Under the pieces are notes generated by a model, which searched no databases, was not told the DNA's origin, and worked only from the letters and a program-made list of their open reading frames with translations. Of a stretch of 64,000 bases of DNA, positions 1-64,000 are shown one piece after another. This stretch comes from Mycolicibacterium peregrinum (lineage in GTDB: Bacteria; Actinomycetota; Actinomycetes; Mycobacteriales; Mycobacteriaceae): assembly GCF_002102345.1 (NCBI RefSeq), contig NZ_LQPP01000018.1, positions 1 through 64,000 on the forward strand, read 5' to 3'. Position 1 is the first letter of the stretch. Each line of letters starts with the position of its first letter. A program made the position numbers and the translations under genes.

Positions 1-1
1 C

Positions 2-64
2 TACCGCCGACTCCATACCGACGAACAAGCACGCCTCAACGACCCCCAACCCGCCGCCGCTTGA
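2..64 (+). CDS. C-terminal tail of an unidentified protein (cut by window edge)
   Basis: An open frame enters from the left edge and ends at TGA 62-64, giving about 20 residues rich in Arg, Gln and Ala. It is too short to assign. It could be the tail of a transposase or any other gene converging on pepN. Only 26 bp separate its stop from the pepN stop, so the two genes are convergent. Confidence 0.35.
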   Translation, partial: YRRLHTDEQARLNDPQPAAA

Positions 65-90
65 CATAGGAGCAATGCTCGCGGTACGAA

Positions 91-2682
91 TCAGCTCACG
101 TCGAAAGCGCGGGCGCGCAGGGAGCGCTCCACACCGGCGCGTCCTTCGATCACCAGACGGCGCAGCGCGGGCGGCACCTCTGGATCGGAGAGGAACGCGT
201 CCGCCGCGTCGAGCCCGTTCTGGCTGATGTCCCACGACGGATACAGACCGATCACCACGGTCTGCGCGACCTCGCTCGACCGCCGCTCCCAGACCCCGGA
301 GATCGCGGCGAAGTAGCGGGTGGTGAACGGCGCCAGCAACTCGGACTGGCCGGGCTGCACGAAGCCCCCGACGATCGCGCGGGTGGTGATGTTGGCGATC
401 GTGTCGTCCTCGATGACCTGCTCCCACGCCGCGGACTTCACCTCGTCCTGCGGACGAGCGGCCGAGGCCGCGGCAGCGTGCCGCTTGCCGGCCGCAGTCG
501 GGTCGGACTCGGCCTCGGTGTCGATGAACGGCGTCTCGGGGCCGTCGGCGTCGATCTGCCCGTTGCGGGCCAGCGCGGTGACGATCCGCCAGCGCAGATC
601 GGTGTCGATCACCAGGCCGGACATGTTCACCGCGGCAGGTTCGTTGTCGAGCAGGGTCGACAGCACGGCGACGTGGTTGGGCGACAGCACCGAGGTGCAC
701 AGCGCGTTCACAAAAGCGAGCTGGTGATCGGAACCGGGGGCGGAGTCGCGCGCCCGGTCGAGCAGAGCATCGCCGAACGCAGGCCAGCCGATTTCGCTGG
801 CCCAGCCCGGATCGGCGTAGGAGCTCAGCGCGGTCTGGGCCTGCATCAGCAGCCGCTGCGCGACGCCGACCTCGGTTTCGGCGTGGATGCCGCTCATCAC
901 CAGCGCGACGAAGTCGCGGGCTTTCATCTCGGCTTCGCGGGTCATCTCCCAAGCTGCCGACCAGGCCAGCGTCCGGGGGAGAGGGTCGGCGATGTCGGCG
1001 ATCCGCGACACCACGGTCGACAACGACGCCGGATCCAGCCGCAACGAGCAGTAGGTCAGGTCATCGTCGTTGACGAGGATCAGCTTCCCGCGCGAAACGC
1101 CTACCAGGGCAGGGACATCCGTGATCGGTCCTTCGACGTCGAGCTCCTCGCGGTGTACGCGGACGAGCTTGCCCGAGCCGGCCGGGTCGTCGTCGTAGAT
1201 GCCGACGGCCAGCCGGTGCACGCGGGTCTCCCCGGCACCAGGGGCGGCCCCGGACTGCGCGACGGCGAACCGGGTGAAGGCACCCGTATCGTCCACCTCG
1301 AAGTCGGCCCGCAGCGTGTTCAAACCCGTTGTCTTGAGCCACTGTTGGCCCCAACCGGACAGGTCACGGCCCGAGGACTTCTCGAGAGCGCCCAGCAGGT
1401 CGCCGAATGTGGCGTTGCCGAAGGCGTGGTCGCGGAAGTAGTCGCGCAATCCGGCCAGGAACTGTTCGAGTCCCACGTAGGCCACCAGCTGCTTGAGCAC
1501 CGAGGCGCCCTTGGCGTACGTGATGCCGTCGAAGTTGACCTCGACGGCGGCCAGATCAGGGATGTCGGCGGCGACCGGGTGGGTCGAGGGCAGCTGATCC
1601 TGGCGGTAGGCCCAGGACTTCTCGACATTGGCGAAGGTGGTCCAGGCGGTGTCGTATTCGGTGGCCTCGGCCTGGCACAGCACCGACGCGAACGTCGCGA
1701 AGGACTCGTTGAGCCACAGGTCATCCCACCACTGCATGGTGACCAGATCGCCGAACCACATGTGTGCCATCTCGTGCAGCACGGTCTCGGCGCGCCGCTC
1801 ATAGGAGGCCCGGGTGACCTTCGACCGGAAGACGTAATCCTCCAGGAACGTCACCGCGCCGGCGTTCTCCATGGCCCCCGCGTTGAACTCGGGCACGAAC
1901 AGCTGGTCGTACTTGCCGAAGGCGTACGGCGTGCCGAAGTTGGCGTGGTAGAAACCGAAGCCCTGCTTGGTCTCGGTGAACAGCCGATCGGCGTCCATGA
2001 ACTCGGCCAGTGAGGCCCGGCAGAAGATGCCCAGCGGGATCTCGCCGTGCTCGTCGGAATACGAGTCGCGCCACACCGCGTACGGCCCGGCGATCAGCGC
2101 CGCCAGATAGGTGCTCATCTTCGGGGTGGTGGCGAAGGTGTGCACAGTGCCTGAGCCGTTGGGCTCGGCGGTGGTGGTCGCGCCATTGGAGATCACCTGC
2201 CAGTGCGACGGCGCGGCGACCTGAACGTCGAACGTGGCCTTCAGGTCGGGCTGGTCGAAGCAGGCGAACATCCGCTTGGCGTCGGCGGTCTCGAACTGCG
2301 AATACAGGTAGACCTCGTTGTCGACAGGGTCGACGAACCGGTGCAGGCCTTCACCGGTGTTGGAGTACAGGCAGTCGGCGTCGACCACCAGGACGTTGTG
2401 CGCGGCCAGCCCGGTGAGCGCGATGCCGGTGGATTCGTCGTAGCCCGACACATCGAGCGGGATGCCGTTGAGCGTCGCGCTGTGGACGGCATCGGCCGCC
2501 AGATCGATGAAGGTGTCGGCGCCGGCGAGGGCATCGAACTTCACGGTGGTGGTTGACCGGAAGGTGCGTTCGCCGGGGTTGCCGTTGCCGTCGGTGAGGT
2601 CGAGGGCGACGTGGTAGTTGTCGACCGTCACCAGAGCTGCGCGCTCTACGGCCTGATCGCGGGTGAGATTCGGAAGTGCCAC
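91..2682 (-). CDS. pepN: Aminopeptidase N (M1 zinc metallopeptidase)
   Basis: This cytosolic M1 aminopeptidase of 863 aa removes N-terminal residues from peptides and acts downstream of Clp and proteasome proteolysis. The GAMEN exopeptidase motif is at about residues 269-273. The zinc site is HEMAH (303-307) with the second glutamate in NESFA at about 326. The C-terminal half is the ERAP1-like helical domain, and the length is typical for actinobacterial PepN. The start is GTG 2682; no Shine-Dalgarno is visible, but a TAGGTT hexamer lies 6 nt upstream, as in leaderless mycobacterial genes. It is divergent from the nitroreductase gene, with a DUF732 gene between them, matching Rv2467/Rv2466c order. 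Confidence 0.96.
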   Translation of the reverse strand: MALPNLTRDQAVERAALVTVDNYHVALDLTDGNGNPGERTFRSTTTVKFDALAGADTFIDLAADAVHSATLNGIPLDVSGYDESTGIALTGLAAHNVLVVDADCLYSNTGEGLHRFVDPVDNEVYLYSQFETADAKRMFACFDQPDLKATFDVQVAAPSHWQVISNGATTTAEPNGSGTVHTFATTPKMSTYLAALIAGPYAVWRDSYSDEHGEIPLGIFCRASLAEFMDADRLFTETKQGFGFYHANFGTPYAFGKYDQLFVPEFNAGAMENAGAVTFLEDYVFRSKVTRASYERRAETVLHEMAHMWFGDLVTMQWWDDLWLNESFATFASVLCQAEATEYDTAWTTFANVEKSWAYRQDQLPSTHPVAADIPDLAAVEVNFDGITYAKGASVLKQLVAYVGLEQFLAGLRDYFRDHAFGNATFGDLLGALEKSSGRDLSGWGQQWLKTTGLNTLRADFEVDDTGAFTRFAVAQSGAAPGAGETRVHRLAVGIYDDDPAGSGKLVRVHREELDVEGPITDVPALVGVSRGKLILVNDDDLTYCSLRLDPASLSTVVSRIADIADPLPRTLAWSAAWEMTREAEMKARDFVALVMSGIHAETEVGVAQRLLMQAQTALSSYADPGWASEIGWPAFGDALLDRARDSAPGSDHQLAFVNALCTSVLSPNHVAVLSTLLDNEPAAVNMSGLVIDTDLRWRIVTALARNGQIDADGPETPFIDTEAESDPTAAGKRHAAAASAARPQDEVKSAAWEQVIEDDTIANITTRAIVGGFVQPGQSELLAPFTTRYFAAISGVWERRSSEVAQTVVIGLYPSWDISQNGLDAADAFLSDPEVPPALRRLVIEGRAGVERSLRARAFDVS

Positions 2683-2688
2683 GCGTCC

Positions 2689-2694
2689 AACCTA
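2689..2694 (-). promoter_or_regulatory. -10 element for leaderless pepN
   Basis: On the minus strand TAGGTT (TANNNT) ends 6 nt before GTG 2682, so transcription would start at or next to the start codon. There is no ribosome-binding site in between. Confidence 0.5.
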
Positions 2695-2720
2695 GTGGCT
2701 GGACGCCGGCTGGAGTCGGC

Positions 2721-3125
2721 CTACTGGGGGAAGCCGGCGATCCCGGCGAGTCCGTTGAGCGCGCCGAGGTTGTTCAGGATCGAGCCGTCGCCGATCGACG
2801 ACATCATCTGCGGGCAGTACATCTGGATGGCGATGCCCGTGAAGAACGACGCCATCTGGGGCGACATGCCGCCGTCGCCGCGCATCTGGGAGGCCACCGA
2901 GGCGAAGTCCTTGCCGGGCTCGACCAGCATCGGACACACTTCCTGGCCCATCTGGACGGCCGCGCCGGGATCGCCGTAGCCCACCCCGGCGTCGTTCAGG
3001 GCGTTCAAGAACGAGCTGTCGGTCGTCGGATTGGGGACCGGGGCCGGGTCGGCCTGTGCCGGGACGGCCACCGCGAGGGCGACGGAAACAACACCTACGG
3101 CGGTCAGGAGGGCGCGAGCGGCCAT
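2721..3125 (-). CDS. Small exported DUF732-type protein
   Basis: This is a 134-aa protein with a clear signal peptide: MAARALL, then a hydrophobic run, then an AQA/DP cleavage region near residue 26. The mature part is a compact helical domain with two cysteines (in EVCPM and MYCPQ) that could form a disulfide, as in mycobacterial DUF732 secreted proteins, whose function is unknown. The frame is open to 3146, but ATG 3125 is preferred because GAGGAG lies 7-8 nt upstream and the signal peptide starts cleanly there. It is tandem with pepN and 38 bp upstream of it. Confidence 0.8.
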   Translation of the reverse strand: MAARALLTAVGVVSVALAVAVPAQADPAPVPNPTTDSSFLNALNDAGVGYGDPGAAVQMGQEVCPMLVEPGKDFASVASQMRGDGGMSPQMASFFTGIAIQMYCPQMMSSIGDGSILNNLGALNGLAGIAGFPQ

Positions 3126-3340
3126 ATTCAGCTCCTCAGCTGTCACGCAGAACCCTTAGATCGCTCTGCTCACTTGGGCAACAGTGGTTTATCAGGGTCA
3201 CAGGAACAACACGTTTCGATAAAAGTTCGCGCACTATGCGTTTCCTGTGGCACTGCCGTGACTTCGACATGCTCGTCGAGCGGTCAGCCACCATTGTTGT
3301 CATTTTTGTCGTAAACGGTCCCCAGATAGTTACTCGCCTC

Positions 3341-3368
3341 GGGAACATCTCGATACGGGTGCACAGTT
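3341..3368 (+). promoter_or_regulatory. SigH-like promoter of the nitroreductase gene
   Basis: GGGAACA (3341-3347) is followed after 18 nt by GTT (3366-3368), close to the mycobacterial SigH/SigE consensus GGGAAYA-N16-18-cGTT; the base before GTT is A rather than C/G. It lies 48 bp upstream of the ATG. Rv2466c of M. tuberculosis is known as a SigH regulon member, which supports the reading. Confidence 0.55.
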
Positions 3369-3415
3369 GTGTTGAACGCAGCTGTGCCTTGAACCACACC
3401 GAGAGGAACGCGTAG

Positions 3416-4048
3416 ATGGCTCCCCAAGATCAGAAGGCCGCAGGCCAGAAGGATACCGCCGGCTTCTGGTTCGACCCGCTGTGCCCGTGGTGCTGGATCA
3501 CCTCGCGCTGGATCCTCGAAGTCGAGAAGGTCCGCGATATCGACGTGCAGTTCCACGTCATGAGCCTCGCGGTGCTCAACGAGGGCCGCGACCTGCCCGA
3601 GAACTATCAGGAACTGATGAAGAAGGCGTGGGGACCGGTCCGGGTCGCCATCGCCGCCGAGCAGCTCAAGGGGCCGGAGATCCTCGGCCCGCTCTACACC
3701 GCGATGGGCTTCCGGATCCACAACCAGGACAACAAGGACCTCGACACCGTCATCGCGCAGGCACTCGAGGAAGTCGGCCTGCCCGCCGAGCTGGCCGAGG
3801 CAGCCGACACCGACAAGTACGACGAGGCGTTGCGCAAGAGCCACCACGCCGGCATGGACGCCGTCGGTGAGGACGTCGGCACCCCGACCATCCACGTCAA
3901 CGGCGTCGCGTTCTTCGGCCCGGTGCTCTCGAAGATCCCGCGTGGCGAAGAGGCCGGCAAGCTCTGGGACGCGTCGGTGACGTTCGCGTCGTACCCGCAT
4001 TTCTGGGAGCTCAAGCGGTCGCGCACCGAGGCGCCACAGTTCGACTGA
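3416..4048 (+). CDS. DsbA-family mycothiol-dependent nitroreductase (Rv2466c-like)
   Basis: This 210-aa protein has a thioredoxin fold with a helical insertion and the active-site motif CPWC at residues 23-26, preceded by the FDPLC context typical of Rv2466c. The family uses mycothiol as electron donor and in M. tuberculosis activates nitrofuranylcalanolide-type prodrugs and protects against oxidative stress. The cis-proline region is GTPTIHVNG at about residues 158-166. The start is ATG 3416 with GAGAGGAA upstream. Its place next to pepN matches Rv2466c-Rv2467. It is single-gene or first in a unit, with palindromes right after its stop. Confidence 0.9.
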
Positions 4049-4049
4049 C

Positions 4050-4064
4050 GGGTGAACTTCACCC
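4050..4064. promoter_or_regulatory. 15-bp perfect palindrome after the nitroreductase gene
   Basis: GGGTGAA-C-TTCACCC begins 2 nt after the nitroreductase stop. It could be an operator for the downstream nucleobase operon or a short RNA hairpin. No T-tract follows, so a simple terminator is not favoured. Confidence 0.4.
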
Positions 4065-4087
4065 AAAATCGCGATTCCGGTTGCGTA

Positions 4088-4111
4088 ACACCGTGGCTCA
4101 CGCCACGGTGT
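4088..4111. promoter_or_regulatory. 24-bp inverted repeat just before the permease ATG
   Basis: Perfect 10-bp arms ACACCGTGGC and GCCACGGTGT with loop TCAC end 4 nt before ATG 4116. In RNA it forms a stable hairpin occupying the place of a ribosome-binding site; in DNA it could be a repressor operator. No Shine-Dalgarno lies between it and the start. Confidence 0.5.
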
Positions 4112-4115
4112 ACGG

Positions 4116-5513
4116 ATGACAGCGGCTGAGCCCAGCACCGACGGCACGTACCGGGACCGAATCGCCGCCGTGGAACCGGGCGGCAACGAGCACATCGCCG
4201 ACGCCGACCGGCACGGAAAGCCCAGCCAGCTGTTCTGGACCTGGACCTCGCCGAACCTGGAATTCGCCACCATCTTCCTGGGTGTGCTGGCGGTCTCCGT
4301 CTACGGCATGACGTTCTGGCAGGCGGTGGCGGGCCTGGCGGTCGGCACCGGCCTCGGCGCTCTCGCGCACTACTTCCTGTCCAAACGCGGTCCGCTGCAC
4401 GGAGTTCCGCAGATGGTCCTGGGTCGGCTGGCATTCGGCTTCCGGGGCAACGCCGTGCCCTCGCTGCTGATGACGGTGACCGCGGGCATCGGATGGTTCG
4501 CCACCAACAGCGTCAGCGGGGCATTCGCGTTGTCCACGTTGTTCGGCGTCGCTCCGGTGCTGGCTCTGGTGCTCGTCGTCGTGGTGCAGACCGCGCTGGC
4601 GGTGTTCGGGCACAACCTGGTGCAGGCCTTCGAACGCTGGGCGTTCCCGATACTCGCCGTCATCTTCGCCGTCACCTCGGTGGTGATCCTGAGCAAGGCA
4701 GACCTGGGTGCCCCGGCGGTCACGGGCGGTGTCGGCGGCATGGGCGGCTTCCTGCTCACCGTGGGCACCGCGTTCGGCTACGTCGCGGGGTGGGCGCCGT
4801 ACGCCGCCGACTACACGCGCTACCTCCCACGGTCCGAGGCCGGTCCACGCACCGGATTGTTCGCCGCCGCAGGACTGTTCGTGTCCTGCATGCTGTTGCA
4901 GACGGTCGGGGCCGCGTCGGTGACCATCGGCCCCGCCGTCTCGGACAACCCCACCTCCGCATTCACCGCGGAGCTGGCGCCGTGGCTGGCGAGTCTGACC
5001 CTGCTGGCCATCGCGATCGGGGCGATTGCCGCCAATGCGATCAACATCTATTCGGGCGCAATGGCTTTCGTGACAATCGGGATCAAGCTCCCGCCTCACA
5101 TCGCGCGGGCCCTGGCGACCGCTTTCTTCGGGGTCGTCGGGTTTCTCATCGCCTGGTGGGCGCTGGCCGACGCGGCGGCGAGCTACGAAGCGTTCCTGTT
5201 GATCATCGCGTACTGGATCGGGCCGTGGCTGGGTGTGGTGTTCGCCGACGAGTACCTGCGCGGCGACCAGCCCGTGGCGCAATTCCTCTACGACCGGTCC
5301 TACACCAACTGGCCCGGCCTGGTGTCGTTCCTGCTCGGCCTGGTGGTGTCGGTGACGCTGTTCTGCAACCAGACGAAGTTCGTCGGGTACATCGCGCGGG
5401 AGGTTCCGCAGTCGGGTGACATCACGTTCTTCGTCGGCTTCCTCATCGCCGGGGCAAGCTACCTCGTGTTGTGCCGGTCCAAGCTCACCGCGGAACGGAA
5501 GGTGCCGGCATGA
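4116..5513 (+). CDS. NCS1-family nucleobase (cytosine/purine) permease
   Basis: A 465-aa integral membrane protein with about 12 hydrophobic segments starting near residue 50, typical in length for NCS1 (CodB-like) transporters. The N-terminal DRIAAVEPGG and WTSPNLEF segments and the GYVAGWAPYAADYTRYLP stretch near residue 225 are characteristic of the family. It likely imports cytosine or a related base by cation symport. It is the first gene of a three-gene unit: its TGA overlaps the deaminase ATG by 4 nt. The start codon lies directly after a perfect hairpin. The exact substrate cannot be read from sequence; the deaminase neighbour argues for cytosine or 5-methylcytosine. Confidence 0.85.
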   Translation: MTAAEPSTDGTYRDRIAAVEPGGNEHIADADRHGKPSQLFWTWTSPNLEFATIFLGVLAVSVYGMTFWQAVAGLAVGTGLGALAHYFLSKRGPLHGVPQMVLGRLAFGFRGNAVPSLLMTVTAGIGWFATNSVSGAFALSTLFGVAPVLALVLVVVVQTALAVFGHNLVQAFERWAFPILAVIFAVTSVVILSKADLGAPAVTGGVGGMGGFLLTVGTAFGYVAGWAPYAADYTRYLPRSEAGPRTGLFAAAGLFVSCMLLQTVGAASVTIGPAVSDNPTSAFTAELAPWLASLTLLAIAIGAIAANAINIYSGAMAFVTIGIKLPPHIARALATAFFGVVGFLIAWWALADAAASYEAFLLIIAYWIGPWLGVVFADEYLRGDQPVAQFLYDRSYTNWPGLVSFLLGLVVSVTLFCNQTKFVGYIAREVPQSGDITFFVGFLIAGASYLVLCRSKLTAERKVPA

Positions 5514-5950
5514 CCCCGGAGCAGATGCTCGACGTCGCTGTCGAGGAAGCGCGAAAAGGACTGGCCGAAGGCGGAATTCCGATCGGCGCGGCCCTGTTCG
5601 GTTCGGATGGAACACTGCTGGGCGCCGGGCACAACCGGCGCGTGCAGAACGACGATCCGTCGATCCATGCCGAGACCGACGCCTTCCGGGCCGCCGGGCG
5701 GCAACGCGGCTACCGGTCCACCATCATGGTGACCACCCTCTCGCCGTGTTGGTACTGCAGCGGGCTGGTCCGTCAGTTCAACATCGGTGCCCTGGTGATC
5801 GGGGAGAGCCGGACCTTCACCGGTGGGCACGACTGGCTGGCCGAGCACGGCGTCGCGGTCACCCTGCTCGACGACGAACGCTGCGTGGCGATGATGGAGG
5901 ACTTCATCGCCGAGCGGCCGGATCTGTGGGCGGAGGACATCGGCGAATGA
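5510..5950 (+). CDS. Cytosine-deaminase-like nucleobase deaminase (CDA fold)
   Basis: A 146-aa zinc deaminase of the cytidine deaminase superfamily, resembling yeast-type cytosine deaminase and guanine deaminases. The zinc site is HAE at residues 53-55 and PCWYC at 79-83. The expected reaction is cytosine (or 5-methylcytosine) to uracil (or thymine) plus ammonia. ATG 5510 is chosen because it gives the ATGA overlap with the permease stop and the domain starts at once. Its own TGA overlaps the next ATG (5947), so the three genes are translationally coupled. It is unrelated to E. coli CodA, which is an amidohydrolase. Confidence 0.85.
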   Translation: MTPEQMLDVAVEEARKGLAEGGIPIGAALFGSDGTLLGAGHNRRVQNDDPSIHAETDAFRAAGRQRGYRSTIMVTTLSPCWYCSGLVRQFNIGALVIGESRTFTGGHDWLAEHGVAVTLLDDERCVAMMEDFIAERPDLWAEDIGE

Positions 5951-6906
5951 GCGCCATCGCAACTGTGGACATGTCTCGCTGGTATGCCGGTGGAGCGGAG
6001 GCCGATGCGGTTGCCGCCGAGGTCGACGCCGGCCTGCAGCGCGCCGGGTTCATCGTGGTCACCGGACACGGCGTCGACACCGACCTGGCGAGCAAGGTGC
6101 GTGCGGCCAGCCGCGAGTTCTTCGGCTTGCCCGACGAGGTCAAACAGCGCTACTCGGTACCGGTCGGCGGGCACGGCTGGATCGGACCCGGGGCCGAGGC
6201 CAACGGCTACGCCGAGGGCACCGAGACCCCGCCCGATCTCAAGGAGAGTTACAGCCTGGGTGCCGAGACTGCGACCGGCGACCCCGAGGTGGACCGGATC
6301 TGGTTCGCCCCCAACGTGTGGCCGACCGAGGTGCCCGCGTTGCAGGCATTGGTCGACGAGTACACCGCTGCGATGCGAAAGGTGTCCGACGACCTGCTGG
6401 CGTTGTTCGCCCACGCCCTCGGACTGACGGTCAATCCCTTTGTCGCACTGGCCGACCGGCCGACGTGGACCATGAACATCAACCACTATCCGCCGGTGAG
6501 TGTGGTGGGGGAGCCCGAGCCCGGACAGTTCCGGATCGGACCGCACACCGACTTCGGCACCGTCACGATCCTGGACCGCGAGCCCGGCGCCGGCGGCTTA
6601 CAGGTGTACTCCGAGCAAGAGGGCTGGGAGGACGCGCCGTGGGAGCCGGGATCGCTCACGGTCAACATCGGTGACCTGCTGGAGTATTGGAGCGGGCAGC
6701 GGTGGCCGTCGGGCCGGCACCGGGTGCTGCCGCCCCAGCCGCACGCCCCCGAGGAGGACCTGGTCTCGCTGATCTACTTCTACGAGGCCAACCACGACGC
6801 ACTCGTTACTCCGCTGGAGCCACCCATCGGCAAGGTCTCGGGTCTGGAGCCGGTGACGTCAGCGACCTTCATCAAGGAACGCCTGGACGCCATCACCCTG
6901 GGGTAG
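5947..6906 (+). CDS. Isopenicillin-N-synthase-type Fe(II)/2OG oxygenase
   Basis: A 319-aa protein with the N-terminal DIOX_N half (residues about 5-110) and the double-stranded beta-helix half. The iron ligands are visible as H200-x-D202 (in PHTDFG) and H258 (in SGRHRV). At the position where most family members have the 2-oxoglutarate-binding R-x-S, this protein reads L-V-S (about 272-274), so the cosubstrate is uncertain. Coupled by ATGA overlap behind a base permease and a deaminase, it may hydroxylate a pyrimidine base, as the related fungal thymine-7-hydroxylase does; that is inference. Its 3' end overlaps the convergent aldo/keto reductase gene by 48 bp. Confidence 0.8.
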   Translation: MSAIATVDMSRWYAGGAEADAVAAEVDAGLQRAGFIVVTGHGVDTDLASKVRAASREFFGLPDEVKQRYSVPVGGHGWIGPGAEANGYAEGTETPPDLKESYSLGAETATGDPEVDRIWFAPNVWPTEVPALQALVDEYTAAMRKVSDDLLALFAHALGLTVNPFVALADRPTWTMNINHYPPVSVVGEPEPGQFRIGPHTDFGTVTILDREPGAGGLQVYSEQEGWEDAPWEPGSLTVNIGDLLEYWSGQRWPSGRHRVLPPQPHAPEEDLVSLIYFYEANHDALVTPLEPPIGKVSGLEPVTSATFIKERLDAITLG

Positions 6907-7785
6907 GTCTGTGTGGACGGCATCGAGGTCGGCGAGCTGCTGCTCGTTGAGCAGCAGGTCGCCTGCCGCCAGGTTCTCCTCGAGGTGGGCGATCGACGTG
7001 GTCCCGGCGATGAGCAGGGTGTTGGGCGCGTGCGCGAGTAACCAGGCCAGCCCGATCTGTGCGCCGCTGACGCCGAGGTCCGCGGCGATCCGTTGCACCA
7101 CAGCGTTTTCGGCGACCTTCGGAAAGCTCGGGAACGCCGAGCCGAGGGGAAAGAACGGCACCCAGGCGATGCCCTGTTCATTGCACAGTGCCAGTTCGTC
7201 CTCATGGCTGCGGTTGAGCAGGCTGTAGGCATTCTGCACGCATACGATCCCGGCGGACAGCGCACGGCGCAGGGTCTCCAGGTCGACGTTGCTGATCCCG
7301 ATCGCACCGATCTTGCCTTCGTCGCGCAGCGCGATCATCTCGGCCAACTGATCGTCCAGATCGACGATCTGATCGCCCTCGGCGACCAACCCGGGGCCGA
7401 TGTCGGCGCGCCGCAGGTTCACGACCGGAATTTGATCCAGCCCGAGGCCGGCCAGGTCCAGTTCGACGGCGTGGCGCAGGTCCGCGGGGTGCTGGGCCAG
7501 CGCGAGAGGTATCGGTCCGGTGGCCGGCCGGGCCCCGACCTTGCTGACGATGAGCAGATCGTCCCGATACGGGGCGAGCGCGTCCCGGATGCGCCGGTTC
7601 ACCACGCCGTCGTCGTAGAACGATGCGGTGTCGATGTGGTTGACGCCGAGCTCGACGGCGCGGTGCAACACGGCAGTCGCATCGTCGTGGGGGAGCTCGC
7701 GTCCGAGACCCATGGCGCCGTAGCCGATCCGAGCCACGCTGTGTCCGCCGATGGTGCCGGTGCCGCCGGGATGCGATGGGGTCAT
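6859..7785 (-). CDS. Aldo/keto reductase
   Basis: A 308-aa (alpha/beta)8 NADPH-dependent oxidoreductase. Asp52, Tyr57 and Lys82 of the catalytic tetrad are visible, but the usual catalytic His is replaced: the strand reads VVNLRRAD, placing Asn at about 123, as in a subset of bacterial AKRs. The C-terminal segment AWLLAHAPNTLLIAGTTS is the cofactor-binding signature. ATG 7785 is preferred over ATG 7806 because AGGAG lies 6 nt upstream. It is divergent from a TetR gene across two operators and probably controlled by it. The substrate is unknown. Confidence 0.88.
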   Translation of the reverse strand: MTPSHPGGTGTIGGHSVARIGYGAMGLGRELPHDDATAVLHRAVELGVNHIDTASFYDDGVVNRRIRDALAPYRDDLLIVSKVGARPATGPIPLALAQHPADLRHAVELDLAGLGLDQIPVVNLRRADIGPGLVAEGDQIVDLDDQLAEMIALRDEGKIGAIGISNVDLETLRRALSAGIVCVQNAYSLLNRSHEDELALCNEQGIAWVPFFPLGSAFPSFPKVAENAVVQRIAADLGVSGAQIGLAWLLAHAPNTLLIAGTTSIAHLEENLAAGDLLLNEQQLADLDAVHTDLPQGDGVQAFLDEGR

Positions 7786-7820
7786 GGTGCACTCCTGGGA
7801 TGTCATACTCGGAAGTGATG

Positions 7821-7834
7821 CGGAGGGACCTCCG
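7821..7834. promoter_or_regulatory. TetR operator, copy 1
   Basis: Inverted repeat CGGAGG-GA-CCTCCG in the divergent AKR/TetR gap, 36 bp upstream of the AKR start. An identical-arm copy lies with its centre 33 bp away, about three helical turns. Confidence 0.65.
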
Positions 7835-7853
7835 TTTCACCACGCTAACAAAA

Positions 7854-7867
7854 CGGAGGAGCCTCCG
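7854..7867. promoter_or_regulatory. TetR operator, copy 2 (contains the RBS)
   Basis: Inverted repeat CGGAGG-AG-CCTCCG ending 2 nt before the TetR ATG. The GGAGGAG inside it is also the Shine-Dalgarno of the TetR gene, so repressor binding site and ribosome-binding site are the same bases. Confidence 0.65.
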
Positions 7868-7869
7868 CT

Positions 7870-8424
7870 ATGGCTGAACGGGCCGACGCGCGACGCAACA
7901 GGGAACGCCTGCTTGCGGCCGCCGCAGCAGCGTTCGCCGCGTCGGACGGTCCCGTCTCGCTGGAGGCCATCGCCCGCGAGGCCGGTGTCGGCATCGGGAC
8001 GCTCTACCGTCACTTCCCCAGCCGCGAGGCCCTCATCGAGGCCGTCTACCGCGCCGAGCTGGCCGAGGTCTCCGCGTCCGCGGCCGACCTGTCCGGCCGG
8101 TACCCGCCGCCGGTGGCGCTGCGCCGGTGGATGAACCGCTACGCGACGTTCGTGGCCGCCAAGAAGGGCATGGCCGAATCGCTACGCACCATCTTCGAAT
8201 CCGGCGCGGTCGACCACCGCGACACCAAGGCGAGCATCACCGGGGCGGTCCAGACCCTGCTCGATGCCGGTGCCGCCGATGGCAGCCTGCGGGCGGATGT
8301 GCGGGCCGAGGACGTGGTGTCGAGCCTGCTCGGGATCTTCCTGGCCAGCGGCTCGGCCGAGCAGGCGCAGCGAATGCTCGATCTGCTCCTGGCAGGTATC
8401 CGAGCTGGTGCTGTGGCGGGGTGA
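7870..8424 (+). CDS. TetR/AcrR-family transcriptional regulator
   Basis: A 184-aa repressor. The N-terminal helix-turn-helix (residues about 8-54) contains the family pattern EAIAREAGVGIGTLYRHFPSR. The C-terminal ligand domain ends in SSLLGIFLASGSAEQAQRML, of the type seen in SCO4008-like regulators. ATG 7870 sits 2 nt after the second operator and is served by GGAGGAG. It is divergent from the aldo/keto reductase gene and probably represses both itself and the reductase; the ligand is unknown. Confidence 0.9.
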   Translation: MAERADARRNRERLLAAAAAAFAASDGPVSLEAIAREAGVGIGTLYRHFPSREALIEAVYRAELAEVSASAADLSGRYPPPVALRRWMNRYATFVAAKKGMAESLRTIFESGAVDHRDTKASITGAVQTLLDAGAADGSLRADVRAEDVVSSLLGIFLASGSAEQAQRMLDLLLAGIRAGAVAG

Positions 8425-8432
8425 TGACCAGT

Positions 8433-8438
8433 TAGGGT
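8433..8438 (+). promoter_or_regulatory. -10 element for leaderless rpiB
   Basis: TAGGGT ends 7 nt before ATG 8446. No Shine-Dalgarno is present, so a leaderless transcript is likely. Confidence 0.45.
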
Positions 8439-8445
8439 TACCGAC

Positions 8446-8925
<480 letters not shown>

Positions 8926-8928
8926 CCC

Positions 8929-9723
8929 ATGCCCGAAGGGCACACCCTGCACCGGTTGGCCCGGCTGCACCAGAAGCGGTTCGGCCGGGCGCCCGTGGTG
9001 GTGTCCAGCCCGCAGGGCCGCTTCGCCGACGGGGCGGCCGCGGTCAACGGTCAGGTGTTCAAACAGGCCGACGCATGGGGCAAACACCTGTTCCATCACT
9101 ACGCCGGTGGACACGTCGTGCACATCCACCTCGGCCTGTACGGGACGTTCACCGAAGCTCCCGTTCCGCTGGGACTGCCGGTCGGCCAGGTCCGGATGCG
9201 GATCGTCGGCGCCGAGTACGGCACCGATCTGCGCGGCCCCACGGTGTGTGAGGTGATCGCCGAGCCCGAGATCGCCGACGTGGTCGCGCGGCTCGGTCCC
9301 GACCCGCTGCGCAAAGACGCCGACCCTGCGTTGGCCTGGAAGCGGATCAGCAAGTCGCGCAGGTCAATTGGTGCGCTGCTGATGGACCAGTCGGTGATCG
9401 CCGGCGTCGGAAACGTATATCGCAGCGAGCTGCTGTTCCGTCATCACATCGACCCATACCGTCCGGGCACCCACCTGAGCCAGACCGAATTCAACGACAT
9501 GTGGACCGATCTCGTCGAGCTGATGAAGGTCGGCGTGCGCCGCGGCAAGATCGTCGTCGTCCGTCCCGAGCACGATCACGGGGCACCGTCCTACGGTCCC
9601 GGCCGGCCCCGCACCTACGTGTATCGCCGGGCAGGAGAGGCGTGCCGGGTGTGTGGCGGAGCAGTGCGCACCGCAGAACTGGAGGCCCGCAACCTGTTCT
9701 GGTGCCCCCACTGCCAGGTGTGA
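8929..9723 (+). CDS. nei: Fpg/Nei-family DNA glycosylase (endonuclease VIII type)
   Basis: A 264-aa base-excision repair enzyme. After Met removal the catalytic Pro2-Glu3 are in place (PEGHTLHRL). The helix-two-turn-helix region contains DQSVIAGVGNVYRSELLF at about 150-165, and the C-terminus carries a CxxC...CxxC zinc finger (CRVCGG and CPHC). It removes oxidised pyrimidines and cleaves at abasic sites. It starts 3 nt after the rpiB stop. The ortholog is Rv2464c (Nei1) by position. Confidence 0.93.
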   Translation: MPEGHTLHRLARLHQKRFGRAPVVVSSPQGRFADGAAAVNGQVFKQADAWGKHLFHHYAGGHVVHIHLGLYGTFTEAPVPLGLPVGQVRMRIVGAEYGTDLRGPTVCEVIAEPEIADVVARLGPDPLRKDADPALAWKRISKSRRSIGALLMDQSVIAGVGNVYRSELLFRHHIDPYRPGTHLSQTEFNDMWTDLVELMKVGVRRGKIVVVRPEHDHGAPSYGPGRPRTYVYRRAGEACRVCGGAVRTAELEARNLFWCPHCQV

Positions 9724-9748
9724 GTGCGCGCCGGCGTCACCGGCACGG

Positions 9749-9754
9749 GACAAT
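9749..9754 (+). promoter_or_regulatory. -10-like element for the antiporter gene
   Basis: GACAAT ends 6 nt before GTG 9761, compatible with a leaderless transcript. The first base deviates from T. Confidence 0.35.
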
Positions 9755-9760
9755 CTCCCG

Positions 9761-11446
9761 GTGGAATTGATCCTCGTCGTCGTCGGAGCCATTCTCGTCA
9801 CCGCAGCCGCGCACCGGCGTGGCCAGGAACCCGCCCTGATCATCGTTGTCATCGGCAGCCTGGTCTCGTTCCTTCCCGGCTTCGAACCTCCCGAACTCGA
9901 TTCCCACATTCTGCTGACGGTGGTGCTGCCTCCGCTGCTGTATTCAGCCGCGCTGGACTTCTCCTTCCCGACGTTCTTCCGCAACATCCGCCCGATCCTT
10001 GGCCTCGGTGTCGGTCTCGTCGTGGTGACGGCCTTCGCCGTGGCAGCGGTGTCGTCGTGGCTGGTGTTGGTGCCGTTGACCTTCGGCCTGGCGCTGGTCC
10101 TCGGTGCGATCGTCGCGCCACCCGACGCGGTGACCGCCGTCGCGGTCGGGCGCAAGCTCGGTCTGCCCAAACGGGTGATGGCGATCCTCACCGGCGAGAG
10201 CCTGATCAACGACGCGGCCGCGCTCACCCTGTTCTCCATCGCGGTGGCGCAGGTGGCCGGAAGCCACACCTTCATCGAGAACCCGTTCCTGCTGTTCGGC
10301 TACAGCGCCACCATCGGCCCGCTGGTCGGGGCGCTGCTCGGATATCTGACGCTGTGGATTCGCAAGCATCTGGACAATCCGGGCCTGGAAACCGTGCAGG
10401 GCCTGGTGGTCCCGTTCGCGGCGTTCATCACCGCCGAGGAACTGCACGCCTCCGGGGTGTTGGCGGTGGTGGTCGCCGGCTTCGTCGTCGGCAACGGTGC
10501 GATGGGAGCCGGGTACCAGACCCGCCTGCAGGAGCGGTACGTCTGGAACTCGTTGGATGTGCTGCTCGAGGCGTTCGTGTTCGCCTACATCGGGCTGCAT
10601 CTGCGGTTCGTCCTGGAACACCTGAACGAGGCCCACGAGTCGCTGGCCGAGGTGGCGATCGCCTCGATCATCGTGTTGGTGATCGTGCTGTTCATCCGCC
10701 CGCTGTCGGTGTTCCTGATGTTCGGCCGCAACAAGCTGTCCCGGCACGTCGAGAGCAAGTTCAGCGTGCCGGTTCCCGACGGCTCCCGCGGCGCACTCGG
10801 CGTGCGCAGACGAAAGCCCAAGGCGCGCTGGCGCAGAATGATCGACCGCCGCTCGCTGAGTTGGCGGGAGAACCTCGTGGTGTCCTGGACCGGGATGCGC
10901 GGTGTGGTGACTTTGGCCGCGGCCGCCGCAATCCCGGCCACCACGGCCACCGGCGAGCCGTTTCCGGAACGCGCCACCATCCAGGCCATCGCGTTCGTGG
11001 TGAGCGTGGGCACCCTGCTGATCCAGGGCTGGACCCTGCCGCTGCTGATCCGCCGGCTCAACCTGTCCCGGTTCTGCGACGACCATGCCGCCGACCGGGA
11101 AGAGGAAATCAAGGCCGAACGAGTGGTGCACGATGCGGCCGACGAGGTGCTCGACGCGTTCGAGGCAGACCCGCCCGACGGGTTGGATCCCCATCTGGTG
11201 ACCGAGATTCGCGCGGTGATCGCCCGGCATTCCCAAGACGCCGACGAGATGCCGGACCCCGAAGCGCTGACCAAACGGGCCGCGGTGTTCTCGAGTCTCT
11301 ACCGCGACGTGCTTGCGGCACAACGCGGGGCGCTCATCGCCGAGCGCGACGAGGGCCGGATCGAGGACGAAGCGGTGCGGGCCATGCTGGAGCGTCTGGA
11401 TCTGCAAGAGGCCGGAGTGTCGGCCCGTCTGGAGAGCCGCCTCTAA
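9761..11446 (+). CDS. CPA1-family Na+/H+ antiporter
   Basis: A 561-aa monovalent cation/proton antiporter with about 12 membrane segments over residues 1-420 and a cytoplasmic C-terminal tail rich in Asp, Glu and Arg. The ion-binding region ILTGESLINDAAALTLF (about residues 140-156) contains the conserved ND pair. Its role is pH and Na+ homeostasis. The frame is open far upstream, but GTG 9761 starts right before the first hydrophobic helix and lies after the nei stop. It is convergent with the DUF1542 gene across a large palindrome. Confidence 0.88.
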   Translation: MELILVVVGAILVTAAAHRRGQEPALIIVVIGSLVSFLPGFEPPELDSHILLTVVLPPLLYSAALDFSFPTFFRNIRPILGLGVGLVVVTAFAVAAVSSWLVLVPLTFGLALVLGAIVAPPDAVTAVAVGRKLGLPKRVMAILTGESLINDAAALTLFSIAVAQVAGSHTFIENPFLLFGYSATIGPLVGALLGYLTLWIRKHLDNPGLETVQGLVVPFAAFITAEELHASGVLAVVVAGFVVGNGAMGAGYQTRLQERYVWNSLDVLLEAFVFAYIGLHLRFVLEHLNEAHESLAEVAIASIIVLVIVLFIRPLSVFLMFGRNKLSRHVESKFSVPVPDGSRGALGVRRRKPKARWRRMIDRRSLSWRENLVVSWTGMRGVVTLAAAAAIPATTATGEPFPERATIQAIAFVVSVGTLLIQGWTLPLLIRRLNLSRFCDDHAADREEEIKAERVVHDAADEVLDAFEADPPDGLDPHLVTEIRAVIARHSQDADEMPDPEALTKRAAVFSSLYRDVLAAQRGALIAERDEGRIEDEAVRAMLERLDLQEAGVSARLESRL

Positions 11447-11454
11447 GGTTCCCG

Positions 11455-11512
11455 CGAGCAGACGCAAAACTGCCCATTTTCACGTGAAAATGGGCAGTTT
11501 TGCGTCTGCTCG
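11455..11512. terminator. 58-bp perfect palindrome, bidirectional terminator
   Basis: Every base from 11455 to 11512 is mirrored about the CACGTG centre (11481-11486), giving 29-bp perfect arms that contain AAAA and TTTT tracts. It lies 9 bp after the antiporter stop and 8 bp before the stop of the convergent DUF1542 gene, so it can terminate both directions. The outer sequence GCAGACGCAAAA looks like a recurrent mycobacterial intergenic terminator motif (from memory). Confidence 0.8.
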
Positions 11513-11519
11513 GCAGGCG

Positions 11520-12347
11520 TCAGAAGCCCCCGAAATCACCGCCGAAGTCGCCGAAGCCGCCACCGTCGAAACCGCCGCTGTCCCAGCCGCTGGCATCGGT
11601 GCCGCCCCAGTCGCCGCCGCCGTCGGCCCCGCCGGTGTCGCCACCGTCGAAGCCGCCACCGTCCTGACCCGCGGCGAAACCGTCGGAATAGCCGTCACCG
11701 TAACCATTTTCGAAGCCCTGAGCGCCGTAGCCCACCCCGTGCATACCGGAGAACATCGCGTCGAACAGCAGGACCGAGCCCAGACCCCAGGCGCCGGCCA
11801 CCAGCGCCGGCTTCCACCACGGCTCGGAATACCAGCCGGCGGGCACCGGGCGTCCGGCCACGCGGCCGCCGGGGTAGTAGTTCGGGGTGCGCTGCGACGG
11901 GGTGGGGGAGGCCTCGATCTCACGACCCTCGAAGTTGACCCGGCGGTCCTCGGTGACCTCGCCGGCCGCGCGCTGCCCGGTCAACGACTCCAGCTCCGGA
12001 CCCGGATCCATGCCCATCGCGGTGCGGGCCGCACGCACGTAGTAGAGCCCCTCGATTGCGCTCTCCTTGGCCAGCGCGGCTTGCTTGGCAGTGGTGGCCT
12101 GGTCGATCTGGGAGGACGCCGCGGTGTACCGCTCAGAGGCGTCGGCCAGCGCCTGCTTGGACGCGTCGTCGGAGCCGGTCAGGTTGAGCACCTGCCCGCC
12201 GAGACGCTCGATCAGCCGGCGGGCATCAGCCTTGGCGTCGGCCAGTGACTCCGCGGAGCGGCGACCGTTGGCCTGCGACGAGCTGTAGACAGCGAACGCG
12301 ATCGCAGCGATGACCAGGACGATGAGTACCAGCAAAACGCTGTTCAT
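11520..12347 (-). CDS. DUF1542-type membrane-anchored coiled-coil protein
   Basis: A 275-aa protein with an N-terminal transmembrane helix (residues about 3-22), an Ala/Lys/Glu-rich helical region (27-105) resembling DUF1542, a second hydrophobic stretch (about 177-195), and a C-terminal tail of some 70 residues of Gly, Asp, Trp and Phe with almost no basic residues. The function is unknown; the layout suggests an envelope-associated protein with a low-complexity tail. The start ATG 12347 has no Shine-Dalgarno but TACGCT lies 7 nt upstream. It converges on the antiporter gene. Confidence 0.75.
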   Translation of the reverse strand: MNSVLLVLIVLVIAAIAFAVYSSSQANGRRSAESLADAKADARRLIERLGGQVLNLTGSDDASKQALADASERYTAASSQIDQATTAKQAALAKESAIEGLYYVRAARTAMGMDPGPELESLTGQRAAGEVTEDRRVNFEGREIEASPTPSQRTPNYYPGGRVAGRPVPAGWYSEPWWKPALVAGAWGLGSVLLFDAMFSGMHGVGYGAQGFENGYGDGYSDGFAAGQDGGGFDGGDTGGADGGGDWGGTDASGWDSGGFDGGGFGDFGGDFGGF

Positions 12348-12354
12348 GGCGTCC

Positions 12355-12360
12355 AGCGTA
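12355..12360 (-). promoter_or_regulatory. -10 element for the leaderless DUF1542 gene
   Basis: TACGCT on the minus strand ends 7 nt before ATG 12347; no ribosome-binding site is present. Confidence 0.45.
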
Positions 12361-12398
12361 CCGACGCGAACCAGTGCTTCCGGGTTCTCGAAGGGAAC

Positions 12399-13580
12399 TC
12401 AAATTACGCCGAGAGCGGAGTAAACCTCGTTCGACAGCGCGACCGTACGAGGGTCGGCATTGCACTTGGTGGCGTCGAAATAGTTCATCACGTACGCGTA
12501 TCCGATCCGGTGCTCCAGGTCGACGAAGGCGAACGAACCGCCAGACCCACCGTGCCCGAAGATGCCGGTGTTGGGTCCGGCCACCCCGCGCTGGTTGAGC
12601 ATGTAACCCAGACCCCAGCCGTGATCGGCGACCCGCGCACCCAACACCACGTCGGCGTCGAAACCGCCCTGCGAGACGCGGCAGCGCTCCATGTGCTCAC
12701 GGGTGAGCAGCTTCTCCTGGGCCAGTGCGTTGTAGACGGTCGCCATGCCCAGTGCTGAGACGTGTGCATTGGTGCTCGGGAATTCCGCTGCGCGCCAAGC
12801 GTCCAGGGCTTGCACGCCCAATTCGTCATCCGGCACGAAGTCCATCGACACCGCCCAGCCGGCCATCGGATGGTCGGCAAGCGATTCCGGCGGTCCGTCG
12901 ACGTGGTTGTCGGCCAACAGGCTCCGTACCGACGGCTTGTTCACCATCTCCGCGCACCGGTGATGCTGCCAGGCCGGCAGCCCTATGTGGATATCGGCGC
13001 CCAACGGTTCGGCGACCTCGGTGCGCAGGTACTGACCGATGGTGCGCCCGGTGACCCGACGCACCACCTCGCCAAGAATGAACCCGAACGTGACTACTTG
13101 GTAGCCCTGCGCGCTGCCTGGAGGCCACCACGGAGTCGCGGCCGCGATCCGGGCGCACACCGCGTCCCAGTCGGTCACCTGCCGCCAGTCCATCGGTTCG
13201 CGCGGGCCGATCACACCCGAGCGATGGCCCAGCACCATCGCGACGGTGATGTTCTGCTTTCCGGCCTGGCCGAACTCGGGCCAGTACCGGGCAACCGGAG
13301 CATCCAGATCGATCTCGCCGCGATCGGCCAACAGGTGGATACAGGTGCTCAACAACCCCTTGGATCCCGAGTACACACTGGCCAGGGTGTCCTGCTGCCA
13401 CGGTCGGCTGCCCGCCGCATCGGCCGATCCGCCCCACAGGTTGACCACCAGATCGCCCTCAACCCAGACCGCGACAGCCGCGCCGACCTCATTGTGGTGG
13501 GCGAAGTTGTCCGCGAAGGCATCGCGCACCCGGCTGAATTCCGGTGCGCAGGTGCCTGCGATCAGGGTCGTAGCGGGCAT
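12399..13580 (-). CDS. lipP: Class C beta-lactamase-fold esterase (LipP-like)
   Basis: A 393-aa serine hydrolase of the beta-lactamase/EstB superfamily. The nucleophile motif S-x-x-K is visible as SGSK at about residues 71-74. A Tyr in GYQVVTFGFILGE is the second-motif candidate, and HGGSGG near residue 340 replaces the KTG motif. Such enzymes hydrolyse short-chain esters rather than beta-lactams. Start ATG 13580 follows AGGAGA at a good distance. Its place between nei and tig and its strand match Rv2463 (lipP). No signal peptide is seen. Confidence 0.88.
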   Translation of the reverse strand: MPATTLIAGTCAPEFSRVRDAFADNFAHHNEVGAAVAVWVEGDLVVNLWGGSADAAGSRPWQQDTLASVYSGSKGLLSTCIHLLADRGEIDLDAPVARYWPEFGQAGKQNITVAMVLGHRSGVIGPREPMDWRQVTDWDAVCARIAAATPWWPPGSAQGYQVVTFGFILGEVVRRVTGRTIGQYLRTEVAEPLGADIHIGLPAWQHHRCAEMVNKPSVRSLLADNHVDGPPESLADHPMAGWAVSMDFVPDDELGVQALDAWRAAEFPSTNAHVSALGMATVYNALAQEKLLTREHMERCRVSQGGFDADVVLGARVADHGWGLGYMLNQRGVAGPNTGIFGHGGSGGSFAFVDLEHRIGYAYVMNYFDATKCNADPRTVALSNEVYSALGVI

Positions 13581-14009
13581 TGGTCTCCTGCACGAGTGCG
13601 GTGGCTGTACGGCAGCGGTGCGCGTAGTTGTCTGCTTGCGCTGCCATCTTCAAGATCGGTCGACGGTCCGCACCTGTTACTCACGGTAGGCGGATGGCAA
13701 CCTTTGAGCACCCCTGTGGCACAGATCGCAAGCCGTTCGAGACGGGGCCGTGATGGTTGGTGGGCGGCTTCTCGGCCCGCTGTCAGCCCGCTGCTCGGCC
13801 ATTTCTACCTCAGGGTCGCAGATTGCCCCTGATGACGACCCTCAGGTGGAAATCGACGTGTCATCGTCGGCGGAGCTTGCGGATTCCGGGCATGCGGCCG
13901 GGTGCTGAGCATTGGCCGTCGCCATCTCGCCAGCACGTCGGTCGCCAGAATCGCCATTGGCTGACGTTCCGTGCCGTTACCATCGCAATTCGCCGGCGAT
14001 GGGGGACAC
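13581..14009. other. Intergenic region with repeat copy A
   Basis: About 430 bp between the divergent lipP and TPR units. No convincing gene was found. It holds repeat copy A at 13806-13873 and, presumably, the promoters of both neighbours. Confidence 0.5.
13806..13873. repeat. Dispersed intergenic repeat, copy A
   Basis: About 68 bp that aligns with 15295-15367 over TACCyCAGGGTCGCrGAT, then ACGACCC, then TGGAAATCG, then CGTCATCGTCG-CGGAG. Its first part, CTCAGGGTCG...CGACCCTCAG, can fold as an imperfect hairpin also seen at the clpX terminator. Confidence 0.55.
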
Positions 14010-14180
14010 ATGGCACAGGACGCCGTTGTTGGTGAGTTGGCGGCTGCCGTGGCAATGCGTCAGCTTCGGCGGAGTGTCGGTCGGTGGCTCGACGTCGCTC
14101 GCAGCATCATCGGGTTCGGCAACGTTACCGACGCTCACGCCGGCCCGGTAAAGCGTAAGCGCTGCAAGAGGTTTCGATGA
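14010..14180 (+). CDS. 56-aa basic small protein, coupled to the TPR gene
   Basis: ATG 14010 follows GGGGG by 4 nt and the frame ends at TGA 14178-14180, overlapping the TPR ATG (14177) by 4 nt. The product has an Ala/Val-rich helix followed by a Lys/Arg-rich tail. It may be a real small protein or a leader whose translation delivers ribosomes to the TPR gene. No homology is recognised. Confidence 0.4.
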   Translation: MAQDAVVGELAAAVAMRQLRRSVGRWLDVARSIIGFGNVTDAHAGPVKRKRCKRFR

Positions 14181-15238
14181 CCTTCAGTTCCGACGCGGAT
14201 AGCACCGCGAGCGCGATCATTCTGTCTGACAGTTATCTGGAAGTCCGCAATTTCCGGCGTGCCGAGGAAGTGCTGCGCGCAGCGTTGGCGAACAATCCGC
14301 ACGATGCGGCGCTGCTGAACGAATTGGCCCGGACCCAGCATCTCTCCGGCGACCACCACGCAGCGGAGCGGACCGTCCGCGACGCGCTGAGCCGCACTCC
14401 CGAAGATGCCTATCCGATGCGAATCTATGCGTCGGTCCTCGATGCGCTCGGCCGACAGGGGGAAGGGTTGTCGTGGGCCCGAAGGGCGGTCGAAGCCGCG
14501 CCGCTGGACTCAATGACGCACTTTGAGTACGCCCGGCTCCTGGTATCAGCGGGTGATGCCGAGGCAGCGCTTCCGGTGGCGACCGAGGCTCTGCGCTTGG
14601 CGCCGGATGATGCCGATACCCACGACCTGATGGGCACTGTTCTCGGCATGGTGGGGAGGCTGGCAGAGTCGACGTCGGAACACGAGATGGCGCTGCAGCT
14701 CGAACCCGGACACGCGCAAGCGTTGCACAACATCGCGGTGAATCGGGTCCACAGCAGGAAACTGTTCAGCGCGGTCGTTGGGTTTCGTCAAGCAGCACAG
14801 CTTGATCCGCACCTCGGCGACAAGGTCCGCGCAAACATCGCCGCTACCGTGCGTGCGTGGCTGTGCTGGACGACTCTTGCGGCCTGGCTTGCGCTGTGGA
14901 TCCTGTTCAGGGTTGAGCGCACTGGTGCGACGAGTCGGGTGGGGCGGATCGTCGCCGCCGTCGGCTGCGTCGTCCTGTTGGTGATGTTCGGGCGATTGGC
15001 GCGCAGTCTGCCGCGGCACCTCTGGCCGGTGGTTCTGCGCCAGCCCGGGTACCGGTCGCCGCGGATCTATCTCGGACTTGGCGTCTTGGTGGTCGGTGTG
15101 TTGGGCGCGTTCGCGCTGGGGGCGCCGGTCAACCAGTTCATCCTTGCGGCCACCTTGCTGCTTGCGGTCGTCGTGTCGTGGGTAGCGCCCCGGCTCGACA
15201 AGGAGTGGCTCGACGGGGTTCGATCCGACATCCAGTAA
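14177..15238 (+). CDS. TPR-repeat protein with C-terminal membrane helices
   Basis: A 353-aa protein. Residues about 10-215 are helical repeats of tetratricopeptide type (for example LAPDDADTHDLMGTVLG and LEPGHAQALHNIAVN). Residues about 220-350 contain four hydrophobic segments separated by short basic loops. The expected topology is a cytoplasmic TPR scaffold anchored in the membrane. AGAGG lies 5 nt before ATG 14177. It is co-transcribed with a 56-codon frame upstream and lies between two related intergenic repeats, suggesting an inserted accessory unit. The partner is unknown. Confidence 0.78.
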   Translation: MTFSSDADSTASAIILSDSYLEVRNFRRAEEVLRAALANNPHDAALLNELARTQHLSGDHHAAERTVRDALSRTPEDAYPMRIYASVLDALGRQGEGLSWARRAVEAAPLDSMTHFEYARLLVSAGDAEAALPVATEALRLAPDDADTHDLMGTVLGMVGRLAESTSEHEMALQLEPGHAQALHNIAVNRVHSRKLFSAVVGFRQAAQLDPHLGDKVRANIAATVRAWLCWTTLAAWLALWILFRVERTGATSRVGRIVAAVGCVVLLVMFGRLARSLPRHLWPVVLRQPGYRSPRIYLGLGVLVVGVLGAFALGAPVNQFILAATLLLAVVVSWVAPRLDKEWLDGVRSDIQ

Positions 15239-15294
15239 TGCCGCAAACGCTGCTTCGGGGTCGAGCGAGAGGCCGGTCTACCCGCGCCGAGTCC

Positions 15295-15367
15295 TACCCC
15301 AGGGTCGCGGATCGGGCGGGGCCACGACCCACATGTTGGAAATCGGGGAGCGTCATCGTCGACGGAG
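15295..15367. repeat. Dispersed intergenic repeat, copy B
   Basis: The partner of 13806-13873 in direct orientation, about 73 bp with roughly three quarters of bases matching by eye. It lies 57 bp after the TPR stop. Together the copies bound a segment of about 1.5 kb carrying only the 56-codon frame and the TPR gene. Confidence 0.55.
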
Positions 15368-15421
15368 ATGGACAAGACCAGGCGAACTCCTCCCACGCCG
15401 GGCGACCTTGACGCAAAAGGC

Positions 15422-15456
15422 GGCTCCGCCGACCGAGGGACACGATCGGCGGAGCC
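15422..15456 (-). terminator. Terminator of the GlsB-type gene
   Basis: 11-bp perfect stem GGCTCCGCCGA/TCGGCGGAGCC with a 13-nt loop, 14 bp past the stop of the minus-strand GlsB-type gene. Confidence 0.6.
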
Positions 15457-15469
15457 CAGGTTCCCTGCT

Positions 15470-15751
15470 TCAGTGACCGACGGGCGTGCCACGTCGGCCC
15501 GAAAGGGCGGTGTAGACCGCGATCAGCACGATCGCCACCACGACGCCAACGACGAACGGGATGATCTGGAACCCGCCGTTCGCGTTGCTGTATCCGAAGG
15601 CCGAAGTGATCCAGGAGCCGAGCAGGGCTCCGGCGATCCCGAGCAAAACTGTCATGAGAGTGCTCAAGTTCTGCCTACCGGGCATGATGAGTCGCGCAAG
15701 GACGCCGATAATCGCGCCGACGACGATTGCGCTGATAATTGCTCCGATCAT
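15470..15751 (-). CDS. GlsB/YeaQ/YmgE-family small membrane protein
   Basis: A 93-aa protein with three hydrophobic helices: ISAIVVGAIIGVLARLIMPG at the N-terminus, a Gly-rich LLGIAGALLGSW helix, and a C-terminal FVVGVVVAIVLIAVY helix. This is the pattern of the transglycosylase-associated (GlsB) family, which is stress-induced in many bacteria. The LARLIMPGRQ loop is family-typical. Start ATG 15751. It stands alone, ending in a strong stem-loop. Confidence 0.88.
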   Translation of the reverse strand: MIGAIISAIVVGAIIGVLARLIMPGRQNLSTLMTVLLGIAGALLGSWITSAFGYSNANGGFQIIPFVVGVVVAIVLIAVYTALSGRRGTPVGH

Positions 15752-15930
15752 CTCGCTGCCTTTCGTTCAAGCCGACTTCCTTTTCGTCGGTGTGATGTAC
15801 ACCACTGTCCTCCGAATTTGGGCTGTCCGCCCGCGCCGAGATGTAGTCGATACCCAGCATCGGCCTACTCGTCGGTAAACGGCTCGGGCCCGTCGGGCTC
15901 GAAACCGCACGTAGACCGCTATGACCGCGC

Positions 15931-15936
15931 GATAAT
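15931..15936 (+). promoter_or_regulatory. -10 element for a leaderless small membrane protein
   Basis: GATAAT ends 7 nt before GTG 15944, exact leaderless spacing, with no ribosome-binding site in between. Confidence 0.4.
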
Positions 15937-15943
15937 CGGCCTC

Positions 15944-16090
15944 GTGTCCGTTGCGCTCTGGGTGCTTGCCGCGGTGTTCGCCATCGGGGCCGTCGCCGGT
16001 GGGTTGCTGCGGATTCGTGCCTGGCTCGCCAAGCCCGTGCCACCCGAAGTGATCGAGGCTGCGCACCGTGATGACGACAAAGATGACTAG
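15944..16090 (+). CDS. 48-aa single-helix membrane protein
   Basis: GTG 15944 opens a 48-residue frame: one hydrophobic helix of about 22 residues (ALWVLAAVFAIGAVAGGLL), then a basic hinge (RIRAWLAK), then an acidic end (HRDDDKDD). The topology is a small inner-membrane protein with its tail in the cytoplasm. A GATAAT hexamer 7 nt upstream supports leaderless expression. Its 3' end overlaps the next gene by about 20 nt. No family is recognised. Confidence 0.45.
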   Translation: MSVALWVLAAVFAIGAVAGGLLRIRAWLAKPVPPEVIEAAHRDDDKDD

Positions 16091-16601
16091 CGCCGTGAGA
16101 ATCGCACTCGTGGGTGCGTTCACCGCCGGGGCCGTATCGATCGGGTATCCGGTCGCTCATGCGGATCGAGTCGAACCGCCCCCGATGTACGGGCACTACA
16201 AACTGTTCATCGACTTCTCGAAGCAGACGTTCAACGGTATGCCGACACCGATGAATCCGATGACGGTGCCTGTCGAATTCACCACCGACTGCGACGTGGA
16301 CGGATGCGTTGCGCGCATGGACAATTCGGACGATCACGCTCGCAACCCGGGTGCCCCGGTGGCATATGAGTACCGCTGGAACGGCAACCGGTGGGAGACG
16401 AGCGGCGAGTACCCCTACTTCTGCGATCGCAGTGACCCGAGCAGCGCAGTGCAGGCCCGGCGCTCGGATTACTGGATCCCGAACCCGGACGGCAGTTTCT
16501 TCGGAGAACGCACCCTCGTCACCGAGGGGCCCGGTTGCCCCGGTGAGGGGCCAGGTACCCATCGGCTGCCGATATCGCTGACACCGATCGAGGCACCGTG
16601 A
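16071..16601 (+). CDS. Hypothetical exported protein
   Basis: About 176 aa with a signal peptide (hydrophobic LVGAFTAGAVSIGY, cleavage at AHA/DRVE near residue 32). The mature part has four or more cysteines (DCDVDGC, FCDR, GPGCPG) and a repeated aromatic beta pattern (YRWNGNRWETSGEY), which suggests a small disulfide-linked beta domain secreted to the envelope. GTG 16068, ATG 16071 and ATG 16083 are all possible starts; 16083 gives the shortest signal peptide. It overlaps the end of the small membrane protein gene. The function is unknown. Confidence 0.7.
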   Translation: MTTKMTSAVRIALVGAFTAGAVSIGYPVAHADRVEPPPMYGHYKLFIDFSKQTFNGMPTPMNPMTVPVEFTTDCDVDGCVARMDNSDDHARNPGAPVAYEYRWNGNRWETSGEYPYFCDRSDPSSAVQARRSDYWIPNPDGSFFGERTLVTEGPGCPGEGPGTHRLPISLTPIEAP

Positions 16602-16611
16602 CCGGTGCCCC

Positions 16612-16642
16612 ACAAACAAAAAACCGCCCCATCGGGGCGGTT
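16612..16642 (-). terminator. Intrinsic terminator of tRNA-Gly
   Basis: On the minus strand AACCGCCCC-GAT-GGGGCGGTT is followed by a U-rich run (A-run at 16616-16623 on the plus strand). The stem begins 4 nt after the tRNA CCA end, making it one of the few classical stem-plus-U-tract terminators here. It can also stop the convergent plus-strand gene. Confidence 0.85.
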
Positions 16643-16645
16643 CAA

Positions 16646-16719
16646 TGGAGCGGGCGACGGGAATCGAACCCGCGTAGCTAGTTTGGAAGACTAGGGCTCT
16701 ACCATTGAGCTACGCCCGC
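16646..16719 (-). tRNA. tRNA-Gly (anticodon TCC)
   Basis: A 74-nt cloverleaf with encoded CCA. Acceptor GCGGGCG pairs with CGCCCGC, discriminator T. The anticodon stem CTAGT/ACTAG holds loop CTTCCAA with anticodon TCC. The T-loop GGTTCGATTCC and D-arm GTAGCTCAATGGTAGAGC are canonical. It reads glycine GGA/GGG codons. Confidence 0.96.
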
Positions 16720-16734
16720 ATGTGCAGCATCAGC

Positions 16735-16765
16735 ACTGTACCGGGGTGCCCCCGATCAAATCCAA
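16735..16765 (-). promoter_or_regulatory. Promoter of tRNA-Gly
   Basis: On the minus strand TTGGAT (16760-16765) and TACAGT (16735-16740) are separated by 19 bp; the predicted start lies about 8 nt before the tRNA 5' end. The -35 abuts the -35 of the divergent tRNA-Pro promoter. Confidence 0.45.
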
Positions 16766-16796
16766 TTGGAGGCTTCCCGTGTCGAGGCCGTAGTAT
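16766..16796 (+). promoter_or_regulatory. Promoter of tRNA-Pro
   Basis: TTGGAG (16766-16771) and TAGTAT (16791-16796), 19-bp spacer, about 50 bp before the tRNA-Pro 5' end. Confidence 0.45.
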
Positions 16797-16845
16797 CTCG
16801 CGTGGTCCTTTTGCAGGTTGTCACCCGCGGATCGACCACGCATTA

Positions 16846-16922
16846 CGGGGTGTAGCGCAGCTTGGTAGCGCATCCGCTTTGGGAGCGGAAGGCCGCAGGT
16901 TCAAATCCTGTCACCCCGACCA
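16846..16922 (+). tRNA. tRNA-Pro (anticodon TGG)
   Basis: A 77-nt cloverleaf with encoded CCA. Acceptor CGGGGTG pairs with CACCCCG, discriminator A. The anticodon stem CCGCT/AGCGG encloses TTTGGGA with anticodon TGG. The D-arm GTAGCGCAGCTTGGTAGCGC and T-loop GGTTCAAATCC are canonical. It is divergent from tRNA-Gly. Confidence 0.96.
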
Positions 16923-17011
16923 TCCGGTAAGAGCCTGACCTCGGCTCCCGATCCGATCCCAAGCAATCGAGTGATCCAGTGTCAGCCCTGCCTGCTGTGG
17001 CGGTGATGTAG

Positions 17012-18070
17012 ATGCCCGGCTCGGCCGTGCCTCCGGCCCGCGGCGTCGGCTACTCCTTGCTGGCCAGCGGGCTGTTCGGGGTGATCTTCTACCTCTCGGG
17101 TGTGGTCGACGCCTCGCCGGAGGCGGTGTTCGGCTGGCGGATGCTCATCATGACGGCCTGCTATGGCCTCGTGCTGATCAGCCCGGCCGGCCGCCGGTCA
17201 CTCGCCGAGTTGTGGCGCACCCTCACCCGGGCCTGGTGGATGCCGATGATCTTCGCCACGACGAGCTTCCTGGTTTCCGCGCAGATGTGGCTGTTCAGCT
17301 GGGCTCCGGTGCACGGACATGCCCTCGATGCCTCACTGGGCTACCTGCTCCTCCCGATCGTTCTCGTACTTGTGGGTCGCATCGGCTTCAAGGAGTCGGT
17401 GTCGGGTTTGCAGTGGGTGGCGGCCGCCCTGGCGCTGGCCGCGGTGGCGTTGAAAGTAGTTGCCACGAGCGCGGTTTCGTGGGTCACGTTCGCGGTGTGC
17501 ATCGGGTACGCGCTCTACTTCGGGGTGCGGCGGCGCATGGGTGTGGACAGTCCGGCTGCGTTCGGTGTGGAGGTTGCGCTGACGGTTCCGGTGTCGGTGC
17601 TGCTCATCGTCGTCTGCCGCGGCGCGTCGACGTGGAGCGGCTACGCGGCGGTGGCGGCGGTAGGCCTCGCGGGAACGGTCGCGATGGCGGCGTACGTCGC
17701 CGCCTCCAGCCTGCTGAGCATGCCGGTCTTCGGGCTGCTGACCTACGTCGAACCGGTGCTGCTCTTCGGGGTGGCATTGGTGCTCGGTGAGCGGCTGACC
17801 GGGCTCGACGTGGTGGTGTACGCACTGCTCGCGGTCGCGCTGACAGTCCTGGCCGTCGGTGGCTTCCGGGCCACCGGCCGCAAACCGGCCGAACCGCTGG
17901 ACGGTTTCGACGGTAACGAGGAAGGATGCCGATTACGGGGGGTTGCGTCGAGTCAACTACCCTGGTCGCGAACTACGGGCGTCGTTCGAGAGACCACATC
18001 CTGTCTCCCCGACGCGACCGCCGGTACGACTAAGACATCCAGAGAAAGATATCTAGGAGCACAAGAGTGA
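17012..18070 (+). CDS. EamA/RarD-type transporter, with extended C-terminus
   Basis: A 352-aa protein. Residues about 12-290 form roughly 10 hydrophobic helices in two EamA repeats (for example [18 protein letters not shown] and [20 protein letters not shown]), as in RarD/drug-metabolite transporters of about 300 aa. Residues beyond about 295 are a non-membrane tail ([11 protein letters not shown]..., ending YLGAQE) encoded by what looks like the tig leader. The TGA at 18068-18070 overlaps the tig GTG by 4 nt. The natural substrate is unknown. The tail may be a chance read-through of open frame. Confidence 0.8.
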
Positions 18071-19467
18071 AGAGCACGGTTGAGCAGTTGAGCCCCACCC
18101 GGGTGCGCATCAATGTGGAGGTGCCCTTCACCGAGCTTGAGCCCGATTTCGATCGCGCGTTCAAGGCGCTGGCCCAGCAGGTTCGCCTGCCCGGATTCCG
18201 TCCGGGCAAGGCTCCGCGCAAGTTGCTGGAGGCCCGTGTCGGCCGCGGCGCAGTGCTGGAGCAGGTCGTCAACGACGCGCTGCCGAGCCGCTACAGCGAG
18301 GCCGTCACGGCTTCCGACGTCAAGCCGCTGGGTCAGCCCGAGATCGAGGTGACCAAGCTCGAGGACGGCCAGGAGCTGGCGTTCACCGCCGAGGTCGACG
18401 TGCGTCCCGAGATCACCCTGCCCGAGTTCGACGCACTCAAGATCACCGTCGACCCGATCAAGGTCGAGGACGACGAGGTCGACGCCGAGCTGCAGTCGCT
18501 GCGGGCCCGTTTCGGCACCCTGACCGGCGTCGAGCGTGGGGCGCAGGAAGGCGACTTCGTTTCGATCGACCTGTCGGCCACCGTCGACGGCACCGAGGTG
18601 CCCGAGGCCGCCACCGAGGGCCTGTCGCACGAGGTCGGTTCCGGTCAGCTGATCGAGGGCCTCGACGATGCGATCACCGGTCTCAAGGCCGGCGAGTCCA
18701 AGGTCTTCACCACCAAGCTTGCCGCCGGTGAGTACGCCGGCCAGGACGCCGACGTGACGGTGACCGTGAAGTCGGTCAAGGAACGCGAGCTGCCCGAGGC
18801 CGACGACGACTTCGCCCAGCTGGCAAGCGAATTCGACACCATCGGCGAGCTCAAGGAGAGCCTCACCGACCAGGTGCGCCGGGTCAAGAGCGTGCAGCAG
18901 GCCGAGCAGATCCGCGACAAGGCCATCGAGGCGCTGCTGGAGCAGACCGAGGTTCCGTTGCCCGAGAAGATCGTTCAGGCCCAGATCGACGACGCGCTGC
19001 ACAACGCGATCCACGGTCTCGACCACGACGAGGAGAAGTTCGCCGAGCAGCTGACCGAACAGGGCAGCAGCCGTGAGGAATTCGACGCCGACAACAAGAC
19101 AAACGCCGAAAAGGCCGTCAAGACCCAGCTTTTGATGGACGCCGTCGCCGACAAGCTCGACATCCAGGTCGGCCAGAACGACCTCACCGAGCGTCTGGTG
19201 CTGATGTCGCGTCAGTACGGCATCGAGCCTCAGCAGCTGATCCAGATCCTGCAGCAGAACAACCAGCTGCCGGCCATGTTCGCCGACGTGCGTCGCGGAC
19301 TGACCATCGCCGCTGTGGTGCACGCCGCCACCGTGACCGACACCGACGGCACCGTGATCGACACCACGGAGTTCTTCGGCCCGGCCGAGGCTGCACAGGC
19401 CGAGGGCGAGCAGGACGACGAGTCGGCCGCTGAGTCCGCCGAAACCGACACTGACGCCGCTGAATGA
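18067..19467 (+). CDS. tig: Trigger factor, ribosome-associated chaperone and PPIase
   Basis: A 466-aa protein with three family domains: the ribosome-binding N-domain with the signature [13 protein letters not shown] at about residues 43-55, the FKBP-type prolyl isomerase domain (about 155-245, [13 protein letters not shown]), and the helical C-domain chaperone region (about 260-425). It ends in an acidic Ala/Glu/Asp tail, as in mycobacterial Tig. GTG 18067 has AGGAGC upstream. It is followed by clpP1P2, as in Rv2462c-Rv2460c. Confidence 0.97.
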
Positions 19468-19480
19468 CGCTGTGAGCGAA
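19466..19480 (+). promoter_or_regulatory. ClgR-box-like site upstream of clpP1P2
   Basis: CGC-TGTGA-GCG (19468-19478; also CGCT-GTG-AGCG), followed by AAC, starts at the tig stop and lies 87-97 bp before the clpP1 start. It fits the CGC-N5-GCG core reported for the Clp regulator ClgR, which controls clpP1P2 in mycobacteria and streptomycetes. A TAGTGT hexamer at 19520-19525 is a candidate -10 downstream. Confidence 0.55.
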
Positions 19481-19564
19481 CGCGCCCCCGTACGGGAGTG
19501 CGTGATGCCCCAGTTTCGTTAGTGTCGTCAGTACCAACGCGTGAGAGAAAGCAGGTATCCAGTC

Positions 19565-20176
19565 GTGACTGACATGCGTTCGAACGGGAGCGGGTTCAGC
19601 CTCGTCGACTCCGTCTATGAGCGCTTGCTTGCCGAGCGGATCATCTTCCTTGGTTCCCAAGTGGACGACGACATCGCCAACAAGCTGTGCGCGCAGATCC
19701 TGTTGCTGTCGGCGGAGGATCCGACCAAGGACATCCACCTCTACATCAACTCGCCGGGCGGCTCGATCAGCGCCGGTATGGCCATCTACGACACGATGGT
19801 GCTGGCTCCCTGCGATGTCGCCACCTACGCGATGGGCATGGCGGCCTCGATGGGTGAATTCCTGCTCGCCGCCGGCACCAAGGGCAAGCGTCACGCCCTG
19901 CCGCACGCCCGGGTCCTGATGCACCAGCCGCTCGGTGGCGTCACCGGCAGTGCCGCGGACATCGCCATCCAGGCCGAGCAGTTCCACGTCATTAAGAAGG
20001 AAATGTTCCGGCTCAACGCGGAGTTCACCGGCAAGTCCGTCGAGCAGATCGAGGCCGACTCCGATCGTGACCGCTGGTTCACCGCGCAGGAGGCTCTGGA
20101 GTACGGCTTTGTCGATCACATCATCACCAGCGCCAACCTCAACGGTTCGGGCCCGACGGCAGGACTAGACAAATGA
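19565..20176 (+). CDS. clpP1: ATP-dependent Clp protease proteolytic subunit 1
   Basis: A 203-aa serine protease subunit. The catalytic triad is Ser95 (GMAASMGEF), His120 (LMHQPLGG) and Asp169 (DSDRDRW). It forms a heptameric ring that pairs with ClpP2 into the mixed 14-mer essential in mycobacteria. GTG 19565 is chosen over GTG 19541 because the protein then begins VTDMRSN as in M. tuberculosis ClpP1; AGCAGG lies about 10 nt upstream. Its TGA overlaps the clpP2 ATG by 4 nt. Confidence 0.96.
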
Positions 20177-20829
20177 CCGATCAGATTCATCCGTCATTGG
20201 ACGCCCGCGTGCAGCCGCAGGCCCGCTACATCCTGCCGTCGTTCATCGAGCACAGCAGCTTCGGGGTCAAGGAATCCAACCCGTACAACAAGCTGTTCGA
20301 GGAACGCATCATCTTCCTCGGAGTGCAGGTGGACGACGCATCGGCCAACGACATCATGGCCCAGCTGCTCGTGCTGGAGTCGCTGGATCCCGACCGTGAC
20401 ATCACCATGTACATCAACTCGCCCGGTGGCTCGTTCACCTCGCTGATGGCGATCTACGACACCATGCAGTACGTGCGCGCCGACATCCAGACGGTGTGCC
20501 TCGGTCAGGCCGCCTCGGCCGCTGCGGTGCTGCTGGCCGCCGGTACCCCCGGTAAGCGTCTGGCCCTGCCCAACGCCCGGGTGCTGATCCACCAGCCGTC
20601 GCTGTCCGGGGTGATCCAGGGTCAGTTCTCGGACCTGGAGATCCAGGCCGCCGAGATCGAGCGGATGCGCACCCTCATGGAGACCACCCTGGCCCGCCAC
20701 ACCGGCAAGGACCCCGAGGTCATCCGCAAGGACACCGACCGCGACAAGATCCTCACCGCGGCCGAGGCCAAGGACTACGGGATCATCGACACGGTCCTGG
20801 AGTACCGCAAGCTGTCCGCGCAGGCCTAG
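20173..20829 (+). CDS. clpP2: ATP-dependent Clp protease proteolytic subunit 2
   Basis: A 218-aa subunit with Ser115 (GQAASAAAV), His140 (LIHQPSL) and Asp about 191 (DTDRDK). The N-terminal [26 protein letters not shown] region is the known processed propeptide and handle of mycobacterial ClpP2, the ring that docks ClpX or ClpC1. It is translationally coupled to clpP1. A candidate stem-loop follows at 20872-20905. Confidence 0.97.
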
Positions 20830-21247
20830 CAACCACCCGCACTTTCGGTGGCGACTTCCAGCCTGATGACACACGCCCTGCCCGGTGACCCCGGTGCGGG
20901 GCGTGCGTCGTCAGGGCGGCGGTGGGAACCGTGCTGACCTGCGGTTACCCCGGTCTCCGAGAGGCGCCCGGTATCGTTGACCACGATAAATGCCGGGCCA
21001 GGGCCGCGGCGCTCCACTATTCGTCGGTGTTCCCCAACGACACGCCAGGGACACGGTCAGCGCGCCGACGGGTGACGAGCGGCCAGGAGAGATATGTTCT
21101 CCTGCACACGAACAAATACCACCGGAGCGATTCGGCCTTAACGGTCGCACCGCGACGGAACGAACGGGTAGCGTCGGGTTTACGCCCGAGGTAACCGAGC
21201 AAGTGGCGTGACGACCGACCTGCGAACAGGAAGTAGGACCTCCCCAT
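20830..21247. other. Intergenic region upstream of clpX
   Basis: About 418 bp. In H37Rv two other genes sit between clpP2 and clpX; here no gene is seen. It contains a candidate terminator stem and an inverted repeat AGGAGA-N7-TCTCCT at 21085-21103 that may be an operator or RNA hairpin of the clpX leader. The clpX promoter itself was not placed. Confidence 0.5.
20872..20905 (+). terminator. Candidate terminator after clpP2
   Basis: CACGCCC (20872-20878) pairs with GGGCGTG (20899-20905), with CCGG/CCGG inside the loop. No U-tract, as is common in mycobacteria. Confidence 0.4.
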
Positions 21248-22528
21248 ATGGCGCGCATCGGAGACGGCGGTGACCTGCTGAAGTGCTCGTTCTGCGGCAA
21301 GAGCCAAAAGCAAGTCAAAAAGCTCATTGCGGGTCCGGGCGTGTACATCTGCGACGAGTGCATAGACCTGTGCAACGAGATCATCGAGGAGGAACTCGCC
21401 GACGCTGACGACGTCAAGCTCGACGAGCTGCCCAAACCGGCTGAGATCAGGGACTTCCTCGAGGGCTACGTCATCGGGCAGGACACGGCGAAGCGCACGC
21501 TGGCCGTGGCCGTCTACAACCACTACAAGCGGATTCAGGCGCAGGAGAAGTCCCGCGATTCCCGCTCCGAGCCCGTCGAGCTGACCAAGTCCAACATCCT
21601 GATGCTGGGCCCCACCGGCTGCGGTAAGACCTACCTTGCCCAGACCTTGGCCAAGATGCTCAACGTGCCGTTCGCCATCGCCGATGCCACCGCGCTGACC
21701 GAAGCCGGGTATGTGGGCGAGGACGTCGAGAACATTCTGCTCAAGCTGATTCAGGCCGCCGACTACGACGTGAAGCGCGCCGAGACCGGCATCATCTACA
21801 TCGACGAGGTCGACAAGATCGCCCGTAAGAGCGAGAACCCGTCGATCACCCGCGATGTCTCCGGGGAAGGCGTGCAGCAGGCCCTGCTGAAGATCCTGGA
21901 AGGCACCCAGGCCTCGGTTCCGCCGCAGGGCGGACGCAAGCATCCGCACCAGGAATTCATCCAGATCGACACCACCAACGTGCTGTTCATCGTTGCGGGT
22001 GCGTTCGCCGGCCTGGAGAAGATCGTGTCCGACCGCGTCGGCAAGCGTGGCCTGGGCTTCGGTGCCGAGGTCCGGTCCAAGGCCGAGATCGACACCCAGG
22101 ACCACTTCGCCGAGGTCATGCCCGAAGACCTGATCAAGTTCGGTCTGATCCCCGAGTTCATCGGCCGACTGCCGGTCGTCGCCTCGGTGACCAACCTGGA
22201 CAAGGAGTCCTTAGTCAAGATCCTCTCGGAGCCCAAGAACGCTCTGGTCAAGCAGTACGTCCGCTTGTTCGAGATGGACGGCGTCGAGCTGGAGTTCACC
22301 GACGAGGCCTTGGAGGCCATCGCCGATCAGGCCATCCACCGCGGCACCGGTGCCCGCGGCCTGCGCGCCATCATGGAGGAAGTCCTGCTGCCGGTGATGT
22401 ACGACATCCCGAGCCGCGACGACGTCGCCAAGGTGGTCGTCACGAAGGAGACCGTGCAGGACAACGTGCTGCCGACCATCGTGCCGCGTAAGCCGTCGCG
22501 TTCGGAGCGCCGCGACAAGACCGCGTAG
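21248..22528 (+). CDS. clpX: Clp protease ATPase subunit ClpX
   Basis: A 426-aa AAA+ unfoldase. The N-terminal C4 zinc-binding domain has Cys13, 16, 35 and 38. Walker A is GPTGCGKT at 121-128, Walker [11 protein letters not shown] near 179, and the pore loop GYVGEDVE near 157. It delivers tagged proteins to ClpP1P2. Start ATG 21248 after a GAAGTAGGA stretch. The length is standard. It is monocistronic, ending at a strong stem-loop. Confidence 0.98.
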
Positions 22529-22545
22529 GTCTCTTCGTCGAAATA

Positions 22546-22588
22546 GCACTCAGGGTCGTGATCCCAGCCGGATCACGACCCTCAGTGC
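22546..22588. terminator. Bidirectional terminator between clpX and fdhD
   Basis: 19-bp stem with one C:C mismatch: GCACTCAGGGTCGTGATCC (22546-22564), loop CAGCC, GGATCACGACCCTCAGTGC (22570-22588). It separates convergent clpX and fdhD. The CTCAGGGTCG...CGACCCTCAG core recurs at 13810-13843. Confidence 0.8.
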
Positions 22589-22603
22589 ATTATCGAGGAG
22601 TTC

Positions 22604-23428
22604 TCAGCGGGTGACGCGATCGGGGCGGGTGTAGACGTTCATCGAGTCGCCCCGCAGGAAAGCCACCAGGGTCAGGCCCGATTGGCTGGCCAGATCGACA
22701 GCGAGCGAGGACGGCGCCGAGACGGCGGCCAGGATCGGGATGCCCGCCATCACCGCCTTCTGGGTGAGCTCGAACGAGGCGCGGCCGCTCACCAGAAGCA
22801 CTGTGCCGCTTGACGGAACGCGATTGTGCTCCAGTGCCCAACCGATGACCTTGTCGACGGCGTTGTGTCTGCCGATGTCCTCACGGACGACGAGCATGGT
22901 GCCGTCGACGGTGAACAGCGCCGCCGCGTGCAGGCCGCCGGTGCTGGCGAACACCTTCTGGGCCTCCCGCAGTTTCGCCGGCATCGCCGAGAGCACCGGA
23001 GCAGGGACTGTGGACGGGTCATCACCGGGGCAGTGCTTACTGCTCAGCCGCACCGCCTCCAGCGAGGCCTTGCCGCACACCCCGCATGAAGAGGTGGTGT
23101 AGAAGTTGCGGGTCACATCGACCTCGGGCTTGGGCACATCCGGGGCCAGGGTCGCGTCCAACACGTTGTAGGTGTTGACCCCGTCCTCATCGGCTCCCCG
23201 GCAGTAGCGCACCGACACCAGATCCTCGCGCTGTGCGATCAACCCCTCGGTCAGCAGAAACCCTTGGGCCAATTCGACATCGGCCCCGGGCGTCCGCATC
23301 GTGACGGTGATGGGAGCGCCGTCGACGCGGATCTCCAGCGGTTCCTCGACCACCAGCGTTTCCGGGCGGGCTTCGGCCGTCGCGCCGGTGACGTGGTGGG
23401 CGCGACGCCGGGCGGTCACCCGTCCCAC
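22604..23428 (-). CDS. fdhD: FdhD sulfurtransferase for formate dehydrogenase
   Basis: A 274-aa protein that transfers sulfur from a cysteine desulfurase to the molybdenum cofactor of the FdhF-type enzyme. The essential CxxC loop is SCGVCGK (Cys115, Cys118). The segments LLTEGLI and [12 protein letters not shown] are family hallmarks. GTG 23428 shares one base with the TAG of the upstream molybdopterin oxidoreductase, so the two are one operon and coupled. The pair corresponds to Rv2899c-Rv2900c, which lie elsewhere in H37Rv. Confidence 0.92.
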
Positions 23429-25719
23429 TAGACCTTCTCCAACCGGATGACGACGGCCTTCGACACCGGTGTGTTCGATTTCTCGGCCGTGTGATCAAGG
23501 GGGACCAGTGGATTGGTCTCCGGGTAGTAGGCGGCGGCGTTGCCCTGCGGGGTGGAGTACTCCACGATGAGGAAGTCCTTCGCGCGGCGCTCCTGCCCGT
23601 CGAATTCCGAGACGAGATCGACCCGGTCTCCGGCGGCCAAGCCCATGGTCTGGAGGTCGGTGGGGTTGACGAACACCACCCGGCGGCCACCCTTCACACC
23701 GCGGTAACGGTCGTCCAGGCCGTAGATGGTGGTGTTGTACTGGTCGTGACTGCGCAGCGTCTGCAGCACCAGGCGGCCCTGCGGTACCTTCACCCATTCC
23801 AGTGGCTGCACCGAGAAGTTGGCTTTACCTGTGGTGGTGCGGAATTCGCGGGAATCGCGGGGAGGGTGGGGCAACTGGAATCCGTCGGGCTGTCGCACCT
23901 TGCGGTTGTAGTCCTCGCAGCCGGGCACCACATCGGCGATGGCGTCACGGATGCGGTCGTAGTCGCCGTTGAACTGCTCCCACGGCACCGGATGCTCCGG
24001 GCCCAGCAGTTCGCGAGCCAGCTGACAGACGATCGCGACCTCGCTGCGCAAGTGCTCGCTCGGCGGGGTCAGGCTGCCGCGGGACAGGTGCACCATCGAC
24101 ATCGAATCCTCGACGGACACCATCTGTTTGCCGCCGGCCTGGAAGTCCTTGTCGGTGCGGCCCAGCGTGGGCAGGATGAGCGCGGTGCAACCGTGGACCA
24201 GGTGACTGCGGTTCAGCTTTGTCGAAATCTGAACGGTCAGAGCGCAACTGCGTAGTCCGGCCTCGGTGACTTCGGTGTCGGGGGTGGCCGAGACGAAGTT
24301 GCCGCCCATCCCGATGAACACCTTGGCGCGGCCGTCGCGCATCGCGCGGATCGCGTCGACCGTGTCATAACCGTGCTTGCGGGGACTGGCAATGCCGAAC
24401 CTGTTGTCGAGCGCATCCAGAAACTTCTCGGGCATCTTCTCCCAGATGCCCATGGTGCGGTCGCCCTGCACGTTGGAGTGCCCGCGTACCGGGCACACTC
24501 CAGCCCCCGGTTTGCCGATCATGCCCCGCATGAACAGCAGGTTGGTGGCCTCGCCGATGGTGGCCACGGCGTGGCGGTGCTGGGTGAGACCCATCGCCCA
24601 GCAGATTACGGTGCGCTGCGAGGCGATCAGCATGTCGGCGACCCGGCGCAATTGCGTCTCGTCGATACCGCTGGCTTCGGTCACGGTGGCGAGGTCGACC
24701 GCGCGGGTCTGGCGGGCATAGTTGTCGAAGCCTGCGCAATGCGCCTCGATGAAGTCCCGGTCCAACACCGTGCCCGGGGCGGCCTCCTCGGCTTCCAGCA
24801 GCAGCCTGCCCAGTCCGGCGAACAGGGCCATGTCCCCACCGAGGCGGATCTGGACGAACTCGTCGGCGATCGGGATTCCGTGCCCGACCACACCGTGCAC
24901 TTTCTGCGGGTCCTTGAACCGGATCAGACCGGCCTCGGGCAGAGGATTGATCGCAACGATCTTGGCGCCGTTGGCTTTTGCCTTCTCCAGCACCGACAGC
25001 ATGCGGGGGTGGTTGGTGCCCGGATTCTGCCCGGCGATCAGGATCAGGTCGGCCTCGGTGACATCCTCGACCGTGACCGAGCCCTTGCCGATGCCGATCG
25101 ACTCGGTCAGTGCCGTGCCCGAGGATTCGTGGCACATGTTCGAGCAGTCCGGCAGGTTGTTGGTGCCGAAGCTGCGGACCATCAGCTGATAGAGGAACGC
25201 CGCTTCGTTGCTGGTGCGCCCGGACGTGTAGAACAGCGCCTCGTCCGGAGACGCCAGCGCATTGAGGTGCTCGGCGATCAGCCGGTAGGCGTCGTCCCAC
25301 TCGATGGGCCGGTAATGCGACTCACCGGGTGCGAGCACCATCGGCTGGGCCAGGCGGCCCTGTTGGGACAGCCAGTACTCGGGTTTGGTCTCGAGTTCGG
25401 CGATGGTGTGCCGGGCGAAGAACTCCGGCGTCACCACACGCTTGGTGGCTTCCTCGGCGACTGCCTTCGCGCCGTTCTCGCAGAACTCGGCCAGCTTGCG
25501 GCCACCGTGCTCCTCGGGCCATGCACAGCCAGGGCAGTCGAACCCGTGGCGCTGATTGAGCTTGGTCAGTGCGGCGGTGGTGCGCAGCGGGCCCATCTGC
25601 TCGAACCCGCGCTGCATGCTGACCAGGACTGCCTTGACGCCGGCGGCCTCGTCTTTGGCGCCGGTGCTGATGACGTTGTGCTCGTCATAATCGGCATCGA
25701 TGTCTCTGGCGCTGGTCAT
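23428..25719 (-). CDS. fdhF: FdhF/YdeP-type molybdopterin oxidoreductase
   Basis: A 763-aa bis-MGD oxidoreductase of the Fdh-alpha-like family. An N-terminal Cys cluster ([10 protein letters not shown] and EFCENG, about residues 55-83) is followed by the molybdopterin domains (for example [12 protein letters not shown] near 197 and [12 protein letters not shown] near 472). The C-terminal MGD-binding domain starts near residue 640. The family includes E. coli YdeP and is annotated as formate dehydrogenase, but the electron donor is unproven. ATG 25719 has a TAGATT hexamer 6 nt upstream and no RBS. A divergent LysR gene is the likely regulator. Confidence 0.87.
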
Positions 25720-25725
25720 GAACCC

Positions 25726-25731
25726 AATCTA
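25726..25731 (-). promoter_or_regulatory. -10 element for leaderless fdhF
   Basis: TAGATT on the minus strand ends 6 nt before ATG 25719. Confidence 0.45.
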
Positions 25732-25774
25732 GTCCCCGAAAACCGCTGGACCCGCCGCTTGGCGGCCGTCCACA

Positions 25775-25814
25775 TTCGATATTTCACATGCAGTGATAGA
25801 TGCTCTCTATCGAA
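25775..25814. promoter_or_regulatory. LysR-type operator region between fdhF and lysR
   Basis: ATAG-N7-CTAT (25796-25810), the OxyR/LysR-type motif, sits inside a wider inverted repeat TTCGATA (25775-25781) / TATCGAA (25808-25814). It covers the first possible ATG (25800) of the regulator gene. Confidence 0.55.
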
Positions 25815-25835
25815 CTGCGACGAATGCGGGGAGCC

Positions 25836-26789
25836 ATGGCGAGCGATGTGCTGCTACAGCAGCTCGACTACCTGCTGGCGCTGGCGACCGAGCGGCACTT
25901 CGGCCGGGCGGCCGCGCGATGCCACGTGAGCCAACCGACGCTGTCGGTGGCGATCCAGAGGCTCGAGCGCGAGCTGGGGATCGTCATCGTGCAACGCGGG
26001 CAGCGATTCGAAGGGTTCACCGAGGAGGGGCAGCGGGTCGTGACGTGGGCCCAGCGGATCGTCGCGGAACGCGATGACATGCTCGCCGACATCGACCGGA
26101 TGCGCGGACGGTTGACCGTCACGGCCCGGATCGGTGCGATACCGACGGCCGTGCCGACGGGTCCGTTCATCACCACCGAGTTTCTGCGCCGCAATCCGGC
26201 GGCGTCGGTGCGTATCGAGGCCCTGTCATCCCGCGAGATCGCCCGGCGGCTGGCCGATTTCGAGATCGATGCCGGGTTGACCTATCTCGATGACGAAGCC
26301 CCGCCCGGTACCCGGTCGGTGGAGATGTACCGGGAGCGCTATGTCCTGGTGGCGCCGGCCGATCATGTGTTGATGAGTCGGCCGGAGATCGCGTGGGCGG
26401 ACGCGGCTGGTCTGCAGCTCTGCGTACTGACCACCACGATGCGCAACCGCCGCATCCTCGATGCCAACATGGCCGCCGAGGGGGTGCGGTATCGGCCTGT
26501 GGTGGAGGCGGATTCGGTCGACGCGCTGTATGCGCACCTGACGAACTCGCCCCGCGCGACCATCGCCTCCACCGCATGGTTGCCGCAGTTGGGAGTGCCT
26601 CCGGGTTTTGCGGCGCGGCCGATGGTGCAGCACGGTCCGCGCCCGGCGATCGGACTCGTGGTGCTCGACCGTGCGCCCGCGTCGATCGTGGCTACCGCGC
26701 TCGTCGAGGTCGCTGCCGTTCTCGATCTCGGTGCCCGCATCGACCACTGGTGGGACGAGACGGGACAGGCAAGCGCCGGGCCTGGGTAG
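25836..26789 (+). CDS. LysR-family transcriptional regulator
   Basis: About 317 aa. The winged HTH occupies residues about 5-65 (LDYLLALATERHFGRAAARCHVSQPTLSVAIQ, by segments), and the periplasmic-binding-like effector domain follows from about 92. It is divergent from fdhF-fdhD and probably controls it. In-frame ATGs exist at 25800, 25824 and 25836; 25836 is preferred because the HTH then begins at the usual distance and the upstream ATG lies inside the operator, though GGGGAG is only 2 nt from it. The effector is unknown; OxyR-type cysteines are not evident. Confidence 0.85.
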   Translation: MASDVLLQQLDYLLALATERHFGRAAARCHVSQPTLSVAIQRLERELGIVIVQRGQRFEGFTEEGQRVVTWAQRIVAERDDMLADIDRMRGRLTVTARIGAIPTAVPTGPFITTEFLRRNPAASVRIEALSSREIARRLADFEIDAGLTYLDDEAPPGTRSVEMYRERYVLVAPADHVLMSRPEIAWADAAGLQLCVLTTTMRNRRILDANMAAEGVRYRPVVEADSVDALYAHLTNSPRATIASTAWLPQLGVPPGFAARPMVQHGPRPAIGLVVLDRAPASIVATALVEVAAVLDLGARIDHWWDETGQASAGPG

Positions 26790-26818
26790 GCGGCGATTGC
26801 GCGGGCGCCCCTACCGGC

Positions 26819-27067
26819 TCAGCCGGGCTCGGCGGTGGGGGCCGGCTGGGCCTTGACCGGCGGCGTGGCGGCAGGTGTGTCGGGTGTGGATGGCGCTACG
26901 GATTGGGTGACGGTCTCGCCGAAGTGCATGGTCGGTTCGGCTGCGGGCACGGACATTTCGGGTGCGGTGTCGATCTGGGTCGTTTCGAGGCCGACTACGG
27001 CCATGGCTGCTACTGCTGCAAATCCGGCGGTACAGAGGAGAAGTTTGGTTCTCGAATCCACGCGCAT
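26819..27067 (-). CDS. 82-aa exported Pro/Thr-rich small protein
   Basis: N-terminal basic start (MRVDSRTK) and a hydrophobic helix (LLLCTAGFAAVAAMAVVGL) form a signal peptide or anchor. The rest is disordered Pro, Ala, Thr and Glu (VAPSTPDTPAATPPVKAQPAP). Such anchors with Pro/Ala tails are common envelope proteins in mycobacteria. The function is unknown. It converges on the LysR gene with a 29-bp gap. Confidence 0.6.
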   Translation of the reverse strand: MRVDSRTKLLLCTAGFAAVAAMAVVGLETTQIDTAPEMSVPAAEPTMHFGETVTQSVAPSTPDTPAATPPVKAQPAPTAEPG

Positions 27068-27236
27068 CTCGCAATACCCTTCATCGTCACATCGGTTGCC
27101 TATGTGTTTTCCAATGCGTATCCGCCGCGCGACATTCCATATCGGTGGGTGAGACCTGGGTCACATTTCGATCTCGGGTCGGGGATCGGGCGGGCCCGAA
27201 GAGCGGGGCGACTGCTCTGACCGGGAGACTTCATCC

Positions 27237-28076
27237 ATGCCACGAGAGCTAGCCCCCGGGGTGACCGTGCTCGGCAACCTCGCGATCGACATCATCAACG
27301 GGGCGCCGCCCAGCCCCGGAGGATGTGCCTCGTTCGCCGGAGTGGCCCTGCGGGCCGCGGGCGGACCCGGCCGGATCATCGCGATGGGCGCGGAACGTGA
27401 CCACGTCCTGTTCGACGGGCTTCGCGCGCGGTTCGGGTCGCTGGTGCAGATCCTGCCGTCCGAGGAGACGAGTTCGTTCCGCCTCGACTACGACGACACC
27501 GATCACCGTCACATGGGCGTGCAGTCGATCGGACCGGTGTGGACGGCCGCGGACATCGACGTGGCCGATCCGGCGACGACGTGGGTGCACCTGGCTCCCT
27601 TGTTGCGCACCGATTTCCCGGCCGAGACGCTCGCTGCCCTGGCGGCACGTGGCCACCGCATCGCCTATGACGGGCAGGGTCTGGTGCGGGCCGACCGGTT
27701 GGGGCCGCTGGTCGAGGATCGTCACTTCGCCGCAGACCTGCTCGTCAACGTCGACATCCTCAAACTCGCCGAGGACGAGGCGGTGATCGTCGCCGACGGG
27801 GTGTTCGACCAGTCGGCCGCAGAACGACTCGGTGTCGCGGAGATTCTGGTGACCTACGGCTCCGAGGGCTGTGACATCTATATGGACGGTGCGGTGCAAC
27901 GGGTGCCTGCGGCCTGGCGCGTGCTGGACGTCCAGACCACGGGAGCGGGGGACATGTTCACCGCCTGTTATGTCGCACACCGCGCGGCGGGACACGATCC
28001 GCATCGTGCCGCGGAGGCCGCGAGCGCACTTGTGGCCGGGGAGTTGGACAAGCGGGTGCACGCCGATCGTGGGTAG
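27237..28076 (+). CDS. PfkB-family carbohydrate kinase
   Basis: A 279-aa ribokinase-like sugar kinase. The N-terminal GNLAIDIING is the PfkB N-terminal pattern. The C-terminal signature QTTGAGDMFTACY near residue 238 contains the anion hole and catalytic Asp (GAGD). It is shorter than ribokinases, lacking part of the lid. The substrate is unknown; no sugar transporter is adjacent. Start ATG 27237 after GGGAGAC. It is monocistronic, followed by a 340-bp gap. Confidence 0.85.
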   Translation: MPRELAPGVTVLGNLAIDIINGAPPSPGGCASFAGVALRAAGGPGRIIAMGAERDHVLFDGLRARFGSLVQILPSEETSSFRLDYDDTDHRHMGVQSIGPVWTAADIDVADPATTWVHLAPLLRTDFPAETLAALAARGHRIAYDGQGLVRADRLGPLVEDRHFAADLLVNVDILKLAEDEAVIVADGVFDQSAAERLGVAEILVTYGSEGCDIYMDGAVQRVPAAWRVLDVQTTGAGDMFTACYVAHRAAGHDPHRAAEAASALVAGELDKRVHADRG

Positions 28077-28159
28077 GTGGCCGCAGGGGTTAGACTCGAC
28101 AGGTGTCAAGTTCGTGCTTGCCGGTGCTAGCGGAGAGCTACCGGCCAGTAGCCTTTTCC

Positions 28160-28181
28160 TTAGAGAATGACATTCTCCTAA
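28160..28181. promoter_or_regulatory. Operator-like palindrome 1 upstream of korA
   Basis: TTAGAGAAT-GAC-ATTCTCCTAA: the arms match except for one extra base. It is about 235 bp upstream of the korA start. Confidence 0.4.
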
Positions 28182-28218
28182 ACGTGACGAAAACCACAGT
28201 TTTGTCTCAAATGGGGCT

Positions 28219-28236
28219 TGTTCACGTCAGTGAACA
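28219..28236. promoter_or_regulatory. Operator-like palindrome 2 upstream of korA
   Basis: TGTTCAC-GTCA-GTGAACA, 18 bp with perfect 7-bp arms. No family is assigned; it is not an SOS box, which has GAAC...GTTC arms. Confidence 0.45.
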
Positions 28237-28416
28237 GCATCTTCGTCGGGATCTCACCCGCGTGTCGGGGCGCAACGGGGTGAAGCGCAGCCTAAGAGCA
28301 GTGCAATAATCGGTACTGGTAGTGACATCAAAATTCGGTGGACGTTCGATCCGGCGGCAGGTTACGAGACAGCGGCCCGGAAAGACGTGGTCAAAGCAGT
28401 GTGAAAGGCGGTAGCC

Positions 28417-30365
<1,949 letters not shown>

Positions 30366-30369
<4 letters not shown>

Positions 30370-31445
30370 CTGACCTGATCGGCGCAGACCTGGGGCTGAC
30401 AGATGCTCTGACCAAGAACGCCCTGGTGCCCACCACCGACCAGCCGCAGAAGGGCAAGGACTTCACCAGTGACCAGGAGGTCCGCTGGTGCCCCGGGTGC
30501 GGTGACTACGTCATCCTCAACACGATCCGCAACTTCCTGCCGGAGTTGGGCCTCAAGCGCGAGAACATCGCGTTCATCAGCGGCATCGGCTGCTCCAGCC
30601 GATTCCCGTACTACCTGGAGACCTACGGCTTCCACTCGATCCACGGGCGCGCCCCGACCATCGCGACCGGCCTGGCGCTGGCCCGCCCGGACCTGTCGGT
30701 GTGGGTCGTCACCGGCGACGGCGACTCGCTGTCGATCGGTGGCAACCATCTGATCCACGCGTTGCGCCGCAACATCAACATCACGATCCTGCTGTTCAAC
30801 AACCGGATCTACGGCCTGACCAAGGGCCAGTACTCGCCGACCTCCGAGGTCGGCAAGGTCACCAAGTCCACTCCGATGGGCTCCCTGGACTACCCGTTCA
30901 ACCCGGTGTCGCTGGCACTGGGCGCCGAGGCCACGTTCGTCGGCCGCGCCCTGGACTCCGACCGCAAGGGCCTGTCCGAGGTGCTGCGCGGCGCGGCCGA
31001 GCACCGCGGTGCCGCGCTGGTGGAGATCATGCAGGACTGCCCGATCTTCAACGACGGATCGTTCGACGCGCTGCGCAAGGAAGGCGCCGAGGAGCGGCTG
31101 ATCAACGTCAGCCACGGTGAGCCGATCAAGTTCGGTACCGATGGCGAGTACTGCGTGGTCAAGTCCGGGTACGGCCTGGAGGTCGCCAAGACGGCCGAGG
31201 TCGCAGCCGAGGACATCGTGGTCCACAACGCCGAGATCGACGATCCCGCTTACGCTTTCGCGCTGTCGCGCTTGAGCGAGCAGAACCTCGATCACATGGT
31301 GATGGGCATCTTCCGGAAGGTCAGCCGACCCACCTACGACGACGCCGCGCGTCAGCAGGTCAACACGGCCATCGAATCCAAGCCCCATGACACCGCAGCT
31401 CTGCAATCCTTGCTGCGTGGCAAAGACACCTGGACCGTGGACTAA
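30366..31445 (+). CDS. korB: 2-oxoglutarate:ferredoxin oxidoreductase, beta subunit
   Basis: A 359-aa TPP- and [4Fe-4S]-binding subunit. Cluster cysteines are in RWCPGCGDY (about residues 40-45), [11 protein letters not shown] (about 76) and a later Cys. The TPP-Mg motif is [13 protein letters not shown] near 118. It is coupled to korA by ATGA overlap. The mobA frame begins inside its 3' end. Confidence 0.95.
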
Positions 31446-32052
31446 ACCCGCTGATCGCACCGACCTCATCGACCGAAACGAACTGAGCACAGCCCCGCTC
31501 GCCGCGGTAGTTCTGGCGGGCGGGGCTTCGCGCCGTATGGGGCGCGACAAGGCGACGCTGCCGTTCGACGGCTCGACGATGGTCGAGCATGTGGTCGCCG
31601 CCGTGAGTAAGCGGTGTTCACCGGTGTTTGTCATCGCCGCGCCCGGCCAGCCGCTACCCGAATTGAGCGCCGAGGTGTTGCGCGACGAGGTGCGCGGGGT
31701 AGGGCCGCTGGTGGCGACGGGGCGTGGGTTGCGGGCCGTCGCCGAGGCCGGCCTGGACCGTGCGTTCGTCTGCGCGGTCGACATGCCGTATCTGACGTCC
31801 GACCTGATCGATGTCCTGGCCGCCTCCGCCGAGCGGGTACCCGCCGACATCGTGCTGCCCTGGGACGGCAGGACTCACTACCTGGCGGGGGTCTACCGCA
31901 GCGCGCTCACCTCGCAGATCGCTGCCCTGGTGCACGACGGCCGGCGCAGCATGCGGGCGCTGGCCGAGTCCGTCGACACCCAGCGGATCGTGATGCCCCC
32001 GCAGCGAGCGCTCACCAATGTCAACACCGCGGCCGATCTGGCCGGAGCCTGA
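31387..32052 (+). CDS. mobA: Molybdenum cofactor guanylyltransferase
   Basis: The nucleotidyltransferase signature [26 protein letters not shown] and [10 protein letters not shown] at the end identify MobA, which attaches GMP to molybdopterin; it would serve the bis-MGD FdhF-type enzyme. No ATG, GTG or TTG exists in frame between the korB stop (31445) and the first motif near 31510. The only standard starts, ATG 31387 and GTG 31417, lie inside korB; otherwise a CTG (31483) start is needed. M. tuberculosis MobA (Rv2453c) also follows korB and begins about 13 residues before the motif, so the true N-terminus is uncertain. Confidence 0.88.
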
Positions 32053-33425
<1,373 letters not shown>

Positions 33426-33449
33426 TACGCGCTACACAACTTGATAAGG

Positions 33450-33485
33450 AGCGGTGCCGGGCAGCAGCCCGGCACCGCTTCTGTT
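33450..33485 (+). terminator. Terminator of rpfE
   Basis: 13-bp stem AGCGGTGCCGGGC, loop AGCA, GCCCGGCACCGCT, followed by TCTGTTTC. It is 25 nt past the rpfE stop. Confidence 0.8.
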
Positions 33486-33539
33486 TCATCAGAAAGCCCT
33501 CCGGTTACTCCAGTACCGACAACCTCTGAAAAAACTTGA

Positions 33540-34130
<591 letters not shown>

Positions 34131-34132
34131 GC

Positions 34133-35281
34133 TCAACGCACCGGGGTAAATGCCGCGCGCCCGGCAATCGAGGCCAGATGCCGGGTCAACACGAACTCCG
34201 GCACCAATACCGACGCCCGGGTGGCCGCGGCGCTGAGTAGCGGCGGGCGCAGGTTCACCAACCGGCCGACCAGCTCGGCCTCCCGCACGATCCTCATGAC
34301 CCGCCTGCGCCGCATCGTCGCGAACCGGGAGAACGCGCTGCCCAGATCCGCCTCGCCGGCCGCGAGGCCGGCGAGGGTGGCCGCGTCCTCCAGCCCCTGG
34401 CAGCCGCCCTGACCCAGATGCGGGCGCATCGGATGGGCCGCATCCCCGGCGATCACTGCGCGGCCGCGGGACCAGATGCGGGCGGGGGCTCGGTCGTAGA
34501 GGTCGTTCCGGAGCACATCATTTGGATCGGTTGCGGCCAGCAGGGTCGGAATCGGCTCCGACCACGACGCGAAGTGTCGTTTCAGGTGGGCCAGCTCCCC
34601 ATCGGGTGTGGTCTGGCCGCGCGGCGCGCGCTGGGTGGCGAACCAATATGTGTGGTCGTCGCCGAGCGGCACGTGTCCGACCTGTGAGCCGGCACCCAGC
34701 GTCTCGCCCGACAGATCGGGATCCAGCGGACAGGCGGCCACGGCGCGCCACGCGGTGTAGCCGGTGTAGCGGCGGGGCAGCGGTCCATTCAGATGGCGGG
34801 CCACCACCGAGTCGACGCCGTCGGCGCCGACCAGACCGTCCGCCTCGCGGACCGTGCCGTCGGTGAAGGTGACCCGGACGTCCGAAGCGCCGATCTCGAC
34901 CTTGTCGGCGGTGAGCTCGTACTGGACCGTGCCCGGCGCGAGTGCGCCCGTGAGAATTTCGGTCAGGGTGGCGCGCCTGATCACCACCAGCGGTTCGCCC
35001 AGCGCCCGGGTGAACCGCTGCGCCTGCGGCCGGCGCAACCAGGCTCCGCCGGCCCGACGCAGCGCTCCCGTGGTCACTCGGCCTCCCGCGCCGCGCACCT
35101 GATCGCCGAGACCGATCTCATCGAGTGCGGCCAGCGCGTTGGGCCACAGGCTGATTCCCGCCCCGGGGGTGACATCCCGGCGGGCCTCTGCCACGGATAC
35201 GTCGAATCCCCGCTGCTGCAATGCGACGGCGGTGGCCAGGCCGGTGATACCGGCGCCGACGACCAGGACGGACTGTGCCAT
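34133..35281 (-). CDS. FAD-dependent aromatic-type monooxygenase
   Basis: A 382-aa class A flavoprotein hydroxylase (PHBH/salicylate hydroxylase/zeaxanthin epoxidase group). GAGITGLATA at residues 7-16 is the FAD dinucleotide fold, GADGVDS near 153 the DG motif, and AGDAAHPMRPHLGQGG near 283 the GD motif. It uses NAD(P)H and O2; the substrate is unknown. It starts at ATG 35281 with a TAGATT 6 nt upstream. It converges on the second rpf gene with only 2 bp between stop codons. Confidence 0.87.
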   Translation of the reverse strand: MAQSVLVVGAGITGLATAVALQQRGFDVSVAEARRDVTPGAGISLWPNALAALDEIGLGDQVRGAGGRVTTGALRRAGGAWLRRPQAQRFTRALGEPLVVIRRATLTEILTGALAPGTVQYELTADKVEIGASDVRVTFTDGTVREADGLVGADGVDSVVARHLNGPLPRRYTGYTAWRAVAACPLDPDLSGETLGAGSQVGHVPLGDDHTYWFATQRAPRGQTTPDGELAHLKRHFASWSEPIPTLLAATDPNDVLRNDLYDRAPARIWSRGRAVIAGDAAHPMRPHLGQGGCQGLEDAATLAGLAAGEADLGSAFSRFATMRRRRVMRIVREAELVGRLVNLRPPLLSAAATRASVLVPEFVLTRHLASIAGRAAFTPVR

Positions 35282-35287
35282 CGGTCG

Positions 35288-35293
35288 AATCTA
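35288..35293 (-). promoter_or_regulatory. -10 element for the leaderless monooxygenase gene
   Basis: TAGATT on the minus strand ends 6 nt before ATG 35281; no RBS. Confidence 0.45.
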
Positions 35294-35416
35294 ACGGGTG
35301 GGATGAGGTGGCTCGTCGTTGCCGGAGTTGGGATCGGTAGCCTTCCAGCGTCTGCACAGTATTTGTACAGGTTTCCGCGCCCGAAGTGCCGGGCCAGAAC
35401 ACAGTGAGAGGACCCG

Positions 35417-36028
35417 ATGAAACTCACCCGCTTCGGTATCGCGCTTGGCGCCACCCTGATTGCTGCATCCGCATTGAGCGGTTGCTCGAAGGCGACCGAG
35501 CTCCGGGACGCGGCCGCCGGCGCAGCCGAGAAGGTTGTCTCCTCGGGCACCGAGAAGATCACCGAAGCGGTCTCGGGCAATCTGTTCACCGCCGAAGGTA
35601 TCGACAACGCCTTGGCGGCGATCGGCGAAAAGGTCGGCGCGAACCCGATGCAGGTGGTCGATGTCGTGATCACGCCGGGCGTCATCAAGGTCGAGGCAGT
35701 CGATCCCAATGCCCCGACCGAACTCAATGAGTGGAGTTACACGTCCGGCGCGGTCGCGCCGTCGCGTCCCATCGACTACGACGACGACACCGAAGCGTTG
35801 CAGCAGAATCTGTTCGCCACCTCGGACGTGCCGAGCAGTGCGATCGCCGCGGCGATCGACGGCGCCGTGGCGGCGAGCGAGATCGCCGACGGCAAGGTCC
35901 AGACGGTGAGCATCAAGCGCAACATCCCGTTCGACGAGAACGTGGTCATGTTCATCAACGTCCAGGGCGAGCGCAGCAGCAAGCAGGTTCGGGCCGACGT
36001 CACCGGCAAGATCACCGAAGTGGTCTGA
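35417..36028 (+). CDS. Putative lipoprotein
   Basis: 203 aa with a signal peptide ending in the lipobox LSGC (Cys about residue 23), so it should be acylated and anchored at the membrane outer face. The mature part has an Ala/Glu/Lys helix, then a predicted alpha/beta domain (NPMQVVDVVITPGVIKVEAVD and VQTVSIKRNIPF segments), with no recognised family. GAGAGGAC lies ahead of ATG 35417. A stem-loop follows at 36050-36084. Confidence 0.75.
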   Translation: MKLTRFGIALGATLIAASALSGCSKATELRDAAAGAAEKVVSSGTEKITEAVSGNLFTAEGIDNALAAIGEKVGANPMQVVDVVITPGVIKVEAVDPNAPTELNEWSYTSGAVAPSRPIDYDDDTEALQQNLFATSDVPSSAIAAAIDGAVAASEIADGKVQTVSIKRNIPFDENVVMFINVQGERSSKQVRADVTGKITEVV

Positions 36029-36049
36029 CCCACCGGGAACAGCCTTGCC

Positions 36050-36084
36050 GTGCGGCCCGTACCGGACTCCGGTGCGGGCCGCAC
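36050..36084 (+). terminator. Terminator after the lipoprotein gene
   Basis: 10-bp perfect stem GTGCGGCCCG/CGGGCCGCAC with a 15-nt loop, 18 bp before the next start codon. Confidence 0.5.
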
Positions 36085-36101
36085 CGTTACGGTGGGGAGC
36101 C

Positions 36102-38069
36102 ATGACGGCGTTCGACGATCTCGACGACTACCTCGCGCTTCCCCGGGTATCAGGTCTGGCGGTGTCGCCTGACGGCTCGCGGCTGGTCACGACGGTCACC
36201 ACCCTCAATGAGAAGAAAACCGAATTCCTCAGCGCCATATGGGAATTGGACCCGAATGGAACTCAACCAGCGCGCCGGCTGACCCACGGGGCAAAGGGGG
36301 AGTCCGCGCCCGTGTTCACCGCCGAGGGGGACCTGCTGTTCCTCGCGGTGCGCGCGGGTGAGGATGACGACAAGCCGCCTGCAGCCCTTTGGCGTCTGCC
36401 CGCGAGGGGTGGTGAGGCACTCGAGGTGCTGACGATGCCCGGCGGTGTCGCCGGCGCGTTGAGCGCCCGGGCCGCCGACTCCACCGTGGTGACCGCGCCG
36501 CTGCTGCCTTCTTCGACCGGGGTCGAGGACGACAAGGCAAAGCGCGACGCGCGCAAGGAGACCAAGGTCTCGGCGATCCTGCACACCGGCTATCCCGTCC
36601 GGCACTGGGATCACGACCTCGGCCCGGACCAACCGCACCTCCTCGATGCCGAGGGGCCACGGGATCTGACCGCCGAGCCGGGCGCGGCGTTGCGTGAGAC
36701 CACATTCGACCTCAGCGCCGACGGCAGATTCGTAGTGACGTCCTGGCAGGCGGCAGGGCCTGGCACCGCCCTGCGGGTGGCCCTGGTGCGCATCGACCGG
36801 ATCACCGGAGAACGCACCACCATCGCCGAAGAACCCGGTGCCGACCTGGAACGACCCGCGATCGCGCCGGATGGCAGCGCGGTGGCCTTCACCAGGGAAA
36901 CCCATTCCACTCCCACCACGCCACCGCGGATCACGTTGTGCTGCATGCGGTTCGGTGAAGACCCGGTGGAGTTGACCGGCGACTGGGACCGCTGGCCGTC
37001 CTCGGTGGCCTGGACACCGGACTCGTCGTCGCTCATCGTGACGGCCGACGACGGCGGCCGTGGCCCGATCTTCTCCGTCGACCCCGCATCCGGTGCGGTC
37101 ACCCGGTTGACCCACGACGATTTCACCTACTCCGATGTGCGTCCCGCGCCCGGCGGCACGATCTATGCGTTGCGCAGCTCCTACGCCGTGCCGGCACATC
37201 CGGTCCGCATCGATCCGGACGGCACCGTCACCGAAATCCCGTGCCTCGACGCACCTGAATTGCCCGGCATTCTGACCGAGGTGACCGCGACCGCCGCCGA
37301 CGGGACGCCGATCCGCTCCTGGCTCACACTGCCCGCAGGCGACGAACCGGCCCCACTGGTGTTGTGGATCCACGGCGGACCGTTGGGCAGCTGGAACAGC
37401 TGGCACTGGCGGTGGAACCCGTGGCTGCTCACCGCCCTGGGGTACGCCGTGCTGATGCCCGATCCGGGGCTGTCCACCGGATACGGGCAGGACTTCATCG
37501 CTCGCGGCTGGGGCGCCTGGGGTGCCGACCCGTACACGGACCTGATGGCCGCGACCGATGCCGCGTGCGCACACCCGCGCGTCGACGCCACCCGCACGGC
37601 GGCGATGGGGGGATCGTTCGGCGGCTACATGGCCAACTGGATCGCCGGACACACCGATCGGTTCAAGGCGATTGTCACCCATGCCAGCCTGTGGGCGCTG
37701 GACCAGTTCGGGCCCACCACCGACGGTGCCTACTGGTGGGCTCGGGAAATGACACCCGAGATGGCCCAGAACAATTCACCACACCGGTTCGTCGGGGACA
37801 TCACCACCCCGATGCTGGTCATCCACGGCGACAAGGACTATCGCGTGCCGATCGGCGAGGCGTTGCGGCTGTGGTACGAGCTGCTCACCCATTCGGGGTT
37901 GCCCGCCGACGAGAACGGCGAAAGCCCCCACCGGTTCCTGTACTACCCGAGTGAGAACCACTGGGTGCTGTCGCCCCAGCACGCCAAGATTTGGTACCAG
38001 GTGGTGACTGCATTCCTCGGTGATCACCTGCGCGGTCAACCGGTGCGGTTGCCCGAACTGCTCGGGTAG
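36102..38069 (+). CDS. S9-family (prolyl oligopeptidase/acylaminoacyl) peptidase
   Basis: A 655-aa enzyme with an N-terminal beta-propeller (residues about 10-370; repeats such as SPDGSRLV and APDGSAVAFT) capping a C-terminal alpha/beta hydrolase domain. The triad is Ser in GGSFGGYMA (about 508), Asp in HGDKDYRVP (about 590) and His in SENHWVL (about 630). It cleaves short peptides in the cytosol. ATG 36102 is chosen for the GGGGAG in front and because the propeller begins there. It is followed 10 bp later by the reductase gene. Confidence 0.9.
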   Translation: MTAFDDLDDYLALPRVSGLAVSPDGSRLVTTVTTLNEKKTEFLSAIWELDPNGTQPARRLTHGAKGESAPVFTAEGDLLFLAVRAGEDDDKPPAALWRLPARGGEALEVLTMPGGVAGALSARAADSTVVTAPLLPSSTGVEDDKAKRDARKETKVSAILHTGYPVRHWDHDLGPDQPHLLDAEGPRDLTAEPGAALRETTFDLSADGRFVVTSWQAAGPGTALRVALVRIDRITGERTTIAEEPGADLERPAIAPDGSAVAFTRETHSTPTTPPRITLCCMRFGEDPVELTGDWDRWPSSVAWTPDSSSLIVTADDGGRGPIFSVDPASGAVTRLTHDDFTYSDVRPAPGGTIYALRSSYAVPAHPVRIDPDGTVTEIPCLDAPELPGILTEVTATAADGTPIRSWLTLPAGDEPAPLVLWIHGGPLGSWNSWHWRWNPWLLTALGYAVLMPDPGLSTGYGQDFIARGWGAWGADPYTDLMAATDAACAHPRVDATRTAAMGGSFGGYMANWIAGHTDRFKAIVTHASLWALDQFGPTTDGAYWWAREMTPEMAQNNSPHRFVGDITTPMLVIHGDKDYRVPIGEALRLWYELLTHSGLPADENGESPHRFLYYPSENHWVLSPQHAKIWYQVVTAFLGDHLRGQPVRLPELLG

Positions 38070-38079
38070 CGTCGGGAGC

Positions 38080-39330
38080 GTGACGCAGCGTGAGTTTGAT
38101 CTGGTGCTGTACGGCGCCACAGGGTTCGCCGGAAAACTGACCGCCGAGTACCTGGCGCGGGCCGGGGGATCGGCCCGGATCGCCTTGGCCGGCCGTTCCG
38201 AGGAACGGTTGCGCGCGGTCCGTGACGGTCTGGGGGCCGGTGCGCAGTCGTGGCCGTTGGTGACTGCCGACGCCACCTCGCAGGCGTCGCTCGATGCGAT
38301 GGCCGCGCGCACCCAGGTGGTGGTGACAACGGTGGGCCCCTACGCGCGCTATGGCATGCCGTTGGTCGCGGCCTGCGCGGCGGCCGGCACCGACTACGCC
38401 GACCTGACCGGTGAGACGACATTCATCCGCGACAGCATCGACCTGCACCACAAGCAGGCCGTCGACACCGGCGCGCGGATCGTCCATTCGTGCGGATTCG
38501 ATTCGGTGCCATCGGATCTCACGGTGTATGCGCTGTATCAGCGGGCGTCGGCCGACGGTGCGGGCGAGCTCGGCGACACGAATCTGGTCGTTCGCAGCTT
38601 CGCCGGCGGCGTGTCGGGCGGCACCGTGGCCTCGATGCTGGAACTGCTCGACACGCTGTCGTCGGATCCGGAGGCCCGAGCCCTGATGAACGATCCGTAC
38701 ACGCTGAGCCCCGACCGCGGCGCAGAACCCGAACTCGGAGCTCAGCCCGACGTGCGGTGGCGCCGCGGCGGTGAGATCGCTCCCGAGCTCGCCGGCTACT
38801 GGACGGGCGCTTTTGCCATGGCGGCGCCGAACACGCGAATCGTGCGGCGTAGCAACGCATTACTGGACTATGCCTACGGGCGCCGGTTCGAGTATGCCGA
38901 ACAGATGAGCCTTGGGCGTTCACTCGCCGCGCCGGTGGCCGCTGCCGCGGTAACAGGAGCCAATGCCTTCACCCTCGGTGTGGGAGGCCGCTATTTCAAC
39001 CGGCTGCCCAGCGGGCTGGTCGCGCGGCTCGCACCGAAGCCGGGAACCGGCCCGAGCGAGCGGGCACGGGAGCAGGGCCACTACCGCGTCGAGACATACA
39101 CGACGACGACGTCGGGTGCCCGGTACATGACGAGCATGGCCCAGCAAGGCGATCCCGGATACAAGTCGACGGCCGTGCTGCTCGGCGAATGCGGACTAGC
39201 CCTGGCTACCGACCGGGACGCGTTGTCGGAACGGCGTGGTGTGCTGACACCGGTGGCCGCGATGGGGGACGTGCTGCTGACTCGGCTGCCGGCCGCCGGG
39301 GTGACACTGGAAACCACCGCGCTGAGCTGA
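38080..39330 (+). CDS. Saccharopine-dehydrogenase-like/trans-acting enoyl reductase family protein (Rv2449c-like)
   Basis: A 416-aa protein with an N-terminal Rossmann fold (DLVLYGATGFAGKLTAEYLA, by segments) and a membrane-prone middle region (AAPVAAAAVTGANAFTLG). Relatives include Rv2449c and the Rv2953 enoyl reductase that works with polyketide synthases in phthiocerol and phenolic glycolipid synthesis; no PKS lies in this window, so its role here is open. GTG 38080 has GGGAG just ahead and a TAGCGT hexamer 7 nt upstream. Confidence 0.82.
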   Translation: MTQREFDLVLYGATGFAGKLTAEYLARAGGSARIALAGRSEERLRAVRDGLGAGAQSWPLVTADATSQASLDAMAARTQVVVTTVGPYARYGMPLVAACAAAGTDYADLTGETTFIRDSIDLHHKQAVDTGARIVHSCGFDSVPSDLTVYALYQRASADGAGELGDTNLVVRSFAGGVSGGTVASMLELLDTLSSDPEARALMNDPYTLSPDRGAEPELGAQPDVRWRRGGEIAPELAGYWTGAFAMAAPNTRIVRRSNALLDYAYGRRFEYAEQMSLGRSLAAPVAAAAVTGANAFTLGVGGRYFNRLPSGLVARLAPKPGTGPSERAREQGHYRVETYTTTTSGARYMTSMAQQGDPGYKSTAVLLGECGLALATDRDALSERRGVLTPVAAMGDVLLTRLPAAGVTLETTALS

Positions 39331-39348
39331 GCTGGGGCACGACGAAAG

Positions 39349-39366
39349 GTTCGGCCTGCGCCGAAC
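39349..39366 (+). terminator. Short stem-loop after the Rv2449c-like gene
   Basis: GTTCGGC-CTGC-GCCGAAC, 7-bp stem with tetraloop, 18 nt past the stop codon. Confidence 0.5.
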
Positions 39367-39445
39367 ACCTGTGGGCCAAGATCAGATTCGACTAGTGTCG
39401 AAGTCGAGGACTTCCAGTACGCCAGCAACGAAGGTGAGATGAACA

Positions 39446-40057
39446 ATGGCCGGTCTCGACGATCTGTTCGCGCAGATCCCCGTGGCGGATATCGCAAACA
39501 AGCTCGGCGCAGATGAAGGCGAGGTGAACGCCGCCATCAAGACGCTGGTGCCCGCGCTCGTCGGTGGTGTGGCCGAGAACGTGCAGGCTGACAACATCGA
39601 TTCGAGCGACCTCGAGTCCGCGGTCACGGCCCAGGGCGCCAGTGGCCTGCTCGACGGTGGAGTGAGCGTCGATCAGGTCGACGCGAACGAGGGCAACCAG
39701 ATCGTGTCGAAGATCTTCGGCGGCAACGACAGCAACCAGGTCGCCTCCGCGCTCGCGGGTACCGGCGCCGGTGGCGGTGATCTGATCAAGAAGCTGCTGC
39801 CGATCCTGGCGCCCATCGTGCTGGCCTACATCGGCAAGCAGTTCTCGCAGCAGAACGCGCCCGCGCAGTCCGCGCCCCAGCCGCAGGCTTCCGGTGGCGG
39901 ACTCGGGGACATCCTCGGCAGCATCCTCGGTGGCGCCACCGGCGGCGGTAACAACAACCCGCTCGGCAGCATCTTGGGCAGTGTTCTGGGCGGCGGTGGC
40001 GGCCAGAACAACGCCATCGGCGAGATCCTCGGCGGCCTGCTCGGCGGCAAGAAGTAG
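39446..40057 (+). CDS. DUF937 (YidB-like) protein
   Basis: 203 aa. Residues about 1-130 contain the helical DUF937 pattern (AGLDDLFAQIPVADIANKLGADEGEV by segments, with VPALVGGV and DLIKKLLPILAPIVLAYI). The C-terminal third is Gln/Pro then Gly/Asn-rich low complexity with repeats of LGSILGS/GGLLGG type, which may drive self-association. Function unknown. ATG 39446 follows GAAGGTGAG. Confidence 0.8.
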   Translation: MAGLDDLFAQIPVADIANKLGADEGEVNAAIKTLVPALVGGVAENVQADNIDSSDLESAVTAQGASGLLDGGVSVDQVDANEGNQIVSKIFGGNDSNQVASALAGTGAGGGDLIKKLLPILAPIVLAYIGKQFSQQNAPAQSAPQPQASGGGLGDILGSILGGATGGGNNNPLGSILGSVLGGGGGQNNAIGEILGGLLGGKK

Positions 40058-40143
40058 ACCCACCCGTACCAGCTCGACAGCCTCCGACGCCCAGCGAACG
40101 CACCGGGCATCGGGGGCTTTCGCGTTTCAGTGCACGTCCTTCT

Positions 40144-40149
40144 TAGAAT
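40144..40149 (+). promoter_or_regulatory. -10 element for leaderless valS
   Basis: TAGAAT ends 6 nt before GTG 40156, with no Shine-Dalgarno between. Confidence 0.55.
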
Positions 40150-40155
40150 GGCTCG

Positions 40156-42810
40156 GTGACTCCCACCCCTGACAACCGTGCCGATGCCCTCCCCAAATCC
40201 TGGGATCCGGCTGCGGTAGAAGCCGACCTGTACCAGGGCTGGGTGGACGCCGGATACTTCACCGCCGATCCGGCCAGCGAAAAGCCGCCGTACTCGATCG
40301 TGCTGCCGCCGCCCAACGTGACCGGCAGCCTGCACATGGGCCACGCGCTCGACCACACGCTGATGGACGCTCTCACGCGTCGCAAGCGGATGCAGGGCTT
40401 CGAGGTGCTGTGGCTGCCCGGCATGGACCATGCGGGCATCGCCACCCAGACCGTGGTGGAAAAGCAGCTCGCTGTCGACGGCAAGACCAAGGAAGACTTC
40501 GGCCGCGAGCTGTTCGTCGAGAAGGTCTGGGACTGGAAGCGTGAGTCCGGCGGCACCATCGGCGGGCAGATGCGTCGCCTCGGTGACGGCGTGGACTGGA
40601 GCCGCGACCGCTTCACCATGGACGAGGGCCTGTCGCGCGCGGTGCGGACCATCTTCAAGCGGCTCTTCGATGCCGGGCTGATCTACCAAGCTGAGCGGTT
40701 GGTCAACTGGTCACCGGTGCTGGAGACCGCGATCAGCGACCTCGAGGTCAAATACGAGGACGTCGAGGGCGAGTTGGTCTCGTTCCGCTACGGCTCACTC
40801 GATGACACACAGCCTCATATCGTGGTGGCCACCACCCGTGTGGAGACCATGCTCGGTGACACCGCGATCGCGGTGCATCCCGACGACGAGCGATACCGCC
40901 ACCTGGTCGGCAAGACTCTGCCCCACCCGTTCGTCGATCACGAGATGATCGTCGTGGCTGACACCCACGTCGACCCCGAATTCGGCACCGGCGCAGTCAA
41001 AGTCACTCCCGCGCACGACCCGAACGACTTCGAGATCGGGCTGCGTCATCAGCTTCCGATGCCGACCATCATGGATGCCAAGGGCCGGATCGCCGACACC
41101 GGAACGCAATTCGACGGCATGGACCGGTTCGAGGCCAGGGTCAAGGTCCGCGAGGCGCTGGCGGAGCAGGGCCGGATCGTCGCCGAGAAGCGGCCCTACC
41201 TGCACAGCGTCGGACACTCCGAGCGCAGCGGTGAGCCCATCGAGCCACGGCTGTCCCTGCAGTGGTGGGTCAAGGTGGACGGCCTGGCCAAGGCGGCCGG
41301 CGATGCGGTGCGCAACGGCGACACCGTGATTCACCCGCCGAGCCTGGAGCCACGGTGGTTCGACTGGGTGGACAACATGCACGACTGGTGCATCTCGCGG
41401 CAGTTGTGGTGGGGCCACCGGATCCCGATCTGGCACGGACCCAACGGCGAGACGGTGTGCGTCGGCCCAGACGAGACCCCGCCGGAGGGCTGGGAGCAGG
41501 ACCGCGACGTGCTCGACACGTGGTTCTCCTCGGCACTGTGGCCGTTCTCCACGATGGGCTGGCCCGAGCACACTCCGGATCTGGCCAAGTTCTATCCGAC
41601 CTCGGTGCTGGTCACCGGCTACGACATCCTGTTCTTCTGGGTGGCGCGGATGATGATGTTCGGCACCTTTGTCGGCGACGATGCGGCGATCACGTTCGAT
41701 GGTCAGCGCGGTCCGCAGGTTCCCTTCGAGAACGTCTTCCTGCACGGCCTGATCCGCGACGAGTTCGGGCGCAAGATGAGCAAGTCGCGCGGCAACGGCA
41801 TCGACCCGCTGGACTGGGTCGAGAAGTTCGGTGCCGACGCCCTGCGGTTCACCCTGGCCCGCGGCGCCAGCCCCGGCGGTGACCTGTCCATCGGTGAAGA
41901 CCACGCGAGGGCGTCGCGCAACTTCGCCACGAAGCTGTTCAACGCGACCCGCTTCGCGTTGATGAACGGAGCGGCTCCCGCGGAACTGCCCGCGGCCGCC
42001 GACCTGACCGACGCCGACCGCTGGATCCTCGGGCGCCTCGAAGAGGTTCGCGCCGAGGTGGATGCCGCACTCGACAGTTACGAGTTCAGCCGGGCCTGCG
42101 AATCGCTGTACCACTTCGCGTGGGACGAGTTCTGCGACTGGTACGTGGAATTGGCCAAGGTTCAGCTCGGAGAGGGCGTCACTCATACGACGGCGGTGCT
42201 GGCCGCCGTGCTCGACGCGCTGCTCAAGCTGCTGCACCCGGTCATGCCGTTCGTCACCGAGACACTGTGGAAGACACTCACCGACGGTGAGTCGATCGTC
42301 ATCGCGGCGTGGCCGGAGCCGTCCGGTATCGCGCTGGATCCGGTTGCGGCGCAACACATCGACGACATGCAGAAGCTGATCACCGAGGTACGCCGCTTCC
42401 GAAGCGATCAGGGCCTCGCCGACCGTCAGCGGGTCCCGGCCCGGCTGTCGGCAATCGCCGAGGCCGGTCTGACCGAGCAGCTGCCCGCGGTCACCGCGTT
42501 GGCCTGGCTGACCGACGCCGGTGACGGGTTCACCCCGTCGGCCTCGGTCGAGGTGCGTCTGGCGCAGGCCACGGTGCTTGTCGAGGTGGACACTTCTGGG
42601 ACCGTCGATGTCGCGGCCGAGCGCCGCCGGCTGGAGAAGGACCTGGCCGCCGCGCAGAAGGAACTCGCGACCACGACGGCGAAGCTCGGCAACGAGGCCT
42701 TCCTGGCCAAGGCGCCCGAGAACGTCGTCGACAAGATCCGCGGCCGTCAGCAGTTGGCCGGTGAAGAGGTCGAGCGGATCACCGCCCGCCTGGCCGGTCT
42801 GGCCGGATGA
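40156..42810 (+). CDS. valS: Valyl-tRNA synthetase
   Basis: An 884-aa class I synthetase charging tRNA-Val. The HIGH motif appears as GSLHMGH (about 57-63) after PPPNVT, and KMSKS is at 540-544. The CP1 editing domain lies between ([16 protein letters not shown] near 280), and the anticodon-binding and C-terminal coiled-coil ([15 protein letters not shown]) regions end the protein. GTG 40156 is supported by a leaderless -10. It is followed by folC, as in Rv2448c-Rv2447c. Confidence 0.97.
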
Positions 42811-42817
42811 GGATCCG

Positions 42818-44224
42818 GTGACCGACCCGATTCCGACGCCTGACGAGGTCGCCGCGCTGCTGCAGGTCGAGCACCTGCTCGATCAGCGGTGGCCCGAGAC
42901 CAAGCTGGATCCCAGCACGGCCAGGATCGCGGCCCTGCTGGAGCTGCTGGGCTCGCCGCAGCGCGCCTATCCGTCGATCCACGTGGCAGGGACCAACGGC
43001 AAGACATCGGTCGCACGCATAATCGACGCGCTGCTGACCGCACTGCACCGACGCACCGGACGCACCACCAGCCCGCACCTGCAGTCCGCGGTGGAGCGCA
43101 TCTCGATCGACGGAAAGCCCGTCACCCCGGCCCGTTACGTCGAGACCTATCGAGAGATCGAACCGTTCGTGGAACTGGTCGACCAGCAGTCCGAGGCTGC
43201 CGGTGGCCCGAAGATGAGCAAGTTCGAGGTTCTGACCGCGATGGCATTCGCGGCCTTCGCCGATGTCCCCATCGACGTCGGGGTCATCGAGGTCGGGCTG
43301 GGTGGACGCTGGGACGCCACCAACGTCGTCAATGCCCCCGTCGCGGTGATCACGCCGATCGGTATCGACCACACCGACTATCTCGGTGACACGATCACCG
43401 AGATCGCGGGCGAGAAGGCCGGCATCATCACCCGGCAGCCCGACGATCTGGTTCCGACCGACACGGTGGCCGTCATCGCGAAGCAGGTTCCGGAGGCCAT
43501 GGAGGTGCTGCTGGAAGAAGCAGTGCGCGCCGATGCGGCCGTCGCCCGTGAAGACTCCGAATTCGCCGTGCTCAGCAGGCAGATCGCCATCGGCGGACAG
43601 ATGCTGGAGCTGCAGGGACTGAGCGGGGTGTACTCCGACATCTTCCTGCCGCTGCACGGTGAACATCAGGCGCACAACGCCGTCCTGGCGTTGGCCGCGG
43701 TCGAGGCGTTCTTCGGTGCGGGTGCCGACCGTCAGCTCGACATCGACGCGATCCGGGCCGGCTTCGCAGCGGTACAGAGCCCGGGTCGGATGGAGCGGAT
43801 GCGAAGTGCACCAACGGTTTTCATTGACGCGGCACACAATCCGGCCGGTGCGGCAGCGCTGGCCCAGACCCTGCAGCAGGAGTTCGACTTCCGCCACCTG
43901 GTCGGGGTGGTGTCGGTGATGGGGGACAAGGACGTCGGTGGCATCCTGACCGCGCTGGAGCCCGTCTTCGACCAGATCGTGGTCACCCACAACGGGTCGC
44001 CGCGGGCGATGGACGTCGAGTCGCTGGCGCTGCTGGCCGAGGAGCGTTTCGGCCAGGATCGCGTGATCACCGCCACGACGTTGCCGGACGCCATCGAAAC
44101 GGCGACCGCGCTAGTGGAAGAGGCAGGCGCAGACGAAGGCCTGTCCGGGGCCGGCATGGTGATCACCGGTTCGGTGGTGACCGCCGGCGCGGCCCGGACC
44201 CTGTTCGGACGGGACCCGCAATGA
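42818..44224 (+). CDS. folC: Bifunctional dihydrofolate/folylpolyglutamate synthase
   Basis: A 468-aa Mur-ligase-like enzyme adding glutamate to dihydropteroate and folates. The P-loop GTNGKTS is at 58-64, LGGRWDATNVV near 165 and GIDHTDYLGDTI near 187; the C-domain contains DAAHNPAG near 344. GTG 42818 lies 7 bp after the valS stop. It overlaps the next gene by ATGA. Confidence 0.95.
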   Translation: MTDPIPTPDEVAALLQVEHLLDQRWPETKLDPSTARIAALLELLGSPQRAYPSIHVAGTNGKTSVARIIDALLTALHRRTGRTTSPHLQSAVERISIDGKPVTPARYVETYREIEPFVELVDQQSEAAGGPKMSKFEVLTAMAFAAFADVPIDVGVIEVGLGGRWDATNVVNAPVAVITPIGIDHTDYLGDTITEIAGEKAGIITRQPDDLVPTDTVAVIAKQVPEAMEVLLEEAVRADAAVAREDSEFAVLSRQIAIGGQMLELQGLSGVYSDIFLPLHGEHQAHNAVLALAAVEAFFGAGADRQLDIDAIRAGFAAVQSPGRMERMRSAPTVFIDAAHNPAGAAALAQTLQQEFDFRHLVGVVSVMGDKDVGGILTALEPVFDQIVVTHNGSPRAMDVESLALLAEERFGQDRVITATTLPDAIETATALVEEAGADEGLSGAGMVITGSVVTAGAARTLFGRDPQ

Positions 44225-44655
44225 ATGATCAGACCCCGGGGAATCAGACCCCGAGCGATCCGACGCCCGGCGACACGCCGGCACCGCCCGACCCCTGGAA
44301 GAGCTTCCGTGGGGTGATGGCGGGGACGCTCATCCTCGAAGCCATTGTCGTATTGCTGGCATTGCCGGTGGTGGGTACCAGCGCGGCGGGGCTGACGTGG
44401 GCGTCGGGCGGCTTCGTGGTCGGGCTGGCCGTCGTGTTGATCCTGATGTCGGGGATCCAGGGCCGGCCGTGGGCCATCTGGGCGAACCTGGGCATCCAGC
44501 TTGTGGTGATCGCCGGGGCGCTGGTCCATGGGGCGATCGGCTTCATCGGCGTGATCTTCGCCGTGGTCTGGTTGTTGATCGTGTACCTGCGGCGTGAGGT
44601 CAAACGCAGGCAGGATCGCGGTCTGCTGCCCGGTCAGCAGCCGCCCAGCGAATAG
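44221..44655 (+). CDS. DUF4233 membrane protein (Rv2446c-like)
   Basis: A 144-aa protein with a Pro/Asp/Thr-rich start of about 25 residues, then four hydrophobic helices (residues about 35-125) and a basic C-terminus ([11 protein letters not shown]). The family always follows folC in mycobacteria; its function is unknown. It is coupled to folC by a 4-nt overlap. Confidence 0.88.
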
Positions 44656-44726
44656 CCGCGTCGTAGCTGTGCCGCAGTCCGGGCTCGGCCGGGGGCCCGA
44701 AATGGCGCAGCGCGGTTACCGACCGG

Positions 44727-44732
44727 TACGCT
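44727..44732 (+). promoter_or_regulatory. -10 element for leaderless ndk
   Basis: TACGCT ends 8 nt before GTG 44741. No RBS is visible. Confidence 0.45.
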
Positions 44733-44740
44733 CTCTGCTC

Positions 44741-45163
44741 GTGACTGAGCAGACCCTTGTCTTGATCAAGCCCGACGGCGTGCAGCGCCACCTGGTCGGG
44801 GAGATCCTCTCCCGGATTGAGCGCAAGGGCCTGACCCTCGCCGCGCTGGAACTGAAGAACGTCAGCGTCGAGCTGGCCAAGCAGCACTACGCCGAGCATG
44901 ACGGCAAGCCGTTCTTCGACTCGCTGCTGGAGTTCATCACCTCCGGACCCGTCGTCGCCGCCATCGTGGAGGGCCCGCGTGCCATCGCGGCGTTCCGCCA
45001 GATCGCCGGTGGGACCGACCCGGTGGAGAAGGCTGTGCCCGGCACCATCCGCGGTGACCTGGCGCTTGTGACCCAGGACAACCTCGTGCACGGATCGGAT
45101 TCGCCGGAGTCGGCGGCCCGTGAGATCGCCCTGTGGTTCCCTGGCGAAGCGTCCGCTGGATAA
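44741..45163 (+). CDS. ndk: Nucleoside diphosphate kinase
   Basis: A 140-aa enzyme that balances NTP pools by phosphate transfer through the active-site His in [12 protein letters not shown] (about residue 117). The N-terminal [18 protein letters not shown] is the NDK signature. GTG 44741 is the only start that leaves a standard N-terminus; the frame is open upstream through the DUF4233 end. Confidence 0.96.
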
Positions 45164-45202
45164 ACCTTCTCGCAGTCTGGTCTGTACCGCGTCAGTGATG
45201 TG

Positions 45203-45208
45203 GGATAC
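45203..45208 (+). promoter_or_regulatory. -10 element of rne
   Basis: GATACT at 45203-45208 would start transcription at about 45215-45217, giving a 5' leader of about 236 nt before the rne GTG. That matches my recollection of the long rne leader mapped in M. smegmatis. Confidence 0.5.
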
Positions 45209-45215
45209 TGGCTTC

Positions 45216-45441
45216 GGGTGTTCAGCCTCAACCGGGGTTGAACACCCGAATGAAGACTTCGACGAGCGCGACCACCGCAATCCGGTGCGGCGCGGGCCGT
45301 CCAGCCATCATTCAGCCAGGCACCGGGTGGGTTCGGTAGCGAACCGCCCGGAGCGAGACCACAACAAGCCCGGGGAAAGCGTCCCGGGCCAATAGCGGAA
45401 GCCCTCGCGTGGCCGCGTCGTTACGACGCGCCCGGGGGCTT
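45216..45441 (+). promoter_or_regulatory. Structured 5' leader of rne
   Basis: At least four hairpins: GGGTGTTCA/TGAACACCC (45216-45247); CCGGGTGGGTTCG/CGAACCGCCCGG (45323-45351); GCCCGGG/CCCGGGC (45368-45389); and a composite stem AAGCCC...GGGCTT (45399-45441) enclosing GCGTCG-TTA-CGACGC (45415-45429). The last stem ends one base before the GAGGAG ribosome-binding site. The first may also terminate ndk. Leader-mediated autoregulation is known for E. coli rne; here it is inference. Confidence 0.6.
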
Positions 45442-45452
45442 GAGGAGAATTC

Positions 45453-48400
45453 GTGGCCGAAGATGCCCAGAATGACGATCTATCAACCCAGACTCCGCAG
45501 CAGGAGGGACTGCCCGAGCGGCTGAGAGTCCACTCCCTGGCACGGGTGCTCGGAACGACAAGCCGGCGCGTGCTCGACGCCCTGGCCGAGTTCGATGGCC
45601 GTCAGCGCAGTGCGCACTCGACGATCGAAAAGGCTGACGCCGAGCGGGTCCGTGACGCGCTGGCCCTCGGGTCGACTGACCCGGAGCCGGTTGAGCAGGC
45701 AGAACCGGTCCAGGTCGAAGCAGTCAGTGTCGTCGTGGCCGAGACGGTCGCAGCTCCTGTCGAAGCGTCTGGGGCCGCTGCGGTCGACGCGCCCGAGGGC
45801 GAAGCCGCCGAGGCCGATCCCGTCCTGGTGGGCGATGAGCCCGAGTCGCGGCTGATCCTGGAGACGGCCAACATCCCCCCGGCTCGCGAAGCCCACACCG
45901 AGCGGGCCGATTACCTGCCGCTGTTCGTCGCCCCGCAGCCCGTGGCGTTCGCGCCGGTGCGGGTCCAAGAGGACGAGGACGACGACGAAGACGACAGCGA
46001 CACCGACTCCGACACGGATGCCGATGCCGACGCCGACGCCGATGACGAGCAGGCGGATCGTCCGGCCGCTCGCCGGCGTCGCCGGGGCCGTCGCGGGCGT
46101 GGTCGCGGTCGTGGTGAGCAGGCAGACGACACCGACTCGGGCCCGGATTCCGATACCGACACCGTCGACGATCAGGGCGAGTCCGATCAGGATTCCGATG
46201 ACGACTCCGATGAGTCGGACGAGAACAACGACGAGGACACCGCAGGTGGTGACGGCAGCAGCCGTCGCCGTCGTCGTCGCCGCCGGCGCAAGTCCGGTTC
46301 GGGTGACAACGACGACGCGAGCTCTCCGGATGACCCGCCGAACACCGTCGTGCACGAGCGCGCGCCCCGGGCCGAGCGGTCCGGCAAGAGCAGCGACGAT
46401 TCGGAGATCCAGGGGATCAGCGGATCGACCCGTCTTGAGGCCAAGCGTCAGCGCCGCCGCGATGGCCGCGACGCCGGCCGCCGTCGGCCCCCGATCCTGA
46501 GCGAGGCCGAGTTCCTGGCCCGGCGCGAGGCCGTCGAACGCACCATGATCGTGCGCGACAAGGTCCGCACCGAGCCGCCGCACGAGGGCGCCCGCTACAC
46601 CCAGATCGCCGTGCTGGAAGACGGCGTCGTCGTCGAGCATTTTGTTACGTCCGCGGCGTCCGCCAGCCTGGTCGGCAACATCTACCTCGGCATCGTGCAG
46701 AACGTGCTGCCCTCCATGGAGGCTGCCTTCGTCGACATCGGCCGCGGCCGCAACGGTGTGCTCTATGCCGGTGAGGTGAACTGGGAGGCCGCCGGCCTCG
46801 GCGGGTCGAACCGCAAGATCGAGCAGGCCCTCAAGCCGGGTGACTACGTCGTCGTCCAGGTCAGCAAGGATCCGGTGGGGCACAAGGGTGCCCGGCTCAC
46901 CACGCAGGTGTCGCTGGCCGGCCGCTACCTGGTCTACGTGCCGGGTGCGTCGTCGACCGGGATCAGCCGCAAGCTGCCCGACACCGAACGTCAGCGGCTC
47001 AAGGAGATCCTCAAGGAGGTCGTGCCCGCCGATGCCGGCGTGATCATCCGGACCGCCTCGGAGGGCGTCAAAGAAGAGGACATCCGCTCCGACGTCGAGC
47101 GGCTGCAGCAGCGCTGGACCGAGATCGAGGCCAAGTCCGCCGAGGTCACCGCGAAGAAGGCCGGCGCGGCCGTCGCCCTCTACGAAGAACCCGATGTACT
47201 GGTCAAGGTCATCCGCGACCTGTTCAACGAGGACTTCTCGGGTCTGATCGTCTCGGGCGACGAGGCCTGGGACACGATCAACTCCTACGTGAACACCGTC
47301 GCTCCCGATCTGGTGGGCCGGCTCACGAAGTACGAACCCGCCGGTGGAGCCGAGGCTCCCGACGTGTTCGCCGTGCACCGCATCGACGAGCAGCTGGCGA
47401 AGGCGCTGGACCGCAAGGTGTGGCTGCCCTCGGGTGGCACCCTGGTGATCGACCGCACCGAGGCGATGACCGTCGTCGACGTCAACACCGGCAAGTTCAC
47501 CGGCGCGGGCGGCAATCTCGAGCAGACCGTCACCCGCAACAACCTGGAAGCGGCCGAGGAGATCGTGCGGCAACTGCGGTTGCGGGACATCGGCGGCATC
47601 GTGGTGATCGACTTCATCGACATGGTGCTCGAGTCGAACCGGGATCTGGTGTTGCGCAGGCTGACCGAGGCGCTGGGCCGGGACCGCACCCGCCATCAGG
47701 TGTCCGAGGTGACCTCGCTGGGCCTGGTCCAGCTGACCCGAAAGCGGTTGGGAACCGGCCTCGTCGAAGCCTTCTCGACCACCTGCACGCACTGCGCGGG
47801 CCGCGGCATCGTGCTGCACGGTGACCCGGTCGACACCGCCTCGTCGTCGAACACCGGACGTAAGGCCGAAACCACCGGCGGTAGCCGTCGCAGCAAGCGG
47901 GGCAAGCGGGGCAATGCCCGTCCGGAGCCCGAAGAGGTACCGGTCGTCAAGGTCCCCGATCATCCGGCCGGCGAACATCCGATGTTCAAGGCCATGGCCG
48001 CGGCCAACGGCCGACACGACGAAGATGACGAGGGCCATGGGGCCCACGAAGCCTTCGACGAGCACGAGCAGACCGATGGCGAGGTTCACGAGGCCGAGAG
48101 CGACGAGCAGACGACGCCCGAGCAGGCCGATGAATCCACCGGCGAGTTCGATCCGCAGGACGCCGACGAGCCGGACGACGCCGACGAGTCTGAAGACTCC
48201 GACGAGGATGAGGCCGAGGACGAGATCGACCTCGACGACGACCTCGACGATGACGACGACGATGACGACCTGGACGACATCGATGACGACTCGGACGACG
48301 AGGACTCGGACGACGACTCGGATGACGAGGATGACGATGAGGACTCGGACGATGACGAAGACGACGACGAGCCCGAAGAAGACGTCTACCAGGCGCCGGC

Positions 48401-48488
48401 TCCGGTGATTGCGGAGGTGCAGCCCTCGCGCGGCCGCACTCGTCGACGTGCCGCAGCCAGGCCCGCGGGGCCACCGACCCACGAGTAG
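45453..48488 (+). CDS. rne: Ribonuclease E/G
   Basis: A 1011-aa endoribonuclease, the main mRNA-decay and rRNA-processing nuclease in mycobacteria. The central catalytic core includes an S1 domain (about 385-480), metal-binding Asp in VIDRTEAMTVVDVN (about 667) and VVIDFIDM (about 720), and the Zn-link CTHC near 777-780. Both arms are disordered: the N-terminal arm alternates acidic Asp/Ser tracts and Arg-rich blocks, and the C-terminal arm carries Asp/Glu tracts between about residues 905 and 975. GTG 45453 follows GAGGAGAA. Confidence 0.97.
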   Translation: MAEDAQNDDLSTQTPQQEGLPERLRVHSLARVLGTTSRRVLDALAEFDGRQRSAHSTIEKADAERVRDALALGSTDPEPVEQAEPVQVEAVSVVVAETVAAPVEASGAAAVDAPEGEAAEADPVLVGDEPESRLILETANIPPAREAHTERADYLPLFVAPQPVAFAPVRVQEDEDDDEDDSDTDSDTDADADADADDEQADRPAARRRRRGRRGRGRGRGEQADDTDSGPDSDTDTVDDQGESDQDSDDDSDESDENNDEDTAGGDGSSRRRRRRRRRKSGSGDNDDASSPDDPPNTVVHERAPRAERSGKSSDDSEIQGISGSTRLEAKRQRRRDGRDAGRRRPPILSEAEFLARREAVERTMIVRDKVRTEPPHEGARYTQIAVLEDGVVVEHFVTSAASASLVGNIYLGIVQNVLPSMEAAFVDIGRGRNGVLYAGEVNWEAAGLGGSNRKIEQALKPGDYVVVQVSKDPVGHKGARLTTQVSLAGRYLVYVPGASSTGISRKLPDTERQRLKEILKEVVPADAGVIIRTASEGVKEEDIRSDVERLQQRWTEIEAKSAEVTAKKAGAAVALYEEPDVLVKVIRDLFNEDFSGLIVSGDEAWDTINSYVNTVAPDLVGRLTKYEPAGGAEAPDVFAVHRIDEQLAKALDRKVWLPSGGTLVIDRTEAMTVVDVNTGKFTGAGGNLEQTVTRNNLEAAEEIVRQLRLRDIGGIVVIDFIDMVLESNRDLVLRRLTEALGRDRTRHQVSEVTSLGLVQLTRKRLGTGLVEAFSTTCTHCAGRGIVLHGDPVDTASSSNTGRKAETTGGSRRSKRGKRGNARPEPEEVPVVKVPDHPAGEHPMFKAMAAANGRHDEDDEGHGAHEAFDEHEQTDGEVHEAESDEQTTPEQADESTGEFDPQDADEPDDADESEDSDEDEAEDEIDLDDDLDDDDDDDDLDDIDDDSDDEDSDDDSDDEDDDEDSDDDEDDDEPEEDVYQAPAPVIAEVQPSRGRTRRRAAARPAGPPTHE

Positions 48489-48533
48489 AGGGCGGTTTGA
48501 CCCTCTACCCGCTGGTCAAGTACCCTTGACCAG
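48485..48533 (+). terminator. Tandem hairpins ending rne
   Basis: GTAGAGGG/CCCTCTAC (48485-48508, containing the rne stop codon) is followed by CTGGTCAAG-TACC-CTTGACCAG (48512-48533) and TTGTCTC. The second is the better terminator candidate. Confidence 0.6.
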
Positions 48534-48544
48534 TTGTCTCCAGT

Positions 48545-48585
48545 GCCTGTGTGACCACAGGCTGGTGACGGCGGGTTATCCCGCC
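48545..48585 (+). promoter_or_regulatory. Two further tetraloop hairpins in the rplU leader
   Basis: GCCTGTG-TGAC-CACAGGC (48545-48562) and GGCGGG-TTAT-CCCGCC (48570-48585), continuing a run of four stem-loops after rne. They could be an L21-type ribosomal leader or RNase processing sites. Confidence 0.45.
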
Positions 48586-48652
48586 ACCCAAGACCCGCGC
48601 ACGCACCGACCGGTAGCGCGCGCCCGCAGAGAGCAGCAGAGCAGAGGACACG

Positions 48653-48964
48653 ATGGCGACATACGCAATCGTCAAGACCGGTGGCAAGCAGTACAAGGTT
48701 GCCGCCGGTGACGTGGTGAAGGTTGAGAAGCTCGACGCCGAGCCCGGCGCGTCGGTGTCGCTGCCCGTGGCCCTCGTGGTCGACGGTGCCAAGGTCACCA
48801 GCAAGGCCGATGACCTGGCCAAGGTTGCCGTCACCGGCGAGGTGCTCGAGCACACCAAGGGTCCCAAGATCCGTATCCACAAGTTCAAGAACAAGACCGG
48901 CTACCACAAGCGCCAGGGGCACCGTCAGCAGCTGACCGTGCTCAAGGTCACCGGCATCAAGTAA
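48653..48964 (+). CDS. rplU: 50S ribosomal protein L21
   Basis: A 103-aa protein of the large subunit binding 23S r[23 protein letters not shown] at the start and the basic [11 protein letters not shown] near the end are the L21 hallmarks. The leader upstream of ATG 48653 is purine-rich (GAGGACAC). It is followed 15 bp later by rpmA. Confidence 0.98.
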
Positions 48965-48979
48965 CGAGGGAGCGAACTA

Positions 48980-49246
48980 ATGGCACACAAAAAGGGCGCT
49001 TCCAGCTCTCGTAACGGTCGTGAATCCGCAGCACAGCGGCTCGGCGTGAAGCGGTTCGGTGGTCAGGTCGTCAAGGCAGGCGAGATCCTCGTCCGTCAGC
49101 GCGGCACTCACTTCCACCCGGGCGTCAACGTCGGTCGTGGTGGCGACGACACTCTGTTCGCGCTGGCCCCCGGCTCGGTGGAGTTCGGTTCCAAGCGTGG
49201 TCGCAAGCACGTGAACATCGTTCCCGTGCCGCGCCCGGAGGCCTGA
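48980..49246 (+). CDS. rpmA: 50S ribosomal protein L27
   Basis: An 88-aa protein near the peptidyl-transferase centre. [16 protein letters not shown] is the standard actinobacterial start without the Firmicute cleavable extension; [10 protein letters not shown] and GDDTLFAL are typical. GAGGGAG precedes ATG 48980. It is in an operon with rplU. Confidence 0.98.
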
Positions 49247-49263
49247 GACTCGAGGATTCTCCG

Positions 49264-49319
49264 CGAATGTGAAGCAGCTGCGAGTCCTCGATAGGACTTT
49301 CGCGATAGCTTCACATTCG
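49264..49319 (+). promoter_or_regulatory. Large hairpin between rpmA and obg
   Basis: Perfect 12-bp outer stem CGAATGTGAAGC/GCTTCACATTCG with an inner AGTCCT-CGAT-AGGACT stem. It fills the 89-bp gap and may act as an attenuator or a processing site that lowers obg expression relative to the ribosomal genes. Confidence 0.6.
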
Positions 49320-49335
49320 ACGGAGAGGATGTCCG

Positions 49336-50784
49336 ATGCCACGGTTTGTCGACCGCGTCGTCATCCATGCGAGTGCAGGAAACGGCGGCCACGGCTGCGC
49401 GTCGGTGCACCGCGAGAAATTCAAACCACTCGGTGGCCCTGACGGCGGCAATGGCGGTCACGGTGGCAGCATCGTGCTCGTCGTCGATCCGCAGGTCCAC
49501 ACTCTGCTCGACTTCCACTTCCATCCGCATGTCGTCGCGCCTTCGGGTAAGCAAGGTGCGGGCAGCAACCGTGACGGCGCGGCCGGCGACGATCTGATCG
49601 TGCGCGTGCCGGACGGCACCGTGGTGCTCGATGAGAACGGCCGCATGCTGGCGGACCTGGTCGGTGCCGGTACCCGCTTCGAGGCGGCATCCGGTGGTCG
49701 AGGTGGCCTCGGTAACGCGGCACTCGCTTCCCGGGCCCGCAAGGCGCCCGGCTTCGCCCTGCTCGGTGAGAAGGGCCAGACCCGGGATCTCACGCTCGAG
49801 CTGAAGACTGTCGCCGATGTCGGCCTGATCGGCTTCCCGTCGGCGGGAAAATCGTCTCTGGTGTCGACCATCTCGGCGGCCAAGCCCAAGATCGCCGACT
49901 ACCCGTTCACCACACTGGTGCCCAACCTGGGTGTGGTGTCGGCCGGCGAAAACACCTTCACGGTCGCCGACGTTCCCGGCTTGATCCCCGGTGCCTCCGA
50001 GGGGCGTGGTCTCGGCCTGGAGTTCCTTCGCCACCTTGAGCGCTGCGCGGTGCTGGTGCATGTCGTGGATTGCGCCACCATGGAGCCCGGGCGTGACCCG
50101 ATCTCCGATATCGAGGCGTTGGAGGCGGAACTCGCGGCGTACACCCCGACCCTGCAAGGGGATTCCGCGCTGGGTGACCTGGCGTCGCGGCCACGTGCGG
50201 TGGTGCTCAACAAGATCGACGTTCCCGATGCCCGCGAGTTGGCCGACTTCGTGCGTGAAGAAGTGCAGTCGCAGTTCGGCTGGCCGGTGTATGAGATCTC
50301 GACGGTCAGTCGTGATGGCTTGCGGCCGTTGATCTTTGCGCTGTGGGAGATGGTGAAGGCCTATCGCGATGCGCAACCCGAGGTGGTGCCGAGGCGTCCG
50401 GTGATCCGCCCGATCGCCGTCGACGACAGCGGCTTCACCGTCGAGACCGACGGGTACGGCGGGTTCATCGTGCGAGGTACCCGGCCCGAGCGCTGGATCG
50501 CCCAGACCAACTTCGACAATGACGAGGCCGTCGGTTACCTCGGTGACCGGCTGGCGCGGTTGGGTGTCGAGGACGCGTTGTGGAAGAAGGGCGCCAAGCC
50601 CGGCTGCGCCGTGACCATCGGCGACATGACCTTCGACTGGGAACCGCAGACTCCCGCCGGCGTCGACATGCCGCTCACCGGACGTGGCACAGACATCCGG
50701 CTCGAGCAGACCGATCGCATCGGTGCCGCCGAGCGCAAGGCCGCGCGTCGTGAACGGCGCCAGCCCGGGAGTGAAGACGAGTGA
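49336..50784 (+). CDS. obg: Obg/CgtA GTPase
   Basis: A 482-aa essential GTPase of 50S maturation and stress response. It has the glycine-rich Obg fold (residues 1-158), a G domain with P-loop GFPSAGKSS (166-174), [12 protein letters not shown] (G3) and NKID (G4), then the OCT domain (about 355-430) and an Arg-rich tail. GAGAGGA precedes ATG 49336. Its TGA overlaps the proB GTG. Confidence 0.97.
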
Positions 50785-51902
50785 CGAGCGCAGGCTCGGC
50801 GCCCTCGGTACACCGGGAAGCGATTCGGACCGCTCGCAGTGTCGTCGTCAAGATCGGCACCACTGCACTGACCACCCCGTCCGGTGTCTTCGATGCGGGT
50901 CGCCTCGCGGTCCTGGTCGAAGCTATCGAGGGTCGGATGCGGGCCGGTTCCGACCTGGTGATCGTGTCCTCGGGTGCCATCGCTGCCGGTATCGAACCGC
51001 TCGGGCTGTCCAAGCGCCCCACCGATCTGGCCACCAAGCAGGCGGCTGCCAGTGTCGGACAGGTGGCCCTGGTCAACGCCTGGAGTTCGGCGTTCGCCGT
51101 CTACAGCCGCACGGTCGGGCAGGTACTGCTGACCGCCCATGACATCGCGATGCGGGTGCAGCACAACAACGCTCAGCGCACGCTGGACCGGTTGCGGGCC
51201 CTGCACGCGGTCGCGATCGTCAACGAGAACGACACCGTGGCCACCAACGAGATCAGGTTCGGTGACAACGACCGGCTGTCGGCGCTGGTGGCCCAGCTGG
51301 TCGGTGCCGACGCGCTGGTCCTGCTGTCCGACATCGACGGTCTGTACGACTCTGATCCCCGAAAAGGGAACGCGCGCTTCATTCCTGAGGTCGGGGCGCA
51401 AGGGGATCTCGACGGGGTGGTGGCCGGCGGCGGCAGCCACCTGGGCACCGGCGGCATGGCGTCGAAGCTGTCCTCGGCGCTTTTGGCGGCCGACGCCGGG
51501 GTGCCGGTGCTGCTGGCCGCCGCCGCGGATGCGGCCGCGGCACTCAGCGATGCCTCGGTGGGCACGGTGTTCGCGCCACGGCCCGAGCGGATGTCGGCGC
51601 GGCGGTTCTGGGTTCGACACGCGGCGGAGTCGCACGGGGTGTTGACCCTCGACGACGGAGCGGTGCGGGCCGTCGTCGAGCAGCGGCGTTCATTGCTTCC
51701 TGCTGGAATCACCGAGGTCTCCGGCCACTTCCACGGCGGTGATGTGGTGGATCTCCGGGCGTTGGACGGCCAGACGATCGCGCGCGGCGTGGTCGCTTAC
51801 GAGGCGTCGGAGCTGGCCGCGATCATCGGCCGCTCGACGCCTGATCTGCCGGCCGAACTGCGCCGGCCTGCGGTGCACGCCGACGATCTGGTCGCCCTCT
51901 AG
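50781..51902 (+). CDS. proB: Glutamate 5-kinase
   Basis: A 373-aa enzyme, first step of proline synthesis. The amino-acid kinase domain ([12 protein letters not shown] at about 17-28, [23 protein letters not shown] near 152) is followed by a C-terminal PUA domain (about 285-365). GTG 50781 overlaps the obg stop by 4 nt, so the gene belongs to the rplU-rpmA-obg-proB unit. The partner proA lies 10 kb downstream. Confidence 0.97.
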
Positions 51903-51903
51903 C

Positions 51904-51952
51904 GATTTGGGTGCAACGAGTAACGCTGACCGTTACCGAACGCACCCAAATC
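51904..51952. terminator. Bidirectional terminator between proB and the TetR gene
   Basis: 11-bp outer stem GATTTGGGTGC/GCACCCAAATC with an inner GTAACG/CGTTAC stem, directly after the proB stop and reaching into the stop codon of the convergent TetR gene. Confidence 0.75.
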
Positions 51953-52586
51953 ACCGGGGTGGGGACTCCAGATACAGGGCACCCCAGATGATCTCGGTGA
52001 GTGTGTCGGCCAGCTCGGCGTCGTAGGAGGCCGGGTGTGACGGCAGATTCTGGTGGCAGGTCCGTTCCACCATCCAGGTCAGCGTGCTCGCGGTGACCGC
52101 GGCAGGCAGTTGCGGCCGGATGGTTCCGTCGGACTGCCCGTCCTCGATCACTTTCGTGAGCTGGTCGGCGATCCCGGTCAGGAGTTCACGGTAGGTCTGC
52201 CCGACCAGTGGGTCATAACCCGACATCTCGTTGAGCGCGATCAGCACCGGCTGATGGCTCCGATAGCTGGCGATGATGCCGGACATGGCGGCGTGGACGT
52301 CGGCGGGGTCGCGGCGTCCGGCGACACCCCACCACCGCTCGGCGGCGCGGGTGAGATCGCCGAACACCTGGCTGGCCAGCCGGCGTAGCAGATGGCCCTT
52401 GTCTTCGAAGTAGATGTAGAAGCTGGCCCGGGAGATCCCGGCCTCGGTGGCCAGTCTGTCCACGCTGAGTTCGGTGAAGCTGGTGCCGTCGGCCATGAGC
52501 CGGTCGGTGGCGTCGAGCAGTTGGCGTTCGATCCGCTCGCGCCGTTCCTCCCTTTTGGCCTGCGGTTTTCGCGTTACCGATGGCAT
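51951..52586 (-). CDS. TetR-family regulator divergent from the P450
   Basis: A 211-aa repressor with HTH at residues about 18-65 (LATEAGISRASFYIYFEDKGHLL by segments), after a Lys/Arg/Glu-rich start. The ligand domain is of EthR-like length. ATG 52586 has TACGCT 6 nt upstream and no RBS. A perfect operator lies 34 bp away in the P450 promoter. It likely represses the P450 gene in the absence of the P450 substrate. Confidence 0.88.
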   Translation of the reverse strand: MPSVTRKPQAKREERRERIERQLLDATDRLMADGTSFTELSVDRLATEAGISRASFYIYFEDKGHLLRRLASQVFGDLTRAAERWWGVAGRRDPADVHAAMSGIIASYRSHQPVLIALNEMSGYDPLVGQTYRELLTGIADQLTKVIEDGQSDGTIRPQLPAAVTASTLTWMVERTCHQNLPSHPASYDAELADTLTEIIWGALYLESPPR

Positions 52587-52592
52587 GGACCC

Positions 52593-52598
52593 AGCGTA
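52593..52598 (-). promoter_or_regulatory. -10 element for the leaderless TetR gene
   Basis: TACGCT on the minus strand ends 6 nt before ATG 52586. Confidence 0.45.
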
Positions 52599-52615
52599 TC
52601 GGACCGCGTCACACC

Positions 52616-52644
52616 TTGACTAGACATGTTGTCTAGACTTATCG
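52616..52644 (+). promoter_or_regulatory. P450 promoter with embedded TetR operator
   Basis: -35 TTGACT (52616-52621) and -10-like TTATCG (52639-52644) with 17-bp spacer. The spacer contains the palindrome CTAGACA-TGT-TGTCTAG (52620-52636). The -10 ends 8 nt before ATG 52653, suggesting leaderless expression. Confidence 0.6.
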
Positions 52645-52652
52645 TCACCATC

Positions 52653-53936
52653 ATGACTGTGTCGCCCATCACATCTGCTGCTTCCTGGCCGGCTGCTGCC
52701 CGCCCCTATGACCCGATCGACTTGTCCTCACGGGTGTTCTGGGCCACCACGGCCGCTGATCGCGAGGTCGCCTTCGCTGAGCTACGTGCCTCCCGCCCGG
52801 TCAGTTGGCATCCGCCCGTCGAGGACGCGCTCATGCCGGATCCCGTCGATCGCGGTTTCTGGGCGGTCACCCGGCATGCGGACATCGTGGCGGTGAGCCG
52901 CGACAGCGAGACATTCCTGTCCGGCAAAGGGGTGTTGTTCGAGTCCGTTCCGGAGGAGTTGCTCGAGGCGTCACAGTCCTTCCTGGCGATGGACGCGCCA
53001 CGGCACACGCTGATCCGCAAACTGGTCCACGCCGCGTTCACACCCCGGCAAGTGGCCCGCATCGAAGACTCGATCAAGGAGAATGCCCGTCAGATCGTGG
53101 CCGAGCTCAAAGAGGTCGGCAGCGGGGTGGATTTCGTCGATCAGTGCGCCAAGGAACTACCGATCCGCACGTTGTCGGACATGGTCGGGATCCCCGAGTC
53201 CGAGCGTCAGCGGGTGGCGCATGCCGCCGACGCGCTGGTGTCCTGGGCCGACCCGGTCTACCTGGCCGGGCGCCACCCGCTCGAGGTGCTGATGCAGAAC
53301 CAGATGTACCTGCATCAGGTGGCGAATGCGCTTGCCGCGGAACGCCGGGAGAACCCGGGCAACGATCTGATCAGTGCGCTGGTGCAGGCCGAGGTCGACG
53401 GGGACCGGCTCACCGACGCCGAGGTTGCGGCGTTCTTCGTCCTACTGGCGGTGGCGGGCAACGACACCACCCGCCAGACCACCAGCCACGCGCTCAAGGC
53501 GCTGACCGACCATCCCGACCAACGGGCCTGGCTCATGGCCGATTTCGACGACCGGATCGGCGGAGCGGTCGAGGAGTTCGTGCGGTGGGCGACCCCGGTG
53601 ATGACGTTCCGCCGCACCGCCGCCGTCGACGTCGAACTCGGTGGACAGCAGATCCTGGCGGGAGAGAAGGTGGTGATGTTCTACGCCTCGGGCAACCAGG
53701 ATGCCGAAGTGTTCGACCGGCCCGAGGTCTTCGATCTGAGCCGTAAGCCCAACCCGCACCTGGGATTCGGTGGCGGCGGCCGTCACTTCTGCCTGGGCGC
53801 ACACGTCGCCCGGACACAGTTGCGGGCGATCTTCGGTGAGCTGCTGCACCAGCTGCCCGACATCGCCGCGGGTGAGCCGGCCTATCTGGAGGGCAACTTC
53901 GTGCACGCTATCCGGTCGATGCCGTGCACGTTCTGA
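52653..53936 (+). CDS. Cytochrome P450
   Basis: A 427-aa soluble bacterial P450. The heme loop GFGGGGRHFCLG has its ligand Cys at about 380; the I-helix AGNDTT is at 268-273 and the K-helix ExxR at about 308-311. The style recalls CYP125/CYP142-type mycobacterial enzymes, but the family number and substrate cannot be set by eye. The start ATG 52653 is preferred over ATG 52626 because the latter lies inside the operator. The stop overlaps the convergent sirtuin gene by 29 bp. Confidence 0.92.
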   Translation: MTVSPITSAASWPAAARPYDPIDLSSRVFWATTAADREVAFAELRASRPVSWHPPVEDALMPDPVDRGFWAVTRHADIVAVSRDSETFLSGKGVLFESVPEELLEASQSFLAMDAPRHTLIRKLVHAAFTPRQVARIEDSIKENARQIVAELKEVGSGVDFVDQCAKELPIRTLSDMVGIPESERQRVAHAADALVSWADPVYLAGRHPLEVLMQNQMYLHQVANALAAERRENPGNDLISALVQAEVDGDRLTDAEVAAFFVLLAVAGNDTTRQTTSHALKALTDHPDQRAWLMADFDDRIGGAVEEFVRWATPVMTFRRTAAVDVELGGQQILAGEKVVMFYASGNQDAEVFDRPEVFDLSRKPNPHLGFGGGGRHFCLGAHVARTQLRAIFGELLHQLPDIAAGEPAYLEGNFVHAIRSMPCTF

Positions 53937-54747
53937 GCTCGCCGGCCAACAGGGTCAACATCTCCGAACAGCCGGCTTCGACCTTGACCGTGGCCAGGTC
54001 ATCGCCGCGGGTGGGGCCGCGGTTGATGATCCCCACCGGGATGTCGTGCGCGGCCGCGTGCCGGACGAATCGATAGCCGGAGTACACCGTCAGCGAGGAG
54101 CCCGCGACCAACAGTGCATCGGCGTCCTCCACCATCGAATACGCCTGCTCGACACGGTCTTTCGGGACACTCTCGCCGAAGTAGACGATGTCGGGTTTGA
54201 GCATGCCCGCACAGGCCGGGCAGTCCACGATGGTGAACGAAGCGGTGTCGCTGACCACGGCGTCGGCGTCGGGTGCCACCGCGATGCCGCCGACCGCCTC
54301 GGCGCGTTCGATGAAGCCCGGATTGGCCGTCTCCAGTGCGTCGGCCAGCTCGTCGCGACCCATCGTCGCGCCGCAGTCCAGGCAGATCACCTGTGCATAG
54401 GTGCCGTGCAGGTTGACCACCGACCGGCTTCCGGCCTTGGTGTGCAGCAGATCGACGTTCTGGGTGATCAGTCCACGCACCACCCCGGCGCCTTCCAGCG
54501 CGGCCAAGGCGCGATGCCCGGCATTGGGCAGCGTCTCGTCCATGTGGCGCCAGCCGACATGATTGCGGGCCCAGTACCGCTGACGGAACTCCGGATCAGA
54601 GGTGAACTGCCGGATGGTCATCGGATTGCTGGGCGGGGAATCAGGGCCGCGGTAGTCGGGGATACCGGAATCGGTAGACATCCCGGCGCCCGTCAGCACC
54701 GCGACGCGGCGGTCCTGCAGCAAGGCGACGAGTTCGGGGGCATCCAC
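53908..54747 (-). CDS. Sir2-family NAD-dependent protein deacylase
   Basis: A 279-aa sirtuin. GAGMSTDSGIPDYRG (about 20-34) and TQNVDLLH (about 95-102) bind NAD; catalytic His114 is in NLHGT; the zinc site is Cys122, 125, 176 and 179 (CLDC and CPAC). The insert pattern suggests the SIRT4-like (class II) group rather than the CobB class III of Rv1151c. It releases nicotinamide and O-acyl-ADP-ribose. GTG 54747 has TATCCT 7 nt upstream. It lies 22 bp downstream of the cysteine hydrolase gene. Confidence 0.9.
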   Translation of the reverse strand: MDAPELVALLQDRRVAVLTGAGMSTDSGIPDYRGPDSPPSNPMTIRQFTSDPEFRQRYWARNHVGWRHMDETLPNAGHRALAALEGAGVVRGLITQNVDLLHTKAGSRSVVNLHGTYAQVICLDCGATMGRDELADALETANPGFIERAEAVGGIAVAPDADAVVSDTASFTIVDCPACAGMLKPDIVYFGESVPKDRVEQAYSMVEDADALLVAGSSLTVYSGYRFVRHAAAHDIPVGIINRGPTRGDDLATVKVEAGCSEMLTLLAGELRTCTASTG

Positions 54748-54754
54748 CCTCGCC

Positions 54755-54760
54755 AGGATA
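54755..54760 (-). promoter_or_regulatory. -10 element for the leaderless sirtuin gene
   Basis: TATCCT on the minus strand ends 7 nt before GTG 54747, inside the 22-bp gap. Confidence 0.4.
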
Positions 54761-54769
54761 GGCCGCCCG

Positions 54770-55309
54770 TCAGTCCAGGCATTGGGCAGCGGGGACGGTC
54801 TCGGCGCTCATGTTGCGGCGCATCATCTGCAGCGCCGCCTCACCCAGGCCGGCGTCGATGTGGGCGACCGCGTCGGACGGGATCACCACGTCGAAATGTC
54901 GCACGTAGGCGTCCAATGCGCTGTAGAGGATGCACTGCTCGGTGACCTGGCCGGCCAGGATCAGCCGGCGGGTGCCCAACCGGCCCAGCAGGTAATCCAG
55001 CGCGGTCGCATAGAACACACTGTGGCGCACCTTGGTCAGTACCAGGCAGTCGTCCGCCGGGACGATCGGCCGCACCAGATCCGGGCGCTCACCGGCCAGC
55101 GCGGCCTCGACGATGTCACTGAACTGGGCGGTGAAATCGCCGTAGTTGTCGTTGACGTAGATCAGATCGATGTCGTCGCGGTCGCGAGCGCTCTTGATCA
55201 GCCCGACCAGCGGGTCGATGATCGGCGCCACGTTGGGGGCAAGCAGTTCGGCATCCTCGTGCCGGTAGTGGTTGAGCATGTCGACAACCACCAGTGCGGT
55301 ATCGCTCAT
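54770..55309 (-). CDS. Isochorismatase-like cysteine hydrolase
   Basis: A 179-aa enzyme with the family triad Asp10 (VVVDML), Lys93 (LTKVRHS) and Cys126 (VTEQCIL). Nicotinamidases bind a metal through DxH...H, but the matching strand here reads VNDNYGD, so a true nicotinamidase is not supported; the substrate is unknown. It is co-directional with the sirtuin and divergent from nadE, with a 57-bp gap. Confidence 0.85.
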   Translation of the reverse strand: MSDTALVVVDMLNHYRHEDAELLAPNVAPIIDPLVGLIKSARDRDDIDLIYVNDNYGDFTAQFSDIVEAALAGERPDLVRPIVPADDCLVLTKVRHSVFYATALDYLLGRLGTRRLILAGQVTEQCILYSALDAYVRHFDVVIPSDAVAHIDAGLGEAALQMMRRNMSAETVPAAQCLD

Positions 55310-55353
55310 GCGTCATTTGGTACCCAGTGGCCCGATCTTGACACTTTTCGGGT

Positions 55354-55359
55354 GACAAT
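55354..55359 (+). promoter_or_regulatory. -10-like element of nadE
   Basis: GACAAT ends 7 nt before ATG 55367; compatible with leaderless expression from the conserved start. Confidence 0.35.
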
Positions 55360-55366
55360 GGGCGCG

Positions 55367-57418
55367 ATGGACTTCTACAGCGCCTATCACCACGGTTTCG
55401 CGCGGGTCGCCGCCTGCACCCACCACACGGCGTTGGCGGATCCGCCTTCGAACGCCGAATCGGTGCTCCGGTTGGCGCAGACCTGTCACGACGACGGCGT
55501 GGCCGTCGCGGTGTTCCCCGAGCTGACGTTGTCGGGTTATTCGATCGACGACATCCTGATGCAGGATGCCCTGCTGGAGTCGGTGGAGCAGGCGCTCATC
55601 GAAATTGTCGCCGCGTCGGTGGTGCTGACACCGGTACTGGTGGTCGGCGCACCACTGCGGTACCGGCACCGCATCTACAACACCGCCGTCGTCATCCACC
55701 GCGGCGCGGTGCTCGGTGTGGCACCGAAGTCCTATCTGCCGACATACCGGGAGTTCTACGAGCGCAGGCAGATGGCATCCGGCGCCGATATCCGCGACAC
55801 CATCCGGGTGGCCGGCGCCGAGGTGCCGTTCGGTCCGGATCTACTGTTCGTGGCTTCCGACGTGCCGGGGCTGGTCCTGCACGTCGAGATCTGTGAGGAC
55901 ATGTTCGTGCCGGTGCCGCCCAGCGCGCAGGCGGCATTGGCCGGTGCGACGGTGTTGGCGAATCTCTCGGGTAGTCCGATCACCGTCGGCCGCGCCGAAG
56001 ATCGTGCGCTGCTGGCGCGTTCGGCGTCGTCGCGGTGTCTGGCCGCCTATGTGTACGCCGCGGCGGGCGAGGGTGAGTCGACCACCGACCTGGCCTGGGA
56101 CGGCCAGACCATGATCTGGGAGAACGGGCTGCTGCTCGCCGAGAGTGAGCGCTTCCCGCGCGGTGAACGACGCTCGGTGGCCGACGTGGACCTGGAGCTG
56201 TTGCGTTCCGAGCGGCTGCGCATGGGCACGTTCGACGACAACGCGAGAAATCATGGCGCCCAGGTGGATACTTTTCGTCGCATCGAGTTCCAGCTCGACC
56301 CGCCGACAGGCGATATCGGGCTGTTGCGCGAGATCGAGCGGTTCCCGTTCGTGCCAGCGGATCCGGCACGGCTGCAACAGGATTGCTATGAGGCCTACAA
56401 CATTCAGGTCTCGGGGCTGGAGCAGCGGCTGCGGGCGCTGAAATACCCCAAGGTGGTGATCGGGGTGTCCGGCGGCCTGGATTCCACCCATGCCCTGATC
56501 GTGGCGGCCAGGGCGATGGACCGGGAGAACCGGCCGCGCAGTGACATTCTCGCGTTCACCCTGCCCGGCTTCGCCACCGGCGACCGCACCAAGAACAACG
56601 CGATCCGGTTGAGCCGAGCGCTGGGGGTGACGTTCGAAGAGATCGACATCAAGAAGACCGCCGAGTTGATGCTCACCGAGATGGATCACCCGTTCGGTCG
56701 CGGTGAGAAGGTCTACGACGTCACGTTCGAGAACGTCCAGGCCGGCCTGCGCACCGATTACCTGTTCCGGCTGGCCAATCAGCGCGGCGGCATCGTGCTC
56801 GGCACCGGGGACCTGTCGGAGCTGGCACTGGGGTGGTCGACTTACGGTGTCGGCGACCAGATGTCGCACTACAACGTCAACGGCGGGGTGCCGAAAACCC
56901 TGATCCAGCATCTGATCCGGTGGGTGATCTCGTCCGGTCAGTTCAGCGGCGACGACTCTGAAGTCAATGAGGTCCTCCAATCGGTGCTCGACACCGAGAT
57001 CACCCCGGAGTTGGTGCCCACCGGCGAGGACGAGGAGATCCAGAGCAGCGAGGCCAAGGTCGGACCCTATGCGCTGCAGGACTTTTCGTTGTTCCAGGTG
57101 CTGCGTTTCGGCTTCCGCCCGTCGAAGGTGGCCTTCCTGGCCTGGCATGCCTGGCATGACGCTGCCTATGGCGATTGGCCCGCCGGGTTCCCCGAGGACA
57201 AGCGCCCGGTGTATTCGCTGGGCGAGATCCGGCACTGGCTTCAGGTCTTCGCCCAACGGTTCTATTCGTTCTCACAGTTCAAGCGTTCGGCGCTGCCCAA
57301 CGGGCCCAAGGTGTCGCACGGCGGCTCGCTGTCGCCGCGTGGGGACTGGCGGGCTCCGTCGGACATGTCGGCGCGGATCTGGCTCGACGAGATCGAGCGG
57401 AACGTCCCTGAGCAGTAG
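55367..57418 (+). CDS. nadE: Glutamine-dependent NAD+ synthetase
   Basis: A 683-aa enzyme performing the last step of NAD synthesis. The N-terminal nitrilase-like glutaminase has Glu52, Lys121 and Cys176, the same positions as in M. tuberculosis NadE, which fixes ATG 55367 as start although the frame is open some 580 bp further upstream. The synthetase domain P-loop is VSGGLDST near 366. Ammonia is channelled between the domains in a homo-octamer. Ortholog of Rv2438c. Confidence 0.97.
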   Translation: MDFYSAYHHGFARVAACTHHTALADPPSNAESVLRLAQTCHDDGVAVAVFPELTLSGYSIDDILMQDALLESVEQALIEIVAASVVLTPVLVVGAPLRYRHRIYNTAVVIHRGAVLGVAPKSYLPTYREFYERRQMASGADIRDTIRVAGAEVPFGPDLLFVASDVPGLVLHVEICEDMFVPVPPSAQAALAGATVLANLSGSPITVGRAEDRALLARSASSRCLAAYVYAAAGEGESTTDLAWDGQTMIWENGLLLAESERFPRGERRSVADVDLELLRSERLRMGTFDDNARNHGAQVDTFRRIEFQLDPPTGDIGLLREIERFPFVPADPARLQQDCYEAYNIQVSGLEQRLRALKYPKVVIGVSGGLDSTHALIVAARAMDRENRPRSDILAFTLPGFATGDRTKNNAIRLSRALGVTFEEIDIKKTAELMLTEMDHPFGRGEKVYDVTFENVQAGLRTDYLFRLANQRGGIVLGTGDLSELALGWSTYGVGDQMSHYNVNGGVPKTLIQHLIRWVISSGQFSGDDSEVNEVLQSVLDTEITPELVPTGEDEEIQSSEAKVGPYALQDFSLFQVLRFGFRPSKVAFLAWHAWHDAAYGDWPAGFPEDKRPVYSLGEIRHWLQVFAQRFYSFSQFKRSALPNGPKVSHGGSLSPRGDWRAPSDMSARIWLDEIERNVPEQ

Positions 57419-57447
57419 TTTTCGTCAGCCCGTGTGGCTGCTCCCAA

Positions 57448-57478
57448 TTGACGACGCAAAAAATTGACAAGCTAACCT
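57448..57478 (+). promoter_or_regulatory. Promoter of the exported hydrolase gene
   Basis: TTGACG (57448-57453) and TAACCT (57473-57478), 19-bp spacer; a second TTGACA lies at 57464-57469. It is about 80 bp upstream of the start. Confidence 0.45.
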
Positions 57479-57518
57479 TCTGGGCCACAGCGACGCGCTA
57501 ATGTGCGTCGGGTCATAG

Positions 57519-57538
57519 TTCGGCATCGCCGAATGCCG
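57519..57538 (+). promoter_or_regulatory. Mutually exclusive hairpins before the hydrolase RBS
   Basis: TTCGGC-ATC-GCCGAA and CGGCAT-CGCCGA-ATGCCG overlap and cannot form together. They end 6 nt before AGGAGG (57544-57549). Confidence 0.35.
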
Positions 57539-57554
57539 GGTCTAGGAGGTCGCG

Positions 57555-60233
57555 TTGGGTGCTGCACGGTACGTCGGTCGGGTAGGCGGATTGGCGGTTG
57601 CGCTCGGGGTCGGGTCGGCCGTCGTTCTGGGTGGGCAGGCCCTGGGTACCCCGGTGGCCTCGGCTTCGCCCGGTTCCAGCGACACGTCGTCCGATTCTCC
57701 GTCCGCCCCAGCGGCCAAGAAGGGGGCCGTCAAGGACCGGCAGAGCGCCCCCACGTCGCGGCCGGCGACGGTGCGTGCGGCGATCAAGGACCGGCCGACC
57801 CGGCTCGGTGAGTCCGGTCGCCACCGCGTGAGCTCGACGACGCCGAAGTCCGATGTCGTGCAATCGATCACCGACCGGCTGTCGGAGGCCCAGGCCAAGA
57901 TCGAAGCCGGACTGAACCGGCGCGGCGGCAGCGACAACGGGCAAGACGCCCCGGCGGTCGAAAAACTCAAGGCCACCGTGCCCGCTGAAGCACCGGCGCG
58001 GGGCTTGTCGTCCGTCAAGCCGAACCTGGCGCGGCCCCTGCGGGATCACGCCGAGACCCCGGCGCCCGTTGCGTCGGCGAACGAGAGCATCGACACCGGT
58101 CTGACCGACGAACCCACAGCGCCCCCGGCCGTCACGGTCAAGGCCGAGCCACCGGCCGTGCAGGTGGCTCCGGTGCGGGGCCTGATCGAGACCGTGGTCA
58201 ACGACATCGCCAGGACGCTGGCCGGGAACTCGCCGACCGCTCCGTCGACCGATTCGCCCGCCGGATGGGTTCTGCTTGCGGCCGCGCGCCGGGAGTTCTC
58301 CGCGGCCGCCGTGTCACCGTCCGTGAGCGCCACCGGTGGCATCACGGCCAGTCCTTCGGTCGGCATCACCGACGGCATCATCCACGGTTCCACGGGAGCC
58401 ACGAGTTCCACCGGTCTGCCGCTCACCTACACCGTGATCGGTGACCCGAGCGCGGGCGGCAAGGTCCGGCTCAACTCGGCCAACGGCACATTCACGTTCC
58501 TGCCCTACGCCACTGTCGTCGACAGCGGCGGCACTGAGAAGTTCACCGTCCTGGTCGCCGAGACCACTGCGTTCGATGCTGCGTTGCAACAGATTCCGAT
58601 CGTGGGATCGTTCGTGCCGCAGGTACTGGTGATCGTGCATCAGGTACCGATCGTCAACGATCTGTTGGCGCCGCTCATCGGCAAGTCCGAGATGGTGGAC
58701 GTCAACGTGGACGTCGGTGCGCTGGCGCCGGCGGGCACCCCGGTGGCCTACACGGTCAAGGTGACGTCCTTCGACGGCACTCCGATCAGCATGAACTACT
58801 TCCCGGCGTCGGGCCTCCAGGCGGGGGAGGAGGCGCCGACCATCTTCAGCGGCGCGGGCCTGTCGAGTGCGGGCGACACGAACCCGTACTCGGGCGGAGC
58901 CACCGGCGTCGGCACGTTCCGCGACGCGGGCTACAACGTCGTCACCTGGGATTCGCGCGGCGAGCACGACTCGGGCGGGATCCTGCAGCTGGACAATCCG
59001 TTCTTCGAGGGTCGCGACGTGTCAGCCATGATCGACTACGTCGCCAAGCGGCCCGGCACGCAACTCGACGCCGCCAATGATCCGCGGATGGGCATGGTGG
59101 GCCCGTCATACGGCGGAGGCATCCAGTGGGTGGCCGCGGGCACCGACAACCGGATCGACGCTATCGTTCCGACGATCTCGTGGAACTCGCTGAACAGTTC
59201 GCTCTACCCGAACGAGGCGTTCAAGACGTCGTATGCGGCGCTGCTGCTCCTGTCGTTGGTGACCTCGGGCGCGAACATCAACAGCCAGCTGTACAGCGGC
59301 ATCCTCACCGGTGGACTGCTGGGCATCCTGACCCCTGAGCAGCAAGCCCTGCTGGCCGGCAGTGGCCCGACCGCGCTGGTCAACAAGGTCACCGCGCCGA
59401 CGCTGATCATCCAGGGCACCGTCGATGTGTTGTTCCCGCTGCAGCAGGCGATGGACAATGCGCAAATCCTCGACGCGAACGGCGTACCGGTGAAGATGGT
59501 GTGGTTCTGCGGCGGTCACGGTAACTGCGAAACCCCGGCCGGCGACAGTACCGAGATGGTTGAGTCCGCGACGATGAGCTGGCTGGACACCTACGTCAAG
59601 CACAAGGGCGAGGCCGTGGACGACGGTCTACCCAAGTTTCAGTGGATCGATCAGAACGGCGCCCACTACACGTCCGACCTCCTGCCGACCGACCCGAATT
59701 TCATTGGGACCCCGGTCACCGCGTCGGGCAGCGGCGGGCTGCTCGGAATCGTCCCGATCCTCGGCGGTTCCGGACCAGGCGCGGCGGGAATCCCGTTCGG
59801 TCTCGGGGACGGCACGAAGGCCGCCAACGCGGTGAACGTCAAGGTGACGGCGCCGTCGGGCACCGCCACCCAGATCGTCGGCGCGCCCGAGCTGACGATG
59901 ACGTACTCCGGCATCGGTACCAGCCGTCACGTCTACGCCCAGATCGTCGACGATCAGACCGGACAGGTGATCGGCAACGTGGTCACGCCGATTCCGGTCA
60001 CGCTCGACGGCAAGGAGCACACCGTCACCATTCCGATGGAGGCCGTGGCCTACACGCTGGAGCCCGGACACACCGCCACGGTGCAGATCACCACTTCGGC
60101 GACGCCGTTCCTGAACTTCACCCAGTTCGGCGTCATCGACATCTCCGGTGTGGAGGTGTCCCTGCCGACAGCGGGGCCCGGAGCCAATGTGCAGCCCACG
60201 ACCGCTGCCAGGGAGGAGCTGGTCAGCGTCTAG
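57555..60233 (+). CDS. Large exported alpha/beta hydrolase (S15/CocE-like)
   Basis: 892 aa. A signal peptide (GGLAVALGVGSAVVLGGQALG, cleavage near VASA/SP) precedes a Pro/Ser/Ala-rich disordered region (about 36-250) and an Ig/cadherin-like beta module (about 285-385, GGKVRLNSANGTFTFLPY). Then an alpha/beta hydrolase follows with Ser in GPSYGGG (about 517), Asp in GTVDVLF (about 622) and His in GGHGNC (about 655), and a C-terminal jelly roll as in X-Pro dipeptidyl peptidases. It is predicted outside the membrane. The start is TTG 57555 with a strong AGGAGG. Substrate unknown. Confidence 0.82.
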   Translation: MGAARYVGRVGGLAVALGVGSAVVLGGQALGTPVASASPGSSDTSSDSPSAPAAKKGAVKDRQSAPTSRPATVRAAIKDRPTRLGESGRHRVSSTTPKSDVVQSITDRLSEAQAKIEAGLNRRGGSDNGQDAPAVEKLKATVPAEAPARGLSSVKPNLARPLRDHAETPAPVASANESIDTGLTDEPTAPPAVTVKAEPPAVQVAPVRGLIETVVNDIARTLAGNSPTAPSTDSPAGWVLLAAARREFSAAAVSPSVSATGGITASPSVGITDGIIHGSTGATSSTGLPLTYTVIGDPSAGGKVRLNSANGTFTFLPYATVVDSGGTEKFTVLVAETTAFDAALQQIPIVGSFVPQVLVIVHQVPIVNDLLAPLIGKSEMVDVNVDVGALAPAGTPVAYTVKVTSFDGTPISMNYFPASGLQAGEEAPTIFSGAGLSSAGDTNPYSGGATGVGTFRDAGYNVVTWDSRGEHDSGGILQLDNPFFEGRDVSAMIDYVAKRPGTQLDAANDPRMGMVGPSYGGGIQWVAAGTDNRIDAIVPTISWNSLNSSLYPNEAFKTSYAALLLLSLVTSGANINSQLYSGILTGGLLGILTPEQQALLAGSGPTALVNKVTAPTLIIQGTVDVLFPLQQAMDNAQILDANGVPVKMVWFCGGHGNCETPAGDSTEMVESATMSWLDTYVKHKGEAVDDGLPKFQWIDQNGAHYTSDLLPTDPNFIGTPVTASGSGGLLGIVPILGGSGPGAAGIPFGLGDGTKAANAVNVKVTAPSGTATQIVGAPELTMTYSGIGTSRHVYAQIVDDQTGQVIGNVVTPIPVTLDGKEHTVTIPMEAVAYTLEPGHTATVQITTSATPFLNFTQFGVIDISGVEVSLPTAGPGANVQPTTAAREELVSV

Positions 60234-61054
60234 AGCCGGCCCTCCGCGCGCAGGTCCGGGTGAACCCACTCCGGGGAGCGGCGCGCCTTGAAGGCGCGGA
60301 ACCCCTCGGCGGCCTCGTCGCCGCTGTAGCTGGCCTTCATGCCGATCCGGTCGTAGAGGCCCATGTAGGTGTCCAGACTGGACTTGACCACCCCGCGGGC
60401 ACGGGGCGCTGTCCGGCAGCATTGGGCGAGCACTTCTGTTGCGGCAGGGAGTAATTCGTCGTGCGGTACCACTCGGGCGACCATGCCCCAGTCGACGGCT
60501 TCCTGTGCGGTGAGCGTGCGGCCGGTGAACATCAGGTCGCGGGTGCGGACCGGGCCGATCAGTCGGGCCAGCATCTGGCTGTAGTACGTGTCCGCGATGC
60601 CGCGGTACAGCTCGGGAACCCGGAATGTGGCGCGGTCGCTGACCACGGCCATGTCGCTGCAGATGGCGATCTGCAGCCCGCCGCCCTGACACAAGCCGTT
60701 GACCGCGCTCACCACCGGTTTGACCGACTGGCGCAGGGTTTCGAACGGGGTGACGTCCATCGACAGGGCCGCGCCGAAGCTCATCCAGTCGTCGACGCCG
60801 TTGCCGCCGCCGAGGTCGCCGCCGGGGGCGAACACATCCCCGGTTCCGGTGATGAGCAGGCCGGCGAGATCGGGGTCCGCCTCGACGTGGGTGACCGCGT
60901 AGCGGATGCCGAAGTACATCGCCGGCGTCATCGCGTTGCGGGCCTCGGGCCGGTCCAGGGTGACCACGCCGAACGGTCCCTGCCGCTCGAACCTGAGGTA
61001 CGGGGTGCCGAGCCAGTCACCTTCGGGTGGTCGCGGAGTGTTTCCCTGGGTCAT
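60230..61054 (-). CDS. Enoyl-CoA hydratase/isomerase (crotonase) family protein
   Basis: A 274-aa crotonase. The oxyanion hole segments are GDVFAPGGDLGGG (about 71-83) and VNGLCQGGGLQIA (about 115-127). The acidic residue pattern for hydration is not fully typical, so isomerase or hydrolase activity is possible. ATG 61054 has TATAGT 7 nt upstream. Its stop overlaps the convergent hydrolase stop by 4 bp. Confidence 0.88.
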   Translation of the reverse strand: MTQGNTPRPPEGDWLGTPYLRFERQGPFGVVTLDRPEARNAMTPAMYFGIRYAVTHVEADPDLAGLLITGTGDVFAPGGDLGGGNGVDDWMSFGAALSMDVTPFETLRQSVKPVVSAVNGLCQGGGLQIAICSDMAVVSDRATFRVPELYRGIADTYYSQMLARLIGPVRTRDLMFTGRTLTAQEAVDWGMVARVVPHDELLPAATEVLAQCCRTAPRARGVVKSSLDTYMGLYDRIGMKASYSGDEAAEGFRAFKARRSPEWVHPDLRAEGRL

Positions 61055-61061
61055 ATCGGCG

Positions 61062-61067
61062 ACTATA
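61062..61067 (-). promoter_or_regulatory. -10 element for the leaderless crotonase gene
   Basis: TATAGT on the minus strand ends 7 nt before ATG 61054. It is near-consensus. Confidence 0.5.
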
Positions 61068-61098
61068 ACGCCAACGGTATCGGCTTCAGTTGGCCGTC

Positions 61099-61959
61099 TC
61101 AGTGGGTCAGGACGGCGTCGATGTCGGACGCCGACGGGGCACAGTCACCGGCCCCGCGCACCAGGGTGGCCAACGCTCCGGCCGCGCATGCGCGGCGGAG
61201 GGCATGCTCGTGGCCTGCGGTCCAGCCCGCGGCCAGCACCCCGGCGAACACATCGCCGGCGCCGGCGGTGTCCAGCGCCCGCACCGCGGGGGCCGGCACG
61301 TCGAAGCGCTCGTCGGCGCCCACGTAACTGGCCCCTCGGGCGCCCCGGGTGATCACCAGATGTCGCACCGGCCAATGCCACTCGGCCGCCTCGGTCTCGT
61401 TCACCACCACCACGTCGACCAGTTCTGACAATGCGAGCAGTTGATGGGCGGCGGTACCGCCCGGTGAGGCGTTGAGCATCACGACCGCCCCGGCAGCCTT
61501 GGCCAGCCGGGCCGCCGCGATCGCCGTCGTCACCGGGATCTCCAACTGGATCAGCACGACCTCGCTCCAGACGATGGCCGTGCGCGCCGCGGCGGAGTCC
61601 ACCTCCAGGCGGGCGTTGGCGCCCGGCGCCACCACGATGCAGTTCTCGCCGACTCCATCGACCAGGATCGCCGCCGATCCGCTCGGACCGGGCACGCGTG
61701 TCACGGAGTCGGTGGCCACTCCATTGGCCTGGAGATGCTCGCGCAGGTTCGTGGCGGCGGCGTCGTCGCCGAGCGCGGCCACAAGGGCAACCTCGGCGCC
61801 GGCCCGCGCGGCCGCCACCGCCTGGTTGCCGCCCTTGCCGCCGGGCGCGGATGCCAGGGACGACGCGAGCACGGTCTGTCCCGGGCGCGGCAGTGCCCCG
61901 ACAGTGAACGTGAGGTCGGCGTTGATGCTCCCGACGACGCAAACCCGCGCAGCGGCCAT
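61099..61959 (-). CDS. rbsK: Ribokinase
   Basis: A 286-aa PfkB-family kinase. The N-terminal VVGSINADLTF and GGKGGNQAVAAARAGAE motifs and C-terminal DTAGAGDVFAGVL are ribokinase-like. It phosphorylates ribose at C5. ATG 61959 is preferred over TTG 61968 since TAGCGT lies 8 nt before it. No ribose transporter is adjacent. By position it is Rv2436. Confidence 0.92.
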   Translation of the reverse strand: MAAARVCVVGSINADLTFTVGALPRPGQTVLASSLASAPGGKGGNQAVAAARAGAEVALVAALGDDAAATNLREHLQANGVATDSVTRVPGPSGSAAILVDGVGENCIVVAPGANARLEVDSAAARTAIVWSEVVLIQLEIPVTTAIAAARLAKAAGAVVMLNASPGGTAAHQLLALSELVDVVVVNETEAAEWHWPVRHLVITRGARGASYVGADERFDVPAPAVRALDTAGAGDVFAGVLAAGWTAGHEHALRRACAAGALATLVRGAGDCAPSASDIDAVLTH

Positions 61960-61967
61960 GTTCGACA

Positions 61968-61973
61968 ACGCTA
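61968..61973 (-). promoter_or_regulatory. -10 element for leaderless rbsK
   Basis: TAGCGT on the minus strand ends 8 nt before ATG 61959. Confidence 0.4.
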
Positions 61974-62020
61974 GCCGCAGAGCGCGCCTGACACCTGTCG
62001 AAGGGCGTCAACAGGTCCGA

Positions 62021-62026
62021 TACGCT
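62021..62026 (+). promoter_or_regulatory. -10 element for leaderless proA
   Basis: TACGCT ends 6 nt before ATG 62033; no RBS. Confidence 0.5.
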
Positions 62027-62032
62027 GGCTAG

Positions 62033-63292
62033 ATGAGCGTTGAGACACAGTCGCCGACGGTGCCGCAAGCAGACCTGCGCGAGCAGGTGCACGAAGCCGC
62101 GCGTCGTGCTCGCATCGCCGCCCGCACCTTGGGCACTCTGAGCGCCGAGACCAAGAACCGCGCGCTGCACGCCGCCGCCGACAGTGTGCTGGCCCATGTC
62201 CACGAGATCCTGGCCGCCAACGCGGCCGACGTCGAGGCCGCCCGCGAGTCGGGTACCCCCGAGGCGATGCTGGACCGCCTGGCGCTCAACCCGCAGCGGG
62301 TCGACGGCATCGCGGCCGGACTGCGCCAGGTGGCGGGGTTGCCCGACCCGGTCGGTGAGGTGCTGCAGGGCCGGACCCTGCCCAACGGGCTGCAACTGCG
62401 TCAGCAGCGGGTGCCGCTCGGCGTGGTCGGCATGGTCTACGAGGGCCGCCCGAATGTCACGGTGGACGCGTTCGGGCTCACCCTGAAGTCGGGCAATGCC
62501 GCTCTGCTGCGCGGCAGTTCGTCGGCGGCCCGGTCCAACGAGGCGCTGGTGGCCGCGCTGCGGTCGGCCCTGGCTTCGGTCGGCCTGCCCTTGGACGCCG
62601 TGCAACTTCTGCCCAGCCATGACCGTTCCAGCGTCACCCACCTGATCCAGGCCCGCGGCCTGGTCGATGTGGTGATCCCGCGCGGCGGAGCCGGCCTGAT
62701 CGAGGCCGTGGTGCGCGACGCGCAGGTTCCCACCATCGAGACCGGTGTGGGCAATTGCCATGTCTACGTTCACTCCTCGGCCGACGTCGACCTGGCCGAG
62801 AAGATCCTGCTGAACTCCAAGACCCGCCGTCCCAGCGTCTGCAATGCCGCCGAGACCCTGCTGGTGGACAAGGCGCTGCAGGACACCGCGCTGCCGCGGC
62901 TCACCGCCGCGCTGCGCGACGCCGGGGTGACCGTGCACGCCGATCCCACCGACGAGGAGTTGCACACCGAGTTCCTCTCGATGGACATCGCCGTCGCGGT
63001 GGTCGACGGGCTCGACGGGGCGATCACCCACATCAACGAGTACGGCACCGGCCACACCGAGGCCATCGTGACAACGGATCTTGCTGCGGCCCAGCGTTTC
63101 ACCGAACAGGTGGACGCGGCTGCGGTGATGGTCAACGCGTCCACCGCGTTCACCGACGGAGAGCAGTTCGGTTTCGGCGCAGAGATCGGCATCTCCACCC
63201 AGAAACTGCATGCCCGCGGACCGATGGGCCTGCCCGAACTGACCTCGACCAAATGGATCGTGTGGGGAGACGGTCAGACCCGCCCGGCGTAG
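62033..63292 (+). CDS. proA: Gamma-glutamyl phosphate reductase
   Basis: A 419-aa NADPH-dependent enzyme, second step of proline synthesis after ProB. The family signature [15 protein letters not shown] near 240 and the catalytic Cys in [13 protein letters not shown] near 275 are present. The length is standard. It is followed 30 bp later by the MoxR gene, as in Rv2427c-Rv2426c. Confidence 0.97.
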
Positions 63293-63322
63293 CCGCCGAC
63301 CCGATAGAGACCAGGAGACCAC

Positions 63323-64000
63323 ATGAGCGTGCCCGCTCGCCCCGCTCCGTTGTTCGCCGACATCGACGATGTCGCGCGGCGGCTGGCGGAGACCGGCTAC
63401 CTGCCCGATACCGCCACCGCGACAGCGGTTTTCCTCGCCGACCGGCTGGGTAAACCGTTGCTCGTCGAGGGTCCTGCAGGCGTCGGCAAGACCGAGCTCG
63501 CCCGCGCGGTCGCCCAGTCGACGGGTTCGGAGCTCGTGCGGTTGCAGTGCTACGAGGGTGTCGACGAGGCTCGCGCGCTCTACGAGTGGAACCACGCCAA
63601 GCAGATCTTGCGGATCCAGGCCGGGCAGAACGCGAACGGCGGCGACTGGGACCAGACCAAGATGGACGTGTTCAGCGAGGAGTTCCTGCTGACCCGCCCG
63701 CTGCTGACCGCGATCAAGCGCACCGACCCGACCGTGCTGCTGGTCGACGAGACCGACAAGGCCGACATCGAGATCGAGGGCCTGCTGCTGGAGGTGTTGT
63801 CCGACTTCGCGGTCACCGTCCCGGAACTCGGCACGATCACCGCCGAACGGCCGCCGTTCGTGGTGCTCACCTCGAATGCCACCCGTGAGCTCTCCGAGGC
63901 ACTCAAGCGGCGTTGCCTGTTCCTGCACATCGACTTCCCGGATCCGGATCTGGAGCGGCGCATCCTGCTGTCGCGGGTCCCCGAGCTGCCCGAGCACATC
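63323..64000 (+). CDS. MoxR-family AAA ATPase (5' part, cut by window edge)
   Basis: 226 codons are visible without a stop. Walker A is GPAGVGKT at about 50-57, and Walker B is VLLVDETDKAD near 137. SNATRELSEALKRRCLF near 178 is the sensor and arginine-finger region. MoxR ATPases usually act as chaperones with a VWA-domain partner encoded next door (Rv2425c in H37Rv), which would lie outside the window. ATG 63323 follows AGGAGA. Confidence 0.9.
   Translation, partial: MSVPARPAPLFADIDDVARRLAETGYLPDTATATAVFLADRLGKPLLVEGPAGVGKTELARAVAQSTGSELVRLQCYEGVDEARALYEWNHAKQILRIQAGQNANGGDWDQTKMDVFSEEFLLTRPLLTAIKRTDPTVLLVDETDKADIEIEGLLLEVLSDFAVTVPELGTITAERPPFVVLTSNATRELSEALKRRCLFLHIDFPDPDLERRILLSRVPELPEHI

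Follow-up and report, generated by a model that had tools for sequence, protein, structure and literature searches.

Three overlapping genes within a 64,000-nucleotide stretch of the Mycolicibacterium peregrinum genome (contig NZ_LQPP01000018.1; hereafter the window) encode a permease, a deaminase and an iron-oxygenase-family protein, which we read, with a probability of roughly 0.4, as a system that takes up a base, deaminates it and then probably oxidises the product, the co-substrate anchor of the oxygenase having shifted to a new position. The NCS1-family permease would import cytosine or 5-methylcytosine, the FCY1-type deaminase is predicted to convert cytosine to uracil or 5-methylcytosine to thymine, and the oxygenase would then oxidise the deaminated base, with thymine favoured over uracil. 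Arg211, on a neighbouring strand, would do the work of the arginine of the RxS motif, with 2-oxoglutarate or a similar 2-oxoacid driving the reaction. It is conceivable, although doubtful, that these oxygenases constitute a distinct bacterial nucleobase-oxygenase class, belonging to pyrimidine and purine permease-deaminase operons, in which the RxS arginine has moved to the adjacent strand, the 2-oxoacid has changed, and an undescribed base-oxidation pathway is served. If the clade does oxidise bases, actinobacteria would use pyrimidines and purines by a branch not yet described, and many proteins so far called just 'isopenicillin N synthase family oxygenase' would gain a function. A search joining cytosine deaminase, isopenicillin N synthase and permease gave no match in the literature collection used.

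Organization and conservation of the operon

The operon lies on the forward strand, as do all of the features described here, and consists of genes for the permease (4116..5513; 465 aa), the deaminase (5510..5950; 146 aa) and the oxygenase (5947..6906; 319 aa), with ATGA overlaps at 5510-5513 and 5947-5950. The three genes, their order and the ATGA at both junctions are thus all present in the sequence as an earlier note on this DNA had described them. A mechanical listing of open reading frames gives longer frames for the deaminase and oxygenase genes than do the ATG codons at 5510 and 5947, but we have taken the latter as the starts because 146 and 319 aa are the lengths of close relatives. 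The AKR and TetR genes (6862-8424) were rejected as operon members, since they are present in only eight of 80 loci chosen by their deaminase.

Among 148 genomes of the same genus, all 41 oxygenase orthologues are encoded directly 3' of a deaminase gene on the same strand, with gaps between matched ends of -4 to 77 nt in the 41 pairs, and this gene order is far beyond chance. The pair is also present in M. vaccae. The full permease-deaminase-oxygenase triple is kept in 44 of 80 relatives, these having been chosen by deaminase; relatives in other phyla were reached through plasmid records only. The neighbourhood survey thereby identifies the three genes as a conserved unit, and the earlier note's concern that they might rarely co-occur does not hold (41/41; 44/80). 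We note that 12 of 53 same-genus deaminases and 10 of 12 from Nocardia have no such oxygenase beside them, a point against our main reading. Rv2466c and rpiB flank the operon in the window, as had been stated, but the accompanying suggestion that the operon interrupts the backbone there does not stand in the sense of a fresh event; both flanks are found in 40 of 49 mycobacterial loci, so the operon is an old resident at its usual mycobacterial site.

The permease and the deaminase

The permease matches the NCS1 profile PF02133 at 125 bits (cut-off 23.5), which makes a base its likely cargo, and scores below the cut-offs of TIGR00800 (115 against 353) and NF008241 (32.7 bits against 326). A sequence search of solved structures gave no match for it at E 0.001. 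Of the two TM3 residues expected in a CodB-type cytosine permease, Gln105 and Trp108, an alignment with an annotated Palleronia CodB shows that only Trp108 is kept and that glycine occupies the Gln105 site; this absence weighs against the main reading. The arrangement resembles that of E. coli codBA, in which NCS1 permease and cytosine deaminase genes also overlap (PMC9379551), but differs from it in having a deaminase from the yeast FCY1 family, a permease without the CodB Gln105, and an additional oxygenase.

The deaminase (PF00383, 64.7 bits) has yeast cytosine deaminase as its best solved relative (E 4.4e-33), and resembles Saccharomyces FCY1 over residues 5-146, up to the C-terminal DIGE. 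In the yeast enzyme, His62, Cys91 and Cys94 are the zinc residues; these and the catalytic Glu64 are kept in 81 of 81 sequences including that in the window, as are Asn51, Phe114, Trp152 and Asp155, whose roles as base-site residues are described in PMC11000218. Nine of the ten site residues compared are kept in the window deaminase, the exception being the variable Gly63 (Ala in 67 and Gly in 14 of the 81 sequences), which is Ala in the window; this and the bacterial operon setting distinguish it from FCY1. The site residues therefore bear out the earlier assignment of a deaminase of cytosine type, with cytosine as the predicted substrate.

An altered co-substrate site in the oxygenase

The DIOX/IPNS-type Fe(II) oxygenase contains domains PF14226 and PF03171, with iron ligands His200-x-Asp202 (6544..6552) and His258 (6718-6720), and the H-x-D...H triad is present in 101 of 102 sequences compared (79 members of its clade, which we refer to as R211/L272, and 23 outgroup sequences). 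The co-substrate motif RxS is replaced by LxS in the window and all 79 clade members; Leu272 (6760..6762) takes the place of the arginine corresponding to Arg286 of thymine-7-hydroxylase (T7H), whereas the arginine is present in 23/23 sequences outside the clade. Arg211 (6577..6579), at the site of T7H Gln225, is clade-specific (79/79 in the clade, 0/23 outside), and Asn177 (6475..6477) occupies the site of T7H Arg190, a position that is Asn in all but one of the 79 clade members and Arg in 20 of the 23 sequences outside. The two solved structures that match best in sequence, Anc357 (9ovh, an ancestral ethylene-forming-type enzyme) and P. aeruginosa 6jyv, differ from the window oxygenase in keeping the RxS arginine and in having Gln where it has Arg211.

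The usual strand order of the DIOX/IPNS-type fold, together with strand ends at 206-210 and 272-282 in a structure model (pLDDT 89.3), would place residues 211 and 272 facing each other, and Arg211 likely replaces the lost RxS arginine as co-substrate anchor. The R286 to L and Q225 to R swap is a single evolutionary event, and because it occurs in one clade only, the perfect association does not amount to many independent observations. Arg257, which precedes the third iron ligand, was also considered as a substitute for the lost arginine and was set aside: TropC, an RxS enzyme, has Arg-His-Arg there too. Changing Arg286 of T7H lowered activity only moderately (PMC4787775), so that its loss would not necessarily have to be compensated by another residue.

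An alternative that we consider unlikely is that the oxygenase works without 2-oxoglutarate, using a hydrophobic 2-oxoacid or, like isopenicillin N synthase, no co-substrate, and acting on a base or on an unrelated metabolite. The invariant Leu at the RxS arginine is consistent with this, as is the report that the R735Q and R735W variants of human AspH can use 10 of 12 hydrophobic 2-oxoacids, whereas the wild type can use none of them (PMC12816917); these variants likewise lack the arginine to which the 2-oxoglutarate C-5 carboxylate binds, although they are disease variants of another 2-oxoglutarate oxygenase rather than a natural clade. Arg211 may, however, replace the lost arginine, and RxS, which is common among such iron enzymes, is reported to persist even in ACC oxidase and isopenicillin N synthase (PMC3828642), so that simple arginine loss is not their solution. 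A natural clade with Leu for the RxS Arg and Arg at a common Gln site is in any event a clean test case for the evolution of co-substrate choice.

Comparison with thymine-7-hydroxylase

The operon had been proposed to be a bacterial counterpart of the fungal thymine-7-hydroxylase route, in which thymine would be converted to 5-carboxyuracil by a 2-oxoglutarate-driven reaction and then decarboxylated. T7H heads the VIA-align list for the oxygenase model, and the logic of the operon, by way of 5-methylcytosine, is in keeping with such a route; but T7H is tied there with three other, non-T7H enzymes, and contact residues are altered. Using the roles in thymine and 2-oxoglutarate binding given in PMC4787775 for the Neurospora crassa enzyme (5c3p-5c3s), we find that the 2-oxoglutarate contacts Arg286 and Arg190 correspond to Leu272 and Asn177, the base contacts Asn87 and Glu122 to Gly75 and Ser103, Gln225 to Arg211, Leu192 to Asn, and Asn294 to Glu. 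Arg190 is called vital for binding both 2-oxoglutarate and substrate in the same source. The aromatic sandwich of Phe292 and Tyr217 is retained as Phe278 and Phe203, and Phe or Trp also occurs at the Tyr217 site in some T7Hs (PMC4787775); Phe278, however, is present in 23/23 outgroup sequences as well and is thus unspecific and does not point to a base. The kept contacts as a whole (the aromatic pair, Tyr194, Ser288, Leu223 and Val273) are common to all or most ordinary relatives and are equally unspecific. No recurrent decarboxylase-like gene was noticed among those operon neighbours that were identified. With Asn87, Glu122, Arg190, Leu192, Arg286 and Asn294 all changed, we abandon the description of the oxygenase as a T7H counterpart and regard a true bacterial T7H route as quite unlikely. 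The absence of Asn87, Glu122 and Asn294 also counts against oxidation of a base by way of a relocated anchor.

Sister operons and the fate of the product

A paralogue of the same clade occurs in a second operon type together with an NCS1 permease, an adenosine-deaminase-family protein (3/5) and an ordinary RxS oxygenase, which links the clade to nucleobases. The nucleobase connection proposed for the oxygenase therefore gains support, since members of the clade are repeatedly found alongside transporters of nucleobase type and also occur with a deaminase family unrelated to the first. Another clade member, on a Streptomyces plasmid, adjoins an MFS transporter, and neither a base permease nor a deaminase is annotated nearby, an observation that runs against our main reading.

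Another scheme has the oxygenase hydroxylate the ring of uracil to give barbiturate, as an oxygenase-based form of the oxidative pyrimidine route. The pyrimidine and presumed purine operon types could then both be understood as ring hydroxylations, and on plasmid pADP-1 a related deaminase adjoins a barbiturase/cyanuric acid hydrolase-family fragment. The barbiturase family PF09663 was nevertheless found in none of the 148 same-genus genomes, M. peregrinum included, by a search that matches pADP-1 at E 8.6e-149, and we have accordingly rejected this as the main reading and consider it very improbable. RutA, of the RutA route, was not found over the cut-off in the host genome.

The host does encode two uracil phosphoribosyltransferases and one D-hydantoinase/dihydropyrimidinase-family protein over the cut-off, so uracil needs no oxygenase there, which again tells against the main reading. 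The phosphoribosyltransferases fit a salvage scheme, on balance rather unlikely, in which a modified pyrimidine loses a methyl or some other small substituent to the oxygenase, either before it is deaminated or afterwards, and the resulting uracil goes into ordinary salvage. In clustered neighbourhoods inspected by eye, no recurrent fourth gene was noticed next to the three, including any able to continue a T7H route; this fits a product entering core metabolism, and the sister operon, with its other type of deaminase, would follow the same logic for purines. Yeast is reported to use N4-acetyl- and N4-methylcytosine as uracil sources by enzymes that the report calls still unknown (PMC12299217). 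On the other side, the deaminase site residues are the same with and without an adjoining oxygenase, the deaminase comes first in the gene order, and nothing points directly to a methylated substrate.

The upstream region

No Rfam match indicative of an RNA switch was found above the gathering score upstream of the operon (3000-9000 searched). A GGTTGC box (4079..4084), a promoter-like or operator-like element, lies at -37 from the permease start; of 44 upstream segments, each 120 nt long (the window and 43 other loci), 32 contain GGTTGC, as compared with 2.1 of 44 expected from base shuffles, and 27 of those 32 have it exactly at -37.

Conservation of the permease-deaminase-oxygenase unit

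Within the window, three genes follow an Rv2466c-like gene (3416-4048), with an ATGA overlap at both junctions of the trio: an NCS1 permease gene at 4116-5513, a deaminase gene (146 aa) at 5510-5950 and an oxygenase gene (319 aa) at 5947-6906. The three-gene operon proposed in the earlier note is real, and is more widespread than could have been known at that time. We scanned GTDB species genomes with the window deaminase and took the best 80 of 578 confirmed relatives; counts from this set, which is selected by deaminase, are lower bounds because some contigs end nearby. In at least 56 of these 80 loci the gene immediately after the deaminase is the oxygenase, in at least 46 the one immediately before it is the permease, and at least 44 have the full triple; 12 loci have the deaminase-oxygenase pair without an adjacent permease. 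Among the same best 80 of 578, the triple is found in 40 of 49 mycobacterial loci, one of two actinobacterial MAGs and three of ten Pseudonocardia loci, and in none of 12 from Nocardia (pair in two), three from Streptomyces (pair in all three) or four from the remaining genera. The deaminases of M. porcinum, M. septicum and M. peregrinum are 97-99% identical to that of the window and come from close Mycolicibacterium relatives.

A cleaner number comes from 148 same-genus genomes, a sample independent of the choice of deaminase. An oxygenase orthologue (at least 79% identity) is present in 41 of the 148 and lies directly 3' of the deaminase on the same strand in 41/41, with a four-base overlap in 13; the genomes are related to one another, and no probability is attached to this adjacency. 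The deaminase itself is found in 53 of the 148, 12 of them without the oxygenase.

The Rv2466c-like and rpiB (8446-8925) flanks are both seen in 40 of the 49 mycobacterial loci among the best 80 of 578, and in Pseudonocardia a position behind ribosomal-protein and rpoA genes was seen for the unit or its deaminase at eight loci, as judged from shared neighbour families and named by eye from translations of one locus (L052). The aldo-keto reductase and TetR genes (6862-8424) between the oxygenase and rpiB were rejected as operon members; they are present in only 8 of the 80 deaminase-picked loci, and therefore lie outside the unit. In 27 of 44 sequences a GGTTGC box (4079-4084 in the window) stands exactly 37 nt 5' of the permease start, a placement that would fit a leaderless promoter. 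Beside it is an inverted repeat (4088-4096/4103-4111) that, judged by eye, is whole or partial only in near relatives. We also note one locus (L024, 10001-10570) where the deaminase matches in full and the oxygenase only as a 34-aa piece, and another (L038, 8784-9992) where the permease match is split into two pieces.

Our literature search found no paper joining cytosine deaminase, isopenicillin N synthase and permease, and isopenicillin N synthase was absent from the papers among the matches listed in a broader search; subscription journals fell mostly outside the scope of both, so such a report may exist in print.

The deaminase

Among solved structures, yeast cytosine deaminases are the best relatives of the window deaminase, with an alignment that spans residues 5-146 and includes the C-terminal DIGE. 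Yeast Ile33, Asn51, His62, Glu64, Cys91, Cys94, Phe114, Trp152 and Asp155 are kept in 81/81 sequences (the window and the best 80 of 578 relatives), and among them are the zinc-site residues His62, Cys91 and Cys94. At the Gly63 site, 67 sequences have Ala and 14 have Gly. Roles in the yeast enzyme for Glu64, Asp155, Asn51, Gly63, Trp152 and Phe114 are given in an excerpt of PMC11000218. A cytosine-type deamination step is a strong prediction. At the cut used, no alignment column distinguishes deaminases whose locus also has a related oxygenase (59 of the 81) from those whose locus lacks one (22), which we take to mean that the deaminase would use the same base either way, favouring oxygenase action on the deaminase product.

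Replacement of the RxS arginine in one oxygenase clade

Excerpts of PMC4787775 describe Neurospora crassa thymine-7-hydroxylase (T7H, whose numbering is used here for sites 87-294) as holding the C-5 carboxylate of 2-oxoglutarate by Arg286, Ser288 and Tyr194, with Arg190 contacting its C-1 carboxylate and the substrate, and the base contacted by Asn87, Glu122, Asn294, Phe292 and Tyr217; mutation of Arg286 gives only a moderate drop in activity. Our alignment comprised 102 non-redundant oxygenases, most of them mycobacterial, drawn from all loci; T7H was added afterwards. The iron triad is kept in 101. Leu at the Arg286 site and Arg at the Gln225 site occur together in 79, the window's included; in the other 23, site 286 is always Arg and site 225 never is (Gln in 12 and Ala in 6, with Thr, Ser, Asp, Val and a gap once each), and the four solved relatives with alignments shown have Arg and Gln at these sites. 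Within the 79, Arg190 is replaced by Asn in 78, Leu192 by Asn in 79 and Asn87 by Gly in 76. With Arg286, Arg190 and Asn87 replaced in the window enzyme, the thymine-7-hydroxylase label given earlier is not supported.

The 79 motif-picked oxygenases form a single clade in the tree, to which no other sequence belongs (support 0.986), and the arginine swap is therefore one event, not many. In a structure model of the window enzyme, strand 206-210 ends and strand 272-282 begins at residues 211 and 272, and in the usual barrel of this fold the two strands are antiparallel neighbours, so that movement of the arginine from one to the other is a natural reading. Isopenicillin N synthase and ACC oxidase are not known to use 2-oxoglutarate. 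Both keep the RxS motif, according to an excerpt of PMC3828642, and human AspH variants R735Q and R735W accept hydrophobic 2-oxoacids that are inactive with the wild type (PMC12816917). What is new here, as read from the alignment, is a clade of oxygenases in which the RxS arginine has been replaced.

Other genomic settings of the clade

The clade is present in at least 8 of 396 genomes sampled across the phylum, and three more carry RxS relatives only; among the four Streptomyces-like carriers of the clade, the deaminase is directly upstream of the clade oxygenase in three and not in one. A second kind of clade member (49-52% identity) occurs in 5 of the 148 same-genus genomes, and all five loci (L110-L114) share a divergent HTH-cupin-type regulator, an NCS1-type permease, the clade oxygenase and an ordinary RxS oxygenase, the last found in L111 by translated search only. 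Three of the five also encode an adenosine-deaminase-family protein, each above the cut-off for TIGR01430; the Pfam scan of neighbours covered the L113 set. A Rhodococcus qingshengii plasmid carries, in a row, an XRE regulator, an NCS2 permease, an RxS oxygenase, a clade member and a VOC protein. The RxS partners, that of the Rhodococcus plasmid included, keep T7H Asn87, Arg190, Arg286, Ser288 and Phe292 (6/6 each), and thus look more like T7H than the window oxygenase does.

In a Streptomyces locus (L081, 8623-9990), a divergently oriented regulator of the PucR family (PF07905) neighbours the deaminase-oxygenase pair and may serve to sense the substrate. One member, on a Streptomyces plasmid (L095), has an MFS transporter as its neighbour, and neither a nucleobase permease nor a deaminase is annotated within its 25 kb, which counts against a strict nucleobase rule for the clade. 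Taken together, the settings link most of the clade members seen here to nucleobases, with transporters of two families and deaminases of two unrelated families. A nucleobase reading of the window operon is well supported by context.

Possible host exits for the product

Uracil has ordinary exits in the window's own genome, where two uracil phosphoribosyltransferases and a single D-hydantoinase/dihydropyrimidinase-family protein scored over cut-off; no RutA passed the cut-off there. A barbiturase-family protein was not found in this genome by a search that detected its positive control (pADP-1), and a barbiturate product would thus be without its known exit. No recurrent extra gene beyond the backbone genes was noticed by eye in the clustered neighbourhoods.

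On pADP-1, an atrazine plasmid (L099, 9974-11092), an FCY1-like deaminase relative adjoins a short AtzD/barbiturase-family fragment. Elsewhere in the window's own genome, about 2.4 kb separates an RxS oxygenase paralogue (C48, L146) from a hydantoinase-like amidohydrolase, in a cluster with transporter-like genes, named by eye. A further cluster (C43, L145) includes a D-hydantoinase/dihydropyrimidinase-family protein over cut-off and seems to include an M20-type amidohydrolase and a racemase-like protein, both named by eye.
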